A stretch of DNA of 64,000 bases from Methylomagnum ishizawai (lineage in GTDB: Bacteria; Pseudomonadota; Gammaproteobacteria; Methylococcales; Methylococcaceae), in assembly GCF_900155475.1 (NCBI RefSeq), contig NZ_FXAM01000001.1, forward strand, positions 3,110,881 through 3,174,880, written 5' to 3'. Each line of letters begins with the position of its first letter. Within the stretch, counting starts at the first letter, position 1. Position numbers and translations under genes: made by a program. Under the pieces are notes generated by a model that worked only from the letters and a program-made list of their open reading frames with translations, searched no databases and was not told the origin of the DNA. Positions 1 to 64,000 of this stretch are shown here, piece by piece.

Positions 1-1202
1 ACCGCGAACATCAAGGTGCCGTTGTCCACGAAAGCCGAGGACAGCCCGATCAAGATATTCGCCAGGGTCGGGCTGATCTGGCCGAACAGGAATTGGGCGA
101 TGGCGTCGAGATAGCCGATGAAGCCCAAGGCCCCGATCAACATCATCGCGCCATAGAAGAACAACAGGGTATCCCACTCCAGGTTGCCGATCTTCTGGAA
201 AATATCGTATTCGCGGTCGTCCAACCAGTTGACGGCCTTGGGATCGCCCAGGCGTTCGGAGCCGTCCGGTTCGTGGGCGGTACGCAGCAGATAGAAACTG
301 AAGAACTGCAACAAACCCAAACCCGCCATCATCCCGGCGGCGGGCGGCAGTTTCAGGAACACATCCGAAGCCACGGTGATCGCCAGGGTCAGCACAAACA
401 AGGCGATGATCCGCCGGGCCCCCCGCCGCAACACCACCTGCCGCCGCGATACCACCGGGCATTCCCTGGGCACGAAAAAGTGCATGATTAGGGCGGGCAC
501 CAGGAAATTCACCAAGCAAGGCACCGCCAGCCGGAAGAATTCGGCGAACTCGACGATGCCGCTCTGCCAGACGAACAAGGTGGAAATGCCGCCCAAGGGA
601 CAGAACGAACCCCCGGCATTGGTCGCCACCACGATATTGACGCAGGCCAGCGCCACGAATTTGGGTTCGTGCTTGCCGACCGCCGCCGCCACCGCGCCCA
701 TCAACAGCCCCACCGCCAAACCGCTGACGGCGGTGGAAATCACGAAGGCCAAGCCGCCGGTGATCCAGAACAACTGCCGATAGCTGAATTCGCGGTTGAG
801 CAGCCAGACCCGGAGCGCGTCGAAGATGCCCCGGTCCTCCATGGCGTTGAGATAGGTCATGGACACCAAGATGAACAGCAGCAATTCGGCATAGGCCAGC
901 AGGTTGCTCTCGAAGGCGGTCACCGCCGGTTTGGGATCGCCGACCAGGGCGTATTGGATGCAGATGGCGAACCAGACCAGGGCCGCGCCCATCACCATGG
1001 GCTTGGACTTTCTCAGGTCGGTGGTTTCCTCGGTCATGGCGAGGATATAGGCCAGGACCGTGATGGCGATGGCGAGATAGCCGATGAAATGGTGGGTCAG
1101 GTCGAGGTGGGGGAGGACTGGCGGGGGTTCTTGGATTTCGCCGGAGACAGCAATCAAGGGGATGGATAATAGGGAACACAAAGCCAGCGCGCGCTTGGCC
1201 AT
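1..1202 (-). CDS. nhaD: NhaD-type Na+/H+ antiporter (partial, C-terminus beyond window)
   Basis: An inner-membrane sodium:proton antiporter of the NhaD/ArsB ion-transporter superfamily that would exchange cytoplasmic Na+ for H+. The frame opens with ATG at 1200-1202, preceded by AGGAG nine bases upstream, and runs off the left edge of the window (about 400 codons visible). The N-terminus looks like a signal peptide (MAKRALALCSLLSIPLIAVS), as in other NhaD proteins. Many hydrophobic segments follow, with NAGGSFCPLGGISTLFVWQ and SSAFVDNGTLMF, both typical of the family. The gene is divergent from nothing nearby: secF ends 189 bases away on the same strand behind its own terminator, so this gene probably has its own promoter in 1203-1340. 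Family assignment is by recognition of motifs; ion specificity is inferred. Confidence 0.88.
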   Translation of the reverse strand, partial: MAKRALALCSLLSIPLIAVSGEIQEPPPVLPHLDLTHHFIGYLAIAITVLAYILAMTEETTDLRKSKPMVMGAALVWFAICIQYALVGDPKPAVTAFESNLLAYAELLLFILVSMTYLNAMEDRGIFDALRVWLLNREFSYRQLFWITGGLAFVISTAVSGLAVGLLMGAVAAAVGKHEPKFVALACVNIVVATNAGGSFCPLGGISTLFVWQSGIVEFAEFFRLAVPCLVNFLVPALIMHFFVPRECPVVSRRQVVLRRGARRIIALFVLTLAITVASDVFLKLPPAAGMMAGLGLLQFFSFYLLRTAHEPDGSERLGDPKAVNWLDDREYDIFQKIGNLEWDTLLFFYGAMMLIGALGFIGYLDAIAQFLFGQISPTLANILIGLSSAFVDNGTLMFA

Positions 1203-1347
1203 ACTGAAAGCTCCTGATTCACGAACCGAAATCGATGGATTCCGCGCATTAAATACGAAATGCGGTAAATTTTGCGTAAAAACACCATCGCCCCCCAATA
1301 CACTCGGGAATACCCGCCCGTCGGCCGGGCTTGGGCGCGGGCAAAGA

Positions 1348-1371
1348 AAAAGGCCGCTGATGCGGCCTTTT
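1348..1371 (-). terminator. Rho-independent terminator after secF
   Basis: A perfect 10-bp stem (AAAAGGCCGC / GCGGCCTTTT) with a four-base loop lies 20 bases past the secF stop. It is followed on the minus strand by a T-rich run (TTTTTCTTT). It ends the yajC-secD-secF transcript before nhaD. Confidence 0.85.
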
Positions 1372-1390
1372 CCATGGATATCGAACCGGC

Positions 1391-2323
1391 TCAAGGACGG
1401 TTATCGATGGGCTGCCCCTTCTCCGGCAATAGCAAATCGGCCCGGCTCACGCCCAGGGCCAAGGCCACGGGGCATGCCACCAGCACCGACGAATAGATAC
1501 CGAACACGATGCCGATGGTCAGGGCCAGGGCGAAATTGTGCAGCGCCTCGCCGCCGAAGAAGAACATCGCCAGCACCATCAACTGGGTCATGCTGTGGGT
1601 GATGACGGTACGCGACATGGTGGCGGTGATGGCGTTGTCGATGACCTCGGTCACGCTGGCGCGGCGCATCTTGCGGAAGTTCTCGCGCACCCGGTCGAAC
1701 ACCACCACCGATTCGTTCACCGAATAGCCCAGGATGGCGAGGATGCCGGCCAGGACGCTGAGGGTGAATTCCCATTGGAAGAAGGCGAACATGCCGAGGA
1801 TGATCACGATATCGTGCATGTTGGCGATGATCGCCGCCACCGAGAAGCGCCAGGCGAACCGCAGCGACAAATAGGCCATGATGCCGAACGCCACCAGGAG
1901 CAGGGCCAATACCCCGCTCTCGTAGAGTTCCTGGCCGACCTGCGGACCCACGAATTCGACCCGGCGCAAGGTCGCCGAAGCGTCCTGGGCCTTGAGGCTG
2001 GACAGCACCTGCTCGCTCAGTTGCGGACCCTTCACGCCTTCTTTCAGCGGCAGGCGGATCAGCACTTCCTTGGAGGTACCGAAGTTCTGCACCGCCACCT
2101 CGCTCATTTCCTGTTGTTCCAGGGCGGTGCGGATGGCCTCGATATTGGCGGGCTGCGAATAACTGACCTCGATCAACATGCCGCCGGTGAAATCGATCCC
2201 TAGGTTCAAGCCCCGGAAGACCAAGGCCAATACCGCCAGGATGAACGTCACCAAGGAGATGGTGGTGGTGATCTTCCCATAGCGCATGAACGGGATGTCA
2301 TGCTTGATTTTGAAAAGCTCCAT
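1391..2323 (-). CDS. secF: Protein translocase subunit SecF
   Basis: SecF pairs with SecD in the inner membrane and uses the proton gradient to help pull proteins out of the SecYEG channel. The 310-residue length is normal for a separate SecF. One N-terminal membrane helix (about residues 18-38) is followed by the GIDFTGG motif, a periplasmic domain, and five C-terminal helices. The SecF signature with FDRVREN lies near residue 210. It follows secD by 12 bases in the same transcript, the classical yajC-secD-secF order. Confidence 0.97.
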   Translation of the reverse strand: MELFKIKHDIPFMRYGKITTTISLVTFILAVLALVFRGLNLGIDFTGGMLIEVSYSQPANIEAIRTALEQQEMSEVAVQNFGTSKEVLIRLPLKEGVKGPQLSEQVLSSLKAQDASATLRRVEFVGPQVGQELYESGVLALLLVAFGIMAYLSLRFAWRFSVAAIIANMHDIVIILGMFAFFQWEFTLSVLAGILAILGYSVNESVVVFDRVRENFRKMRRASVTEVIDNAITATMSRTVITHSMTQLMVLAMFFFGGEALHNFALALTIGIVFGIYSSVLVACPVALALGVSRADLLLPEKGQPIDNRP

Positions 2324-2335
2324 GAAACCGCCCCC

Positions 2336-4180
2336 TTAGATGGCTAGCTGGGTCAGCTTGCGGCGCTGACCATAGGTGAGATTGACCAGCGCCCGCGAAA
2401 CCACCACGGCGCTGAAGATCGAGGTCAGGATGCCGATGCACAAGACCGCCGCGAACCCGCGCACCGGACCCGAACCCAGCATGAACAAGGCGACACCAGC
2501 CACGAAGGTGGTCACGTTGGAGTCGAGGATGGTGGCGAAGGCGCGTTCATAGCCAGCGTAGATGGCGAGCTGCGGCGAGATGCCCATGCGCAGTTCCTCG
2601 CGGATACGCTCGTTGATGAGGACGTTGGCGTCGATGGCCATACCCACCGTGAGCGCGATACCGGCGAGGCCCGGCAAGGTCAAGGTCGCCTGCATCACCG
2701 ATAACACCGCGACCAGGAGCAGCACGTTGGAACCCAAGGCCAGGATCGAGAACAAGCCGAACACGCGGTAATACACGATCATGAATATCGCGATGGCAAC
2801 GAAGCCGTAGCCGTTGGAACTCACGCCGCGCTCGATGTTCTCCTTGCCCATGCTGGGACCGATGGTGCGTTCCTCGACGATATCGACCGGCGCGGCCAGG
2901 GCGCCGGCCCGCAGCAACAGGGCGAGGTTGCGGGCTTCCTCGGTGCTGTCCAGCCCGGAAATCTGGAAGCGCTTGCCCAGGCGGTCGCGGATGGTCGCCA
3001 CGTTGATGACTTCCTCCACCTTGCGGTGTGTCGTCACCTTCTGGCCATCGACTTCCTTGGTTTCGGCCTTGTTCTCGATGTAGACCACGGCCATGGGCTT
3101 GCCGATGTTGTCGCGGCTGACATCGGCCATTTTGCGGGAGCCGGGACCGTTCAAGGTCACGAATACCGCCGCCGAACCGGATTGCTGTTCCAGGCCGGAA
3201 GAGGAATCGACGATCTGGTCGCCGGTGACGATGATCTTGCGTTGCAGCAGGAGGGGCCTGCCGTTGCGGTCCTTGTAGAGGCGGGAACCGATGGGGGTCT
3301 TGCTTTCTTCGGTGGGGGTCGGGTGTTCGGTATCGACCAGCCGGAATTCCAAAGTCGCGGTCGCGCCCAGGATTTCCTTGGCGCGGGCGGTATCCTGCAC
3401 GCCGGGCAATTGCACCACGATGCGGTCCTCGCCCTGCTGCTGGATCAAGGGTTCGGCCACGCCCAGTTCGTTGACGCGGTTGCGCAGGGTGGTGATGTTC
3501 TGGGCCACGGCGAGGCGGCGGATTTCGCGCTGCTCGGGTTCGGTGAGGTTGCCGCGGATCACGGTGTCCTGGATGTCCAGGGCCAGGCCGCGCACTTCGC
3601 GCTTGATGATGTCCTTGGCTTGGCCCAGGGTGGCGAGGTCGGCGAATTTCACCACCACGGTCTTGCCGTCGCGGTCCACCGATTGATAGCGGATTTTGCT
3701 TTCCCGCAGCAGGGAGCGGATGTCCTCGGCGTAGCGTTCCTCGGCCTGGGTCAGGGCGGCATCGGTATCGACCTGCATCAGGAAATGCACGCCGCCCCTG
3801 AGGTCGAGACCCAGGTACATCGGCTTGGCCCCCAAGGCGCGGAGCCAATCCGGGGTCGCGGGGGCGAGGTTGAGCGCCACCACATAGTTCTCGCCCATGC
3901 CGGTTTGCAGGGCATCGGCGGCTTTGATCTGGTTATCGGTCTGGGCATAGCGGATCAACAAGCGCTTGTCCGCCAATTCGACCGACTTGGGTTTCAGCCC
4001 GGCGTCGCCCAGGAGTTTCTCGACCTTCTCGACGGTGGTCTGGTCCAGCTTCGCGCCCCTGGACGGGGAAAGCTGGACCGAAGGGTCTTCGCCGAATAGG
4101 TTGGGCAGCGCGTAAATGACCGCGAGCGCCAGCACGGCGAGTATCAAAAGGTTTTTCCAAAGTGGAAAGCTGTTTCGCAT
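2336..4180 (-). CDS. secD: Protein translocase subunit SecD
   Basis: The large partner of SecF in the SecDF-YajC accessory complex of the Sec translocon. The 614 residues match the proteobacterial form. An N-terminal membrane helix (about 9-27) is followed by a long periplasmic region with the GLDLRGGVHFLMQVD signature near residue 125, then five C-terminal helices. The conserved AIDANVLINERIREE segment lies between the C-terminal helices. yajC is 63 bases upstream and secF 12 bases downstream, so the three are co-transcribed. Confidence 0.98.
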   Translation of the reverse strand: MRNSFPLWKNLLILAVLALAVIYALPNLFGEDPSVQLSPSRGAKLDQTTVEKVEKLLGDAGLKPKSVELADKRLLIRYAQTDNQIKAADALQTGMGENYVVALNLAPATPDWLRALGAKPMYLGLDLRGGVHFLMQVDTDAALTQAEERYAEDIRSLLRESKIRYQSVDRDGKTVVVKFADLATLGQAKDIIKREVRGLALDIQDTVIRGNLTEPEQREIRRLAVAQNITTLRNRVNELGVAEPLIQQQGEDRIVVQLPGVQDTARAKEILGATATLEFRLVDTEHPTPTEESKTPIGSRLYKDRNGRPLLLQRKIIVTGDQIVDSSSGLEQQSGSAAVFVTLNGPGSRKMADVSRDNIGKPMAVVYIENKAETKEVDGQKVTTHRKVEEVINVATIRDRLGKRFQISGLDSTEEARNLALLLRAGALAAPVDIVEERTIGPSMGKENIERGVSSNGYGFVAIAIFMIVYYRVFGLFSILALGSNVLLLVAVLSVMQATLTLPGLAGIALTVGMAIDANVLINERIREELRMGISPQLAIYAGYERAFATILDSNVTTFVAGVALFMLGSGPVRGFAAVLCIGILTSIFSAVVVSRALVNLTYGQRRKLTQLAI

Positions 4181-4243
4181 GGTTGCTGCCTAATAGCGGG
4201 CGATGCCGGGGAAAGGCATCCGCGATGGAAGGACTCCCGTGTG

Positions 4244-4591
4244 TTATTTTTCGGCCTTCTTCCTGGCCTTGTAGGTGCCCTTGGGAACCAGGGACGCGAT
4301 GGCGTGGCGCTGCACGTAGATATGGACGTTGTCGGTGAGTTCGAGTTGGACGAAACTGTCGTCTAGGTCGGAAACCTTGCCCAGGATACCGCCAGTGGTG
4401 ACGACCTCGGCCCCTTTGCCCAGGCTGTCGAGCATCTTTTTCTGTTCCTTGTTGCGCTTCTGCTGGGGCATCACGAACAGGAAGTAAAACACCGCCAGGA
4501 TACCCAGCGGCAAAATCAAACCGGCCAGACCCGGTGCTTGCGCCGCTGGTGCCGCAGCTTCGGCCATTGCGTCGGAAATGAAGAAACCCAT
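4244..4591 (-). CDS. yajC: Preprotein translocase subunit YajC
   Basis: A small single-pass membrane protein that associates with SecDF. I chose ATG at 4589-4591 (AAGGA just upstream) rather than the longer in-frame opening, giving 115 residues, the usual YajC length. A membrane helix at about 23-42 is followed by MPQQKRNKEQKKM and the compact domain typical of the family (TTGGILGKVS). It stands 101 bases after tgt, the usual tgt-yajC-secD-secF order of gammaproteobacteria. Confidence 0.96.
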   Translation of the reverse strand: MGFFISDAMAEAAAPAAQAPGLAGLILPLGILAVFYFLFVMPQQKRNKEQKKMLDSLGKGAEVVTTGGILGKVSDLDDSFVQLELTDNVHIYVQRHAIASLVPKGTYKARKKAEK

Positions 4592-4692
4592 GATCGATCC
4601 TTTACTTAGCGTTGGATAAAGCGCGGCATTATGGCACAAAATCCGCAACGATTTCTCTCCGCCGACGAAGCCGGGACCGGGAAATCGCGACG

Positions 4693-5959
<1,267 letters not shown>

Positions 5960-5988
5960 AGCTGGACTGGGTTCGCTAAGAACCGGGA

Positions 5989-6360
5989 TCAAGGCACCGA
6001 CGGCGTTTGAGGGGTGTCGGTGGGTGCCGGTACATCGGATTTCTTAGCGGGTTCCTCGATGATGGGAGGAAGGTCGCGCTGGGCTGGATTTTCCGTTTGG
6101 GGAGCATCCATGAGGTCATGCCCTTTATTATCGAGGTTCCCGGCCATGTATGCAAGGCTTAAGCTGGTCAGGAAGAAAATGGTTCCCAGGATCGCCGTGG
6201 TGCGCGACAGGAACGAGGCCGCGCCACGGGCACCGAACAGCGTGTTGGAACCGCCGCCGAAACCGACACCCGCGTCGGCACCGCGCCCTTGCTGCAACAT
6301 CACCAAGCCGATGACCGCCGCCGCCACCAAGACATGAAGAATCGTTAAGACCTGATACAT
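5989..6360 (-). CDS. secG: Preprotein translocase subunit SecG
   Basis: A small component of the SecYEG channel. The 123-residue protein has two membrane helices (about 3-22 and 54-73). The loop between them holds LQQGRGADAG and the conserved GGGSNTLFGARG segment. The C-terminal tail is proline- and acid-rich and poorly conserved, as is common. It lies 18 bases after tpiA and 30 bases before tRNA-Leu, so tpiA-secG-tRNA-Leu is probably one transcript. Confidence 0.96.
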   Translation of the reverse strand: MYQVLTILHVLVAAAVIGLVMLQQGRGADAGVGFGGGSNTLFGARGAASFLSRTTAILGTIFFLTSLSLAYMAGNLDNKGHDLMDAPQTENPAQRDLPPIIEEPAKKSDVPAPTDTPQTPSVP

Positions 6361-6378
6361 AACCGGAAATCTACCTAA

Positions 6379-7131
6379 TTAAGCCGCGAGGCAAATTGCG
6401 AGGAAGGATTTGGCATCCAAGGAAGCGCCGCCGACCAGACCGCCATCCACATCGGGCATCCCGAACAGCGCCGCCGCGTTGTCGGCCTTGACGCTGCCAC
6501 CGTAGAGGATTTGCAGACCTTCCGCCACTTCCGCATCGAGTTTGGCGATTTGGGCGCGGATATAAGCGTGGACTTCCTGGGCTTGCTCGGTGGTGGCGGT
6601 GCGCCCGGTGCCGATGGCCCACACGGGCTCGTAGGCGATGACGGCTTGGGACAGGGAAGCCACGCCGCACAGGTCGAGGACGGCCTGCAATTGTTCGTCG
6701 ATCACGGCGAAGGTTTTGTCCTGCTCGCGTTCTTCGAGGGTTTCGCCGACGCAGAAGATGGGGGTGATGCCGTGTTCGATGGCTTTGGCGTAGCGGGCGG
6801 CGACCAGGGCGTTGGTTTCGCCGTAAACCAGGCGGCGTTCGGAATGGCCGACGATGGCGTAGGCGCAGCCGAACTCCTTGAGCATGGGCGCGGAAATTTC
6901 GCCGGTGAAAGCGCCTTGGTCTTGGTCGGCCACGTTCTGGGCACCGAGGGCGATGGTCTTACCGGCCAGCATGGCTCCGAGTTCGGGGATGAACACGTAG
7001 GCGGGGCAGACGCCCACCTGGGCCTTGGCATCGGTGGGCAAGCCCGCGAGCAGGTCCGCCAACAACTGTTGCGCGGTCGCGCGGGTGCAGTTCATTTTCC
7101 AGTTTCCAACCACCAAGGGACGGCGCGCCAT
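6379..7131 (-). CDS. tpiA: Triosephosphate isomerase
   Basis: Interconverts dihydroxyacetone phosphate and glyceraldehyde 3-phosphate in glycolysis and gluconeogenesis. The protein has 250 residues. The catalytic residues are K12 (in GNWKMN), H96 (in IVGHSERR) and E168 (in AYEPVWAIGTG). The phosphate-gripping YGGSVKADN loop is near residue 210. The start has a strong ribosome-binding site (CAGGAG) about seven bases upstream. It is the first gene of the tpiA-secG-tRNA-Leu group. Confidence 0.98.
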   Translation of the reverse strand: MARRPLVVGNWKMNCTRATAQQLLADLLAGLPTDAKAQVGVCPAYVFIPELGAMLAGKTIALGAQNVADQDQGAFTGEISAPMLKEFGCAYAIVGHSERRLVYGETNALVAARYAKAIEHGITPIFCVGETLEEREQDKTFAVIDEQLQAVLDLCGVASLSQAVIAYEPVWAIGTGRTATTEQAQEVHAYIRAQIAKLDAEVAEGLQILYGGSVKADNAAALFGMPDVDGGLVGGASLDAKSFLAICLAA

Positions 7132-7644
7132 AGCTAGCTCCTGAGTTGAGTAAATCGCGGAAGCTTACTGAGTTAAACAGCGCATTTCAAGCTAAGAGCG
7201 CATTGGGCCGGGCAGCTGGGCGTGAAACCCCGTTTTCCCCACATCCAATCCACCCGCAGCGGGCCTAGATCGCATCCCAAGCGGATGGGATCGCCGTTAA
7301 TCCAGATTTATGATGAGGTAAAGCCATGCCCACCGTGGTTTGATCTGGGCAAGCCCGGCTCGATTAGCGCTATCAAGGACCAAGATCGCCACAATAAAGC
7401 CATACATTCTAGCCAATCCACAAGCAGGATTTCAACGTAAATAAGTCACTGAATTTTGCCGCTATCGGGCCTAGGCTTGATGGCGACGTATTGGGGTTGT
7501 TTTCCGACCGGAACCGCCAACAGCCCGCAGGCCAAGCCACGGCCCGCCCCATAAGATACCTCTCATCAACCCCCAACCAATACACGAATCCATAAACTCC
7601 ACAGCCACAGGTGAAACAGACTTCCAGAAAACCAGGAATCCCAC
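7132..7644. other. Intergenic region between tpiA and the membrane protein gene
   Basis: About 510 bases of clearly lower GC than the flanking genes separate two divergent genes. A candidate sigma-70-like promoter for tpiA lies at 7162-7190 on the minus strand (TTGAAA, 17-base spacer, TAAGCT). A short imperfect dyad surrounds 7270-7293. I see no credible gene: the one open frame (7222-7440) has no ribosome-binding site and no recognisable protein. Confidence 0.5.
7162..7190 (-). promoter_or_regulatory. Candidate promoter of tpiA-secG
   Basis: Minus-strand TTGAAA and TAAGCT separated by 17 bases, about 30 bases upstream of the tpiA start. The -10 match is only moderate. Confidence 0.35.
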
Positions 7645-8043
7645 ATGATCCCCTACTACCTCGCCATCTACGCCATCGGCACCGCGATCATCCTCTACTT
7701 CGCCCGCGAAACCAAAAGCTTCCTGGCCAGCCATGCCAGCATCGACCACCCGGACGGGCTCGAAGCCTTCAAACGCCTCGCCCGGCGCAATATGACCATG
7801 GCCCTGCCCTATGGCTTGTTCATGATCATCGGCGTCGCGCTCGGCCTGCATATCGTGCAACAGGACAACCTCGCCGGATTCAGCCTGTTCGCCGCCGCCA
7901 ATATCCCGTTCATGACGGCGGCCTTGGCCCTGCGCAGGCTGGAAATCCAAGCGCGGGAACTCCCCTGCACCGATCCCGTTTTCATCGTCGAATACAACCG
8001 GGTTTCGCGCTCCTGGCTGCAAGACCTCTGGCCCAAGTTCTAA
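7645..8043 (+). CDS. Small hypothetical membrane protein
   Basis: A 132-residue protein of unknown function. Three hydrophobic segments are visible: about residues 4-20, 53-72 and 78-96. They are separated by short charged loops, and the C-terminal tail is soluble with two cysteine-free basic stretches. It precedes queG by 87 bases on the same strand and may be co-transcribed, but nothing links the two functions. I do not recognise a family. Confidence 0.65.
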   Translation: MIPYYLAIYAIGTAIILYFARETKSFLASHASIDHPDGLEAFKRLARRNMTMALPYGLFMIIGVALGLHIVQQDNLAGFSLFAAANIPFMTAALALRRLEIQARELPCTDPVFIVEYNRVSRSWLQDLWPKF

Positions 8044-8130
8044 AATACCCAGCCAGGGCGGCTTTCCCACCCTGGCTCCCCGTCCCGCCGCGGCATAATA
8101 GGGACCATCCGCCCATCCACCACGCCGCCC

Positions 8131-9192
8131 ATGTCCCCGATTCCAGAATCCCGCATCACCCGCGCCCGCATCCTCGCCCTGGCCCAGGCACTCGGCTTCC
8201 AGAACATCGGCATCGCCGACATCGAACTCGCCCAGGCCGAACAACGGTTGGCGGATTGGCTCAGGGCTGGTTTCCACGGCGCGATGGACTATATGGAGCG
8301 CCACGGCAGCAAGCGCGGCCGCCCCGCCGAACTGGTGCCCGGCACCGTGAGCGTCATCAGCGCCCGCATGGACTACCTGCCGGAATCCCGCGCCCGGATG
8401 TGGCAACGGCTGGAAGACCCGGACAGCGCCTACATCTCACGCTACGCCCTGGGCCGTGACTACCACAAACTCCTGCGGAAACGCCTGCAACAACTGGCCG
8501 AACGCATCGCCGACGATATCGGCCCCTACGGCTACCGCGTCTTCACCGACAGCGCCCCCGTGCTGGAAAAGCCCCTGGCCGCCCAGGCCGGACTCGGTTG
8601 GATCGGCAAGCACACCAATCTCATCGACCGCAAGGCCGGTTCCTTCTTCTTCCTGGGGGAAATCTACACCGACCTGCGCCTGCCGCCCGACGCGGAGGCC
8701 ACGGCCCATTGCGGCAGTTGCACGGCCTGCCTGGATATCTGCCCCACAACAGCCATCGTCGCGCCCTACCGGCTGGACGCCCGCCGCTGCATTTCCTATC
8801 TCACCATCGAATGGCGCGGCTCCATCCCCTTGGAATTCCGGGAAGCCCTGGGCAACCGCGTCTACGGCTGCGACGATTGCCAATTGGTCTGCCCCTGGAA
8901 CCGCTATGCCCAACCGACCCAGGAACCCGGTTTCCTGCCCCGGCACGGGCTGGACACGGCGGGCTTGATCGAATTGTTCGGCTGGGACGAGGCAGAATTC
9001 CTGCGCAAGACCGAAGGCTCGGCGATCCGCCGCATCGGCCACGAATGCTGGCTGAGGAATCTCGCGGTGGGATTGGGCAACGCGCCCACGGGACCGGAAG
9101 TCCGCGCCGCGCTAGCGGCACGGGCGGGGCATCCTTCGGCCTTGGTGCGGGAACATGTGGCCTGGGCCTTGGAACGGCAGGGTGGTTTTTAG
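8131..9192 (+). CDS. queG: Epoxyqueuosine reductase QueG
   Basis: Reduces epoxyqueuosine-34 in tRNA to queuosine, the final step of the pathway in which tgt also acts. It uses a cobalamin and two [4Fe-4S] clusters. The 353 residues fit the family. An N-terminal cobalamin-binding domain is followed by a ferredoxin-like motif CGSCTACLDICP (about 197-208) and a second cysteine set CDDCQLVCPW near residue 249. A C-terminal HEAT-like stretch follows. No strong ribosome-binding site is visible before the ATG. Confidence 0.96.
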   Translation: MSPIPESRITRARILALAQALGFQNIGIADIELAQAEQRLADWLRAGFHGAMDYMERHGSKRGRPAELVPGTVSVISARMDYLPESRARMWQRLEDPDSAYISRYALGRDYHKLLRKRLQQLAERIADDIGPYGYRVFTDSAPVLEKPLAAQAGLGWIGKHTNLIDRKAGSFFFLGEIYTDLRLPPDAEATAHCGSCTACLDICPTTAIVAPYRLDARRCISYLTIEWRGSIPLEFREALGNRVYGCDDCQLVCPWNRYAQPTQEPGFLPRHGLDTAGLIELFGWDEAEFLRKTEGSAIRRIGHECWLRNLAVGLGNAPTGPEVRAALAARAGHPSALVREHVAWALERQGGF

Positions 9193-9200
9193 CCCGCCCT

Positions 9201-9617
9201 TCAATTCATATTCCGCTGGCCCCACAAATTCTCGATGAACACCAACCGGCCATTCTCGAAGCGCAGCAGTTTGGGCACGTTGCCATGCCCGGCGTCGGAG
9301 TAGTACCACTCCTCGACCTCGACCGGCACCGTGCTTTGCACCGGCACCTGCACGCAGAACGTCCGGGGCTGGTTCACCACCCTCATGCCGCCGTGGCCAT
9401 CCGGCATCCTGATCGACTCGAACTGGGTCTGGCAATTGGGCACGAAGTTGGTGACCAGCCGCCATTCGGTGCGGCGGTCGCCGGATTGCGGGTCGCCGCA
9501 TTTCTGATCGACATCGAACTTGGTCTGGCCTTCCTCGATGATCCAGCCGTTGCAGCGCCAAGCCCAAGCCTGGGCGCTCATCCCCAACAGCAGCAAGCAC
9601 AGGAACAAACGTCGCAT
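9201..9617 (-). CDS. DUF2845 family secreted protein
   Basis: A 138-residue exported protein. I chose ATG at 9615-9617 because a clean signal peptide follows (MRRLFLCLLLLGMSAQAWAW). The mature part has the DUF2845 look: an early WRCNGWIIEEG, then KCGDPQSGDRRTEW, with the cysteines probably forming disulfides. It is convergent with queG (8 bases between stops). The function is unknown in the family. Confidence 0.8.
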   Translation of the reverse strand: MRRLFLCLLLLGMSAQAWAWRCNGWIIEEGQTKFDVDQKCGDPQSGDRRTEWRLVTNFVPNCQTQFESIRMPDGHGGMRVVNQPRTFCVQVPVQSTVPVEVEEWYYSDAGHGNVPKLLRFENGRLVFIENLWGQRNMN

Positions 9618-9723
9618 GGGAAACCTCCACGGAATAGGGACGGCCAAAAGTTCGTATTAAAATGGGCGGCGGCGAAAACCCACCCCCCGGAACCGGCGAT
9701 CACACTGTCATCATAAAGCGGCG

Positions 9724-10035
9724 ATGTCCACGTTAAAACTACGCAGCAGACAACAGGACGGCTTCACCCTGGTCCACGTCCTCATCGAGCATCCGATGGA
9801 AACCGGACGCCGCCGCGACGAAACCACCGGCGCCCTGGTCCCGGCCCATTTCATCGAACAAGTCCGGTTCGAACATAACGGCCAGCGGGTCGCCACCTGC
9901 GCCCTCAGCACGGCGGTCTCGCAAAACCCCTATCTTTCGATCCGCTTCCGGGGCGGGAAATCCGGGGACAAAATCCGGGTGAGTTGGTCCGACAACCAGG
10001 GCCAACACGACAGCGCCGAAACCACCGTGGCCTGA
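9724..10035 (+). CDS. soxZ: SoxZ-like sulfur-oxidation carrier protein (orphan)
   Basis: SoxZ normally forms a heterodimer with SoxY, and the pair carries sulfur intermediates covalently on the SoxY C-terminal cysteine during periplasmic thiosulfate oxidation. This 103-residue protein has the SoxZ immunoglobulin-like pattern: HVLIEHPMETGRRRD, PAHFIEQVRF and SVSWSDN-like C-terminal strands. As in other SoxZ proteins it has no signal peptide, since it usually travels with SoxY. No soxY or other sox gene occurs in this window, so the partner must be elsewhere or the protein has another role. Confidence 0.85.
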   Translation: MSTLKLRSRQQDGFTLVHVLIEHPMETGRRRDETTGALVPAHFIEQVRFEHNGQRVATCALSTAVSQNPYLSIRFRGGKSGDKIRVSWSDNQGQHDSAETTVA

Positions 10036-10120
10036 TGCCTCAAGTTCCGCCCATCCCGGACATGGCGTAGAATCCGGGGTTCGCCCCCCTATCACCTTAG
10101 CATTCAGGAGCTTACCATCC

Positions 10121-10510
10121 ATGACCCCTCCGGCCCGCGCCGCCCTCATCGGAGCCTTGCTCGCCTTCGCCGCCGCCATCCAGGCCGAAGAAGGCTCATG
10201 GGAACCCTCGACCCTGAGTCCCGCCACCCTGGACAAGGTCCGGGACACCTTGAAGGTCTACCAGCAATGCGCCAACGACGAAACCCGCGCCCATCTCGAC
10301 GACAAGATGGATTCGCGCCAGGTCGCCGACTTGATCCTGCGCAATTGCGAGGACAAGCTGAACGGCATCAAAACCGCCTTCGACGCCGAGAAAGTCCCGG
10401 CCTCGATTTCCGAGCGCTACATGCGCAGCAAACGCTCCATGGCCGCCCAACAAATCCTCCGCGTGGTCATGGCCCATCAGGCCATGCAATCCGCCCAGGC
10501 CGCCCATTGA
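10121..10510 (+). CDS. Hypothetical secreted protein
   Basis: A 129-residue protein with an N-terminal signal peptide (about residues 1-22, ending AAIQA). The mature part is mostly helical and charged, with two cysteines (in QQCANDE and RNCEDK) that could form one disulfide, and a methionine- and alanine-rich C-terminus. It stands alone between soxZ and the DUF2760 gene. I do not recognise the family. Confidence 0.65.
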   Translation: MTPPARAALIGALLAFAAAIQAEEGSWEPSTLSPATLDKVRDTLKVYQQCANDETRAHLDDKMDSRQVADLILRNCEDKLNGIKTAFDAEKVPASISERYMRSKRSMAAQQILRVVMAHQAMQSAQAAH

Positions 10511-10672
10511 ACCGGGCGAGCTTAATTTTCCCCATCTGAACGCCCGCTGAACCACCGCCCACAGTTGAATTAGGGCGCGGAAAGACCCATTTCCGGGGAC
10601 TGGCGGGCAGCCCGGCCCAGCCATCGCCATCCCGAAACGAACGGAATCCACACAAGAACCCAGAGGTCCAGA

Positions 10673-11380
10673 ATGCCGCCTATCGATCCCAACCTACTGC
10701 CAACCACCCTAGACGCCGTCCATCTCGGACTGGCCGCCCTGGTGCTGGTGCAATTTATCCTCATCCTGGTCCTGCTGACGGCGGGCATCGCCGCCCTGCT
10801 GCGGCGCGACAAACCCGTCACCGTGATGCTGGAGCGCGTCCCCGCCGAAATGCTGCCCGCGCCCTACCCCGAACCCATCCGCATCGCCATTGAGCGCGTG
10901 CCGCAGGAAATGATCCCCAAGGCCGCCCCGGTCCCCGCGCCCACGCCCGCGCCCAAGCCGGTGGAAATCCAAAAGCCCGAGCCGGTCATCGTCAAGGAAG
11001 CCACCCCGGAAGCCGCCCTGCAACTGCTCGGCCTCCTGCAAAAGGAAGCCCGCTTCCTGGATTTCGTGCAGGAGGAAGTCGCGGGCTATAGCGATGCCGA
11101 GATCGGCGCGGCCTCCCGCGTGGTCCACGAAGGCTGCCGCCGGGTATTGCGCCAGCATTTCGACCTGGAGCCGGTGCGCAAGGAACAAGAAGGCCAGCGC
11201 ATCACCCTGCCCAAGGGCTTCGACGCCGCCGCCGTGCGCCCGACCGGCAATATCGTCGGCGAACCGCCCTTCAACGGTACCCTGGTCCACCGCGGCTGGC
11301 GCGCGGCCCAGGTGAAACTGCCGAAGATCGCCGAAGGCCATAATGTCAACATCATCGCCCCCGCCGAGGTGGAACTGTGA
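10673..11380 (+). CDS. DUF2760 domain protein
   Basis: A 235-residue membrane-anchored protein. One hydrophobic helix (about 18-42) is followed by a proline/alanine-rich linker (about 80-115) and a C-terminal DUF2760 domain (about 120-235, starting LQLLGLLQKEARFLDF and ending in VNIIAPAEVEL). The stop overlaps the start of the Hsp70-like gene by four bases (GTGA), so the two are translationally coupled. DUF2760 genes are commonly next to Hsp70-like genes, suggesting a shared chaperone-type complex whose substrate is unknown. Confidence 0.88.
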   Translation: MPPIDPNLLPTTLDAVHLGLAALVLVQFILILVLLTAGIAALLRRDKPVTVMLERVPAEMLPAPYPEPIRIAIERVPQEMIPKAAPVPAPTPAPKPVEIQKPEPVIVKEATPEAALQLLGLLQKEARFLDFVQEEVAGYSDAEIGAASRVVHEGCRRVLRQHFDLEPVRKEQEGQRITLPKGFDAAAVRPTGNIVGEPPFNGTLVHRGWRAAQVKLPKIAEGHNVNIIAPAEVEL

Positions 11381-13431
11381 GCAAGTATTCTGTCGGTATC
11401 GACCTGGGCACGACCAACAGCGTCGTGTCGTTCGTGGACCTGAGCCAAACCGATGGCGAAAAAGCCCCGCTCGAAGTCTTGGAAATCCCGCAATTGACCT
11501 CGCCCGGCAGCGTGGGCGACAAGAAGCAATTGCCCTCCTTCATCTACCAAGCCCACGAGGCCGAACTCGCCCCCGGCGATATCGTGCTGCCCTGGAACGC
11601 CCAGCCCGAGGCCATCGTCGGCGAAATCGCCCGCCAACTCGGCGGCAAAAGCCCGATCCGCCTGGTCGCCAGCGGCAAAAGCTGGCTCTCGCACAGCGGC
11701 GTGGACCGGCGTTCGGCCTTGCTGCCGCTGCAATCGCCGGAGGAGGTCAAGCGGGTTTCGCCCTTGCAAACCGCCATCGAATACCTGCGGCATATGCGCG
11801 ACGCCTGGAACGCCCGGTTCCCGGACCAGCCCTTGGAACAGCAGGATTTGGTCATCACCGTGCCGGCCTCGTTCGACCCGGCGGCGCGGGAACTCACGGT
11901 CGAAGCCGCCCACGCCGTGGGACTCAAACAGGCGGTACTGTTGGAAGAACCGCAATCGGCGCTCTATAGCTGGATTCAGCAAAGCGAAGGCAAGTGGCGC
12001 GAACAGGTCAAGCCCGGCGATATCATCCTGGTGGTGGACGTGGGCGGCGGCACCACCGACCTGTCCTTGATCGCGGTCACCGAGGACCAGGGCAATCTGG
12101 TCCTGAACCGCGTCGCCATCGGCGACCATATCCTCTTGGGCGGCGACAATATGGACCTGGCCCTGGCCTATGTGCTGAAGGCCAAGCTGCAAAGCGAGGG
12201 CAAGCGCCTGGAACCCTGGCAAATCCAAGCCCTCACCCACGGCTGCCGTGACGCCAAGGAAAAGCTCCTGACCAGCGACGACACCCAGGAAGCCGCCGTG
12301 GTGGTGCCGAGCCGGGGTTCGTCCCTGATCAGCGGCACCCTCCGCACCAGCCTGACCCGCGCCGAGGTGGACCGCACCCTGGTCGAAGGCTTCTTCCCCA
12401 AGGTCGATCTCACCGAACGCCCGCTGGCCCAGGCCCGCGCCGGCTTGACCACGCTGGGCCTGCCCTACGCCAAGGACGCCCGCATCACCTGCCATCTGGC
12501 GGCCTTCCTGGGCCGGCAGATCGGGGCCACCAGCGAGCTGCAAGGCTTCACGCCCAAGGACGGTGCCCGGATGCTGCATCCCACCGCCCTGCTGCTCAAC
12601 GGCGGCGTGTTCAAGGCCACGGCCCTGGAACAGCGCCTGCTGGACGTGCTGAATAGCTGGCTGGAAGCCGACGGCGCTCCGTCCGCCCGTTTGCTGCACG
12701 GGGCCGATTTGGATTTGGCGGTGGCGCGGGGCGCGGCCTATTACGGCTATGTCCGCAAGGGCAAGGGCGTCAGGATCAAGGGCGGCACCGGCGCGGCCTA
12801 TTATGTCGGCGTCGAGAGCGCCATGCCCGCCGTGCCCGGTTTCGAGCCGCCCATCGAAGCCCTGTGCATCGCGCCCTTCGGCATGGAGGAAGGCACCGAA
12901 GCCGATTTGCCGCCGTATGAATTCGGTGTGGTGGTGGGCGAGCCGGTGCATTTCCGGTTTTTCTCGTCCAATGTACGGCGCGACGACGGGGTCGGCATCC
13001 GCTTGGATTGGTGGCCCGAGGGCGAGATCGAGGAGTTGGAAGCCATCGAAATCACCCTGACCGCCGAGAAACACCGTCCCGGCGAAGTCGTGCCGGTGCA
13101 TCTGGCGGCGCGGGTGACGGAAGTCGGCACGCTGCAACTCGAAGCCGTGGCACGGGACGGTGGCGAACGCTGGAAAGTGGAATTCGACGTGAGGGCCAGC
13201 GGCCAGCCCGCGCCCAAGGAAGACGCCGACGCCGCGCCGGAAGCGCCGATCCTGGGGATCGAGGCCGAGCCCGTCGCCGAACCCACAGCGGAGACAGCGC
13301 AGGAAGCGGCATCCGCCGAGGAAGCCCCGGCTGCCGAAACCGAAGCTTCCGGGGAATCCGGCGAGGAGGAATCCGCCTCGGACAAGCAGAAGGGCGGCAA
13401 AAAGAACTTCTGGGCTTCGTTCAAGGTGTGA
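11377..13431 (+). CDS. Hsp70-like chaperone (DnaK-related)
   Basis: A 684-residue Hsp70-superfamily ATPase that starts with GTG inside the DUF2760 stop. The nucleotide-binding domain shows the phosphate-1 loop (GIDLGTTNSVVSF, residues 7-19) and phosphate-2 loop (VDVGGGTTDLSL, about 222-233). It lacks the C-terminal EEVD/DnaK tail. It ends instead in an acidic Ala/Glu-rich linker (about 610-665) and a lysine-rich end (KQKGGKKNFWASFKV). It is therefore not the general DnaK but a specialised paralogue, probably working with the DUF2760 protein. A weak inverted repeat (13438-13469) follows, between the convergent stops. Confidence 0.9.
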   Translation: MSKYSVGIDLGTTNSVVSFVDLSQTDGEKAPLEVLEIPQLTSPGSVGDKKQLPSFIYQAHEAELAPGDIVLPWNAQPEAIVGEIARQLGGKSPIRLVASGKSWLSHSGVDRRSALLPLQSPEEVKRVSPLQTAIEYLRHMRDAWNARFPDQPLEQQDLVITVPASFDPAARELTVEAAHAVGLKQAVLLEEPQSALYSWIQQSEGKWREQVKPGDIILVVDVGGGTTDLSLIAVTEDQGNLVLNRVAIGDHILLGGDNMDLALAYVLKAKLQSEGKRLEPWQIQALTHGCRDAKEKLLTSDDTQEAAVVVPSRGSSLISGTLRTSLTRAEVDRTLVEGFFPKVDLTERPLAQARAGLTTLGLPYAKDARITCHLAAFLGRQIGATSELQGFTPKDGARMLHPTALLLNGGVFKATALEQRLLDVLNSWLEADGAPSARLLHGADLDLAVARGAAYYGYVRKGKGVRIKGGTGAAYYVGVESAMPAVPGFEPPIEALCIAPFGMEEGTEADLPPYEFGVVVGEPVHFRFFSSNVRRDDGVGIRLDWWPEGEIEELEAIEITLTAEKHRPGEVVPVHLAARVTEVGTLQLEAVARDGGERWKVEFDVRASGQPAPKEDADAAPEAPILGIEAEPVAEPTAETAQEAASAEEAPAAETEASGESGEEESASDKQKGGKKNFWASFKV

Positions 13432-13469
13432 GGGAGAGGCGGGATGGGGTCGGCAGGCCGCGTCCCGCC

Positions 13470-14855
13470 CTACGCCATCGGAAACCCCTTATGCCAATTC
13501 AAAATCCCCTCCGGGTCGAATTGGCGCTTGATGGCGTGCATCAGCTTCAAGGAAGCCGCGTCGAGTTCCCGGTCCACATAATCCCGCTTCTCGATGCCGA
13601 CGCCATGCTCCCCCGAGAGCGTGCCGCGCAGACGCAACACCAAGCCGAACATCTCGTCCAAACAGGCATGGGCCTTGTCGTCCTCGCCCGGCTTGCCCGG
13701 ATCGTAGAGCAGGTTGACATGGATATTGCCGTTGCCCGCATGGCCGAAATTGACGATGGGCAGGCCATACCGCGCCGATAGCTCGTTCAGCCCGGCGATC
13801 AACACCGGCAATTCGGTCACCGGCACCACCACGTCTTCGTTGATCTTCTTGGGCGCGATTTTGCGCAAGGTGGGCGACAGCGCCTTGCGGGTCTGCCACA
13901 GGGCTTCGACTTCCTCCTGGGTCTCGGCCACGCGGAATTCCAATAGCCCGGCGTTGTCCGCTGCGGCGCGGATGCTGTCGATCTGCGGGGCCATGGCCTG
14001 CTTGAAACCATCCACCTCGATCATCAGCAACGCCCCGGCCTGTTCCGGCAAACCCGCCGTCGAATAACGCCGCACCATGTCGATGGCGTTGCCGTCGATG
14101 AATTCCAGGGCACAGGGCACGGCAGGCTGGGCCATGATCTTGGCGATGGCCTGGGCCGCCGCGCCCACATCGCGATAAACCGCCCGCAAGGTGCGCCGGG
14201 TTTCCGGCAGGGGCGTGAGTTTCAGCGTGGCTTCGGTGATGAGCGCCAACGTTCCTTCGGAGCCGATCAGCAAGCGGGTCAGGTCGTAGCCGACCACGCC
14301 CTTGGTGGTGTAAACCCCGGTGCGGATTTCTTCGCCCGCGCCGGTGATGGCGCGGAGCCCCAGGGTGTTGTCGCGGGGCGTACCGTATTTGACGGCGCGG
14401 GGACCGGCGGAGTTATAAGCCAGATTGCCGCCCACGCTGCAAAACGCCGCGCTGGTGGGATCGGGCGGCCAGAAGAAACCATGCGGTTTCACATAATCCT
14501 GGAGGGCCTGGTTGGTGATGCCCGGCTCGACCACGATGTAGCGGTTGTCCGGCGAGAACTCCAACACCCGGTCCATGCGCTCGAACGAAGCCACCACCCC
14601 GCCGAACAAGGGTACGGTCGCGCCGGTGGTGCCGGTGCCACGGCCGCGGGCGGTCAACGGGATTTTGTATTCATGGCAGGCGCGGACCAGGGCGGCGGCT
14701 TGCTCGTGACGGGTGGGAAACACCACGGCCTCGGGCAGGACTTGCCGCTTGCTGTTGTCGTAGCCATAGACCCAGCAATCGGCGGGGTCGGTGAACAGGG
14801 CACCGGCAGGAAAAACTTCCTTGAGCCGGGCCAGGAAAGGAGCGGGCAGGGCCAT
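13470..14855 (-). CDS. FAD-linked oxidase (GlcD / D-lactate dehydrogenase family)
   Basis: A flavin dehydrogenase for D-2-hydroxy acids such as glycolate or D-lactate. ATG at 14853-14855 with GAGGAG upstream gives 461 residues. The FAD_binding_4 domain (about 38-175) contains the RGRGTGTTGATVP motif and GGNLAYNSAGPRAVKYG. The C-terminal FAD-oxidase domain ends with NFGHAGNGNIHVNLL and LSGEHGVGIEK, the metal/substrate-site motifs of this family. No glcE/glcF partners are adjacent, so it is probably a single-subunit D-lactate-type enzyme. Substrate specificity is not resolved from sequence. Confidence 0.9.
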   Translation of the reverse strand: MALPAPFLARLKEVFPAGALFTDPADCWVYGYDNSKRQVLPEAVVFPTRHEQAAALVRACHEYKIPLTARGRGTGTTGATVPLFGGVVASFERMDRVLEFSPDNRYIVVEPGITNQALQDYVKPHGFFWPPDPTSAAFCSVGGNLAYNSAGPRAVKYGTPRDNTLGLRAITGAGEEIRTGVYTTKGVVGYDLTRLLIGSEGTLALITEATLKLTPLPETRRTLRAVYRDVGAAAQAIAKIMAQPAVPCALEFIDGNAIDMVRRYSTAGLPEQAGALLMIEVDGFKQAMAPQIDSIRAAADNAGLLEFRVAETQEEVEALWQTRKALSPTLRKIAPKKINEDVVVPVTELPVLIAGLNELSARYGLPIVNFGHAGNGNIHVNLLYDPGKPGEDDKAHACLDEMFGLVLRLRGTLSGEHGVGIEKRDYVDRELDAASLKLMHAIKRQFDPEGILNWHKGFPMA

Positions 14856-14860
14856 GGGGT

Positions 14861-15451
14861 TTACTCCTCGCCGAACAGTTGTTGATCGATCAAATCGCAC
14901 AGGCAATGGGTAATGAGCAGATGCGCCTCCTGGATGCGGGCGGTGACTTCGGCGGGCACCCGCAGTTCCAGGTCGGTTTCCCGCAACAAGGGAGCCAGCG
15001 CCCCGCCGTCGCGCCCGTTCAAGGCCAGGACGCTCATATCGCGGTCGTGGGCGGCGGTCACGGCACCCAGGATGCTGGCGGAATTGCCGCTGGTGGTATA
15101 GACCACCAGGATATCGTCGGCATGGCCCAGCGCCCGGATTTGCTTGGCGAAGACCTCGTCGAAGCGGTAATCGTTGGCAATCGAGGTCAGGGCGCTGCTA
15201 TCGGTGGTCAAGGAAATCGCGGGCAGGCCGGGCCGGTCGCGCTCGTAGCGGTTGATGAGTTCGGAGGTGAAATGCTGCGCTTGCGCCGCCGAGCCGCCAT
15301 TGCCGCAGGCCAGGATTTTGCCGTCGTTGAGCAGGCAATGGGCCAGCCGCGAACCGGCGGCTTCGATCAAATCGCCGAGCCGCATGAGGGTGTCGTGGTT
15401 GGTTGCGGCATTGGCGGTGAATTGGAAGAGAACGCGGTCTTGAAGGGTCAT
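14861..15451 (-). CDS. diaA: SIS-domain protein, DiaA / GmhA family
   Basis: A 196-residue sugar-isomerase (SIS) domain protein with the phosphosugar-binding [13 protein letters not shown] motif (about 49-61) and [10 protein letters not shown] near residue 117. Sequence alone would allow GmhA (phosphoheptose isomerase). I prefer DiaA, the DnaA-binding regulator of replication initiation, because of its length and the rsmI/lpoA/yraN/diaA neighbourhood, identical in order to Escherichia coli. Only 5 bases separate its stop from the start of the downstream FAD oxidase. Confidence 0.8.
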
Positions 15452-15541
15452 GATGGTTTGCTTGGATAGGGAACGATGCCGCTGGGCGCGGCCAAAGAGG
15501 ATTGGTTTGGAAGAAAATCACGCTGGCGGGATGCGGGTCGC

Positions 15542-15910
15542 CTACCCCGCTTGGAAAGCATCTTTGACCCATAGCACCGCGAAGCCTCCCGCCGCGGGCG
15601 ACAAGGCCGCCACATCGAACCGGGCGGGCCGGTCGTAGCGCCGCTCCCGCAGGAAACAGGTCGCCGTATTCCACAGCTTGGCCTGCTTGCGGCGGTCCAC
15701 GCTTTCCAGGGCACCACCGAACTTCTGGCTGGCGCGATAGCGGACCTCCACGAACACCAAGGTCTCGCCCTCCTCCATGATGAGATCGACCTCGCCATAC
15801 CGGCAACGGTAATTGCGTTCGACCAAGCGCAAGCCTTGTTCTTGCAAAAAGCCCAGCGCCCGGTCTTCCGCCATCCGGCCCCGAACCTGGGCGGGCGTCC
15901 TCGCGGTCAC
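15542..15910 (-). CDS. yraN: YraN family (UPF0102) endonuclease-fold protein
   Basis: A 122-residue protein starting with GTG at 15908-15910. The start overlaps the lpoA stop by four bases (GTGA), indicating translational coupling. The fold is PD-(D/E)XK-like, as shown by RYGEVDLIMEEGETLVFVEV, where E, D and the ExK-type residues form the putative metal site. The biological role of UPF0102 proteins is not established. It lies in the conserved lpoA-yraN-diaA order. Confidence 0.92.
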   Translation of the reverse strand: MTARTPAQVRGRMAEDRALGFLQEQGLRLVERNYRCRYGEVDLIMEEGETLVFVEVRYRASQKFGGALESVDRRKQAKLWNTATCFLRERRYDRPARFDVAALSPAAGGFAVLWVKDAFQAG

Positions 15911-17820
15911 GGACTGACCGGCACCGCCGCGCCCGGCTGCATCACCGGGGCGATGCCACGGGGTTCCGGGTTGCCGTTCTGGAATTGGGCGCATTCCAAT
16001 TGGCGTTGGAGCTTGTTGCCCGTGCCCAGCGACAACACGCCCGTGGCTCCGGCATAGCGATATTGCGGATCGAGCTTGAGCCGGTCCAGTTCGGGCAGCA
16101 AACGGTAGGCGTCCAGCCCCAGCGCGATCAGTTTGGTGTAATCCGGCGGGGTCTTGTCGATCTGGGATTGCAAGGCCTGGGCCGACAAGGCATCGCCCTG
16201 GTCCGGGTTCAGTAGCCAAGGCACGTCGCAGAAGATGAGGCCGTTCAAATCCTGGTCGGCCTGGGGATCGGGCTTGCCGCTATGCACATGCGAAGTCGAA
16301 TAAACCCCGATCCCCGCGCCCTGTCCGGTGACGAGTTGGGGCAGGATCGAGCGGGCATCGGCGGCATCGGCGATCAAGAAGACGAAATCCGCCGTGGCTG
16401 TCTCCGGCGGGACCGCCGCCAGCAAATCCTTGACGGCGGCGGCGGAATCCTGGCCGTGCTGGGTGTATTTCTTGGTCGCCCCGATCTTGCCGCCCAGGCC
16501 GCGCCAATAGCGGGTGAAATGGTTGACCATGCGCTGCCCGAACGGCGTCGAAGGGGCCAGCACCCAGGCATTCTGCTTGCCGTCGAACCAAGCGCTGCCC
16601 GCCGCCTGCTCGACTTCCTGTTCGGGCGACAGGCCGAACTGGTACAGCCGGTCGTTGGCCGCGTCGCCCGCTTGGTTCAGTCCTAGCACCGGCACCGGCA
16701 ATTCGCCGCCGCGGGCGAGGGTGGCGACCTGTTCCTTGATCAAAGGGCCGACCACACGGGTCGCACCCTCGTCCACCAGTTTGCGATAGGCCGCGCCGAT
16801 ATCGCCGGTTTCGGAATTGACGAAGCGCAGCGGCAGCTTGGCGGGATTGGGATCGGCGAAATGGGCGGCGATCATCCCGGCGCGGATGGCCTCGGCGGCG
16901 GGTGCGTAAGGCCCGGTCAAGGGCAGCAGCACGCCGACGAAAGGACCGCTCGGCGGCGGGGCCGCTGGCGCTTCCGGGACCGGCGCGGGTTCGGCGCCAG
17001 GCGCCGGGGGCGGATTCAGCGACACCGCCGGTTTCTGGCCCAGGGGCGTGACCCGCACACTGCGTCCGGCATCGCCCGTCATCTTTTGCAGGAACGCCCC
17101 GGCGGCGGGATGGTCGGGATAACGGGTTTCCCATTCGCTCAAGGCGGTACTAAGCCCGCTGGGCGGGATGCTTTTAAGGATACGGGTCAAGGCCATCCAC
17201 CCGCCCAATACATCCGGCCAGGGCGGTTGCCTCTGGGCCAGGACGCTATCCGGCAAGCGCGATAGCGCGTCGTAGATGGCTTCGTTGTTCTTGTCGATGG
17301 CATCGGATTGGCTGAGCATCGGCCCGAGTTCCACCCGTTCGCGGGCGCTCGCCAGCATATCGCCTAGTTGGTTGTAAGCCGAAGCCCGCAGTGTGTGATA
17401 ATTCTGCGCCTGGCCGCTGGTGAGCTGGCCGGGCGCGACCGTGTCCAGCTTGGCCATGGCTTCCCTGGCCCGGCCCGCGTTGAGATCCAAACGGCTTTGC
17501 AGCAATAGGAATTGGTTGCGGTCCACCGGCTCCAGTTCGCGGGGATTGACCAGATTGGCGAGTTGCTGGGCGCTACCGCCATTGCCCGCCCTCAGCGCCG
17601 CGTCGGCGGCCCGCATCAAGTAATAATCGGCATCGCCGGAAGTCTGCGCCAGATAGCGGTAGCGCCGCATCGCGCCCTCGTAGTCGCCGGACAGGAACAG
17701 GCTCTCGGCTTGCGGGTCGGGTTCGGGGGCGCCGCCCAGGCCGGGCAGCGACCGGCCCGCGCATCCGGCCAGGGCCAGGACGAGCGGCAACACGGCGAAC
17801 GGGCGGAAGTCTGGGCGCAT
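15907..17820 (-). CDS. lpoA: Penicillin-binding protein activator LpoA
   Basis: An outer-membrane lipoprotein that stimulates the peptidoglycan synthase PBP1A. With ATG at 17818-17820 the protein has 637 residues and a clear lipobox (VLPLVLALAGC, Cys near residue 20). An N-terminal TPR-like region (about 35-240) is followed by a proline-rich linker (about 275-300). The C-terminal part is a periplasmic-binding-protein-like domain starting GVLLPLTGPYAPAAEAIR. It is divergent from rsmI, 53 bases away, as in many gammaproteobacteria. Confidence 0.93.
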   Translation of the reverse strand: MRPDFRPFAVLPLVLALAGCAGRSLPGLGGAPEPDPQAESLFLSGDYEGAMRRYRYLAQTSGDADYYLMRAADAALRAGNGGSAQQLANLVNPRELEPVDRNQFLLLQSRLDLNAGRAREAMAKLDTVAPGQLTSGQAQNYHTLRASAYNQLGDMLASARERVELGPMLSQSDAIDKNNEAIYDALSRLPDSVLAQRQPPWPDVLGGWMALTRILKSIPPSGLSTALSEWETRYPDHPAAGAFLQKMTGDAGRSVRVTPLGQKPAVSLNPPPAPGAEPAPVPEAPAAPPPSGPFVGVLLPLTGPYAPAAEAIRAGMIAAHFADPNPAKLPLRFVNSETGDIGAAYRKLVDEGATRVVGPLIKEQVATLARGGELPVPVLGLNQAGDAANDRLYQFGLSPEQEVEQAAGSAWFDGKQNAWVLAPSTPFGQRMVNHFTRYWRGLGGKIGATKKYTQHGQDSAAAVKDLLAAVPPETATADFVFLIADAADARSILPQLVTGQGAGIGVYSTSHVHSGKPDPQADQDLNGLIFCDVPWLLNPDQGDALSAQALQSQIDKTPPDYTKLIALGLDAYRLLPELDRLKLDPQYRYAGATGVLSLGTGNKLQRQLECAQFQNGNPEPRGIAPVMQPGAAVPVSP

Positions 17821-17873
17821 CGGCGGGATTCCCTGAAGATAAATCAAGACTGGTTTGAAAGAGAGGCGGGCAA

Positions 17874-18764
17874 GTGGCGGAAAGCGAGCGGGGCATACTA
17901 TACCTAGTGGCGACACCTATCGGCAATCTGGCGGATTTTGGCTTCCGCGCCGTGGAAATCCTCAAAAAAGCCGACGCCATCGCCTGCGAAGACACCCGCC
18001 ACAGCCGCCCCCTGCTGGACCGCTACGGCATCGACCGCCCGCTTTTGGCCTTGCACGAACACAACGAATCCACCCAAGCCCCGCAGCTCATCGAACGGCT
18101 CGTGCGCGGCGACACCCTCGCCCTCATCTCCGACGCCGGCACGCCCCTCATCAACGATCCGGGTTTCCCCCTGGTACGGCTGGCCCGCGAAGCCGGACTC
18201 CGGGTGGTGCCCATCCCTGGTCCCTGCGCCTTGATCGCGGCCTTGTCGGCCTCGGGCTTGCCCGCCGACCGCTTCGCCTTCGAGGGCTTCCCGCCGCGCA
18301 AAGGCCCGGCCCGGCTGGCCTGGTTCGGCTCGCTCCGGGACGATCCCCGCACCTTGATCTTCTACGAAGCCTCGCACCGGGTCGAAGCCACCCTGCGCGA
18401 CCTGGCCCGGACCTTCCCGCCCGGACGCCGCCTCGTCATCGCCCGCGAACTCACCAAGCTCTACGAAACCCTGGCCCTGACCACGGTGGACTCGGCCCCC
18501 GCCCTGCTGGAACAAGACCCCGATATGCGGAAGGGCGAATTCGTGCTGGTGCTGGAAGGCGCTCCGCCCGCGCCGCCGGACAGCGACGAACTCGACCCGG
18601 AACAAACCCGCATCCTCAAGCTGCTGTTGACGGAATGCTCGGTGAAAACGGCGGTGGGCTTGGCGGTGAAAATCACCGGAGCGCGGCGCGACAAGCTGTA
18701 CCGGGCGGCGCTCCAATGGTCGGGGGGACAAGCGGGTGGGAAAGGCGCGGATTCAGAAGGATAA
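17874..18764 (+). CDS. rsmI: 16S rRNA (cytidine(1402)-2'-O)-methyltransferase
   Basis: Methylates the ribose of C1402 in the decoding centre of 16S rRNA using S-adenosylmethionine. The 296 residues carry the tetrapyrrole-methylase-like fold with LVATPIGNLAD (10-20), CEDTRHS, ISDAGTPLINDPG (about 84-96) and GFPPRKGPAR. The gene is divergent from lpoA, and both promoters must lie in the 53-base gap. Confidence 0.96.
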   Translation: MAESERGILYLVATPIGNLADFGFRAVEILKKADAIACEDTRHSRPLLDRYGIDRPLLALHEHNESTQAPQLIERLVRGDTLALISDAGTPLINDPGFPLVRLAREAGLRVVPIPGPCALIAALSASGLPADRFAFEGFPPRKGPARLAWFGSLRDDPRTLIFYEASHRVEATLRDLARTFPPGRRLVIARELTKLYETLALTTVDSAPALLEQDPDMRKGEFVLVLEGAPPAPPDSDELDPEQTRILKLLLTECSVKTAVGLAVKITGARRDKLYRAALQWSGGQAGGKGADSEG

Positions 18765-18780
18765 ACGGTCGGGATAGGCG

Positions 18781-19224
18781 CTATTCCGGGCGGCCCTCGC
18801 GGGAATAATTCCGCAGAGGCGCGTCCTCGGGCTCGCTGGGCTTGGCGGGGGTTTTCTTGTGGCCATCGTCGGTCAGCTTGGCGACCATATCCTCCCAGGA
18901 AGCATATTGCTTGAATTCGGGATCACCGGCGGCGATTTTCACATTGACCTCGTGCTTGGCCATTTCGATGACTTCCTCGGGGGTTTTGCCACCCACCGCG
19001 TCGGCGAAGGCGTCCGGCCCCTCGCCCGACTTGATTTTGTCGAGCAGCAACATCGAGGTATCGAACAGCACGCGCTGATCGGTCGGCAGGGTGCGCTTAA
19101 CCTTGACCGCAGACCTGTAGATGGCGGCCCGGTCGCCCCCGCTGAGTTCGTAGGTACGGCTCGTGAAGGCGGGCAGGAAATAGATGACCGCGAACAGCGC
19201 CATGACGGCGGCTAGGATTTTCAT
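18781..19224 (-). CDS. Hypothetical membrane-anchored or secreted protein
   Basis: A 147-residue protein starting at ATG 19222-19224. A hydrophobic N-terminal segment (about 2-18, MKILAAVMALFAVIYFLP) could be a signal anchor. The soluble part includes the GKTPEEVIEMAKHEV segment, reminiscent of small proteins of the DUF6694 type, but I cannot confirm that. The C-terminus is charged and proline-rich. It is convergent with rsmI (16 bases between stops). Confidence 0.6.
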   Translation of the reverse strand: MKILAAVMALFAVIYFLPAFTSRTYELSGGDRAAIYRSAVKVKRTLPTDQRVLFDTSMLLLDKIKSGEGPDAFADAVGGKTPEEVIEMAKHEVNVKIAAGDPEFKQYASWEDMVAKLTDDGHKKTPAKPSEPEDAPLRNYSREGRPE

Positions 19225-19623
19225 TGATGTTCTCCGCTGATTTTTGGTATGCGGGCGCATTATAGCCCGGATGTCGCAGGGGCCGGCCAGGAACGCCCGG
19301 CACAGTCGAGGCCTCGACGCGCTTGGACAACGCGATACCTCCCCGGTTCGCCGCCCCGGCGATCATCAAGCCCGAGCCTGGATAAAACCCCACTAACTCC
19401 CTGGTAATTGGCGGAAAATCCACCCAGCACGATTGCTATAATCAGGTGGTTTCCGAAAACGGACGTACCCCAAACACTGGTTGTAGGCTGTAGGGTGGGC
19501 ATGTACTCATGCCCACCGATTACCTGTCACAACCAGGGTGGGCCGAAAATACCGCCCCCCCTACGGTAAATTCTTTACCGCAAATCACTAAAATCATTCC
19601 CCACCGAAACATCCCATATTATC
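19225..19623. other. Low-GC intergenic region upstream of the sensor kinase
   Basis: About 400 bases without a credible gene. It contains the REP-like palindrome at 19491-19563 and a perfect 7-bp hairpin (CGGTAAA TTC TTTACCG) at 19564-19580, 43 bases before the putative kinase start. That hairpin could be an operator or a leader structure. No clear promoter stands out. Confidence 0.5.
19491..19563. repeat. REP/MITE-like palindromic element
   Basis: A 10-bp perfect inner stem (GGTGGGCATG / CATGCCCACC, 19494-19503 and 19508-19517) sits inside an imperfect outer pairing of TAGGGTGGG (19491-19499) with CCCCCCTAC (19555-19563). A second GGGTGGGC lies in between. This architecture resembles the GTAGGGTGGGC-type extragenic repeats found in many gammaproteobacterial genomes. 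Only one copy is in the window. Confidence 0.55.
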
Positions 19624-24231
<4,608 letters not shown>

Positions 24232-24250
24232 GGGCCGGGCCATCGCGCCC

Positions 24251-27200
24251 TTATCCGCCCTGGCCGGACCCGGCGTCCCCATCGAGCCATTCGGGGTGCC
24301 CGGCGCAGGCCGAGCGCAACAGGGCCAGCACCGCCTCGTAATCGTATAGGGTCAGCAATCGCTTGAGTTCGACCGCCTTCTGGCCCAGCACGGCGTTCAA
24401 CAATGGCTCCGCCTCCTGAAACACCCCGCCCGCCCGCATATCGTCCTCGGCCAGCAAACGGTACAGCCGGGCGATGACCGGTCCCGCCCGGCTCCAATCC
24501 GGGGTCGCCTCCACCATCAGCGCCTGGGATTCGGGTATCGCCCGGATCGCCTCGACCAAGGCCCGCTGTTCCCGTTCCAAGGGGATGGACAAATCCAGGA
24601 GGATGTCCATGGACCGGGCTTCGCGCAAAGCGGTTTCCAAGTCCAGGGCCAGGCCGCGCACCCGTTCCGCGCCGATGGTGCCCGCCGCGCCCTTGAGCGA
24701 ATGCGCCACCAAACGGGCGGCGGTGAATTGGCCGGCTTCGAGCAGGGAGCCAAGCTTGGCGGTATCCCCGGCATGGACCTGGGCGAACAGGCGTAACAGG
24801 CGCAGATAGCTGTCGCGCTGGCCCAGGACGCCGCGCAAACCCAGTTGCGGGTCCACGCCGGGCAGGGCGTCCCAAGGCTCGGCGGCGGGATCGCCGGGCT
24901 GTTCCGGCCCGGCGGGCGCGGGCGTCGCCCCGCCGGATTCCGGGTCGACGCGGGAAGGCAGCCATTTCGAGACGGTGGCGAACAAGGCCTCGGGCTCCAC
25001 CGGCTTGCCGATATGGTCGTTCATGCCCGCCGCGAGGCAGCGGGCGCGGTCCTCCTCGAAGGCGTTGGCGGTCATGGCCAGGATCGGCGTCCCGGCCCGG
25101 CCCGGCAGGGCGCGGATCGAGCGGGTGGCCTCTAGGCCGTCCATCTCCGGCATTTGCACATCCATCAAGATCAGGTCGTAGGCGTTACGCCCGGCGAGTT
25201 CGACCGCCTGCACGCCGTTCCCGGCCAAATCCACCGAGAATCCCAAGCGGCGCAGCAGCTCCAAAGCCACTTCCTGGTTGATGGGGTTGTCCTCGGCCAA
25301 CAAGAGGCGCGCGCCCCGGAATTTACGCACCATGATATCCCGCTCCTGATGGGGGACGGGGACCGCGCGTTCACGGCCCCCGCCGTTGAAAACCTTCACC
25401 AGCACATCATACAGGTTGGATGGCGTGACCGGCTTGGACAACACCGCCTCGAACCCGGCCTCGGCCATTGCGCGCTCCGGCGGGAACTGGGTGAAGGCGG
25501 TACACAGCACCGGGGCCGGGGGCCGGGCCAGCGGCATTTCCCGCAGCCGCCGGGCGGTGGCGAGGCCGTCGAGTCCGGGCATCCGCCAATCCAGCACCAG
25601 CACTTCGTAAGCCTCGGAGCGCCGGTCAGCCGCGACCACGGCGGCCAGCGCCGCCTCGCCGCCCGCGGCCACGTCCACCCGCATCCCCATCTGGCGCAGC
25701 AAGTCGGCCAAGGCCTCGCGGGCCTCCGGCAAATCGTCCACCACCAAGGCCCGCCTGTCCTTGACCCGGCCATTCAAACGCTTGGGCTGGGACGCGCCCT
25801 TGCCTAGCCGCACCGTGAACCAGAAGGTGCTGCCCGCGCCGGGCTGGCTGAGGATGCCGACTTCGCCGCCCATCATCTCGACCAAGCGGCGGCTGATCGC
25901 CAGCCCCAGCCCGGTGCCGCCATAGCGCCGGGTGGTGGAACCATCGGCCTGCTCGAACGCCTTGAACAAGCGGGCTTGATGCTCGGGCTCGATGCCCACC
26001 CCGGTGTCGCGGACCTCGAAGCGCACCTGGATATCGTGGTCGGTCTCCTCGATGGCCTGGGCGCTGACCATGACGAAGCCCTGTTCGGTGAACTTGACCG
26101 CGTTGCCGGTGAAGTTCAAGAGGATTTGGCCCAGCCTGAGCGGGTCGCCCTTGAGCAGGCCCGTGAGCCTGGGCGATTCGCGGAAGATGAGTTCCAGACC
26201 CTTGGCCTCGGCCTTCTCCCGCACCAAATCGCAGACCTTGTCCAGCACCCGGTCGAGTTCGAAATCGGTGTTTTCCAGCACCAGCCGGTTGGATTCGATC
26301 TTGGAGATATCGAGGATGTCGTTGATGATCGCCAGGAGGTGTTGGGCGGCGTCGTTGATCTTGCCGAGATATCCCTGCTGGCGCGGTCCCTGGGCATCGC
26401 GCCGGAGCAAATGGGTGAGACCGATGATGGCGTTCATCGGCGTGCGGATTTCATGGCTCATATTGGCGAGGAACACGCTCTTGGCGCGGCTGGCCTGCTC
26501 GGCCACGTCCTTGGCGGCGGCCAACTGGGTCTCGGCGCGGCGGCGCAGCAGGATGCGCCAGAGGTCGTCGCCGACCAATTGCAATTCGTGCATATCCGAC
26601 TCGTCGTAATCGGCGGGCTTGTCACCCACGCCCAACAACAAATGGACCTGGCCATCGCCCATCACCGGCACGGCCATATGGCGCTGGACCGGGCCATCGG
26701 CCAGGGTGTCGCCCGGCCCGTCCAGGGGATAGGCGTTGTGGATGCACGGGCGGCGGATACGCACCGGGTCGGCCCAAGGCCCGGCCTGGTCCAGGGAGCG
26801 GTCCGCGGCCGGCGGCTCCAAGCCGGTCGCCACCCAGGCCCGCAGCGCGAGACCGGCACCGTCCTCGCCCACGGCGTACAGGTAGCCGAAGGCGCTGCCG
26901 GTCAACCGCGCCGCCGCGGCCACGCCCTGCCCGAGCAGGTCGGCCTCGTCCAGCCCGGCGGCTTTCTGGCTCAGGGCGAACATGGCTTTGAGCCGGGCAT
27001 CGCTGGTCAGGAGGCGGCGGTTGGCGGTCTCCAGTTCGGCGGTGCGCTCCGCCACCAAGTCCTCCAGGTGCCTGCGGTAATGTTCCAGTTCGCGCTCCAC
27101 CGCCTTGCGCCCGGTGATATCCTCCTTGACCGCGAGGTAATGGGTGACCCGGCCATCGGGCTGGCGGATCGGCGAGATGCGGGCGAACTCGGTATAGAAC

Positions 27201-30200
27201 CCGCCATCCTTGCGGCGGTTGATGAATTCGCCTTCCCAGGGCCGCCCCTGGGCTAGGCTGGCCCACAGCGCTTCGTAGGTGGATGGTGGGGTGAGTTCGG
27301 AATTCAAGATGCGGGGATTCTGCCCCAGCGCCTCGGTCCGGCCATAGCCGGTGATACGGGTGAAGGCGTCGTTGACGTATTCGATGCGGGCATCAAGGTC
27401 GGTGATGACGATGCTGTTGAGGCTCTGCTCCACCGCCAGCGACAGCTTGCGCAACTCCTCCTCGGCCCGCACCCGCTCGGTCACATCGTGCATGACCGCC
27501 AGGGTCGCGGCCTCTTCGCCCTGGCCCGGAATGGCGATGGTGTGGATTTGCACGGTGCGGTACCCGCCGTCCTTGCGGCGGATGGTCCATTCCTCGCCCA
27601 TCAAGTGATCGCCCTGGCGCATCCGCTCCATGCGCTGGCGGGCCGCTTCCCGGACACCGGCTTCGGCGTAGAGGGTCTGGTACCAACCCAGCTGGTTGAT
27701 CTCACCCAGGGTGTAGCCGGTCAGGTTGCGCATGGCGCGGTTCCACACGGTGAAGCGGGTGTGGGGCGGCTCGGCCTGGATATGGCAGACCGCGATGCCA
27801 TCGACCTCGGCGTCGATCACCGATTGGGTGAAGGCCACCTGCCGTTCCAAACGCAGCTGCAGCGCCTTGCGCTCGGTGATATCGCGGACGATGGCCTGTA
27901 GATACACCGCGCCGCGCATCTCGACCCGGCCCAGGGCGATCTCGACATCGAACAGGCCGCCATCCACCCGCCTGGAGCGCCATTCGAAGAACTGCGGCCC
28001 CTCCTCCAGCGCGGCCTGGGCTTTCTCCTGGGCCGCCTCCAGCGAAAGCCGCCCATCGGGCTGCCGTTCCGGGGAAAAATCAATCGGACCATGGCCGACG
28101 ACTTCCGACCGGGTCAGCCCATACATCCTGGCCCCCTTCTCGTTGCAGTCCAGGAAGCCGGTCGCGTCCTGTAGGAAGATGCCATCGTTGGCCATCTCGA
28201 ACAGCAGCCGGTATTTGGCCTCGCTGTCGCGCAGTTCGCGCTCGGCCCGCTTGCGCTCGGTGATATCGCGCACGATGGCGGCGAAATAATAGCGGCCCCT
28301 GAGGTTCACCAGCCGGTTGCTGACGTAGACATCGCGGACTTCGCCGTTCTTGTGGCGGTGCTGGTTCTCGAAATCGGCCCCGCCGGTGGCGAAAATCTCC
28401 CGCACCTTCCCGGCGACATCGGTGGAGGAATGCCCGCCCTGGAGATCGGGGACGCCGAGCTTGGCGAATTCCTCGCGGGTATAGCCCAGGTCGCGGCAGG
28501 CGGCATCGTTGAATTCGACGAAGCGCAGGGTTTCGGCATCCACCAGGAGGATGCCGTCCCCGGCCTGGCTGACGATGGCCCGGTAGAGTTCCTCGCTGTC
28601 CCTGAGGGCGCGTTGGCGGGCCTCGCGCTCGATGGCGATCCCGGCCAAGTAGGCGGCGGCGGTGATGCGTCCCAGATCGTCGGCACCGGGCACGCCAGGC
28701 ACGCCGCGGTAGATGGCGAAAGTCCCCAACACCTGCCCCCTTTCACCCCGGATCGGCTCCGACCAACAAGAGGCGAGACCGGCCGCGGCCGCGGCTTCCC
28801 GGAACCCGGCCCAAAATGGATGGGTTTGGAGGTTCTCGGCGACCACCCGCCGGTTTTCGTACGCCGCGGTCCCACAACAACCCACCCCCGGCCCGATTTC
28901 GACGCCATCGCAGAAACGGTTGTAGGCTTCCGGCAGGCTGGGTCCGGCTCCATGGCGCAGACGGCGCGATTCCGGGTCCAGCACCAGGATCGAGCAGAGG
29001 GTGCCGGGGGATTCGGCCTCGACGGCGCGGGCGATGCCATCCAACACCCCGGCCAGGGGCACGCCCCCGGCGATCCGCTCCAGGATATCCATCCGCGCCC
29101 GTTCCCGGCGTTCCAGGCGCTTGCGCCCGGAAATATCGCGGCAGACGCAGAAGGCCAGCATCCGCCCGTCGATCTCCGCACCCGAACAACTGACTTCCAC
29201 ATCGATCTCCGCGCCGTCCTTGCGGCGATGGCGGGTCTCGAAGCGCGCCCCCGCGGCACCGGCCCGCCGCAACATCGCCTCCAGTTCCAGGCGGTCCCAC
29301 CGCGCGTCCCAATCCCAGACATGCAACGCCAGGATTTCGGCGGCGGAATACCCCAGCATTTCGCAATAACTCCGGTTGGCCTCGCACACCCCGCCCTCCA
29401 TGTCGAGGACCACGATGCCGTCGGAGGACTGCTCGAACAAGACGCGCCGCCGGACGGCTTCCCCGGCGATGGCCCGCGCCGCCCGCTTTTGTTCGGTGAT
29501 ATCACGCACCACGCCCTGGTACATGACCTTGCCGTCGATCTCGAACGCCGTCAGCCGCACCTCGGCGTCGAACTCGGTGCCGTCCAACCGCCAATGCCGC
29601 CATTCGAAGAACTGGGGCTGGCCGCTGGACGCCAGCCCGATCCACTCGGCGGCGGCGGCGGTGGAATCGCGGCCATCCGGCTGCGCGGGCGGCGAAAACC
29701 GCTCCGCCGTGGCCCCGATCAGGTCGGCGCGGGCGCAGCCGAAGACTTCCAGCGCCTTGGGATTGCAATCCACGAACACCGGCCCGTCCGAGACCAGGAT
29801 GGCATCGGCGGCGGTCTCGAACAGGGCGCGGAAACGGGCCTCGCTGTCGCGCAGGGCGTCCTCGGCCCCGCGCAGCGCCGTAATATCGCGGGCGATGCCC
29901 AAGACGCCGATCAAACCGCGTCCCGGCTCGAACAAAGGGGTCTTGACGGTCTGGAACAAGCCGCGGTAGCCGTCGGCGGCGAATTCCAGCCATTCCTCGT
30001 TGGCGCAGGGCCGGCCCGCCGCCGCCGCCACCCGGTCGTTGTCGCGGAAAAAATCGGCCAGTCCGGCGGGGACGAAATCGTAATCGGTCTTGCCCACGAT
30101 ATCCGGCCCGGCGGTTCCGAAGAGGCGCTCGAAGCTGGGGTTGCAAGCCAGGTAGACGCCTTCCGGGTCTTTGAGCCAAAGCGGGTCGGGGACGGCGTTG

Positions 30201-32680
30201 AACAAGGTCCGCAGCAGGGCGCGTTCGCTTTCCAATTCGCGCTGCGCCCGCCGGGTCGCGGTGATGTCGCGGAACGACCACAGCCGCGCCCGTTGCCCCG
30301 ACCACTCGATGGGACGGGTGAAGCGCTCGAATACCCGGCCATCCTTGAAATCCAGCATGTCCCACCGCTCCTCGTCGCTGGCGTAGAGCCGGTCCACCTC
30401 GCGCCGGAAGCCTTCGGGGTCCACCAATTGGTCCAACACATAGTCCAGCAAGCGCGGGTCGCGGCCCTCGGCCAGCAGCGCGTCGGGCACGTCCCACAGC
30501 GCCTGGAAGCGCTGGTTGCACGCCAGCACCGCGCCGTCCGGCCCGATCACCAACAAACCGTCGGCGGTGGAATCGAGGATGGCCCGCAACATCGCTTCGC
30601 CCCGGCGCAGAGCTTGCCTGCTTAGCACCGTCTCGGTGATATCGCGGGAAATCGCGAAGATGGCGGGCTTCCCGTTCCAATGGCCCAGGGAAATGTGGGT
30701 ATCGGCCTCGATCCAAACCCCATCGGCCCGCACCAGGGGCAAAGGACAATCCTTGCGCTCCCCCGAGATCATTTCGGCCAAAATGTGCCGCGCCTGTTCC
30801 CGGACCGGCCCAGGATGAGCCGCCAGGGCCGATTGTCCCAACAAGGACGGCCCATAGCCCAGGCCGTCGGCCACGGCGTGGTTGTAATGCAGGATACGGC
30901 CATCGGCGGTGTCCACCACGAACACGAAATCGTCCATCGCCCCGAACAGCCCGTCGAGGTTCTGGCGTTGATGGGTCGCCTGTTCCTGGTCGTGCCAGCG
31001 GCGCAGGGCTTGGCCGAACTGATGGACCAGGGTTTCCAGGGCGGCCAGGGTATTGGTGCCAAAGCGTCCGCCCCGCTTGCGGGCCAAGTTGAGGCAGGCC
31101 ACCGCCTCGCCCCCGACCAGGATCGGCAGCACCAACAGCGCCCTGATGCCTTCCCGCGCCACATCCTCGCCCTGGATCAGGTCGTTGTCGGGGCAGTGCG
31201 GGCCGGGATCGGCGCAAGCGCAGCGCATCCGGCCTTCGCGGATGATCCCGGCCCTGGGGGAATCGGCGGGGACCCTTTCCACCCGCGCGACGAAGGCGTC
31301 GGACAGGCCGCGATGGACCACGAGTTCATAGTCGCCCGCCGCCTGCCGCCAATAAAGTCCGCCGCCGTCGATTTCCGGCAGGGCCAGGGCGCCGTCCAGG
31401 ATCGCCGCCAGCAAACTGTCGCGATCCGGCTCGCCGTTCAGGAACCGGGCGAATCCGAGTTGGGTCTTGAGCAGCAGTTCGGCGTGCTTGCGCCCGGAAA
31501 TATCGGCCAGGGTGCCGACCGTGCGCAAGGCCCGCCCCCCGGTGTCGTATTCCGCCACCCGCGCCCGGTGATGGACCCAGAGCCAAGCGCCATCGGTCCG
31601 GCGGATACGGTATTCCATTTCGCACAAGGGATTGGCGATGGACAAAACCAACTCGATCTGGTCCAGGACGCGGGGCCGGTCCTCGGGGTGGATCAACCCC
31701 AGCCAATCATTCAGGCCACACGGCGCGGCGGCGGGATCGCCCCCCAACAAAGCCAGGGCCTCGGGGCTCCATTCATGGCGGTCGGCGCGGTGGTCGTATT
31801 CCCAGATACCCAGCCCGGTGGCTTCCAGCACTAGGCGCAGGCGGTGTTCGGCCCGGTTTTTCTCTTCGTGCAGGGCTTGGCCGTGGTGCCAGCTCTCGTC
31901 GAGCAATTGGATGCCGAGCCTCTCCAGCAAACGGTGTTGGCTGACCACCCCGGCCAAATGTCCGTCCGGCTCGACCACCGGCATTTGCCGCACCCGGTGC
32001 CGCGCCATGATTTCCACCGCTTCCGCCACGCCGATCCCCGGTTCCAGGCAATGCAGGGGATGGCTCATGACCTCGCCCAGGCGGATGCGGGCGGGATCGG
32101 CATGGCGCACCAGGAGTCCGGGCATATCGCGCTCGGTGAGGATACCGACCGGCCGCCCGTCCTCCACCACCAAGAGATGCTCCCGGCGTTCCCGGATCAT
32201 CCGCGCCAAGGCCTCGGCCAGGGAAACCTCCGGGGCCATCGTGCCCAGGTCCAGTTCCATGACGCTACGCAAATCTTCGATCTTGCGGAAAATATCCAGG
32301 CCCAGGTGGGTGCGGAAATCGGTGCTGGACGCGATACCCACCGCGCGGCCCTGGCCATCCACCGCCACCAGGTGGCGGACGCGGTGGCGTTGCAGCAGGG
32401 TGTAGGCGGCGCGGAACTCCAGGTCCGGCGGGGCCGTCACCAAGGGGGCGCTCATGAAGCCGGACACCGGCGTTTCCAGCGGCATCCGCTCGCACAACAA
32501 CCGCACCATGTCGCGCTCGGTCAGGATGCCCAGGGGCCGGTCGCCCTCGACCACCAGCAGCGACGAAACCCTGGCCTCGCTCATGCGGCGGGCCGCCGCC
32601 TCCAAGGAACACTCGGGCGGCACGCCCAGCACCCGTGCGCTCATGATGTCGGATAGTTTGAGATGGGCGATGGCGTTCAT
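24251..32680 (-). CDS. Giant soluble hybrid histidine kinase: CBS(4)-PAS/GAF array-HK-REC-REC-HPt
   Basis: A 2,809-residue cytosolic kinase starting at ATG 32678-32680, 43 bases after the HD-GYP gene. No membrane helix is visible. Approximate order: four CBS domains (8-262); PAS1 (278-397); GAF1 (405-565); PAS2-PAS6 (575-1185); GAF2 (1190-1355); PAS7-PAS10 (1357-1860); coiled coil; GAF3 (1895-2055); HisKA with H2076; HATPase (GTGLGLAI); REC1 with D2364 ([10 protein letters not shown]); REC2 with D2507 ([11 protein letters not shown]); HPt with H2660 (AHSLKGA); C-terminal helical tail. All phosphotransfer residues are intact, so a full H-D-H-D relay is possible. CBS domains bind adenine nucleotides in known proteins; PAS and GAF domains sense small ligands, redox state or cyclic nucleotides. 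PAS5 and PAS8 share QFFEWR and FSPxxQPDGR, suggesting internal duplication. The obvious output is the HD-GYP regulator just upstream. Confidence 0.93.
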
Positions 32681-32723
32681 GGGGACGTTGGCCGGGCAGG
32701 ATGGCGGGCGGTGTGGCGGCGGG

Positions 32724-33857
32724 TCATCCCTCGCCGGACTGCCCGCACAGTTCCGGGTCGGCGTGGCGCTGGGCGATCCGTTGGAATTCGTCGAACACCT
32801 CCAGGAAGGCATCGACTATGTCGGGATCGAAATGGCGGCCCCGCTCCCTGGCGATCACTGCGCGGGCCTCGGCGAAGGACAGGCCGGCCTTATAGACCCG
32901 TTCGCTGGTCAAGGCGTCGAACACATCGGCCAGGGCGATCAAGCGGGCCGAGACCGGGATCGCTTCCCCGGCCAGCCCGTCGGGATAGCCGCCACCATCC
33001 CATTGTTCGTGGTGGTGGCGGGCGATCTCCTGGGCCAAGCCCAGGAACTCCAGCGAGCGCTCGACCCGGCCCAGCACCTCGGCGATGGCATCGCCGCCCA
33101 GGTTGCTGTGGGTCCGCATGACGGCCTGCTCCTCCGGGGTCAACCGGCCCGGCTTGAACAGGATGTGGTCGGGGATGCCGACCTTGCCGATATCGTGCAA
33201 CAGGGCGGATTTCGCCATCACCTCGATGACGCGCTCGTCCAGGATGCCCGCGAACCGGGGATGGCCGAGCAAGCGCCGCGCCAGCACCCGCACATATTCC
33301 TGGGTGCGGCGCAGGTGCGCCCCGGTCTCCTGGTCGCGTATTTCCACCAACCGCGCCAAGGCCTGGATGCCGGCCTCCTGGATCGCCTGGTTCTCGCTGA
33401 GGCAGCGGGCCACCTGGGCTTCGAGATAGTCCGCCTGGTCGCGCAAGCCGTCCCGCGCCCGCTTGAGTTCCAGATGGGCGCGGACCCGCGCCAGAACCAC
33501 GGCGGGACGCAGGGGCTTGGTGATATAGTCCACCGCGCCCAGCGCCAGGCCGCGCTCCTCGTCTTCCGGCGTGTCCAGGGCCGTGACGAAGATCACCGGA
33601 ATATCGTGGAAACTAGGGTGGTCACGGAGTTGGGCCAGCACGGTGTAGCCATCCATGCCGGGCATCATAATATCGAGGAGGATGAGGTCGGGGGTGGGCG
33701 GGGTCGCGACCACCGCCAGGGCGCGTTGGCCGGAGTTGGCAACCCTGACGCGGTAGAACGGCCTGAGCAAATCGCCCATCACCGTGAGGTTTTCCGGCCC
33801 GTCGTCCACCACGAGGAGGGTGGCATCGAAACAATCTGGCGTGCGCTGCTTATCCAA
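32724..33857 (-). CDS. Two-component response regulator with HD-GYP domain (RpfG-like)
   Basis: A 377-residue response regulator that probably hydrolyses the second messenger c-di-GMP. The receiver domain (about 13-130) has acidic residues in VVDDGPEN, phospho-acceptor D62 ([12 protein letters not shown]) and the switch lysine in ITKPL. A coiled linker leads to the HD-GYP domain (about 160-350) with [12 protein letters not shown] and [15 protein letters not shown], the HD and GYP signatures. It is the first gene before the giant kinase (43-base gap), so the pair is likely one operon and one signalling circuit. No sign of GGDEF or EAL proteins in the window. Confidence 0.95.
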
Positions 33858-34131
33858 AATCCAACCTCTCGCGGAGGTCCGACGCCCGGCCGACCCACGC
33901 TTTCCGAAACCCGTTACTCCGCTCCCTTGCCGACCCTACCCCGGACCTGGGAGCGCACAATCCCCTCGGCACGGCCGGAAGAATCCTGTCCATTACGCTT
34001 GCGACCGCCATGTTAATACAAAAGCGGCTCCAGGCTCATGACCGGGTTGGCACGATCTCAAGAAAAGCCGGGCCGGGCCGCGCGATCCGGCGGGCGGGCT
34101 GGGCGGGGAAAACGGGCCGGGGGCCGGAACG

Positions 34132-34147
34132 GCGGGATTCATCCCGC
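34132..34147 (-). repeat. GCGGGAT/ATCCCGC hairpin
   Basis: A short perfect inverted repeat (GCGGGATTCATCCCGC) lies directly after the stop of the 71-residue gene. There is no T-run. It is one of a recurring set of GGCGGGAT hairpins in intergenic positions of this window (see findings). Confidence 0.55.
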
Positions 34148-34148
34148 G

Positions 34149-34364
34149 TTATTCGGACGCCTCCGCCGTGCCGATCCGCTGTTCGAGCAGGTCGATGGCG
34201 ATACGCAGCAAGGCGTATTCCAAGGCGGTCTTGGCATTGTAGAGCTGGCTGCGCTCGCCGCGCTGCAATACCGGGAGGCGTTCGGCGTTCTCGATGGCCA
34301 CGATGGCATCGCGCAGGATGGCGGCCTCCCGGCTCGCTTCCTCGTAGGAGGTTGTCCGCGCCAT
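34149..34364 (-). CDS. Small hypothetical protein next to STAS-like gene
   Basis: A 71-residue, probably helical, soluble protein (MARTTSYEEASREAAILRD start, ATG 34362-34364). It starts 9 bases after the stop of the STAS-like gene, so it is likely its operon partner. There is no recognisable domain; heptad-like spacing suggests a coiled coil or a small adaptor. It lies between the HD-GYP/giant kinase operon and the cNMP/HDOD gene. Confidence 0.6.
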   Translation of the reverse strand: MARTTSYEEASREAAILRDAIVAIENAERLPVLQRGERSQLYNAKTALEYALLRIAIDLLEQRIGTAEASE

Positions 34365-34372
34365 CGCCCCGG

Positions 34373-34744
34373 CTACTCCAGAAGCCAAGCCAGCGCCGCG
34401 GCCCGGTCGCTGAAGATGCGCACCGCCAGCCCCCGGTTGAGGCAGGCGGTTTCCCAGAATTCCACGCCCTCGAACCATTCCCGCCCCGCGCCCGGCATCA
34501 GCAAGGCCTCCTTGAAGTTGGGCGGAATGCCGGACGCCTCAAGGAAATCCACCAGGGCATACAAATCGAATAGCGAGTGCCCGCCTCGCAATTCCAGGCA
34601 ATCGGCGAGCACCAGGAAATTCGCGTGCCGCCTCGCCGCCTCGAGCGTGGCCTCGACCGCCGTCCTGAGTTCATCCGGGGTCAGTTCCCCGCCGAACACC
34701 GCTTCGACGACACCGTTGTCGGAATGGTAGGTGACTCGCCACAT
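34373..34744 (-). CDS. STAS/SpoIIAA-like fold protein
   Basis: A 123-residue soluble protein that looks like the STAS/SEC14-type SpoIIAA-like family. It has an N-terminal beta strand pair (MWRVTYHSDNGVVEAVF), a helix with TPDELRTAVEATLEAARR, and the central VLADCLEL strand followed by helices. Such proteins are often partner-switch or regulatory partners. It is divergent from the cNMP/HDOD gene (about 170 bases between starts) and followed by the 71-residue gene. The start (ATG 34742-34744) has only a weak ribosome-binding site; a longer in-frame opening exists but would run into the divergent promoter region. Confidence 0.65.
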   Translation of the reverse strand: MWRVTYHSDNGVVEAVFGGELTPDELRTAVEATLEAARRHANFLVLADCLELRGGHSLFDLYALVDFLEASGIPPNFKEALLMPGAGREWFEGVEFWETACLNRGLAVRIFSDRAAALAWLLE

Positions 34745-34912
34745 CGTGCCGCTGCCCGCTTGACTTATACTTGATCCGGTATCCCGGTCCGTCTGGAACG
34801 GGTCCGGGCCGCGATTGTGCTGGAATTCAATGATGCCCGCAATCGCCGGTCCCGGCCAAGGCACGCCGGTACCATCGGACCCCGCCTTTTCCAACCCCGA
34901 GGAAACCCGCCC

Positions 34913-36271
34913 ATGAAATCGCTGCTAAGCCGGTTCAAATGGCCGTTCCGAACCCAGGCGACAACCCCACCGGAACCCCTGCCCGAACCCAGGTTCGAGT
35001 CCGCCCCGGCGCCGACACCACCGGCCCGCCGGGCGGCCGCCATCGAATTACAGACCTTGCAGCAACTGTTTCCGTTGCGCACCTTGGACGAAGACACCCT
35101 CAAAGCCTTCGTGCTGGACCGCGAGGCCGATATTTATCCCGAGGGTTCCATCCTGTTCCGCCAAGGCGAACCGGCGCATTCGGTGCATTACCTGCTGCAA
35201 GGCCGCGTGGCCTTGGAAACCGCCGAGGGCACCGGCTATGAAATCCAGGCGGGATCGGCCCAGGCGCGGTTCCCGCTGTACGCGGGTCGGCAGTACAACG
35301 CCACCGCCCAGGCCAAGACCGAAATCCAGGTGCTGCGGATCAGCGCCCAAATCATGGCCCAGTGCGAACCCGGCGCGACAACCCTGGGCACCGACACCGA
35401 CCCGCTCGACCTCGAACTGCCGGACGCCGTGCGCGACAACCCGGTTTTCCAAGCCTTCCATGAACACTATCTCGGCGGCGGCCTGGCATTGCCGACCCTG
35501 CCCACGGTGGCGGCCAAGCTCGGGCAGGCCATCGAGCGCGATTGCCATCTGCGGGAGTTGGCGGGGCATGTCCAACTCGATCCGGTCATCGGCTCGCGTT
35601 TGGTGAGCGTCGCCAACAGCCCTTTGTACCATGCCGGGGAGCCGGTCAATTCCTGCCACGACGCCATCGCCGTCTTGGGGATGGCCGCCACCCGCAACCT
35701 GGTCCTCGGCCTGTGCCTAAAACGGGTGTTCGAGTCCAAGGAACCCAGGGTCAACGCCCTGTTGCACACACAATGGAAGCAGAGCCTCCAGCTTTCGGCG
35801 CTGTGCTATGTGTTGGCCGGGGAGAACGGCGGCATCGACCGGGAGGAGGCTTTGCTGGCTGGTTTGATCGCCGATATCGGCGCCCTGCCCTTCCTGTCTT
35901 TCCTGGCGCGGACTTCGGGACCGGCTTGGTCGGAGGCGGATGTCCAAGCCATCTTGCCCCTGGTGCGCGGTCCCCTGGGTGCCCATCTGCTGGGCCGCTG
36001 GCATTTCCCGGCGGAATTGGCGCGTATCCCGTGCTTGGCGGAAAACTGGTACCACGATGGCGGTCCCCGGCTGGACCTTGCCGATATCGTGATCCTGTCC
36101 AAGCTGCACGCCTATATCGGCACGCCGCGCCGGGCCGAACTGCCCGCCATCAACGCCATCCCGGCCTTCTCCAAGCTCAAGGAAGGCAAGTTGTCGCCGG
36201 AGCTATCGCTGGACATCCTGGCCAAGGCCAAGCATAAGATCGGCCAGGCGCTCAAGGTGTTCTCGGGCTAA
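34913..36271 (+). CDS. Cyclic-nucleotide-binding / HDOD domain protein
   Basis: A 452-residue soluble regulator starting at ATG 34913 with GAGGAAA upstream. After a short basic, proline-rich N-terminus, a cNMP-binding (CNB) domain occupies about residues 45-160, with YPEGSILFRQGEPAHSVHYL as its signature. It is followed by an HDOD domain (about 190-400; LPTLPTVAAKLGQ, SVANSPLYHAGEPVNS). HDOD domains are HD-superfamily folds lacking the hydrolase metal site, used in signalling. The stop codon shares four bases with the convergent acyl-CoA ligase stop. Ligand (cAMP, c-di-GMP or none) is not readable from sequence. Confidence 0.88.
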   Translation: MKSLLSRFKWPFRTQATTPPEPLPEPRFESAPAPTPPARRAAAIELQTLQQLFPLRTLDEDTLKAFVLDREADIYPEGSILFRQGEPAHSVHYLLQGRVALETAEGTGYEIQAGSAQARFPLYAGRQYNATAQAKTEIQVLRISAQIMAQCEPGATTLGTDTDPLDLELPDAVRDNPVFQAFHEHYLGGGLALPTLPTVAAKLGQAIERDCHLRELAGHVQLDPVIGSRLVSVANSPLYHAGEPVNSCHDAIAVLGMAATRNLVLGLCLKRVFESKEPRVNALLHTQWKQSLQLSALCYVLAGENGGIDREEALLAGLIADIGALPFLSFLARTSGPAWSEADVQAILPLVRGPLGAHLLGRWHFPAELARIPCLAENWYHDGGPRLDLADIVILSKLHAYIGTPRRAELPAINAIPAFSKLKEGKLSPELSLDILAKAKHKIGQALKVFSG

Positions 36272-37809
36272 TCCAAATCCTTCACGCCGCGCTCGATCTC
36301 GCCATGCTTGCGTAATTGGCGCTTGAGGATTTTGCCGGCGGCGTTGCGCGGCAAGGCCTCGACCAACTCGAAGCGCTTGGGCACCTGATGCCGCCCCAGA
36401 TGTTCGCGGCAGAACGCCCGCAAACCGGCCTGGGTCTCGCCGTCGGCCCCGTCCACCGCGACATAGGCCACCGGCACCTCGCCGTGCAACTCGTTGAGTT
36501 CGCCCACCACCGCCGCCTCGCGCAGGCCCGGATAGCGGTGCAGCACTTCCTCGATCATGCGCGGATAAACGTTCATGCCGTTGACGATGATGAGGTCTTT
36601 CTTGCGGTCCACGATGCTGAAATAACCGTCCTCGTCGCAGGTGCCGAGATCGCCGGTCAGGAGCCAGCCATCCCGCATCACTTCGCGGGTTTCCTCGGGC
36701 CGGTTCCAATAGCCCTTCATGACATTGGCGCCGCGCACGGCGATTTCGCCCACCAGGCCCCGCGGCAACTCGTTGCCCGCGTCGTCCACGATCCGCATCT
36801 CCACCCCCGGTATCGGCAGGCCCACCGTGCCGGGCTTGACCAAGCCACCGATGGGATTGACGCAGGTGACGGGCGAGCATTCGGTCGGGCCGTCGCCCTC
36901 GTAGATAGCCACGCCGAACTTGGACTCGAAACGGCGCAACACCTCCACCGGCAAAGCCGCCCCGCCCGAGACGCAAAACCGCAATGTGCGGAAGCACGGC
37001 ACCCGCTCGTCCTTCAGCCGCAACAGCACGCTGTACATGCTGGGCACGCCCAGGAACACCGTGACGGCCTGGGCCGCGATGGCCTCGGCCACGGCCTCCG
37101 GCTCGAACCGCGGCAGCGGCACGAAGGCGCAGCCATTGGTCAGCGGCGTCAACATCCCCACGGTGGCGGCGAAGGCATGGAACATCGGCAGCACCACCAA
37201 CACCCGGTCCTCGCCCGGACGCCAATGCATGGCCTCGCGCACGCTCTGGGTATTGGCGTACAGGTTGCGGTGGGTGAGCATCGCGCCCTTGGGAAAGCCG
37301 GTGGTGCCTGAGGTATAGAGGATAGCGGCGACCGCTTCCGCCGGGTCGAGTCCAGGTTCGGGCACCGGCCCGGCCCCGGCCAGGAGATCGTCCCAAGCCA
37401 CGGCGTCCACCGCCGCGCCGCCGATCAGCACGCTGAATTCCGGCTTAGGCCCGGCCTCCAGCGCCCGTTCCACGGTCGGGGCCAGGACGGCGTGGTAGAC
37501 CAGCGCCTTGACCCCGGCATCGCCCAGGATATAGGCGATTTCCTCGACATTGACGAGCAGGTTGATCGGCACCACCGTGGCCCCGGCCTTGACGATACCG
37601 GCGTAGGCCAGGGCGAATTCCGGCGAGTTGGGACAATACAAGGCCACTCGCTCCCCCGGCGCGATCCCCCGCGCCGCCAACCCCGCCGCGACCCGGTCGG
37701 ACAGTTCGCCGAAGCGCCGATGGTCCAGCACGGTGGACCCGGCGATGATGGCGGGACGGTCGGGATAGCGGTGGGCGCTTTCGCGCAGGGCGTGGATCAG
37801 GGTGGACAT
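36268..37809 (-). CDS. Acyl-CoA ligase (AMP-forming, class I adenylate-forming family)
   Basis: A 513-residue AMP-binding enzyme that activates a carboxylic acid, most likely a fatty acid, as its CoA thioester. ATG at 37807-37809 is preferred. The P-loop-like A3 motif is YTSGTTGFPKG (about 172-182), followed by the YEGDGPTECSP motif and TGDLGTCDEDGYFSIVDRKKD. The catalytic C-terminal lysine motif PRNAAGKILKRQL is present. Chain-length specificity cannot be inferred. It is followed by no downstream partner in the same orientation. Confidence 0.88.
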   Translation of the reverse strand: MSTLIHALRESAHRYPDRPAIIAGSTVLDHRRFGELSDRVAAGLAARGIAPGERVALYCPNSPEFALAYAGIVKAGATVVPINLLVNVEEIAYILGDAGVKALVYHAVLAPTVERALEAGPKPEFSVLIGGAAVDAVAWDDLLAGAGPVPEPGLDPAEAVAAILYTSGTTGFPKGAMLTHRNLYANTQSVREAMHWRPGEDRVLVVLPMFHAFAATVGMLTPLTNGCAFVPLPRFEPEAVAEAIAAQAVTVFLGVPSMYSVLLRLKDERVPCFRTLRFCVSGGAALPVEVLRRFESKFGVAIYEGDGPTECSPVTCVNPIGGLVKPGTVGLPIPGVEMRIVDDAGNELPRGLVGEIAVRGANVMKGYWNRPEETREVMRDGWLLTGDLGTCDEDGYFSIVDRKKDLIIVNGMNVYPRMIEEVLHRYPGLREAAVVGELNELHGEVPVAYVAVDGADGETQAGLRAFCREHLGRHQVPKRFELVEALPRNAAGKILKRQLRKHGEIERGVKDLD

Positions 37810-37864
37810 AGCAGGCTCCGGGAAGGGGGATTGGCAACGCGCCGCCGGAATGGCGGGCAAAAAT

Positions 37865-37896
37865 AATCCCGCCGGGCAGCGCCACGGCGGGATTAT
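37865..37896 (-). terminator. Rho-independent terminator of glycine-zipper lipoprotein gene
   Basis: A perfect 11-bp stem (TAATCCCGCCG / CGGCGGGATTA) with a ten-base loop is followed on the minus strand by TTTTTG. It ends 14 bases after the stop of the lipoprotein gene. It belongs to the GGCGGGAT hairpin set. Confidence 0.88.
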
Positions 37897-37910
37897 ACGG
37901 AGGCCGGGGA

Positions 37911-38306
37911 TCAGTTGACGACGTTGTGGCCGCGGTTGCGCATACAGTTGATGAAGGCGCGTTTGTAGGCTTCATCGCCGGACACGCCCTGCTGGGCACC
38001 GCCGCCGATACCACCCGCCGCCGCGCCGATGGCCGCGCCCGCGCCAGGATTGCCGGCCACGGCCCCAATCGCCGCGCCCGCCGCCGCGCCCAACAAGCCA
38101 CCCGCGACCACGCCTTTGGCGGCTTCCGTGCCGGTGCTGCCCGCCTGCTTGGCGAGCATCTTACATTCCTCGGTATCCTGAGGGATCGCCTGCGGGTTGC
38201 GGTCGTTATAGCTGTCCACCGTGGGCTGCCAACCGCTATAAGTGGCACAGCCACTGACGACGACCAGTAGGGGGATCACGATCATGCAGACTTTCTTGCT
38301 CATCAT
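37911..38306 (-). CDS. Glycine-zipper lipoprotein
   Basis: A 131-residue envelope lipoprotein. ATG at 38304-38306 is chosen because the signal peptide and lipobox follow (VCMIVIPLLVVVSGC, Cys about residue 17). The mature part carries a glycine-zipper of repeated GAAAGAAIGA-type heptads (about 75-105), as in outer-membrane lipoproteins of the SlyB/glycine-zipper class. It ends with two cysteine-bearing helical stretches (INCMRNRGH). Probably outer-membrane-associated. The terminator lies immediately downstream; no operon partner. Confidence 0.85.
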   Translation of the reverse strand: MMSKKVCMIVIPLLVVVSGCATYSGWQPTVDSYNDRNPQAIPQDTEECKMLAKQAGSTGTEAAKGVVAGGLLGAAAGAAIGAVAGNPGAGAAIGAAAGGIGGGAQQGVSGDEAYKRAFINCMRNRGHNVVN

Positions 38307-38449
38307 AAAAACTGCCTTTCTCAATCGATAAAACAAAGCCACTCGCTTCGACGATCCATTATAGAAGCCTTCGTGCGAGCGCTCTAACCGCTATGGACGA
38401 TAGTCCAGCTCATGGATTCCGCGCCCGTATCCGGTCGAGGCCGGGAAGT

Positions 38450-39667
38450 TTAGCCGACGATGGCCTCGCCACGGGCCAGCTTGGGCAAGCGTCCGCCCAG
38501 GCCCATGGCGTAGCGCATCGCTATCTGCTTGGCCGGCTTGAAACGTTCGGCCAAGCCCAACCCCAGGTTCCGCGCCAGCCGCAAAGGCGGGTTGGCGTTG
38601 CCGAACACCCGGTAGAACATATCCATGGTGGTCATCATCAGGAGATTATTGCTGCGGCGCATCTCCTCGTAGCCGTTCAAGACCTGGGCCGAGCCGAGAT
38701 CGCGGCCTAGCCGGTGAGCGTCCATCAAGGTCTGCGCCAGGGCGGCGGCGTCCAATAGGCCGATATTGACGCCCTGCCCCGCCAGCGGGTGGATCATATG
38801 GGCGGCATCGCCGATCAAGGCCACGCCCGCCTTGGTATAGCTGAGCGCGTGCTGGCGTTTGAGCGGGAAACTGCCCCTGGCGCTGATGGATTCGATATCG
38901 CCCAGGCAATCGGGGAAGGTCTGGCGCAATTCGCGCATCAAATCGGCATCGGACAGGGTTTTCAGCCGCTTGACCCGCTCCGGGGTCTCGTACCACACCA
39001 GGGAAGCATGGGGTCCGTCCAGCGGCAGGAAGGCTTGCGGTCCCGCCGGGACGAAGCGCTGCCAAGTGATATCCTGCTGGCCGTAGGCGGTATCCACCGT
39101 CAGCACCAGCGCATGTTGCTCATAATCCCAGCCGCTGACGCCCATCCCCGCCGCCTGCCGCACCCGCGAATAGCCACCATCGGCGGCGATCAGCAAGCGG
39201 CCCTTGAGTATCCGGCCATCCTCCAGTTCCACGGTCGAGCCCTGGGGCGCGTAATCGATCTTGCGGGTCTTGACCGGGCACAGCAGTTCGACATTGGCGA
39301 AAGCCTTGAGGCGGTCCAGCACCGCCCATTGGATCACTCGGTTCTCGACGATATAGCCCAGCACCGGCTCGTTGATATCCTCGCTGCGGAATTCCACATC
39401 GCCCGCGCCTTCCCAGACCCGCATCCTGCGGAACGGGCAGAACCGCCGCCCGGTCACGCCCGGCCAGGCACCAACGGTCTTGAGGATGCTGGCCGAGGCC
39501 ACGCTGACCGCCGACACCCGGAGATCGTGGGGCTGTTCCGGGGAGAATTCCCGCGGCGGCGAATCTTCCAGCACGGCCACCCGCAAACGGCTTCCGCCCA
39601 GGGCGCAGCCCAAGGTCGCCCCGACCATGCCGCCGCCGACTATCAACACATCGTATTCGTCTTTCAT
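38450..39667 (-). CDS. UbiH/UbiF/VisC-family FAD-dependent hydroxylase
   Basis: A flavoprotein monooxygenase that probably hydroxylates a polyprenylphenol in ubiquinone synthesis. ATG at 39665-39667 gives 405 residues. The FAD-binding GVLIVGGGMVGAT-like N-terminus (about 5-18), the mid-protein ADGGYSRVR motif and GDAAHMIHPLAGQGVNIGLLD (about 280-300) are the family hallmarks. UbiF is the closest guess, but the paralogues UbiF, UbiH and UbiI cannot be told apart with confidence from sequence alone. No other ubi gene is nearby. Confidence 0.88.
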   Translation of the reverse strand: MKDEYDVLIVGGGMVGATLGCALGGSRLRVAVLEDSPPREFSPEQPHDLRVSAVSVASASILKTVGAWPGVTGRRFCPFRRMRVWEGAGDVEFRSEDINEPVLGYIVENRVIQWAVLDRLKAFANVELLCPVKTRKIDYAPQGSTVELEDGRILKGRLLIAADGGYSRVRQAAGMGVSGWDYEQHALVLTVDTAYGQQDITWQRFVPAGPQAFLPLDGPHASLVWYETPERVKRLKTLSDADLMRELRQTFPDCLGDIESISARGSFPLKRQHALSYTKAGVALIGDAAHMIHPLAGQGVNIGLLDAAALAQTLMDAHRLGRDLGSAQVLNGYEEMRRSNNLLMMTTMDMFYRVFGNANPPLRLARNLGLGLAERFKPAKQIAMRYAMGLGGRLPKLARGEAIVG

Positions 39668-39805
39668 CGCTTTCTTGCCTCCCGCGCTGGAACGGCGGAT
39701 TGTGGATTTTATTACAAGCCGGACAGCATACCGCAAAAACCGCCCAGGCCGGGCGGGCCGTGGATGGGCCGCGCCCCCGCCCATTCACGGCTGCAAAGGT
39801 CCGTC

Positions 39806-40279
39806 CTACTTGGGCGCTCCCGGTCGGCCCGCCCCGCCCCGCCGCCCCCGCGGGGCGCGTTCCCCCATCGGCGTCAGATCGTCGAACGCCTTGCGCTGCT
39901 CGGGGCTCAAAGTGGCGTAGAAGGTCCGGGTCGCCGCCAGCACATCCTCCAGCATCGTCTGCCGCGCCTTGTTGAGATCGATCAATTTTTGCAAGCGGTC
40001 GGGGGCCGAAAGCTTCTGCATCGCCTCGATATCGGGATGGATTTTCTGCGCCCGCGCCCGTTCGATCTTGTCGGAGAAGGTTTTCCAATCCGCCTCCTGG
40101 GCCGGGGTGAGCTTGAGCTCGGTGTGTATCTGGGCCAGCCGCTCGTTGACGTACTGTTCGCGGTGGACGGCCCAGGGTCCGCCGTCCATGCCGTCCGGGC
40201 CTTGGGCCGATACGGCCCCGGCCAGTCCCAGGTTGAGCAAGATCGCGCCGATCAGCCATGCTTCGCGATAAATAGTCAT
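39806..40279 (-). CDS. Spy/CpxP-like periplasmic protein
   Basis: A 157-residue exported protein starting at ATG 40277-40279 (AGGAACC upstream). A signal peptide occupies about 1-30 (ending VSAQG). The mature protein is helical and contains the LTPAQEADWKTFSDK motif of the LTxxQ (Spy/CpxP) family, which includes envelope-stress chaperones and sensors. The C-terminus is Gly/Arg/Pro-rich. It is divergent from an OmpR-type regulator across 171 bases, the same arrangement as cpxP/cpxRA, so it is probably regulated by, or an accessory of, that system. Confidence 0.8.
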   Translation of the reverse strand: MTIYREAWLIGAILLNLGLAGAVSAQGPDGMDGGPWAVHREQYVNERLAQIHTELKLTPAQEADWKTFSDKIERARAQKIHPDIEAMQKLSAPDRLQKLIDLNKARQTMLEDVLAATRTFYATLSPEQRKAFDDLTPMGERAPRGRRGGAGRPGAPK

Positions 40280-40314
40280 CGTAGGTTCCTCTTGCGATGA
40301 GAATTGGATAGACG

Positions 40315-40332
40315 GCGGGATTCGCATCCCGC
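40315..40332. repeat. GCGGGAT/ATCCCGC hairpin
   Basis: A perfect 7-bp inverted repeat with a four-base loop (GCGGGAT TCGC ATCCCGC) in the divergent region between the Spy-like gene and the OmpR-type regulator. It lies 39 bases to the left of the operator dyad. Confidence 0.6.
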
Positions 40333-40370
40333 TGGAGACGCCCTCCGGCCAGGGGCTCAGCCCAGGCTTG

Positions 40371-40413
40371 GTATCCTTGTGTATGCCTGTGCCACCAAGA
40401 TACACGGAGATAC
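40371..40413. promoter_or_regulatory. Candidate operator: inverted pairs of tandem GATAC half-sites
   Basis: Two GATACA-like half-sites are spaced exactly 10 bases apart (starting 40399 and 40409). A mirror-image pair on the opposite strand is also spaced 10 bases (GTATC 40371-40375, GTGTAT 40379-40384). The whole is a dyad GTATC-N3-GTGTAT-N15-ATACAC-N3-GATAC, 37 bases upstream of the regulator start. Ten-base spacing of direct half-sites is typical of OmpR-family binding. It probably controls the regulator and the divergent Spy-like gene. Confidence 0.65.
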
Positions 40414-40450
40414 AAAAGCCGATGACGCCCCTAGTCCGACACGGTAAAAC

Positions 40451-41173
40451 ATGCCCATGGACAACGCTCATATCTTAGTCGTCGACGACGACCGCGAAAT
40501 CCGCCTCCTGGTCGGCGATTACCTCAAAAAAAACGGCTACCGTATCACCCTGGCCGCCGATGGCCGCCAGATGCGGGAAATCCTGGCCACCAGCGGCATC
40601 GACCTGGTGATCCTCGACCTCATGCTGCCGGGCGAGGACGGGCTGGTTTTATGCCGCGACCTGCGTGCCCGCTCCGACCTGCCGGTGCTGATGCTCACCG
40701 CCCGCGGCGACCCCATCGACCGGGTGCTGGGCCTGGAAATGGGCGCGGACGATTATCTCGCCAAGCCCTTCGAACCCCGCGAACTGCTGGCCCGGCTCCG
40801 CAACATCCTGCGCCGACTCCACGCGCTGCCGAGCCGGGGCGTCGCCCACCAAGCGGGCCGCTGGCGCTTCGCGGGCTGGCGGCTGGACGGGCGCACCCGC
40901 CAGCTCACCTCGCCCCAGGGCGTGGTGGTGGCGCTGTCGGGCGCGGAGTACCGCCTGTTGCAAGTGTTCCTGGCCCATCCCAACCGGGTGCTGAGCCGCG
41001 ACCAACTCATGGACCTCGCCCGCGGCAAGGAAGCCGACCCCTTCGACCGTTCCATCGACCTCCGGGTCAGCCGCCTGCGCCAAAAACTCGGCGACAACGC
41101 CCGCGCCCCCGACCTCATCAAGACCCAGCGCAACGAAGGCTATGTGCTGGCGGCAGCGGTGGAGGCGGAATGA
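40451..41173 (+). CDS. OmpR-family response regulator
   Basis: A 240-residue regulator. The receiver domain (about 7-122) has VVDDDREI, phospho-acceptor D56 (LDLMLPGEDG), the conserved TAR motif and the switch lysine in AKPFEP. A winged-helix DNA-binding domain (about 135-235) has the OmpR-type signature FDRSIDLRVSRLRQKLGD and RNEGYVL. The stop overlaps the kinase start (ATGATGA). The downstream kinase is its cognate partner. Which stress it answers is unknown, but the divergent Spy-like gene suggests the envelope. Confidence 0.93.
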   Translation: MPMDNAHILVVDDDREIRLLVGDYLKKNGYRITLAADGRQMREILATSGIDLVILDLMLPGEDGLVLCRDLRARSDLPVLMLTARGDPIDRVLGLEMGADDYLAKPFEPRELLARLRNILRRLHALPSRGVAHQAGRWRFAGWRLDGRTRQLTSPQGVVVALSGAEYRLLQVFLAHPNRVLSRDQLMDLARGKEADPFDRSIDLRVSRLRQKLGDNARAPDLIKTQRNEGYVLAAAVEAE

Positions 41174-42528
41174 TGCCGGGGTTCCCGCCGCGCTCCCTGG
41201 CGGTCCGGCTGTTCCTGCTGTTGCTGGGCGGGGTGTTGGCGGCGGTATCGACCACTACCGCGCTGGCGATCCACGAGCGCGAGCGTATCGTGCAAAGCTT
41301 CCGCGACCAGGCCACGGCGGACCGGGTCGCCGATTTCCTGCATTTGCTGGTCGCGCTGCCGCCGGGGGAACGCTTCGCCACGGTGCGGGCCTTGCCCTCG
41401 GGGCTGTGGCGCATCGACCCCGGCGACCGGCCCCATGCCGAACCGCAACCGTTTTCGCCCGCCTTCACCCTGGCGCTGGAAGAAGCCGTGGGCACCGGCA
41501 TCCAAATCGAGGACGCCTGGCGCGTCATCCGCCAGGATTGCGAGGACGACGGTGGCCCTTGCCTGCCCAAACGGGTGATCGGTGCCTGGGTACGCTTTCC
41601 CGACGGCCAGCGGGTCCATGTCGAAGGCATCCGCGATTATTCCCCACCCTATCTGCCGCAAGGTGCCCAGTTCGCCATCAATCTCTCGTTGCTGGCGGGT
41701 TTCCTGGCGGTGATGGCGTGGTTCGCGGGGCGCTTGGTGCTGGAACCCCTGCTCAGCCTGTCCCAAGCCGCCGAAGCCTTTGGCCGCGACCCCGACCACC
41801 CACCGATGGACGAATCCGGCCCCAGCGAGGTGCGCCAAGCCGCCCACACCTTCAACCAGATGCGCGAACGCCTCCGCGCCCACATCCAGGAGCGCACCCA
41901 CATCCTGGCCGCCATCACCCACGACCTGAAAACCCCCCTCACCCGGATGCGCCTACGGTTGGAGCAATGCGAGGACGAACCCTTGCGGACGCGGTTGGTG
42001 GAGGATGTCGAGGCCATGCGGACCCTGGTCGCCGAAGGACTGGAATTGGCCCGCAGCCTGGATACCGGGCAAGCGCCCCAAGCGGTCGATCTCGCCGCCC
42101 TGCTGGGCAGCCTGTGCGAAGATGCCCAGGACGCGGGCGACGACACCCGCTACCTCGGACCGGAAACCGCCCTGGTCGCGGGCCGGCCCGAAGCCCTGCG
42201 CCGGGTGTTCCTCAACTTGATCGACAACGCCTTGAAATATGGCGGCGTGGCCAGCGTGGGCCTGGAACGGGCGGGCGCGGACTGGCTGGTGCGGATCAAG
42301 GACGCCGGGAGCGGCATCCCGGAACGCCATCTGGCCGAGGTCATGCAGCCGTTCTTCCGGCTGGAAACCTCGCGCTCGCGCGAAACTGGCGGCACCGGGC
42401 TGGGCCTGTCCATCGCCGCCAACCTGCTCGCGGCCCAGAGCGGGATTTTGACCTTGCACAACCGCCCCGAGGGCGGCTTGGAGGCGCGGGTGCGCCTGCC
42501 CGCGCTCAAGGGCAACGGCAAGCCATGA
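41170..42528 (+). CDS. Sensor histidine kinase (EnvZ-like architecture)
   Basis: A 452-residue inner-membrane kinase starting at ATG 41170 inside the regulator stop. It has two membrane helices (about 14-33 and 167-187) flanking a periplasmic loop of about 130 residues, a HAMP domain (about 188-240), a HisKA motif with H251 (ITHDLKTPLTRMRL), and a HATPase domain ([18 protein letters not shown]). The periplasmic loop has two cysteines (QDCEDDGGPC), a possible disulfide or metal site. Forms one operon with the upstream regulator. Confidence 0.92.
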   Translation: MMPGFPPRSLAVRLFLLLLGGVLAAVSTTTALAIHERERIVQSFRDQATADRVADFLHLLVALPPGERFATVRALPSGLWRIDPGDRPHAEPQPFSPAFTLALEEAVGTGIQIEDAWRVIRQDCEDDGGPCLPKRVIGAWVRFPDGQRVHVEGIRDYSPPYLPQGAQFAINLSLLAGFLAVMAWFAGRLVLEPLLSLSQAAEAFGRDPDHPPMDESGPSEVRQAAHTFNQMRERLRAHIQERTHILAAITHDLKTPLTRMRLRLEQCEDEPLRTRLVEDVEAMRTLVAEGLELARSLDTGQAPQAVDLAALLGSLCEDAQDAGDDTRYLGPETALVAGRPEALRRVFLNLIDNALKYGGVASVGLERAGADWLVRIKDAGSGIPERHLAEVMQPFFRLETSRSRETGGTGLGLSIAANLLAAQSGILTLHNRPEGGLEARVRLPALKGNGKP

Positions 42529-42635
42529 AGACCGCCGCGGTTAGCCCGCCACGCCGGTCCGGGCGGATTTCACGGAGAACCTATGGCATTCGGACGCCGT
42601 ATCGCCCAAACTTCCCCTATTTAAGAGGGAAACCG

Positions 42636-43076
42636 ATGATGCGCTTCGCACGCTTGGGAGGGATGGCGGGACTGGCCTGGCTACTGGCGGCCTGCGCCCA
42701 GTTCAGGGATTCGGACACGCGCCTGACCGAAAACCACCTGTTCACCGCCGGCTTCAAGATCATGGAAGCCAACACCCCGGAACGGCAAGGCATGTTAAAC
42801 GGGCTGGCTCCTGAAACCCTCACCCGCGTGCCGCGGCCCGAGGCAGTCTATTACATCTACGCCGACCCGGATATCTGTAGCTGCCTGTACGTGGGGCGGG
42901 AAACCGAGTTCGACAAACTGCAAGCCCTGTTGCGGGAACGGCAGGATTCCGACCGGCGGATGGTCGCCAGGGAACTGGAACAAGACCAACGCCTGGGCTG
43001 GGGACCGGGCGGACCCTGGGGCAATTGGGGCGCGGGCGGCAACAACGCCGGCAGGCCGGATTGGGACCCCCACTGA
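42636..43076 (+). CDS. Hypothetical lipoprotein
   Basis: A 146-residue protein starting at ATG 42636 (AGAGGG upstream) with a signal peptide and lipobox (GLAWLLAAC, Cys about residue 20). A conserved-looking mid-region with DSDTRLTENHLFTAGFKIM and a cysteine pair DPDICSCLYVG follow, then a tryptophan/glycine-rich C-terminus. I do not recognise the family. It follows the kinase gene by 107 bases and may belong to the same regulon. Confidence 0.7.
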   Translation: MMRFARLGGMAGLAWLLAACAQFRDSDTRLTENHLFTAGFKIMEANTPERQGMLNGLAPETLTRVPRPEAVYYIYADPDICSCLYVGRETEFDKLQALLRERQDSDRRMVARELEQDQRLGWGPGGPWGNWGAGGNNAGRPDWDPH

Positions 43077-43107
43077 GTGGCGGGACACCCCACCTTATTT
43101 CGTTTGC

Positions 43108-43127
43108 GCGGGACCGGCGCGTCCCGC
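43108..43127. repeat. GCGGGAC/GTCCCGC hairpin
   Basis: A perfect 7-bp inverted repeat with a six-base loop between the lipoprotein and NUDIX genes. There is no clear T-run, so its role as a terminator is uncertain. The GCGTCCCGCCC end recurs at 13461-13470. Confidence 0.5.
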
Positions 43128-43142
43128 CCGTTTGGAGTTACG

Positions 43143-43595
43143 ATGCGCAATGAATTGATCGGCGATGGCAGCAAAAGCTATATCCTCTCCGCCGGGGTGA
43201 TTATCGTGCGGGGCTTGCAAAGCCCGCATTACCTATTGCTGCGGGCTTTCCAATATTGGGATTTCCCCAAGGGCGTGGTGGAACCGGGCGAAGACCCGTT
43301 CATGGGCGCCCAACGCGAGGTGGAGGAGGAAACCGGGCTGACCGGCTTGCTGTTCCATTGGGGCAAGACCTTCCAGGAAACCCGTCCCTACGGCATCGGC
43401 AAGATCGCCCGCTATTACCTGGCCGAATCCCCCGAGGGCGAGGTGTTCCTGCCGGTGAACCCGGCGCTGGGACGGGCCGAACACGAGGAGTTCCGCTGGG
43501 TGGATTTCAAGGCGGCGCGGAGCCTGGTCGGCCCCCGGTTGAAGCCGATCCTGAACTGGGCCGATTGGCTGGTGACCCATGGCCGGAATGGTTGA
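43143..43595 (+). CDS. NUDIX hydrolase (Ap4A hydrolase-like)
   Basis: A 150-residue NUDIX enzyme that probably cleaves a nucleoside diphosphate-linked substrate such as diadenosine tetraphosphate. The start ATG 43143 has GGAG upstream. The full NUDIX box is present (GVVEPGEDPFMGAQREVEEE), with the metal-binding REVEEE residues intact. The order FPKGVVEPGEDP resembles asymmetrical Ap4A hydrolases; the substrate is not provable from sequence. It is distinct from the second NUDIX gene (rppH) 1.2 kb away. Confidence 0.85.
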   Translation: MRNELIGDGSKSYILSAGVIIVRGLQSPHYLLLRAFQYWDFPKGVVEPGEDPFMGAQREVEEETGLTGLLFHWGKTFQETRPYGIGKIARYYLAESPEGEVFLPVNPALGRAEHEEFRWVDFKAARSLVGPRLKPILNWADWLVTHGRNG

Positions 43596-43676
43596 GGCCC
43601 GAGCGGCGGCAACCCCGGTGGAACCGGCCCCGATTTGCTAAAATCGCCGCCCTCGTTCCACCGACCGGACCCCGCG

Positions 43677-43904
43677 ATGCAGATTCACCTGGAATTGGAT
43701 ACCACCGGGCTGATGTGCCCCCTGCCCTTGCTCAAGCTCAAGAAAGCCCTGCAAACCCTACAGGGCGGCCAGACCGTGTTGGTTTTGGCGACCGACCCGG
43801 CCTCGGTGCTGGATTTCGGCGTGTTCCTGGAACAGGCCGGGCACGAACTGCTGGAGCGCAGCGAGGACACCGGGGTGTTCCGCTATCTGATACGCAAAGG
43901 CTGA
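43677..43904 (+). CDS. tusA: TusA-family sulfurtransferase
   Basis: A 75-residue small sulfur-carrier protein of the TusA/SirA family. The active cysteine is C14 in GLMCPLPLLKLKKAL, with the CPxP motif. In Escherichia coli TusA passes sulfur from IscS toward tRNA 2-thiouridine, and other members work in sulfur oxidation. The presence of an orphan soxZ elsewhere in the window makes a sulfur-metabolism role conceivable but unproven. ATG at 43677 is chosen for the typical length. Confidence 0.85.
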   Translation: MQIHLELDTTGLMCPLPLLKLKKALQTLQGGQTVLVLATDPASVLDFGVFLEQAGHELLERSEDTGVFRYLIRKG

Positions 43905-43913
43905 AGCCGGGAT

Positions 43914-44570
43914 TCAGCCACGCAGGCCGATGACCGGCCAGCCCCGTTCCTGGGCATGGCGGGCCAAGTTCGGATCCGGGTCCACCGCCACCGGATGCTC
44001 AACCCGTTCCAATAGCGGCAAATCGTTGTGGGAATCGCTATAGAACCAGCTTCCCGCCCAATCCCGCCCCGTTTCCGCCAGCCATTCCTCCAACCGCGCC
44101 ACCTTGCCCGCCTGGAAACAGGGCGTGCCCTCGAAACGCCCGGTATAGCGCCCATCCCGGAATTCCGGCGTGGTGGCGATCAGGTGTTCGATGCCGTACA
44201 AACGGGCGATGGGCTCGGTTACGAAGCGGTTGGTGGCGGTGACGATCATGGGCAGGTCGCCCGCCGCCCGGTGCTTTTCGACCAAGGCCCGCGCCGCCGG
44301 CAACAGGATCGGCCCGATTTTAGCCTCGACGAATTCCTCCCGCCAGCGATACAGGGTCGAAGGCTCGTGCCGGGCCAAGGGGGCCAGCGCGAACGCCAAA
44401 AACCGGGCGATATCCAAACACCCTTGTTTATAGTCCTCATAGAAACGGGCGTTGGCGGTTTCGTATTCCTGGGCATCGACGATGCCGCGCTCAACCAGGA
44501 ACTGGCCCCACAGATAATCGCTGTCACCCGCGATCAAGGTGTTATCGAGATCGAATATTGCCAGACTCAC
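43914..44570 (-). CDS. HAD-superfamily (IB) phosphatase
   Basis: A 218-residue phosphatase of the SerB-like HAD-IB group. The nucleophile motif is FDLDNTLIAGDSD at 5-17, the third motif VEKHRAAGDLPMIVTATNRF and the metal motif YSDSHNDLPLLE near residue 180. Such enzymes dephosphorylate small molecules, including phosphoserine and lysophospholipids. The substrate here is unknown. It is convergent with tusA (9 bases between stops). Confidence 0.88.
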   Translation of the reverse strand: MSLAIFDLDNTLIAGDSDYLWGQFLVERGIVDAQEYETANARFYEDYKQGCLDIARFLAFALAPLARHEPSTLYRWREEFVEAKIGPILLPAARALVEKHRAAGDLPMIVTATNRFVTEPIARLYGIEHLIATTPEFRDGRYTGRFEGTPCFQAGKVARLEEWLAETGRDWAGSWFYSDSHNDLPLLERVEHPVAVDPDPNLARHAQERGWPVIGLRG

Positions 44571-44746
44571 GAGATTCCTTTAAATTCCAAGATGACGGTA
44601 AGAAGAAAACCGTCAGCGGCCCGCCCCGATGGCCTGGGTGGCCGCAGCCGGATCCAACCGGCGCTAACGCCGGACCGAAACCGTAACACCGCCGGACAAA
44701 ACAGGCGGATTATACACCAGCCACCAACCAGGATGCGCCCCCTGTC

Positions 44747-45286
44747 ATGATCGACCCGGATGGCTACCGCCTCAACGTAGGCATCATCTTATGCAACGAC
44801 GAGGGCCGTGTATTCTGGGCGCGGCGGTTGGGGATGCGTTCCTGGCAATTTCCCCAGGGCGGCATCAAATTCAACGAAGACCCGCAATCCGCCATGTATC
44901 GGGAATTGTACGAGGAAGTCGGACTGCGCTACCGCGACGTGAAGATCATCGCCCGCACCCGCGATTGGCTGCGCTACGACCTCCCCGAGCGCTATATCCG
45001 CAAGCATTCCTATCCGCTGTGCATCGGCCAGAAGCAACTCTGGTTCATGCTCCGCCTCCGTGCCAGCGAATCCCGCATCCGCCTCAACCGCACCGCCAAG
45101 CCCGAATTCGACCATTGGTGCTGGGTCGATTATTGGTATCCGGTCAGCGATGTGGTCTATTTCAAACGGCAGGTCTACCGCCAAGCGCTGACCGAACTCG
45201 GCAACCATCTGGCCCCCGGCAAACCCGCCCGCGCCCCCGCCGCGCCCCTGCCCACCGGTCCCCGGATCGTGGTCCAGGAAGGCTGA
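44747..45286 (+). CDS. rppH: RNA pyrophosphohydrolase
   Basis: Removes pyrophosphate from mRNA 5' ends, the trigger for RNase E-dependent decay. The 179 residues contain the NUDIX box [20 protein letters not shown] (38-57) and family markers [16 protein letters not shown] and the [21 protein letters not shown]-terminal stretch typical of RppH. It begins 176 bases from the divergent HAD gene; the shared gap contains two short hairpins (GACGGT..ACCGTC at about 44593, CCGGCGCTAACGCCGG at about 44658). Confidence 0.96.
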
Positions 45287-45295
45287 GCCGTCCCT

Positions 45296-46135
45296 TCAAT
45301 AGCCCCGCGACGAGAAGTCCAAACCCTCGGGAATGTCCCGGCCCCGCCCCAGCGTGGTCTCGATGCCGCCATCGGGACGGAGTTCGATCCAGCGATAGCC
45401 GGGCGGCAGCGCGTCCAGCGCGAAATCCACTTGCAGCGGCTTGAACTGGAAACAGGTCGAAGGCGTGGCGATCATGCGGATGCCTTGGTGCATCCGGTCG
45501 ATGGCTTGGTGGACATGGCCGCATACCACCACCCGCACCCGTGGATGCGCCGCCAACAGCCCGAACAAGCGGTCGGCGTCCTCCAACACCATGGTGTCCA
45601 TCCAAGCGCTGCCACTGGGCACGGCGTGATGATGCAGGGCGATCAAGGCATGGCGCTCCGGGTACTGCCCGAGCAGGCTTTCCAGGAGGCGCAATTGCTT
45701 CCCGCCGAGACGGCCAAAGGGCAAGCGCGGGATGGTGCTGTCCAGGCAGATGATTTGCCAGCCGCCCACGACGAAGCTGGATTGGAACAACACCCGGTCG
45801 CCGACCAGATGTTCCTCGATGAGTTCGGGATCGTCATGGTTGCCGGGCAGGCAATAGGCCGGGCAAGGCAAGGCCCGCAAACGCTCCCGCAAGCGCCGGT
45901 AGGCCGAGGGCACCGGGTCTTGCACCAAATCGCCGGTCAGCAGGACCACGTCCGGGGATGGACCCGACGCCAAGGCGGCGCGGAGGGTATCGACGAAACT
46001 TTGGTCGGTATCCACGCCCAGCATACGCTCCCCGGCCCCGGCCAGGAAATGCAGGTCGGTGAGATGCAACAGGCGGAGGTTCCCCGGCGGTTTCGGGGCG
46101 CTGGCCGGGGCGGCAGGCGGCGAAAGGTCGGTCAT
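45296..46135 (-). CDS. cpdA: 3',5'-cyclic-AMP phosphodiesterase
   Basis: Hydrolyses cAMP to AMP. The 279-residue calcineurin-like metallophosphoesterase shows all metal motifs: LTDLHF (24-29), GDLVQD, GNHDD, the ALHHHAVP histidines and GHVHQ. The order and spacing match CpdA. In this window it sits among three proteins with cyclic-nucleotide-binding (CNB) or HD-type signalling domains, which supports active cyclic-nucleotide signalling. It converges with rppH (9 bases between stops). Confidence 0.93.
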   Translation of the reverse strand: MTDLSPPAAPASAPKPPGNLRLLHLTDLHFLAGAGERMLGVDTDQSFVDTLRAALASGPSPDVVLLTGDLVQDPVPSAYRRLRERLRALPCPAYCLPGNHDDPELIEEHLVGDRVLFQSSFVVGGWQIICLDSTIPRLPFGRLGGKQLRLLESLLGQYPERHALIALHHHAVPSGSAWMDTMVLEDADRLFGLLAAHPRVRVVVCGHVHQAIDRMHQGIRMIATPSTCFQFKPLQVDFALDALPPGYRWIELRPDGGIETTLGRGRDIPEGLDFSSRGY

Positions 46136-46266
46136 CGGACTGGTCCCGTTAGGGTGGCTCGTGGGTAATTGTCGCCGCCGCGCCCTGAAGGAAGCGCCGC
46201 GCCGCCGCTATTGTATCTGGTTTGTATCCGGCCTTGCCGCGGCGGCCCGGAACCCGCGCCGCCCGC

Positions 46267-46791
46267 CTAGAACCTCAGGAGGGAATGCACCGGATACCCC
46301 GCCAGCTTCTCCCGCCCGCCCAAAGCCTCTAGTTCGACCACGAACCCCAGGGCCACGACCTCGGCCCCCAGGGATTCGATCAATCCGCAACTGGCCTGGG
46401 CAGTGCCGCCGGTGGCGAGCAAGTCGTCGATCAACAACACCTTGTCGCCCGGCCCCACGGCGTCGATGTGGGCTTCCAGGGAGGCCGAGCCATATTCGAG
46501 GTCGTAGCTGACGCTCTGGACGTTATAAGGCAACTTGCCGGGCTTGCGCAAAGGCACGAAACCCACGCCCAGTTCCCAGGCCGCCAAGGCACCGAAGATG
46601 AAACCCCGCGCCTCCATCCCGGCCACCGCCGTGATGTCCCGCCCCAGGAAGGGATGCAGCAGATGATGCACCGCCAAACGCAGGCTGGCCGGGTCTTTCA
46701 CCAAGGGCGTGATGTCTTTGAACAGGATGCCGGGTTTGGGAAAATCCGGGATATCCCGGACCTTGGCCTTGAGCGATTCGACCGGGTTCAT
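46267..46791 (-). CDS. apt: Adenine phosphoribosyltransferase
   Basis: Salvages adenine to AMP using PRPP. With ATG at 46789-46791, which overlaps the dxs stop (ATGA), the protein has 174 residues, the usual length. The type-I PRTase PRPP-binding motif is [14 protein letters not shown]. An upstream in-frame extension runs into dxs and is rejected. It is the last gene of the xseB-ispA-dxs-apt operon. Confidence 0.95.
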
Positions 46792-48707
46792 GCGCGTTGC
46801 TTCCCGGCGGCGATACGCGGTATGGCCTGCGCTTCGGGCATGGCTTTTTGGCGGAAGCCGTCGATGGCCGCGAAGATTCCGGCGGCGTCGAGGCCGCATT
46901 CGGCCAGGAGTTCCTCGCGGGTGCCCTGCTCGACGAAGTAATCGGGCAATCCCAGGTTCAATACTGGGTTGCGGCGTAGCCGGGCGTTCAGTAATTCGTT
47001 GACGCCACTGCCCGCCCCACCCGCGATGACGTTCTCCTCGACCGTGACGATAAGCTCGTGGCTGTCGGCCAGCTTGAGGATCAAGTCCTCGTCCAGGGGT
47101 TTGGCGAAACGCATATTGACCACGGTCGCGCCCAGCTTTTCGCCCGCCTCGACCGCCGGGGCCACCAGGCTGCCGAACGCCAGGACGGCGATGCGGGAGC
47201 CTTCGCGGCGGACCTCGGCCTTGCCGATGGGCAGGGCGGTCATCTCCTCGCGCACCTCGACCCCGCCACCCTTGCCGCGCGGGTAGCGCACCGCCGCCGG
47301 GCCGTTATGCTTGAAGCCGGTGTAGAGCATTTGCCGGCATTCGTTCTCGTCGGCGGGGGCCATCACCACCATGCCGGGCAAACAGCGCAGATAGCTCAGG
47401 TCGAAACTGCCCGCGTGGGTGGGACCATCGGGGCCGACCAAACCGGCCCGGTCGATGGCGAACAGCACCGGCAGTTTTTGCAACACCACATCGTGGATCA
47501 ACTGGTCGTAGGCGCGTTGCAGGAAGGTGGAATAAATCGCCACCACCGGCTTATACCCCTCGCACGCCTGTCCCGCCGCCAAGGTCACGGCGTGCTGCTC
47601 GGCGATGCCCACGTCGAAATAGCGGTCGGGAAAGCGCCGCTCGAATTCGACCAGCCCGGACCCCTCGCGCATGGCCGGGGTGACACCCAGGAGCCTGCGG
47701 TCGCGCTCCGCCATATCGCACAGCCATTGGCCGAACACTTCCGTGTAGCTCGGCGTGCCCGGCTTGGCCTTGGGCAAATGGTCCTGGCTGGGGTCGAACA
47801 CGCCGACGCCGTGATAAGCCACCGGATCGCGCTCGGCGGGCGCGTAGCCCTTGCCCTTCTTGGTGACCACATGCAGGAATTGCGGCCCCGGCGTCTTGCG
47901 GAGGTTGCGCAGGGTGGTGATGAGGGTGTCGAGGTCGTGGCCGTCGATGGGGCCGATATAGTTGAAGCCCAGTTCCTCGAACAGCGTGCCCGGCGCCACC
48001 ATGCCCTTGACGTGTTCCTCGGCGCGGCGGGCCAATTCCCACACGCCCGGCATCCGGTGCTTCAGCAGTTCCTTGCCGCCCCGGCGCACGCTGGAATAGA
48101 AGTTGCCGGACAGGATTTTCGCCAAATAATTGTTGAGCGCCCCGACATTGGGCGAAATCGACATCTCATTGTCGTTGAGGATCACCAAGAGGTTGGCGTC
48201 GAGCGGACCGGCGTGGTTCATCGCCTCGAAAGCCATGCCGCCGGTCATGCCACCATCGCCGATGATGGCGACGGCGTGGGTGTCCTTCTTGTCCAGGGAA
48301 GCGGCAATCGCCATCCCCAGCGCGGCGCTGATGGAGGTGCTGGAATGGCCCACGCCGAAACAGTCGTAGGGGCTTTCATCGCGGTTGGGGAAGGCCGAGA
48401 GACCGTCCTTCTTGCGGATGCTGGGCAGGCGCTCGCGGCGTCCGGTGAGGATTTTGTGCGGATAGGCCTGGTGCCCCACATCCCAAACCAGCTTGTCCTC
48501 CGGCGTGTTGAAGACATAGTGCAAGGCGATGGTCAATTCCACCGTACCCAACCCCGCCGCCAGATGCCCGCCGGACTGGCTCACGCTGTGCAGCAGGAAA
48601 GCCCGCACCTCTTCCGCCAAACGCGGCAATTGGTCTTCCGGGAGGTTGCGGAGATCGGCGGGTCCGGTGATGGAGGGGAGCAAGGAATAGCTGTTCGGAT
48701 GATTCAT
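46788..48707 (-). CDS. dxs: 1-deoxy-D-xylulose-5-phosphate synthase
   Basis: Condenses pyruvate and glyceraldehyde 3-phosphate, the first step of the MEP isoprenoid pathway; thiamine pyrophosphate is the cofactor. The 639 residues contain the TPP motif [18 protein letters not shown] (about 150-167), LNDNEMSIS and the catalytic [16 protein letters not shown] segment. It lies between ispA and apt. The predicted thiamine-related sensor domain of the 19.6-kb kinase may be a coincidence. Confidence 0.97.
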
Positions 48708-48730
48708 GGGGAATTCTTAAGTCGGGAAAC

Positions 48731-48754
48731 GGGACCGGACGGAACGCCGGTCCC
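48731..48754. repeat. GGGACCGG/CCGGTCCC hairpin
   Basis: A perfect 8-bp inverted repeat with an eight-base loop in the 136-base gap between ispA and dxs. No T-run. May be an mRNA-stability or partial-termination hairpin within the operon. Confidence 0.5.
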
Positions 48755-48843
48755 AGGTGGGTCGCGGCGGCGGAAACAAGCTCGGGGCCATTATGGAACC
48801 GCGCCCCAGGGCTTTCAAGAAAGGCCGTTCCGCCGCCGTGGGC

Positions 48844-49746
48844 CTAGTTGCGGCGCTCGATGATGAACAGCGACAAGGCCCGCAGCAGGTCGGCTTCCGC
48901 GCCGAAACCGGCGAGGCTGGCCAGCGCCTCCTCGTGCAATTCCTGGGCTTTCTCCTTGGCCCCGTTCAGCCCCAGGAGGGCCGGATAATTCGGCTTGTTG
49001 TGATCGCGGTCCTTGCCCTGGGTCTTGCCGAGGGTCTGGGTGTCGCTCTCCTCGTCGAGGATATCGTCCTTGATCTGGAAAGCGAGGCCGATGCACTTGG
49101 CGTAATGGTCGAGTTTGTCGGCGGCGGCCTTGTCGTGCGGCACCTGGGCCAGGGTCGCCAGCTTGACGCTGGCCCGGATCAAGGCGCCGGTCTTGCGGAT
49201 GTGCATGTTTTCCAGGCTGGGGAGGTCCAAGGTAGTGCCCACCGCGTCCAGGTCGATGGCCTGCCCCCCGACCATGCCATAGGAACCGCTGGCGCTCGCC
49301 AGGGTTTCGATCATGGCGAGGCGGTTCTCCGCCGGAACCTGGAGGTTGGGATCGTGGGCCAGCACATGGAAGGCCAGCGCCTGCAAGCCATCCCCGGCCA
49401 GGATGGCGGTAGCCTCGTCGAAGGCGACATGGCAGGTCGGCTTGCCACGGCGCAGGGCATCGTCGTCCATGGCGGGCAAGTCGTCGTGGATCAGCGAATA
49501 GACGTGGATGAATTCCACCGCCGCGGCCGGGCCGTCCAACAGGTCCAAAGGCAAGTCCAAAGCGATCCCGGTGGCATAGGTCAACAAGGGCCGCAGCCGC
49601 TTGCCACCGCCCAGCGCGGAATAGCGCATGGCTTGGTGTAGCCGTTCCGGCATCCGGGTCGCGGCGGGGAGCCTCGCGTCCAGCGCGGCTTCGGCGCGGG
49701 TCTGGCAGGCCCGCATGAAATCTTGCAAAGCGTTCTCAGGATTCAT
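48844..49746 (-). CDS. ispA: Farnesyl diphosphate (polyprenyl) synthase
   Basis: A 300-residue trans-isoprenyl diphosphate synthase that extends isopentenyl units to geranyl/farnesyl diphosphate. The first aspartate-rich motif is HDDLPAMDDD (about 86-95) and the second is DDILDEESD (about 225-233). Its start overlaps the xseB stop by 11 bases, and dxs follows, the common xseB-ispA-dxs order. Confidence 0.96.
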   Translation of the reverse strand: MNPENALQDFMRACQTRAEAALDARLPAATRMPERLHQAMRYSALGGGKRLRPLLTYATGIALDLPLDLLDGPAAAVEFIHVYSLIHDDLPAMDDDALRRGKPTCHVAFDEATAILAGDGLQALAFHVLAHDPNLQVPAENRLAMIETLASASGSYGMVGGQAIDLDAVGTTLDLPSLENMHIRKTGALIRASVKLATLAQVPHDKAAADKLDHYAKCIGLAFQIKDDILDEESDTQTLGKTQGKDRDHNKPNYPALLGLNGAKEKAQELHEEALASLAGFGAEADLLRALSLFIIERRN

Positions 49747-49966
49747 CGGTAAAGGGTTTCAGTAGGGGTTCGCCGTTCTTTTCCAGCAATACGCGGACTT
49801 TTTGTTCCGCTTCGCGCAGGGCGGCTTGGCTGGTGCGGGTGAGCTGCACGCCGCGCTCGAACAGCTTGAGGGCTTCTTCCAGGGGCAGGTCGCCCTGCTC
49901 CATGCGGTCCACCAGTTGTTCCAACTCGGCCAGGGATTCTTCGAAATTGGGGGCTTTTTTCGCCAT
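49736..49966 (-). CDS. xseB: Exodeoxyribonuclease VII small subunit
   Basis: Small subunit of the XseAB single-strand nuclease. ATG at 49964-49966 gives 76 residues (MAKKAPNFEESLAELEQLV), the normal size. An in-frame ATG four codons upstream is an alternative. The helical coiled-coil pattern (LEQLVDRMEQGDLPLEEALKLFERG) is the family's. First gene of xseB-ispA-dxs-apt; no strong ribosome-binding site is visible. Confidence 0.93.
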   Translation of the reverse strand: MAKKAPNFEESLAELEQLVDRMEQGDLPLEEALKLFERGVQLTRTSQAALREAEQKVRVLLEKNGEPLLKPFTDES

Positions 49967-50484
49967 GGTCCGGGGCATTGCGGCGCGGTGGTCGGTGTAG
50001 GGCGGTATTATCACAAATGTTGGTACTTGAGAAAAACACTGGGATTTAGGCCGGGCGGCGTCCCGATCCGATATGGGCATGGCGCGGTTCCCGGCTCTGC
50101 CGCGCCGGGCCGGAACAGGCGATGCCAATCGGGTCCTCCAGGAGGACGATAGCCACCCAACATGGGTCAGCTCCCAAGTCCGGTCGAACAGTTTCAACTA
50201 TCATGTCCGCCTCAGCCGCAGCCATATCGTACCGCCTCCAGACCGGGAGGATTCGTCATGGCCAAAGTCGCCGGCAGTTGCCGTAACCATCCGCACGGCG
50301 GATGGAAACACACGAAAAGGAACCAGCGCCCAGGGAACTCCTGGACGGTCCGGTGTCGCCTTCCGCGCCGGGCGTGGTTTATACGAAAATTACTGACAGC
50401 GGAACCCAGTGGGTCGGCCCATTGCGGCAATTCGACAGAGAATAAACCGCTTGACCTCCTCGACTTTAATACTCTCCGAATACC
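49967..50484. other. AT-richer intergenic region between xseB and the zinc-ribbon gene
   Basis: About 520 bases with no convincing gene. Several short open frames cross it in both directions but none has a recognisable protein or a consistent coding signal. An open frame from 50260 does have a plausible ribosome-binding site (GGGAGG) but its translation is basic and featureless. The GC content is lower than the flanks, suggesting the zinc-ribbon gene and this gap may be acquired DNA. No terminator or promoter is clear. Confidence 0.4.
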
Positions 50485-50880
50485 ATGCCTGTTAGAAAAA
50501 AAACCTTTTCGTGCGGCCACAACGGCAAAGGGAGATTCTGTCATCGCTGCGCCAGCGAAGAGCAGCGGAAGCACGCGATGCTCCAAGCGAAAACCCAGCG
50601 CATCCAGCGGCTTGCGCAAGCCCCGATCCCGCTCGACGATCTGCCTCCCGAAATCGCGGAAAAAACCCTCGAAATGATCGCATCACTGCAACACGGCGCT
50701 TCTTATATGGATTTCATGGGGAAGCGGATGAAGAATATGGGACAACGCCATATCATCTCCATCCCCATCGGGCGTAGATACCGTTTAATCTGCAAGGACG
50801 ACCATGGCCCTCTGGAGTTCATCGAAGCCATATCCCATGAAGAATATAATAACCGTTTATCCGGTAACGGCTGGGTTTGA
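50485..50880 (+). CDS. Zinc-ribbon protein with a RelE/ParE-like C-terminal region
   Basis: A 131-residue protein with two parts. The N-terminus has C10, H12, C19 and C22 arranged as C-x-H-x6-C-x2-C, a zinc-knuckle pattern. The C-terminus (about 85-125) contains RHIISIPIGRRYRLICKDDH and EFIEAISHEEYN, resembling the beta-strand core of RelE/ParE-type toxins. No antitoxin gene is adjacent, so this may be a fused or solitary toxin relative, or an unrelated zinc protein. No strong ribosome-binding site is visible. Confidence 0.6.
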   Translation: MPVRKKTFSCGHNGKGRFCHRCASEEQRKHAMLQAKTQRIQRLAQAPIPLDDLPPEIAEKTLEMIASLQHGASYMDFMGKRMKNMGQRHIISIPIGRRYRLICKDDHGPLEFIEAISHEEYNNRLSGNGWV

Positions 50881-50910
50881 GATTCCAGCCTCAATCCCCA
50901 ACCCATAGCC

Positions 50911-51762
50911 ATGCCCAAACTCACCATTACCCACCATGATCGCGACAGCGCCGGACTCACCTACGTCTACCCGGTGATATCGCGCCGCTCGGGCGGGCTG
51001 TCCATCGGCGTCAACCTCAACCCCAACCACGCCTGCAACTGGCGTTGCGTCTATTGCCAAGTCCCGGACCTCGTCCGGGGTTCCGCCCCCGCCATCGACC
51101 TGTTCCAACTGGAAGACGAATTGACCGGACTCCTCGCAGACGCCCTGCATGGCGATTTCTACCAGCGCTATGAATTGCCGGAAGACCAGCGCGTCATCCG
51201 CGATATCGCTCTTTCCGGCAACGGCGAACCCACTAGTTGCCGCGAATTCGCCGCCGTGGCCGGGATCGTCGGCCAGGTCTGCGCCGAATTCGACCTGTTC
51301 GGGACGATCAAGCTGGTCCTCATCAGCAACGGTAGCCTGATGGCGAAACCCGCAGTCCAGCGCGGCGTGGCGCATTGGTCGGAGCTGGGCGGCGAGGTCT
51401 GGTTCAAGCTGGACCGCGCCACGGCGGACGGCATCCGCCGCGTCAACAGCGTGAATCTGACGCCGGCAGCCGTGTTGCGGCACCTCGAAATCTCGGCCCG
51501 CTTGTGCCGGACTTGGCTACAAAGCTGCTGGTTCGCCTGGGACGGCGCGGCTCCCGGCGCGGACGAACAGCGGGCTTATCTGGATTTATTGGCGGAAATC
51601 CGGCAGCGGGACATTCCCGTCGGGGGCGTGCTGCTGTACGGGCTGGCGCGGCCCTCCATGCAGGCGGAAGCGCCGCGCCTCTCGGCCTTGCCGCCCGGAT
51701 GGCTGGAAGATTTCGGCGGGCGGATCGAGGCGGCGGGGTTCGCGGTCAAGGTGAGCGGATAG
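50911..51762 (+). CDS. Radical SAM protein
   Basis: A 283-residue radical S-adenosylmethionine enzyme with the cluster motif CNWRCVYC (about 44-51, C-x3-C-x2-C). Downstream conserved SAM-binding strands such as ALSGNGEPTS follow. The substrate is unknown; the length and NHACNWRCVYCQ resemble the wider class of small radical SAM proteins with no SPASM or second cluster. It follows the zinc-ribbon gene by 30 bases and may share its transcript. Confidence 0.85.
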   Translation: MPKLTITHHDRDSAGLTYVYPVISRRSGGLSIGVNLNPNHACNWRCVYCQVPDLVRGSAPAIDLFQLEDELTGLLADALHGDFYQRYELPEDQRVIRDIALSGNGEPTSCREFAAVAGIVGQVCAEFDLFGTIKLVLISNGSLMAKPAVQRGVAHWSELGGEVWFKLDRATADGIRRVNSVNLTPAAVLRHLEISARLCRTWLQSCWFAWDGAAPGADEQRAYLDLLAEIRQRDIPVGGVLLYGLARPSMQAEAPRLSALPPGWLEDFGGRIEAAGFAVKVSG

Positions 51763-51785
51763 CCACCCGTCCCGCGATACCGAAC

Positions 51786-53189
51786 TCAAGCGCCCACTTT
51801 GGCCAAAATATACGCCACGCAAGCCGTCAACTTCTTCGCATAGGGAATATGCAAAAACTCGTTCGGCCCATGGGCATTGCTCAACGGTCCCAACACCCCG
51901 GTAATCAGGAATTGCGCTTCGGGGAATTGCTGGCCCAGCATTCCCATGAACGGAATGCTCCCGCCCAGGCCGACATAGGCCGCGTCCTTGCCATAGAAAA
52001 TCCCGGAAGCTTCCTGGGTCGCCTGTTCCAGCCAAGGAGCCAGGGCGGGCGCGTTCCAGCCGGTGCCGGATTGGTCGAATTCGACCGAGATTTCCGCATC
52101 ATAGGGCGGGTCGGCGGTCAGCGCGGCGCGGATCGCGGCTTCGGCTTCGAGGCCATCCACCGTCGGCGGCAGGCGGATCGACAACTTGAAGGCGGTATGC
52201 GAACGCAGGATGTTCCCGGCGGAATGGATGGGCGGCATCCCGGCCTGCCCGACCACGCACAGGGTCGGACGCCAGGTATTGTTGAGCAGTAATTCAGCCC
52301 CGTCGGCGCTGACCGGACACAACCCCGGCACCACCTTGAAGCTGCCGCGGATACCCTCGACGCCGATGATCTCCGCCGCCGCCGCCGCCTGCTGGCGGCG
52401 CTGCTCGGGGATTTCGGCCAGCAGCGCCGGGATGCGGCTCGCGCCGGTCACGGGGTCTTCCAGCCGGTCTAGGAGCTGGCGCATGATCCGCATCGACGAG
52501 GGCACGATGCCGCTGGCGATGCCGGAATGGGCGGTTTCCTCCAATACCTTCACATCGACCACGCCATTGACCACGCCGCGCAGCGAGGTGGTGGACCACA
52601 GCCGTTCGTAATCCCCGGCCCCGGAATCGAGGGCGATGACCAAATCCGGGGTGTCGATGATGCCACCGTAGGCGTCGAGATAGGCGGGCAAATCGGGCGA
52701 ACCGCTTTCCTCGGAGAATTCGATCAGGATGACGATGCGCGGCAAAGCCACGCCCGCCAGCGCCCGCAGCGCCGCCACGGCGGCGAACAGCGCATAGCCG
52801 TCGTCGGCCCCGCCCCGGCCATAGAGCTTGTCTTCGCGCAGGACCGGCGTCCACGGACCCAAGCCCTGGCTCCAGCCTTCCATTTCCGGCTGCTTGTCGA
52901 GATGGCCGTAGATCAACACGGTTTTATCGAGGGTGCCGGGAACTTCCAGCAGGATCAAGGGCGTGCGGCCCGGCAGATGGGTATCGTGCAGGATCGCGCC
53001 GGGCAGGGGGTGGGCGGCGAGCCAATCCAGGGCGAGGCGGCGGGCGGCTTCCATATGGCCGTGCGCGGCCCAATCGGGATCGAAATGCGGGGATTTATTG
53101 GGAATCTTGATGTATTCGGCCAGGGTGGGCACGATTTCGCGGTCCCAGAACCCGGCAATGTTGGCATACAGCGTATCGGTGGCGATCAT
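51786..53189 (-). CDS. M20 family metallopeptidase
   Basis: A 467-residue zinc exopeptidase of the M20 family. The start ATG 53187-53189 has GAGGAAAA upstream. Metal-site motifs are visible: LIYGHLDKQPEM (about 92-103), GRGGADDGY, and the EESGSPD catalytic-base region. The C-terminus ends VYVGLGGSIPF-like and PNEFLHIPY. Members cleave dipeptides or N-acyl amino acids; the exact substrate is not readable. It is convergent with the radical SAM gene. Confidence 0.9.
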   Translation of the reverse strand: MIATDTLYANIAGFWDREIVPTLAEYIKIPNKSPHFDPDWAAHGHMEAARRLALDWLAAHPLPGAILHDTHLPGRTPLILLEVPGTLDKTVLIYGHLDKQPEMEGWSQGLGPWTPVLREDKLYGRGGADDGYALFAAVAALRALAGVALPRIVILIEFSEESGSPDLPAYLDAYGGIIDTPDLVIALDSGAGDYERLWSTTSLRGVVNGVVDVKVLEETAHSGIASGIVPSSMRIMRQLLDRLEDPVTGASRIPALLAEIPEQRRQQAAAAAEIIGVEGIRGSFKVVPGLCPVSADGAELLLNNTWRPTLCVVGQAGMPPIHSAGNILRSHTAFKLSIRLPPTVDGLEAEAAIRAALTADPPYDAEISVEFDQSGTGWNAPALAPWLEQATQEASGIFYGKDAAYVGLGGSIPFMGMLGQQFPEAQFLITGVLGPLSNAHGPNEFLHIPYAKKLTACVAYILAKVGA

Positions 53190-53350
53190 GGCTCGGATTT
53201 TCCTCTCAACGACGGCGCGGCTAGTATTCCGCAAATCCCACCGGCCCGGCCACATCCCCGTGATTCCAAGCAGCGCCATCGATATCTACGGCGTCCGGTC
53301 CACCGTGTCCTGGCCGCCGCAGGGGCGGTTGCCGAGGCAATCGATAAGCG

Positions 53351-53737
53351 CTATTGATCCAGCACCATCACCCCATCCATTTCCACCCCCGCCCCCCGTG
53401 GCAAAGCCGCCACGCCTAGCGCCGCCCGCGCCGGATACGGCTGGACGAAATAGCCCGCCATGATCTCGTTCACCAGGGCGAAATGGCCGAGGTCGGTCAA
53501 AAAGATGTTGAGCTTCACCACGTCCTGCAAACTCCCACCCGCGGCTTCCGCCACCGCCTTGAGATTGTCGAACACCCGGCGGATTTGAGCATCCATACCG
53601 CCCTCGACCAGGGTCATGGTGGCGGGATCGAGCGGGATTTGCCCGGACAGGTACACGGTATTGCCGACCTTCACGGCTTGGGAATAGGTGCCGATGGCCT
53701 GGGGGGCGAGTTCAGTCTGAATGATTTGTTTTGCCAT
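53351..53737 (-). CDS. ridA: RidA family reactive-intermediate deaminase
   Basis: A 128-residue protein that hydrolyses reactive enamines and imines formed by pyridoxal-phosphate enzymes. The conserved Arg is present in [16 protein letters not shown]. The start overlaps the spoT stop by 26 bases, as in the common rpoZ-spoT-ridA order, so it is translated as part of that operon. Confidence 0.95.
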
Positions 53738-55919
53738 GGGGGGGTTTCTTGCGTAGTTCGGATTTGACTCGGGAAATCTTCATCACCACCGAGAGCTTCT
53801 TGAGTTCGCGCATCACATTGGCGAGATGCACCCGGTCGCGGACCAGAAGGGTGATGATATCGACGGAAATCTGGCTGTCCTGGTTGGTGATCTGCACATT
53901 CTCGATATTGGCCCGCATCCGGGAAATGGTGGAGGCCACCTTGGCCAGGGTGCCGACCTGGTTCATCAATTCCACCCGGATCACCGCCGGGAATTCGCCG
54001 CTGGCCTGCTTATCCCATTGCACTTCCAGCCAGTTGGTGGGTTTTTTGCGGAGTTCCTCCAGGTTGCGGCATTCGCTGAGGTGGACGACGATGCCCTTGC
54101 CCGGATTGAAGAAGCCGACGATGGGATCGCCCGGAATCGGGCGGCAGCATTTGGCGAGGTTCACCACCATGCCTTCGGTGCCCTTGATGATGAGCGGCGA
54201 GAGCGCGGTCCGGGCCGGGGTGGCGGTGTCCTGCGCATCGGCATGGACCAACTGCCGCGCCACCAGGAAGGGTAGCCGGTTGCCCAGGCCGATATCCTCG
54301 AACAAGGCGTCCCGCGAACCCAGGTCGAGCCGCTTCAGCAGTTCTTCGACCCGGCCCACGGGAATATCGTCGAAGCGCAGGTTCTGGGCGTCCAATTCCT
54401 TCTCCAACAGGCGCCTCCCCAGGACGATGGCCTCCTGCTTCTTGAAATTGCGGAGGTAGCTGCGGATCGCCGCCCGCGCCTTGGCCGTGACCACGAAACT
54501 CAACCACAAGGGATTCGGCCTGGCCCAGGGCGCGGTAATGATCTCCACCGTGCGGCCATTTTCCAGCACGGTCTGCAAGGGGGCGAGCATCCTATCCACC
54601 CGCGCCGAAACGCAGGTATTGCCCACGTCGGTGTGGACCGCGTAGGCGAAATCGACGATGGTGGCGTTGCGCGGCAGCTTGACGATCTTGCCCTTGGGCG
54701 TGAAAACGTACACCTCCTGCTGGAACAGGTCCACCTTGAGATTGTCGAGGAATTCCATGGAATCCCCGGCGCTCTTCTGAATTTCCAACAAATCGCGCAG
54801 CCACTCATGGGCGCGGGCTTGGCTGTAGGACGATTGCTCGTGTTCGCTTTTGTAGAGCCAGTGCGCGGCGATGCCCGACTCGGCCAGATGGTGCATGGCG
54901 CGGGTGCGGATTTGGATTTCCAAGGGTTGGCCGTAGGGACCGACCAGCACCGTGTGCAGGGATTGGTAGCCGTTGGCCTTGGGCACGGCGATGTAATCCT
55001 TGAACTTCCCTGGAACCGGCTTATAGAGGTTGTGGACCACACCCAAGGCCCGGTAGCACTCGTCCACGCTGTTGCCGATGATGCGGAAGGCGTAGACATC
55101 GCTGACCTCGCCGAACGAGAGGTGCTTGCCCCGCATCTTCTGGTACAGGCTATAGAGGTGCTTCTCGCGGCCCACCACCTCGCATTCACCCAGGCCGCCT
55201 TCGTGCAGGCGCTTGTGGATGCTGGACTCGATGGTCGCCACCACCTCCTTGCGGTTGCCGCGGGCCTTCTTGACCGCCTGATCCAACACCCGCGCCCGCA
55301 GCGGATACATGGCGGCGAAACCCAGGTCTTCCAGTTCCAGCCGGATTTCGTTCATCCCCAGGCGGTTGGCGATGGGGGCGTAGATATCCAGGGTCTCGCG
55401 GGCGATGCGGCGGCGGCGGTTGCCGGACATGATGCCCAAAGTCCGCATGTTGTGCAGCCGGTCGGCCAACTTGACCATGATGACCCGCAAATCCTTCACC
55501 ATCGCCAGGAACATCTTGCGGACGTTCTGGGCCTGGGCCTCCGCCCGGGATTTGCAATCGAGCTGGGTCAGCTTGCTGACGCCATCGACCAGGGCCGCGA
55601 CTTCCTCGCCGAAGCCCTCGCGCAATTGCTCGCGGGTGATGGAGGTGTCCTCGATCACATCGTGCAGGATCGCGGCCATGATGCCCTTGGTGTCCATGCG
55701 CATTTCGGCCAGGATCAGGGAGACCGACAGCGGATGACAGATATAGGGTTCGCCCGTCAGCCGGAATTGGCCCTCGTGGGCGGAATTACCGACTTCATAG
55801 GCACGGTGGACTTCATCGATCTGGGTCGATTCGAGATAGCCGGACAGCAAGGCGCAGAGCCGACGCACCAGCTTTTCCTGTGGGAGTTCAGGGTCTTCCC
55901 TGGGGGGCAAGGGACTCAT
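53712..55919 (-). CDS. spoT: Bifunctional (p)ppGpp synthase/hydrolase SpoT
   Basis: Controls the stringent-response alarmone (p)ppGpp. The 735 residues show an HD hydrolase domain ([16 protein letters not shown] and LHDVIED, about 45-95), a synthetase domain (about 210-350, [20 protein letters not shown]), a TGS domain (about 395-455, [18 protein letters not shown]) and a C-terminal ACT domain (about 650-730). With an intact HD motif the hydrolase side is likely active, so it is a SpoT/Rel rather than a RelA-type enzyme. It follows rpoZ. Confidence 0.95.
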
Positions 55920-55955
55920 GGCGGCGGGCTTCTGGATACGGGGGGACCGGCGCGA

Positions 55956-56243
55956 TTATTCGAAATCGTCGTCCAGGTCGGGCAGCGCGGGATTGCGCAG
56001 CGGCAGGGGCGGACGTTCGATGGTGAAGCGGTCGGTCTTCGGAGCCACGTTGAGGTAGTCGCGGGTGATGAGGTCGGCGGCAATTTCGCGCAAAGCCACC
56101 ACGGTGCATTTATCGTTTTCCCAGGGGATTTTGGCCTCGTCGGGACGGCGCGACAATTCGCGGGCACGCTTCGACGCCAACAACACCAACTGGAAACGGT
56201 TGTCCACATTCCTCAAACAGTCTTCTACGGTCACTCTGGCCAT
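55956..56243 (-). CDS. rpoZ: RNA polymerase omega subunit
   Basis: The 95-residue omega subunit that helps assemble RNA polymerase and completes a ppGpp-binding site. ATG at 56241-56243 is chosen; [20 protein letters not shown] is the canonical N-terminus. It is immediately upstream of spoT (36 bases), the conserved rpoZ-spoT pair. gmk, often first in this cluster, is not present. Confidence 0.96.
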
Positions 56244-56368
56244 GGGTTTCGATTTCTCCGGTAGTGAAAGGGTCCACCGTGGTTTTACCCGAAACCAGCG
56301 CTCCTGTACAGCCATCGGGAAGGCCGGCCATCCTGCGCCCGGCCCTTCCCCACCCCCGACCGGCCAGG

Positions 56369-56830
56369 CTAAGCCTCGTAATCGTTCAGGTACAGGGCGG
56401 TGATGGCATTGCTACGCAGGGTGGTCTCCCGCATCCGGTTGACCACCTGGTCGAAAATATCCCGCAAGATCCAATAGCCCAGGCCGGGGTTCCGGTCCAT
56501 GAAGCTTTCCAGCGACTTGCCGTCGATCACGGCGACTTGGCAATCGCAGGTGGCGACCACGCTGGCGGTGCGCGGCTGATGCTCGAACAGGGACAGTTCG
56601 CCCAGGATTGCGTCGGCGTTCGACCGGGCGATTTCGGTAGTGCGGCCGGGCGGGCCGAGATGGTCCACCGCCGCGTAGATTTCGGTGGCACCTTCCAGGA
56701 TCAGGTAGATTTCGGTGCCGGCGGAGCCTTCTTCGATGATGGTCGCCCCCGCCGGGTAGTGCTTGATCTCGTGGCGCACGGAATTGATGAATTCGGGTTC
56801 GCGCAGGATATCCCGGAACTTGAGTTGCAT
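56369..56830 (-). CDS. Cyclic-nucleotide-binding domain protein
   Basis: A 153-residue protein consisting essentially of a single CNB domain. ATG 56828-56830 has GGAGGAACC upstream. The core motif is [21 protein letters not shown] and [17 protein letters not shown] (about 75-95), the phosphate-binding cassette region with R in PRTAS. There is no DNA-binding domain, so it is a stand-alone sensor or adaptor rather than a CRP-type regulator. It lies between pgk and rpoZ. Confidence 0.85.
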
Positions 56831-56938
56831 AATGGTTCCTCCCAAAACGATGTGGACGATCTCGGGCGAGCGGAACTCCCTGTCCCTAGGCCGCAAGGCT
56901 CCCGGCGCGGCTGGCTTGGTTGCGTGGCTGCAAGCACG

Positions 56939-56965
56939 GGCGCGGCGGGGAAATCCCGCCGCGCC
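56939..56965 (-). repeat. GGCGCGGCGGG hairpin after pgk
   Basis: A perfect 11-bp GC stem with a five-base loop, 12 bases past the pgk stop. It lacks a T-run on the minus strand but is strong enough to act in termination or mRNA protection. Confidence 0.55.
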
Positions 56966-56977
56966 TGGGGACGGAGC

Positions 56978-58153
56978 TTAGGCGCGGGCTTCGAGCATGG
57001 CCACGGCGGGCAGCTTCTTGCCTTCCAGGAATTCCAGGAAGGCGCCGCCGCCGGTGGAGGTGTAGGAAACCTGATCGCCGATGCCGTATTTGTCGATGGC
57101 CGCCAAGGTGTCGCCGCCACCCGCGATGGAGAAGCCCTGGGAATCGGCCACGGCCTGCGCCACGGTCTGGGTGCCCCCGGCGAACTGGTCGATCTCGAAC
57201 ACGCCGACGGGTCCGTTCCAGACGATGGTCGCGGCGGACTTGATGATTTCGGCATAACGGGCGGCGGTATCCGGCCCGATGTCGAGGATCATGTCGTCTT
57301 CCGCCACTTCGGCCACCGGCTTGACGGTCGCCGCCGCGTCCGCCGAGAACTCCTTGGCACAAACCACGTCGGTCGGCACCGGAATCTCGCCGCCACGGGA
57401 TTTGGCCTGTTCCATCAGGCGCTTGGCTTCGGGGATGAGGTCCACTTCGCACAGCGATTTGCCGACGTTATAACCCGCCGCCGCGATGAAGGTGTTGGCG
57501 ATGCCGCCGCCGACGATAAGCTGGTCCACCAGATGGGACAAGGACTCCAGGACTTCCAACTTGCCCGACACCTTGGAACCGCCGACGATGGCGAGCAAGG
57601 GGCGCTCCGGGCTTTTCAGCGCCTTCCCGAGGGCGTCGAGTTCGGCGGACAGCAGGAGGCCCGCGCAGGCCAGCGGGGCTTGTTGGCCCACGCCATGGGT
57701 GGAGGCTTCGGCGCGGTGGGCGGTGCCGAAAGCGTCCATCACGTAGACATCGCACAATGCCGCCATCTTGGCCGAGAGTTCCGCGTTGTCCTTCTTCTCG
57801 CCCTTGTTGAAGCGGACGTTCTCGAACAGTACGGCTTCGCCGTCGGCCACCTCGAACCCCCCTTCCAGCCAGTCCTTAATCAAGCGCACCGGCTGGCCCA
57901 GGAGTTCCGCTAGGCGGTCGGCGACCGGCTGCATGGAATTCTCCGGGCTGAATTCGCCTTCCGTGGGACGGCCCAGGTGGGACATCAGCATCACCTTGGC
58001 CCCCGCGGCCAAACAATGCTGGATGTTCGGCAGGGCGGCGCGGATGCGGATATCGCTGGCGACCTTCCCGTCCTTCACCGGCACGTTGAAATCCTCGCGG
58101 ATCAGGACGCGCTTACCGGCGAGATCGAGGTCGGTTACTCTCTTGAAAGACAT
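56978..58153 (-). CDS. pgk: Phosphoglycerate kinase
   Basis: Transfers phosphate from 1,3-bisphosphoglycerate to ADP in glycolysis, and in reverse during gluconeogenesis and carbon fixation. The 391 residues have the substrate loop ([11 protein letters not shown], 15-25), [13 protein letters not shown], and [18 protein letters not shown] near residue 190 and the ATP-binding [13 protein letters not shown] near residue 345. The length is typical. It is preceded by the thioredoxin-like gene, 35 bases away, and followed by the CNB gene. Confidence 0.98.
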
Positions 58154-58187
58154 AGTTTTCTCCTGTTTAAGGGATTGTGGGTTCGGT

Positions 58188-58745
58188 TCAGCGGTCGCGC
58201 CATTTGATGGAGCAACCCATGCTGGGGATTTGTTCCTGGGGGCCCTGGCCGGTCAGGGCGACCTGCTTCATGGCCTCGTAGAGGTCGCGCCGGGCGTCGG
58301 TCGGGGCGGCATCCTTGCGGCTGGCGTCGAGCCGACCGCGGTATTGTAGTTCCAGGTTCCGGTTATAGCCGAAGAAGTCCGGTGTGCAGACCGCGCCATA
58401 GCTTCGGGCGATATCCTGGCTTGCATCGAACAGGTAGGGAAAGGGATAGCCACAGCGTTCGGCCACGCGCTTCATGTTGTCGAACGAATCCTCCGGGTAG
58501 TCGGCGGGATCGTTGGACATGATGCCGACGGCGTGGATGCCGTGTTCGCGCAACTCCCGCACGTCGCGCACCAGCCGTTCCTGGATGGCCTTGACATAGG
58601 GGCAGTGGTTGCAGATGAACATGACCAGCAGGCCATTGGGGCCGCGGCATTGTTCCAAGGTCCAGGTTTTGCCGTCGATGCCGGGCAGGGAAAAATCGAT
58701 GGCGGGGGTGCCGAAATCGCAGAGGGGGGTTTCCAGTAGGGCCAT
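58188..58745 (-). CDS. Thioredoxin-fold (AhpC/TSA-like) protein
   Basis: A 185-residue protein with the AhpC/TSA-Redoxin fold. The CxxC active site is CNHCPYVKA (about 46-54), after the [11 protein letters not shown] strand. Similar proteins are common single-domain redoxins near glycolytic genes; they are thought to act as thiol-dependent reductases or peroxidases, but no substrate is established. It probably shares a transcript with pgk. Confidence 0.85.
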
Positions 58746-58869
58746 GACGCGCTTCCTTGGGTGGGGGGCGGAGTCTTGGCATCATAGCAAAGAAAGGCGG
58801 CGGCGGCGTATCGCGGGGACGGCGGCGGTCGGGCCGGTTCCGTGGGTAAACTCGCGGCAATGGGGTGGA

Positions 58870-59068
58870 TCGTCCAGGCCGATGGCAGACGGCGCAAAGC
58901 TTATTGCCGTCGGGGTCGCGGAAGCCTGCGCCGCAGTAGTGCCCGCGCTATTCCGGCCTGGGTCCCGGCGTTCCCTCGCAATCACCGGCCAGCCGCATCG
59001 ACGAGGGGCCGGTGGAAAGCCATGGCCCGGTCGAAATCGGTGATGCCGAGGAAGATGCGGGAGAACAT
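58870..59068 (-). pseudogene. Decayed VOC-family (glyoxalase-fold) gene
   Basis: On the minus strand, ATG at 59066-59068 opens MFSRIFLGITDFDRAMAFHR, the start of a VOC/glyoxalase-type protein. It hits a stop after about 29 codons. A second in-frame stop lies further on, and then a DCEGTPGPRPE and HYCGAGFRDPDGNKLCAVCH segment that is the usual C-terminus of such proteins. The middle of the protein (roughly 70 residues) is missing. It is therefore a deleted and mutated remnant, not a functional gene. Confidence 0.8.
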
Positions 59069-59123
59069 GGGGGGCTTTCAAAGGATGCAGGGTGGTTTCG
59101 ATTTTCCCGGATTCTGCCGCGCT

Positions 59124-59690
59124 CTATCCGGGTTGTCCGAAAATATAACCCAAGTCCATTTCTAAACCCTCGAAGGGCGGCACTCGCGCCTTGATGAAAT
59201 CCTCAGGCGACCCACATTCCATGGCGAATACCACCCGGTATTTACCTTCCACCCATTCATAAGCGATGAGGGTTTTATCCTCGGGCGAAACCACCCAGTA
59301 ATAAGCCACGCCATGCCGCTGTAGCAGCAGGAAATTATGGAATACATCCTTGCGCTCATGCCCTGGGGAAATGATTTCGCACACCCAATCCGGGATGATA
59401 TCCATGATACCTATTGGCCGGTTGGGAACCCGCTCCTTGCGCCAACCGGCCAAATCGTGGCTGGGGCATTGATGTTCGCCATATCGGACGCTGATTTCGG
59501 TCATGATCCACCAACCGCCGGGGCCATCCTTGCGCCTGAATGGGGAAACTTCGTCGGAGATACCGGCCTGGACCAAAGCGTGTTCGGAACGCGCCATGGG
59601 TCGCTGGACGATTTCGCCATTGATGAGTTCAACCCGCTCTTCGGGGTATCCGGGCAAATCATCTACGGTGTTTAATCGCTTGGCTTCCAT
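59124..59690 (-). CDS. Uma2 family (DUF820) protein
   Basis: A 188-residue protein of the Uma2/DUF820 family, a PD-(D/E)XK nuclease-like fold found in many copies in some bacteria. ATG 59688-59690 has GGGAGT upstream. The metal-site-type residues lie in PDWVCEIISPGHERKDV. Function is unknown. It is bounded by a REPIN-like palindrome on its upstream side and the VOC remnant downstream, so it lies in a region with signs of rearrangement. Confidence 0.82.
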   Translation of the reverse strand: MEAKRLNTVDDLPGYPEERVELINGEIVQRPMARSEHALVQAGISDEVSPFRRKDGPGGWWIMTEISVRYGEHQCPSHDLAGWRKERVPNRPIGIMDIIPDWVCEIISPGHERKDVFHNFLLLQRHGVAYYWVVSPEDKTLIAYEWVEGKYRVVFAMECGSPEDFIKARVPPFEGLEMDLGYIFGQPG

Positions 59691-59737
59691 GGTTACTCCC
59701 GGATACGGTTGGGCGTGGACGGGCACAATGGCTTTTT

Positions 59738-59815
59738 GTAGGGCCGTAGGTGCGATTAGCACAGCCGTAATCGCACGGATTTTATGCTTCCGATTACGCT
59801 GCGCTAATCGCAACC
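59738..59815. repeat. REPIN-like inverted repeat
   Basis: Two REP-like units in opposite orientation: TGCGATTAGCACAGCCGTAA (59751-59770) and its near reverse complement in CGATTACGCTGCGCTAATCG (59791-59810). Each unit contains its own palindrome (GTGCGATTA/TAATCGCAC, perfect 9 bp). The whole can fold as a cruciform. This is the structure of a REPIN, a non-autonomous element mobilised by RAYT transposases; no RAYT gene is in the window. Confidence 0.75.
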
Positions 59816-59956
59816 ACGCAGGTATGCCATTGAACGGATTCGCTTAACCACCCAAACCAGGACTTAAACGAATGCGCCGCCCGCCCACCACGCAAAATGT
59901 GACTCGGTCTATCGAACCACAGCCCCATAAAATGGACAACAAGAACCCCAAAAGGC

Positions 59957-59990
59957 AAAAAGGGCCGACGCTCATCACGCCGACCCTTTT
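59957..59990 (-). terminator. Terminator of the P-loop ATPase gene
   Basis: On the minus strand AAAAGGGTCGGCG and CGTCGGCCCTTTT pair over 13 positions, with two G-U wobbles, around a seven-base loop, followed by TTGCC. It ends 34 bases past the ATPase stop. Confidence 0.75.
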
Positions 59991-60023
59991 GAATCCGAAG
60001 CGCGATCCGCCGCGCTGCGACCC

Positions 60024-61322
60024 TCAATAACCTTCCTTCTCGATCAAATAGCGCTGCACCGCCGATTCATAGACCTCGGTGGAAATCTTGACGCCATAGA
60101 TCACCGTACCGCAATGCTCCTCGACGATGATGCTCAACAGGCGGAAGGCGTTGCGCGGGGTCAACTGCCGCACGATGAACTGCGCCTTGCTCTCGCCATC
60201 CTCCTCGAAAATATCGGCCAGTTGCAGCGGCGGACTGCCCGGCTTGCGGCCCACGTTCATGCGCTTCTCGATCAGCCGGATCATGTTCTCCGCCGACCAG
60301 TTGATCGAGGAAATGGTCTTGATGCGGTCGCTACGGTAATACTTCTTGAGGTCGTGCAACTCGTAGGGCAGGAACATGATGATGCCGAGGTGGTCGATCT
60401 GGAACAATTGGTCGTCCAGCACCGGCGTCACCAGTTCGCGCATCTTCTCCGGGTCGCCCTTGATACTGGTCGGCTCGTCCACCCGGTCCACCAACAAATA
60501 CACCCCCGACAGCCCGAAATAGCGCACTAATTCCATGAAGCTCTTGAGCAGGGTGAAGCGGTTCTCGGTGGTGCGGGGAATGCCGTGGAACTCAAACAGG
60601 CCCGGCCCGATTTCCTGGATGATCTTGAACGTCCCTTCCAGCGAGACCGGCACGCCCCGGATATAACGGTAGATTTCCCCGGCCAGGAACTTGGCCTGGC
60701 TCTTGGCAAAGAAGTTGCTTTTCTTCTTATAGCCCGCGATCTCCATCTGGCGGCGCAGGGCCGATACCTTGCTCGACAGGTCGTTGGGCGCGAAATAGAG
60801 CGCGGTCAGCAGCAGGAATTTCTCGGCGATTTCCCGGTTGTCCTTGAGCATGTCCTCCTTGTGGGCTTCGAGGATATGGCCGTAAAGCTCCTCAATGCCG
60901 AGCTTGAGGATGTAATCGAGATGGTCGTCCAAGGTCATCTTGGCTTCGCGGGCCAAGGGTTCTTCCTTCTTGCGTTTGAAGACGCGGGCCAGGGCGGATT
61001 TGTTGGCGGAATATTCGATGGGCAAGCGCCGGGGGCGGCTCACCTCGCTCAGGAGTTCGTTGAATTCCACATAGCTGATGACCAGCACCTTGTCCTCGTA
61101 CTGGCGCAGGTAGCGCTCGGTATCGATCCGCATGGAGGATTTGCCCGCGCCGCGGATGGCGAAGATCACATAGGGGCTGGGCTTCTCCAGGTGCAACAAC
61201 ACGGAACGCAGCGAGGTGTTCTCCACCATCGCGGTTTGCAGATACGGGTCGCGGTCCGCGTCGAAGATCACGAATGGGTTGTGTTCAAATTGCCAGACCT
61301 GCAGCCATTCTTTGATTTCCAT
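60024..61322 (-). CDS. Unclassified P-loop ATPase
   Basis: A 432-residue soluble NTPase. The Walker A motif is AIRGAGKSS (K61); a Walker B-like strand LLVDRVDE occurs near 275-283; an arginine-rich region TPRNAFRLLSIIVEEHCG is near the C-terminus. Between them are long, charged, mostly helical segments. The pattern resembles the STAND/AAA-like P-loop ATPases that act as molecular switches, but I cannot assign a known family. It stands alone in its transcript (promoter region 61323-61630, terminator at 59957). The start ATG is preceded by GAGAG. Confidence 0.7.
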   Translation of the reverse strand: MEIKEWLQVWQFEHNPFVIFDADRDPYLQTAMVENTSLRSVLLHLEKPSPYVIFAIRGAGKSSMRIDTERYLRQYEDKVLVISYVEFNELLSEVSRPRRLPIEYSANKSALARVFKRKKEEPLAREAKMTLDDHLDYILKLGIEELYGHILEAHKEDMLKDNREIAEKFLLLTALYFAPNDLSSKVSALRRQMEIAGYKKKSNFFAKSQAKFLAGEIYRYIRGVPVSLEGTFKIIQEIGPGLFEFHGIPRTTENRFTLLKSFMELVRYFGLSGVYLLVDRVDEPTSIKGDPEKMRELVTPVLDDQLFQIDHLGIIMFLPYELHDLKKYYRSDRIKTISSINWSAENMIRLIEKRMNVGRKPGSPPLQLADIFEEDGESKAQFIVRQLTPRNAFRLLSIIVEEHCGTVIYGVKISTEVYESAVQRYLIEKEGY

Positions 61323-61630
61323 GAAGCTCTCGGTATATTTTTTTCGTCGGGTTCTTGGGGATGGGTTCGCTGGGAGTCCTTATTGTTCGAGCGTCCGCCC
61401 CCGGAGCCTGCGCCCAAGGACCGTCATACCGGAGAACCCCGGCCGCGCCGCTGGCGAACTATATCACAGTTCTATTTTACCCCGTCCGTGCGGGATTCCG
61501 GCGAGTTTTATCGCAAATCCCACACTACCGGGCGACTTCCAAGCCCGCCAAATTTGACCTATCGCGCTTGAACCGCCCCCCGAAGGCAGCTACCCTTCCG
61601 CGTCCGGTCAACCCAGCCCAGCGATTAGCC
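61323..61630. other. Divergent promoter region of the ATPase and membrane protein
   Basis: About 310 bases between two divergent genes, AT-richer than both. No gene or clear operator is visible; a TATACC-like -10 candidate for the ATPase lies about 15 bases before its start. No repeat stands out. Confidence 0.4.
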
Positions 61631-62110
61631 ATGAGCGATTCCGATTCCGAGGCTCCCGCCCGCCCCGCCGCCACCGAACCCGAACTTCCGGTGCAACCCA
61701 GTTGGACCCCCTTGTACTGGTTCCTGGGTTTCGTGGCCTTGGCCTTCATCCTGGAAGAAGCCCTGTTCGAATTCATCCTGGAAATCCTGGAATTCATCGG
61801 CGATAGCATTTTCTTCGTGGTCGAGGGCAGCGAAGAGCATCTCGAAGACCAGATCGAGGAGTGGTTCGACCTCGATCCCTACCATGCCGAGATCGTCACC
61901 GCCTGGACCCTGACCCCGGTCAAAATACTGGCGGGGCTGCTACTGCTACGCTGGCTGTGGCGGAAAGCCCGCCGCCAATGGTTCCCCAAGATCGCGGCCT
62001 TTTTCCGGCGGCAATACCGCGCCGTGCGGCTGGCCTGGAACCTATTGGCCTGGCCCTACAAGCTGCTGGCGGGCGTGGTCGTGGTCGGCGTACTGGCGGT
62101 GCTGATCTAA
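61631..62110 (+). CDS. Hypothetical membrane protein
   Basis: A 159-residue protein with a hydrophobic helix at about 28-46, an acidic amphipathic middle ([18 protein letters not shown]), a second helix at about 90-108 and a C-terminal helix at about 143-159. The charged central segment between the helices could be a dimer or ligand interface. Start ATG 61631; no strong ribosome-binding site. I do not recognise the family. It is divergent from the P-loop ATPase and upstream of ppnP. Confidence 0.65.
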
Positions 62111-62180
62111 CGCGCCCCGGCGGAATCCGGCCCGCCCATCGTATAATCCCGCCTTTTCCATACCCAAGCCGAGGAACCCC

Positions 62181-62492
62181 ATGTCCCAATTCGATGAGGT
62201 CAGCGTCGTCAAGAAAGCCAATGTCTACTTCGACGGCAAATGCGTCAGCCATACCGTGCTGTTCCCCAACGGCACCCGCAAGACCATCGGCGTCATCTTC
62301 CCGTCCAGCCTGAGCTTCCAGACCGCCGCGCCGGAAATCATGGAAATCATCGGCGGCGTGTGCCGTGTGCGCCAGGCCGGGGAAAGCGAGTGGACCACCT
62401 ATCAGGCCGGCGATTCCTTCAAGGTGCCGGGCGACAGCCGCTTCGATATCGAAACCGTCGAGATGCTGGATTACGTCTGCCATTTCGGCTGA
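62181..62492 (+). CDS. ppnP: Pyrimidine/purine nucleoside phosphorylase
   Basis: A 103-residue cupin-like enzyme of the PpnP (YaiE, DUF1255) family that phosphorolyses several nucleosides. The conserved stretches [23 protein letters not shown] and [17 protein letters not shown] are typical. It forms a small gene with a 70-base gap after the membrane protein gene. Confidence 0.93.
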
Positions 62493-62544
62493 TCCGGGCG
62501 CTGCCCCAAACGCCCCGTCCGTGCCCGGCACGGACGGGGCGTTG

Positions 62545-63552
62545 TCATTTGGGGGCCGGTTTGGACTTGGGCTTGGGTTTGGATACCGCCGTTTTTTGCG
62601 GGCTGGCCTTGACCGCCTGGGCGGATTTGGCCTTGGCGGATTTGGCCGGTTTCTGGGTATCGGTCGGTTTTATCGCCTTGGGCGGGCCCGACTTGGAAGG
62701 CTTGGCCGGTTGGGCGTGGGCGGCATGGGCGGGTTTGGCGCTCCGATCCTGGCCCTTTTGCGCCGGTTTGGACTTGGCCGGCTTGCCGTCCTTGGCCGGT
62801 TTGGCGTTTTTGCCCGCCGCTTTCGGCGTTTTGGACTTAGGCCGCGGTTCCGGGTCGGCCTTGTTCCGCTTGGGAGGAAGGAACCGGGCGGCGGGTTCGC
62901 CCACCGGCTCGAAATGCCGGGCGGCGGGCGGCGGTTCGGCGAATTCGGGCGGTTCCTCCTCCTTCACCTCGGGCAAGGGATGGTCCTTCTCCCAAGCCGC
63001 CAGCAAATCCAGGCCCTGGTTGATTTCGTCGGTGGTCATGCGGTCGGCCAGCTCGGTCTTGCGGTCCGCCGCCGTGGGATGGCCGCGGTCGGCGGCCAGG
63101 GCGTACCAGAAATAAGCCTGGACGCCATCCTTGCGGATGCCGTCGCCCGCCTCGTACAAGGAACCCAGGATCGCCGCCGACCCCGGATCGCCGCGCTCCG
63201 CCGCCTCGCGGAACCAACCCACCGCCGCGCCATGGTTCTCGTCCATTCCCAGGCCGTAATACTGCATCATCCCGAGCTTGCCCTGGGCCAGGGCGCTGCC
63301 CTGCCCCGCCGCCCGGAGATACCAGCGGTAGGCGGCTCCGTAATCCTGCTCGACCCCATAGCCCTTGAGATACAGGTTGCCGAGATTGATCTGGGCATCC
63401 CGGTCGCCCGCCTCCGCCAAGGGCTGGAACTGCGCGGCGGCGGTGCGCCAATCCTGCTTCGCCACGGCGGCGAGCCCCCGTGCCACATCGGCCTCGACCC
63501 GTCCCGCCAACAAACACAACGCGGCCAGGGCCGCGGATACCCGGAATCTCAT
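62545..63552 (-). CDS. Sel1-repeat protein with a lysine/proline-rich tail
   Basis: A 335-residue exported protein. ATG at 63550-63552 opens a signal peptide (about 1-20). About three to four Sel1-type TPR repeats (about 20-165, AQINLGNLYLKGYGVEQD and AAILGSLYEAGDGIRKDG) follow. The C-terminal third (about 205-335) is made of Lys/Pro/Ala-rich low-complexity sequence, resembling a histone H1-like tail. Sel1 repeats mediate protein contacts; the tail might bind nucleic acid or peptidoglycan. It is separated from the quinone oxidoreductase stop by 4 bases. Confidence 0.82.
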   Translation of the reverse strand: MRFRVSAALAALCLLAGRVEADVARGLAAVAKQDWRTAAAQFQPLAEAGDRDAQINLGNLYLKGYGVEQDYGAAYRWYLRAAGQGSALAQGKLGMMQYYGLGMDENHGAAVGWFREAAERGDPGSAAILGSLYEAGDGIRKDGVQAYFWYALAADRGHPTAADRKTELADRMTTDEINQGLDLLAAWEKDHPLPEVKEEEPPEFAEPPPAARHFEPVGEPAARFLPPKRNKADPEPRPKSKTPKAAGKNAKPAKDGKPAKSKPAQKGQDRSAKPAHAAHAQPAKPSKSGPPKAIKPTDTQKPAKSAKAKSAQAVKASPQKTAVSKPKPKSKPAPK

Positions 63553-63556
63553 CGGT

Positions 63557-64000
63557 TCAACTGTTCTCCAATACCAACTTGCCGATATGGCGGCCGCTTT
63601 CCAATAAATGATGGGTTTCCGAGGCGTCGGCCAAGGGGAAGGCACCGTGGATCACAGGCTTGATCTTCCCGGCTTTCAACAAGGGCCAGACCTGGGATTT
63701 CAGCGCGGAAGCCAGCGCGGCCTTCTCGGCGAGGCTGCGCGGACGCAGGGTGGAACCGGCCAGGGTCAGGCGCTTGAGCAGGATCGGCAACAGGTTGATT
63801 TCGGTCTTGGGACCGCCCTGCACCGCGATCAAGGCCAAGCGCCCGCCGGGGGCCAAGCATTCGAGGTTGCGCTGTAGATAGGGACCGCCCACCATGTCGA
63901 GGATCAAGTCCACGCCTTGGCCCCCGGTATATTCGCGGATGGCCTCGACGAAATCCTGCTGGCCGTAGTCGATGGCCCGCGCCCCGAGTTGCTCGCAGAA
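63557..64000 (-). CDS. Zinc-type quinone oxidoreductase (partial)
   Basis: The C-terminal 147 residues of an NAD(P)H:quinone oxidoreductase-type medium-chain dehydrogenase, cut at the window end. The visible part includes the cofactor-domain stretch VDLILDMVGGPYLQRNLECL and LVSLAPGGRLALIAVQGG-type strand, and the family tail LLESGRHIGKLVLEN. It resembles the PIG3-type subgroup. The start and the zinc or catalytic residues lie outside the window. Confidence 0.85.
   Translation of the reverse strand, partial: FCEQLGARAIDYGQQDFVEAIREYTGGQGVDLILDMVGGPYLQRNLECLAPGGRLALIAVQGGPKTEINLLPILLKRLTLAGSTLRPRSLAEKAALASALKSQVWPLLKAGKIKPVIHGAFPLADASETHHLLESGRHIGKLVLENS

Follow-up and report, generated by a model that had tools for sequence, protein, structure and literature searches.

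A giant hybrid kinase and its domains

The window, that is, the whole 64,000-nucleotide stretch of the Methylomagnum ishizawai genome analysed here, carries on its reverse strand a gene for a hybrid histidine kinase (24251..32680, minus strand) of 2,809 aa, counted from the ATG at 32680. The open frame in the ORF list is longer (24251..32812, minus strand, 2853 aa), and this ATG lies in frame as its M45; the first start codon of the corresponding ORF in the sister species of the genus (L040 6562) coincides with it. The kinase is the longest open frame (2854, runner-up 1832) among the genome's 46 HisKA matches, 44 of which exceed the cut-off. A plasmid search with the gene returned 14 records, all partial matches and none at 80% coverage.

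Pfam was run on separate segments of the protein, counting domains only above the curated cut-offs, and gave the order CBSx4-PAS-GAF-PASx5-GAF-PASx4-GAF-HisKA-HATPase-REC-REC-HPt, all on the minus strand. Four CBS domains, forming two Bateman pairs (31916..32659; PF00571, 280 aa, E 1.8e-48, four stretches with borders at 32495-32659, 32300-32470, 32111-32272 and 31916-32083), are followed by PAS1 (31478..31849; PAS_3, 66.8 bits) and by GAF1 (30998..31426), which has a CxCx7C cluster. Next come PAS2 to PAS6 (29111..30967, namely, 30629-30967, 30242-30598, 29861-30220, 29480-29842 and 29111-29452), GAF2 (28715..29080, with a Pfam match reaching somewhat further 3'), PAS7 to PAS10 (27095..28594, namely, 28241-28594, 27863-28222, 27461-27829 and 27095-27448) and GAF3 (26543..26941), the last within the helix linking PAS10 to HisKA. 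Each of the ten PAS segments matched at least one PAS model, and GAF1 to GAF3 scored best with GAF_2, at 49.7, 58.9 and 69.5 bits, respectively, against a cut-off of 28.6.

The relay core consists of HisKA (26282..26488, phospho-acceptor H2076), HATPase_c (25811..26155), REC1 (25400..25753, D2364), REC2 (24971..25309, D2507) and HPt (24617..24817, H2660), every one over its Pfam cut-off and with the acceptors in place in the sequence. The histidine of HisKA, the ATPase, the receiver aspartates and the HPt histidine of a tripartite hybrid kinase are thus found in a single chain. Beyond HPt lies a C-terminal domain (CT; 24263..24556) of about 100 aa, predicted to be all-helical, which has no Pfam match and is common to many HPt kinases of the order. 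A predicted model of HPt plus CT, built from three sequences, had a mean pLDDT of 84.4 and a pTM of 0.58; a fold search with it ranked HPt domains top, with no match at E ≤0.001. The hydropathy scan revealed no obvious membrane segment: every stretch of 19 residues averaging more than 1.6 in hydropathy fell inside the GAF1 core.

The initial annotation had described this protein as a soluble giant kinase with 10 PAS, 3 GAF and 4 CBS domains ahead of an intact, undecayed relay. Pfam bears out every domain that it named, CT being its sole omission; the acceptors and the hydropathy scan agree with it, and the sister-species orthologue, together with the Pfam matches, confirms that a 2,809-aa kinase with 17 sensor domains is real.

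Some of these modules offer hints about their inputs. In CBS domains the Asp of the motif G-h-h-[ST]-x-x-D binds ribose; motifs of this type occur in the first three CBS domains, and the fourth reads GVVSQHR at that site, so that its Asp is lost. It is plausible, judging from sequence, that the CBS domains sense adenine nucleotides. PAS10 matches, over most of its length, the structures 3ewk (E 4.9e-38) and 2gj3 (E 4.6e-24), which we take to be the PAS domains of MmoS and NifL, both FAD redox sensors. The PAS10-HisKA linker measures 203 aa in the window kinase and in its sister-species orthologue versus 15-55 aa in eight other kinases compared, most relatives in the comparison having 34-35 residues there, and GAF3 is inserted inside the predicted signalling helix just ahead of HisKA. 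As for the cysteines of GAF1, the CxC is kept in L040, L043, L044 and L047, and lost in L041.

An adjoining REC-HD-GYP regulator

Upstream on the same strand, at a distance of 43 nt from the start codon of the kinase, lies a gene for a REC-HD-GYP response regulator of 377 aa (32724..33857, minus strand; Pfam Response_reg and HD_5), which we propose as the partner of the kinase and which the initial annotation had missed. Its sequence contains HDIGK and HHHExWDGGGYP, the motifs of an HD-GYP phosphodiesterase, its HD_5 match has E 1.8e-32, and it looks intact; its HD-GYP part also matches the solved c-di-GMP phosphodiesterase 4r8z (E 1.1e-54). Its best NCBIfam match, the NosR-family regulator NF053512, fell short of the cut-off (158.5 of 400 bits).

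The arrangement is kept in the sister species, where the regulator is 94% identical over 366 aa and 92% over 377. The kinases of the two species have an identical domain order, with 2586 of 2811 alignment columns identical (92%). An overall dN/dS of 0.28 indicates purifying selection, and the core is tightly constrained (HisKA 0.11, HATPase 0.07, REC1 0.10, REC2 0.04), as expected of an array that has not decayed. A scan of genome contigs yielded one relative, L009, a Gallionellaceae MAG in which a related regulator (57% identity) lies beside an array kinase with a gap of 11 nt.

To place this pair in context, we inspected 34 loci of regulator relatives, namely, the first 33 matches listed (all at least 52% identical) plus L009; weaker listed matches and a pair of shorter matches in G002 and G016, with 63% identity across 251 aa, fall outside this set. 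A histidine-kinase ATPase gene lies within 300 nt on the same strand in 19 of the 34, downstream of the regulator in 17 and upstream in two, across eight genera including that of L009; setting aside the window and its orthologue, from which the idea came, the figure is 17 of 32. The rough background for these counts is 46 HisKA matches in a 5.48 Mb genome, and the loci are non-independent, several coming from one genus. Contig ends cut several of them. No kinase ATPase gene lies within 300 nt at the other 15 loci, and in seven of the 19 the kinase has no detected HPt. At four loci (L084, L085, L100, L101) the neighbour is a PAS array in which the models used found no kinase domain. The genome encodes three further regulators of REC-HD-GYP type (E 1e-60 or better) which, together with its 46 HisKA matches, make cross-talk possible.

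Relatives of the front end and descent of the PAS modules

The four-CBS (CBS4) front end also has relatives among c-di-GMP enzymes, a kinship absent from the initial annotation. Among 50 classified proteins that share it, 43 end in c-di-GMP enzymes (32 GGDEF-EAL, many of them from one genus, 6 GGDEF and 5 HD-GYP) and seven in kinases, the output classes being assigned with home-made profiles seeded on Pfam-confirmed domains. These 50 come from 56 distinct front-end matches listed, five of which were not fetched; the remaining one, G439, has a kinase-type ATPase end and was dropped since no more than two CBS domains were detected in it, against three in another run (its inclusion would give eight kinases in 51). 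Four CBS4 kinases (G002, G016, G459, G461) had no neighbouring c-di-GMP or receiver gene that the models used could detect in the flanks; front end and regulator are thus not obligate partners. The number and order of modules vary between genera, with CBS, PAS and GAF domains totalling 11 in L041, 12 in L164, 13 in L050 and 17 in the window kinase. Conservation of the whole order, which had been put forward as the mark of a real unit, holds in both genomes seen of the genus but in none of the 48 other classified front-end proteins.

The array had been thought to grow by internal duplication, on account of motifs shared by PAS5 and PAS8. These two modules are 48% identical, and each is nearer to PAS domains of other proteins: PAS8 clusters with a PAS domain from a CBS4-GGDEF-EAL protein (64% identity, support 98/99) and PAS5 with one of another CBS4 kinase (50% identity, support 97/81). 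Best matches and tree thus lend no support to a recent internal duplication. The tree comprises 62 rows, close matches of PAS4 to PAS8 only, and leaves the order of the PAS5 and PAS8 groups unresolved, so an old duplication, predating the spread of these modules, may have occurred; an older common origin of both subtypes is probable. The sensor array itself probably grew by module exchange. Consistent with such traffic, the successive modules of the G459/G461 CBS4 kinase include kin of PAS7, PAS5, PAS4 and PAS6 of the window kinase, in this sequence, and an extra PAS7-like module separates the kin of PAS4 from that of PAS6. We tentatively suggest, at somewhat less than even odds, that in related bacteria a portable CBS4-PAS/GAF cassette reaches c-di-GMP in three ways, namely, directly through GGDEF-EAL, directly through HD-GYP, and through a phosphorelay kinase acting on a separate REC-HD-GYP protein. 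Single PAS modules would move between these genes and reorder, so that sensor content would evolve apart from the chemistry of the output, with the final effect on c-di-GMP unchanged.

A proposed phosphorelay to c-di-GMP hydrolysis

The reading that we favour, with a probability of roughly 0.6, is that of a cytosolic, many-input hybrid kinase forming an RpfC/RpfG-type pair with the upstream regulator, whose relay controls c-di-GMP hydrolysis. The inputs would probably be adenine-nucleotide status (CBS), redox state via a flavin PAS (PAS10) and whatever ligands the remaining PAS and GAF domains bind, acting on HisKA via helical linkers. H2076 would be phosphorylated, and the phosphate would pass through REC1/REC2 to H2660 of HPt and on to the receiver in the HD-GYP regulator, and so switch the hydrolysis of c-di-GMP. 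We infer the direction of this relay, the choice of partner, the ligands and the sign of the effect.

HPt-bearing hybrid kinases often serve several regulators, and the kinase may instead be an orphan hub, whose HPt serves several regulators, possibly with DNA-binding outputs, the HD-GYP neighbour being one target among many or incidental. The CBS4 kinases of four other genomes that lack a detected adjacent partner would fit, and two receivers could act as branch points; however, regulator and kinase remain neighbours in the sister species, a similar pairing with another kinase occurs in the Gallionellaceae MAG, and a kinase gene adjoins the regulator at 19 of 34 loci, and we hold an orphan hub to be a rather unlikely explanation. 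Less likely still is that the protein is mainly a scaffold, or the gene one in transition, with many modules as passive spacers acquired by recombination and control of the kinase confined to the last modules (PAS10 and GAF3) and possibly the CBS tier. The differences in module number and order between genera agree with this, and so do the dN/dS values, albeit from small counts, for PAS9 (1.10), PAS1 (0.69) and the fourth CBS domain (0.61); these three and CT (0.67, likewise a small count) look loosely held, which counts against the favoured reading. Nevertheless, most of the array is constrained, 11 sensor domains out of 17 having a dN/dS below 0.3, and the full set of 17 is detected in each species. 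Finally, an assembly artefact from repeated kinase sequence, for which we found no supporting point, has a negligible chance of being correct: direct DNA repeats of at least 30 nt within the gene reach at most 40 nt and are 60-86% alike, giving no sign of a repeat-driven misassembly, and the absence of long repeats together with the identical domain order in a second species of the genus leads us to reject it.

If the proposed relay is true, a single protein merges energy, redox and ligand cues into one c-di-GMP decision; as the kinase adjoins the gene of a predicted c-di-GMP-degrading enzyme, it probably pools internal cues into one choice of the biofilm-or-motility type. Its relatives, in which modules are fewer or reordered and outputs exchanged, provide a natural series in which to study the passage of signals through a dozen tandem domains and array growth, and GAF3, lying in the signalling helix ahead of HisKA, offers one clear-cut test case.

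Comparison with known systems

RpfC is a membrane-embedded DSF sensor, and rpfF belongs to the enoyl-CoA hydratase family. The window kinase differs in having no obvious membrane segment, the only transmembrane-like stretch in the hydropathy scan being in the GAF1 core, and also in its 17 sensor domains, predicted to be cytosolic, its pair of RECs and its additional C-terminal domain. An RpfF/DSF context was also rejected, as an ECH_1 search of the genome gave no match in the window and two on contig C2. The likeness lies in a REC-HD-GYP regulator adjoining an HPt hybrid kinase: in the Xanthomonas rpfG-rpfH-rpfC operon, the regulator gene comes first and the kinase, with its histidine kinase, receiver and HPt parts, lies downstream of the REC-HD-GYP phosphodiesterase (PMC3749722).

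BarA, TorS and ArcB share the HisKA-HATPase-REC-HPt core, and their models are the top-scoring NCBIfam matches of the whole kinase, far below the equivalog cut-offs (446.5 of 890, 441.8 of 676.5 and 420.1 of 838 bits, respectively); the window kinase differs from them in its sensors and its second REC. Likeness to MmoS and NifL concerns PAS10, the sole module compared, the remaining domain order being neither NifL- nor MmoS-like. Among the papers that searches of an open-licence library returned, no title or abstract start named the architecture. The CBS4-PAS-GGDEF-EAL and CBS4-PAS-GAF-HD-GYP proteins of related bacteria have the same CBS4-PAS front end, the CBS4 part being 33-50% identical across seven alignment rows of c-di-GMP enzymes and a single PAS up to 64%, but they carry the c-di-GMP enzyme in the same chain, where the window kinase has a phosphorelay instead. 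The kind of kinase is already known, and it is its size, its domain order and its traded sensor parts that are unusual.

Gene architecture and conservation

The open frame at 24251-32812 (- strand), read from the ATG at 32680, encodes a kinase of 2,809 residues, and its counterpart in the sister species (G001) starts at the Met matching this ATG. In segment-wise Pfam scans, four CBS, ten PAS and three GAF domains, HisKA, HATPase_c, two REC and HPt each scored above the curated cut-off, as the initial annotation had proposed, and the four phospho-acceptors that it claimed, H2076, D2364, D2507 and H2660, are all seen in the sequence. Intragenic direct DNA repeats of at least 30 nt are 30-40 nt long and 60-86% identical. 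The C-terminal 114 residues gave no Pfam match; the domain that follows HPt there (CT; 24263-24556, - strand) is predicted to be all-helical, is common to many array kinases adjoining REC-HD-GYP genes, and could be a docking domain. GAF1 (30998-31426, - strand) carries a CxCx7C motif, a possible metal or redox site, of which CxC is retained in several relatives, not all.

A search of 61 genomes with the N-terminal 821 residues found a full counterpart in the sister species, with 2,810 residues, an identical order of 23 domains (CT counted) and 2586 identical columns in an alignment of 2811. Comparison of the two genes gave dN 0.041, dS 0.149 and a ratio of 0.28. Constraint is strongest in CBS1 (0) and in the kinase and receiver domains (0.04-0.11), and weakest, on small counts, in PAS9 (1.10), PAS1 (0.69), CT (0.67) and CBS4 (0.61). 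G002 and G016 hold a shorter relative of 1,994 residues, CBS4-PAS-GAF-PASx5-HisKA-HATPase-REC-REC-HPt-CT. Among the proteins compared, the whole order was found within the genus alone; a common core extends further. The gene is genuine and looks functional. It encodes a hybrid kinase of very large size whose type is known but whose input array is unusual.

Growth of the sensor array

Internal duplication had been suggested from motifs shared by PAS5 and PAS8. When each PAS was compared with 354 collected PAS domains, the orthologue excluded, the nearest relative of PAS8 was module PAS4 in a CBS4-GGDEF-EAL protein (64%) and that of PAS5 was module PAS5 in the CBS4 kinase of G459 (50%), while PAS7 came closest to an array-kinase PAS (57%) and PAS4 to modules from kinases and GGDEF proteins alike (58-60%); for PAS9 no near relative was found in this set (top identity 29%). 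In the PAS tree, which does not settle the order between groups, PAS5 and PAS8 fall into different supported groups (97/81 and 98/99). With nearest kin in other proteins and separate groups, a recent duplication of the two is not supported. The simplest reading is module exchange between genes rather than recent in-place copying. Domain shuffling has been reported in hybrid kinases of Azospirillum (PMC4618731).

GAF3 sits within the PAS10-HisKA helix and interrupts it, the linker being 203 residues here and in the sister species; in the eight other kinases compared it measures 15-55 residues, six of these having 34-35. Two kinases with longer PAS arrays, of 13 PAS, one GAF and no CBS, occur at L047 (6110-13168, + strand; 2,352 residues) and L048 (5732-12772, - strand; 2,346 residues), each followed by a REC-HisKA-HATPase gene.

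Regulator, front end and likely output

Directly upstream on the same strand lies a REC-HD-GYP regulator of 377 residues (32724-33857, - strand) with intact HD and GYP motifs, whose closest solved structure is the c-di-GMP phosphodiesterase 4r8z. The sister-species regulator, 94% identical over 366 residues, also adjoins the kinase, and in a Gallionellaceae MAG (L009) a PASx5-HisKA-HATPase-REC-HPt kinase has a 57%-identical regulator as its immediate upstream neighbour. Of 34 loci that carry close relatives of the regulator, 19 have a same-strand kinase ATPase gene within 300 nt (17 downstream, 2 upstream) and 15 have none at that distance; 27 have one within 5 kb, a count limited to the flanks obtained. 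A rough chance background is 46 HisKA matches in 5.48 Mb. HPt was detected in the kinase at 12 of the 19 paired loci and not at the other 7. Sensor parts vary among the paired kinases, those of the giant kinase and its orthologue being the longest listed. At L099 (463-11590, - strand), genes for an 8-PAS hybrid kinase, a REC-HD-GYP protein and a CBSx2-PASx6-GGDEF protein are consecutive, REC-HD-GYP in the middle.

At E 1e-40 or better, a profile of the N-terminal four-CBS block had matches in 30 of 311 genomes from the order and in 17 of 369 sampled from the class, the window's own genome being counted in both. Fifty classified front-end proteins end in GGDEF-EAL (32), GGDEF (6), HD-GYP (5) or a histidine kinase (7, spread over four genera). 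Since 43 of these outputs are c-di-GMP enzymes, the four-CBS block serves mostly as the front end of c-di-GMP proteins, consistent with the regulator adjoining the giant kinase. However, our models detected no c-di-GMP or receiver gene in the examined flanks of the CBS4 kinases of G002, G016, G459 and G461, which speaks against a simple front-end-to-regulator rule. Two CBS4-PAS-GAF-PASn-GGDEF-EAL proteins, at L043 (12900-14594, - strand) and L044 (8452-10143, + strand), have a C-terminal chemoreceptor zinc-binding (CZB) domain.

Convergent with the giant kinase is another of 1,535 residues (19624-24231, + strand; NMT1 and SBP_bac_3 binding domains, PASx3, HisKA, HATPase, REC, HPt), whose last PAS is 62% identical to PAS10 and whose REC is 70% identical to REC2; the sister species has a similar kinase at this position. 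Divergent to the regulator-kinase pair is a cNMP-binding and HDOD protein (34817-36271, + strand).

Proposed mechanism and known parallels

The relay residues are intact, the regulator-kinase pair is retained in the sister species, and the gene is under selection. The output is likely c-di-GMP: the CBS domains would sense adenine nucleotides, PAS10, which resembles the PAS of MmoS and NifL, may sense redox via FAD, and phosphate would pass to the HD-GYP regulator. CBS domains in c-di-GMP proteins have been described as presumably energy-sensing, and are among the domains there without experimentally validated roles (PMC8846402); N-terminal CBS ahead of kinase or HD-GYP outputs has been mentioned earlier (PMC1592074). 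In the RpfC/RpfG model, the phosphodiesterase is activated by phosphorylation (PMC3749722).
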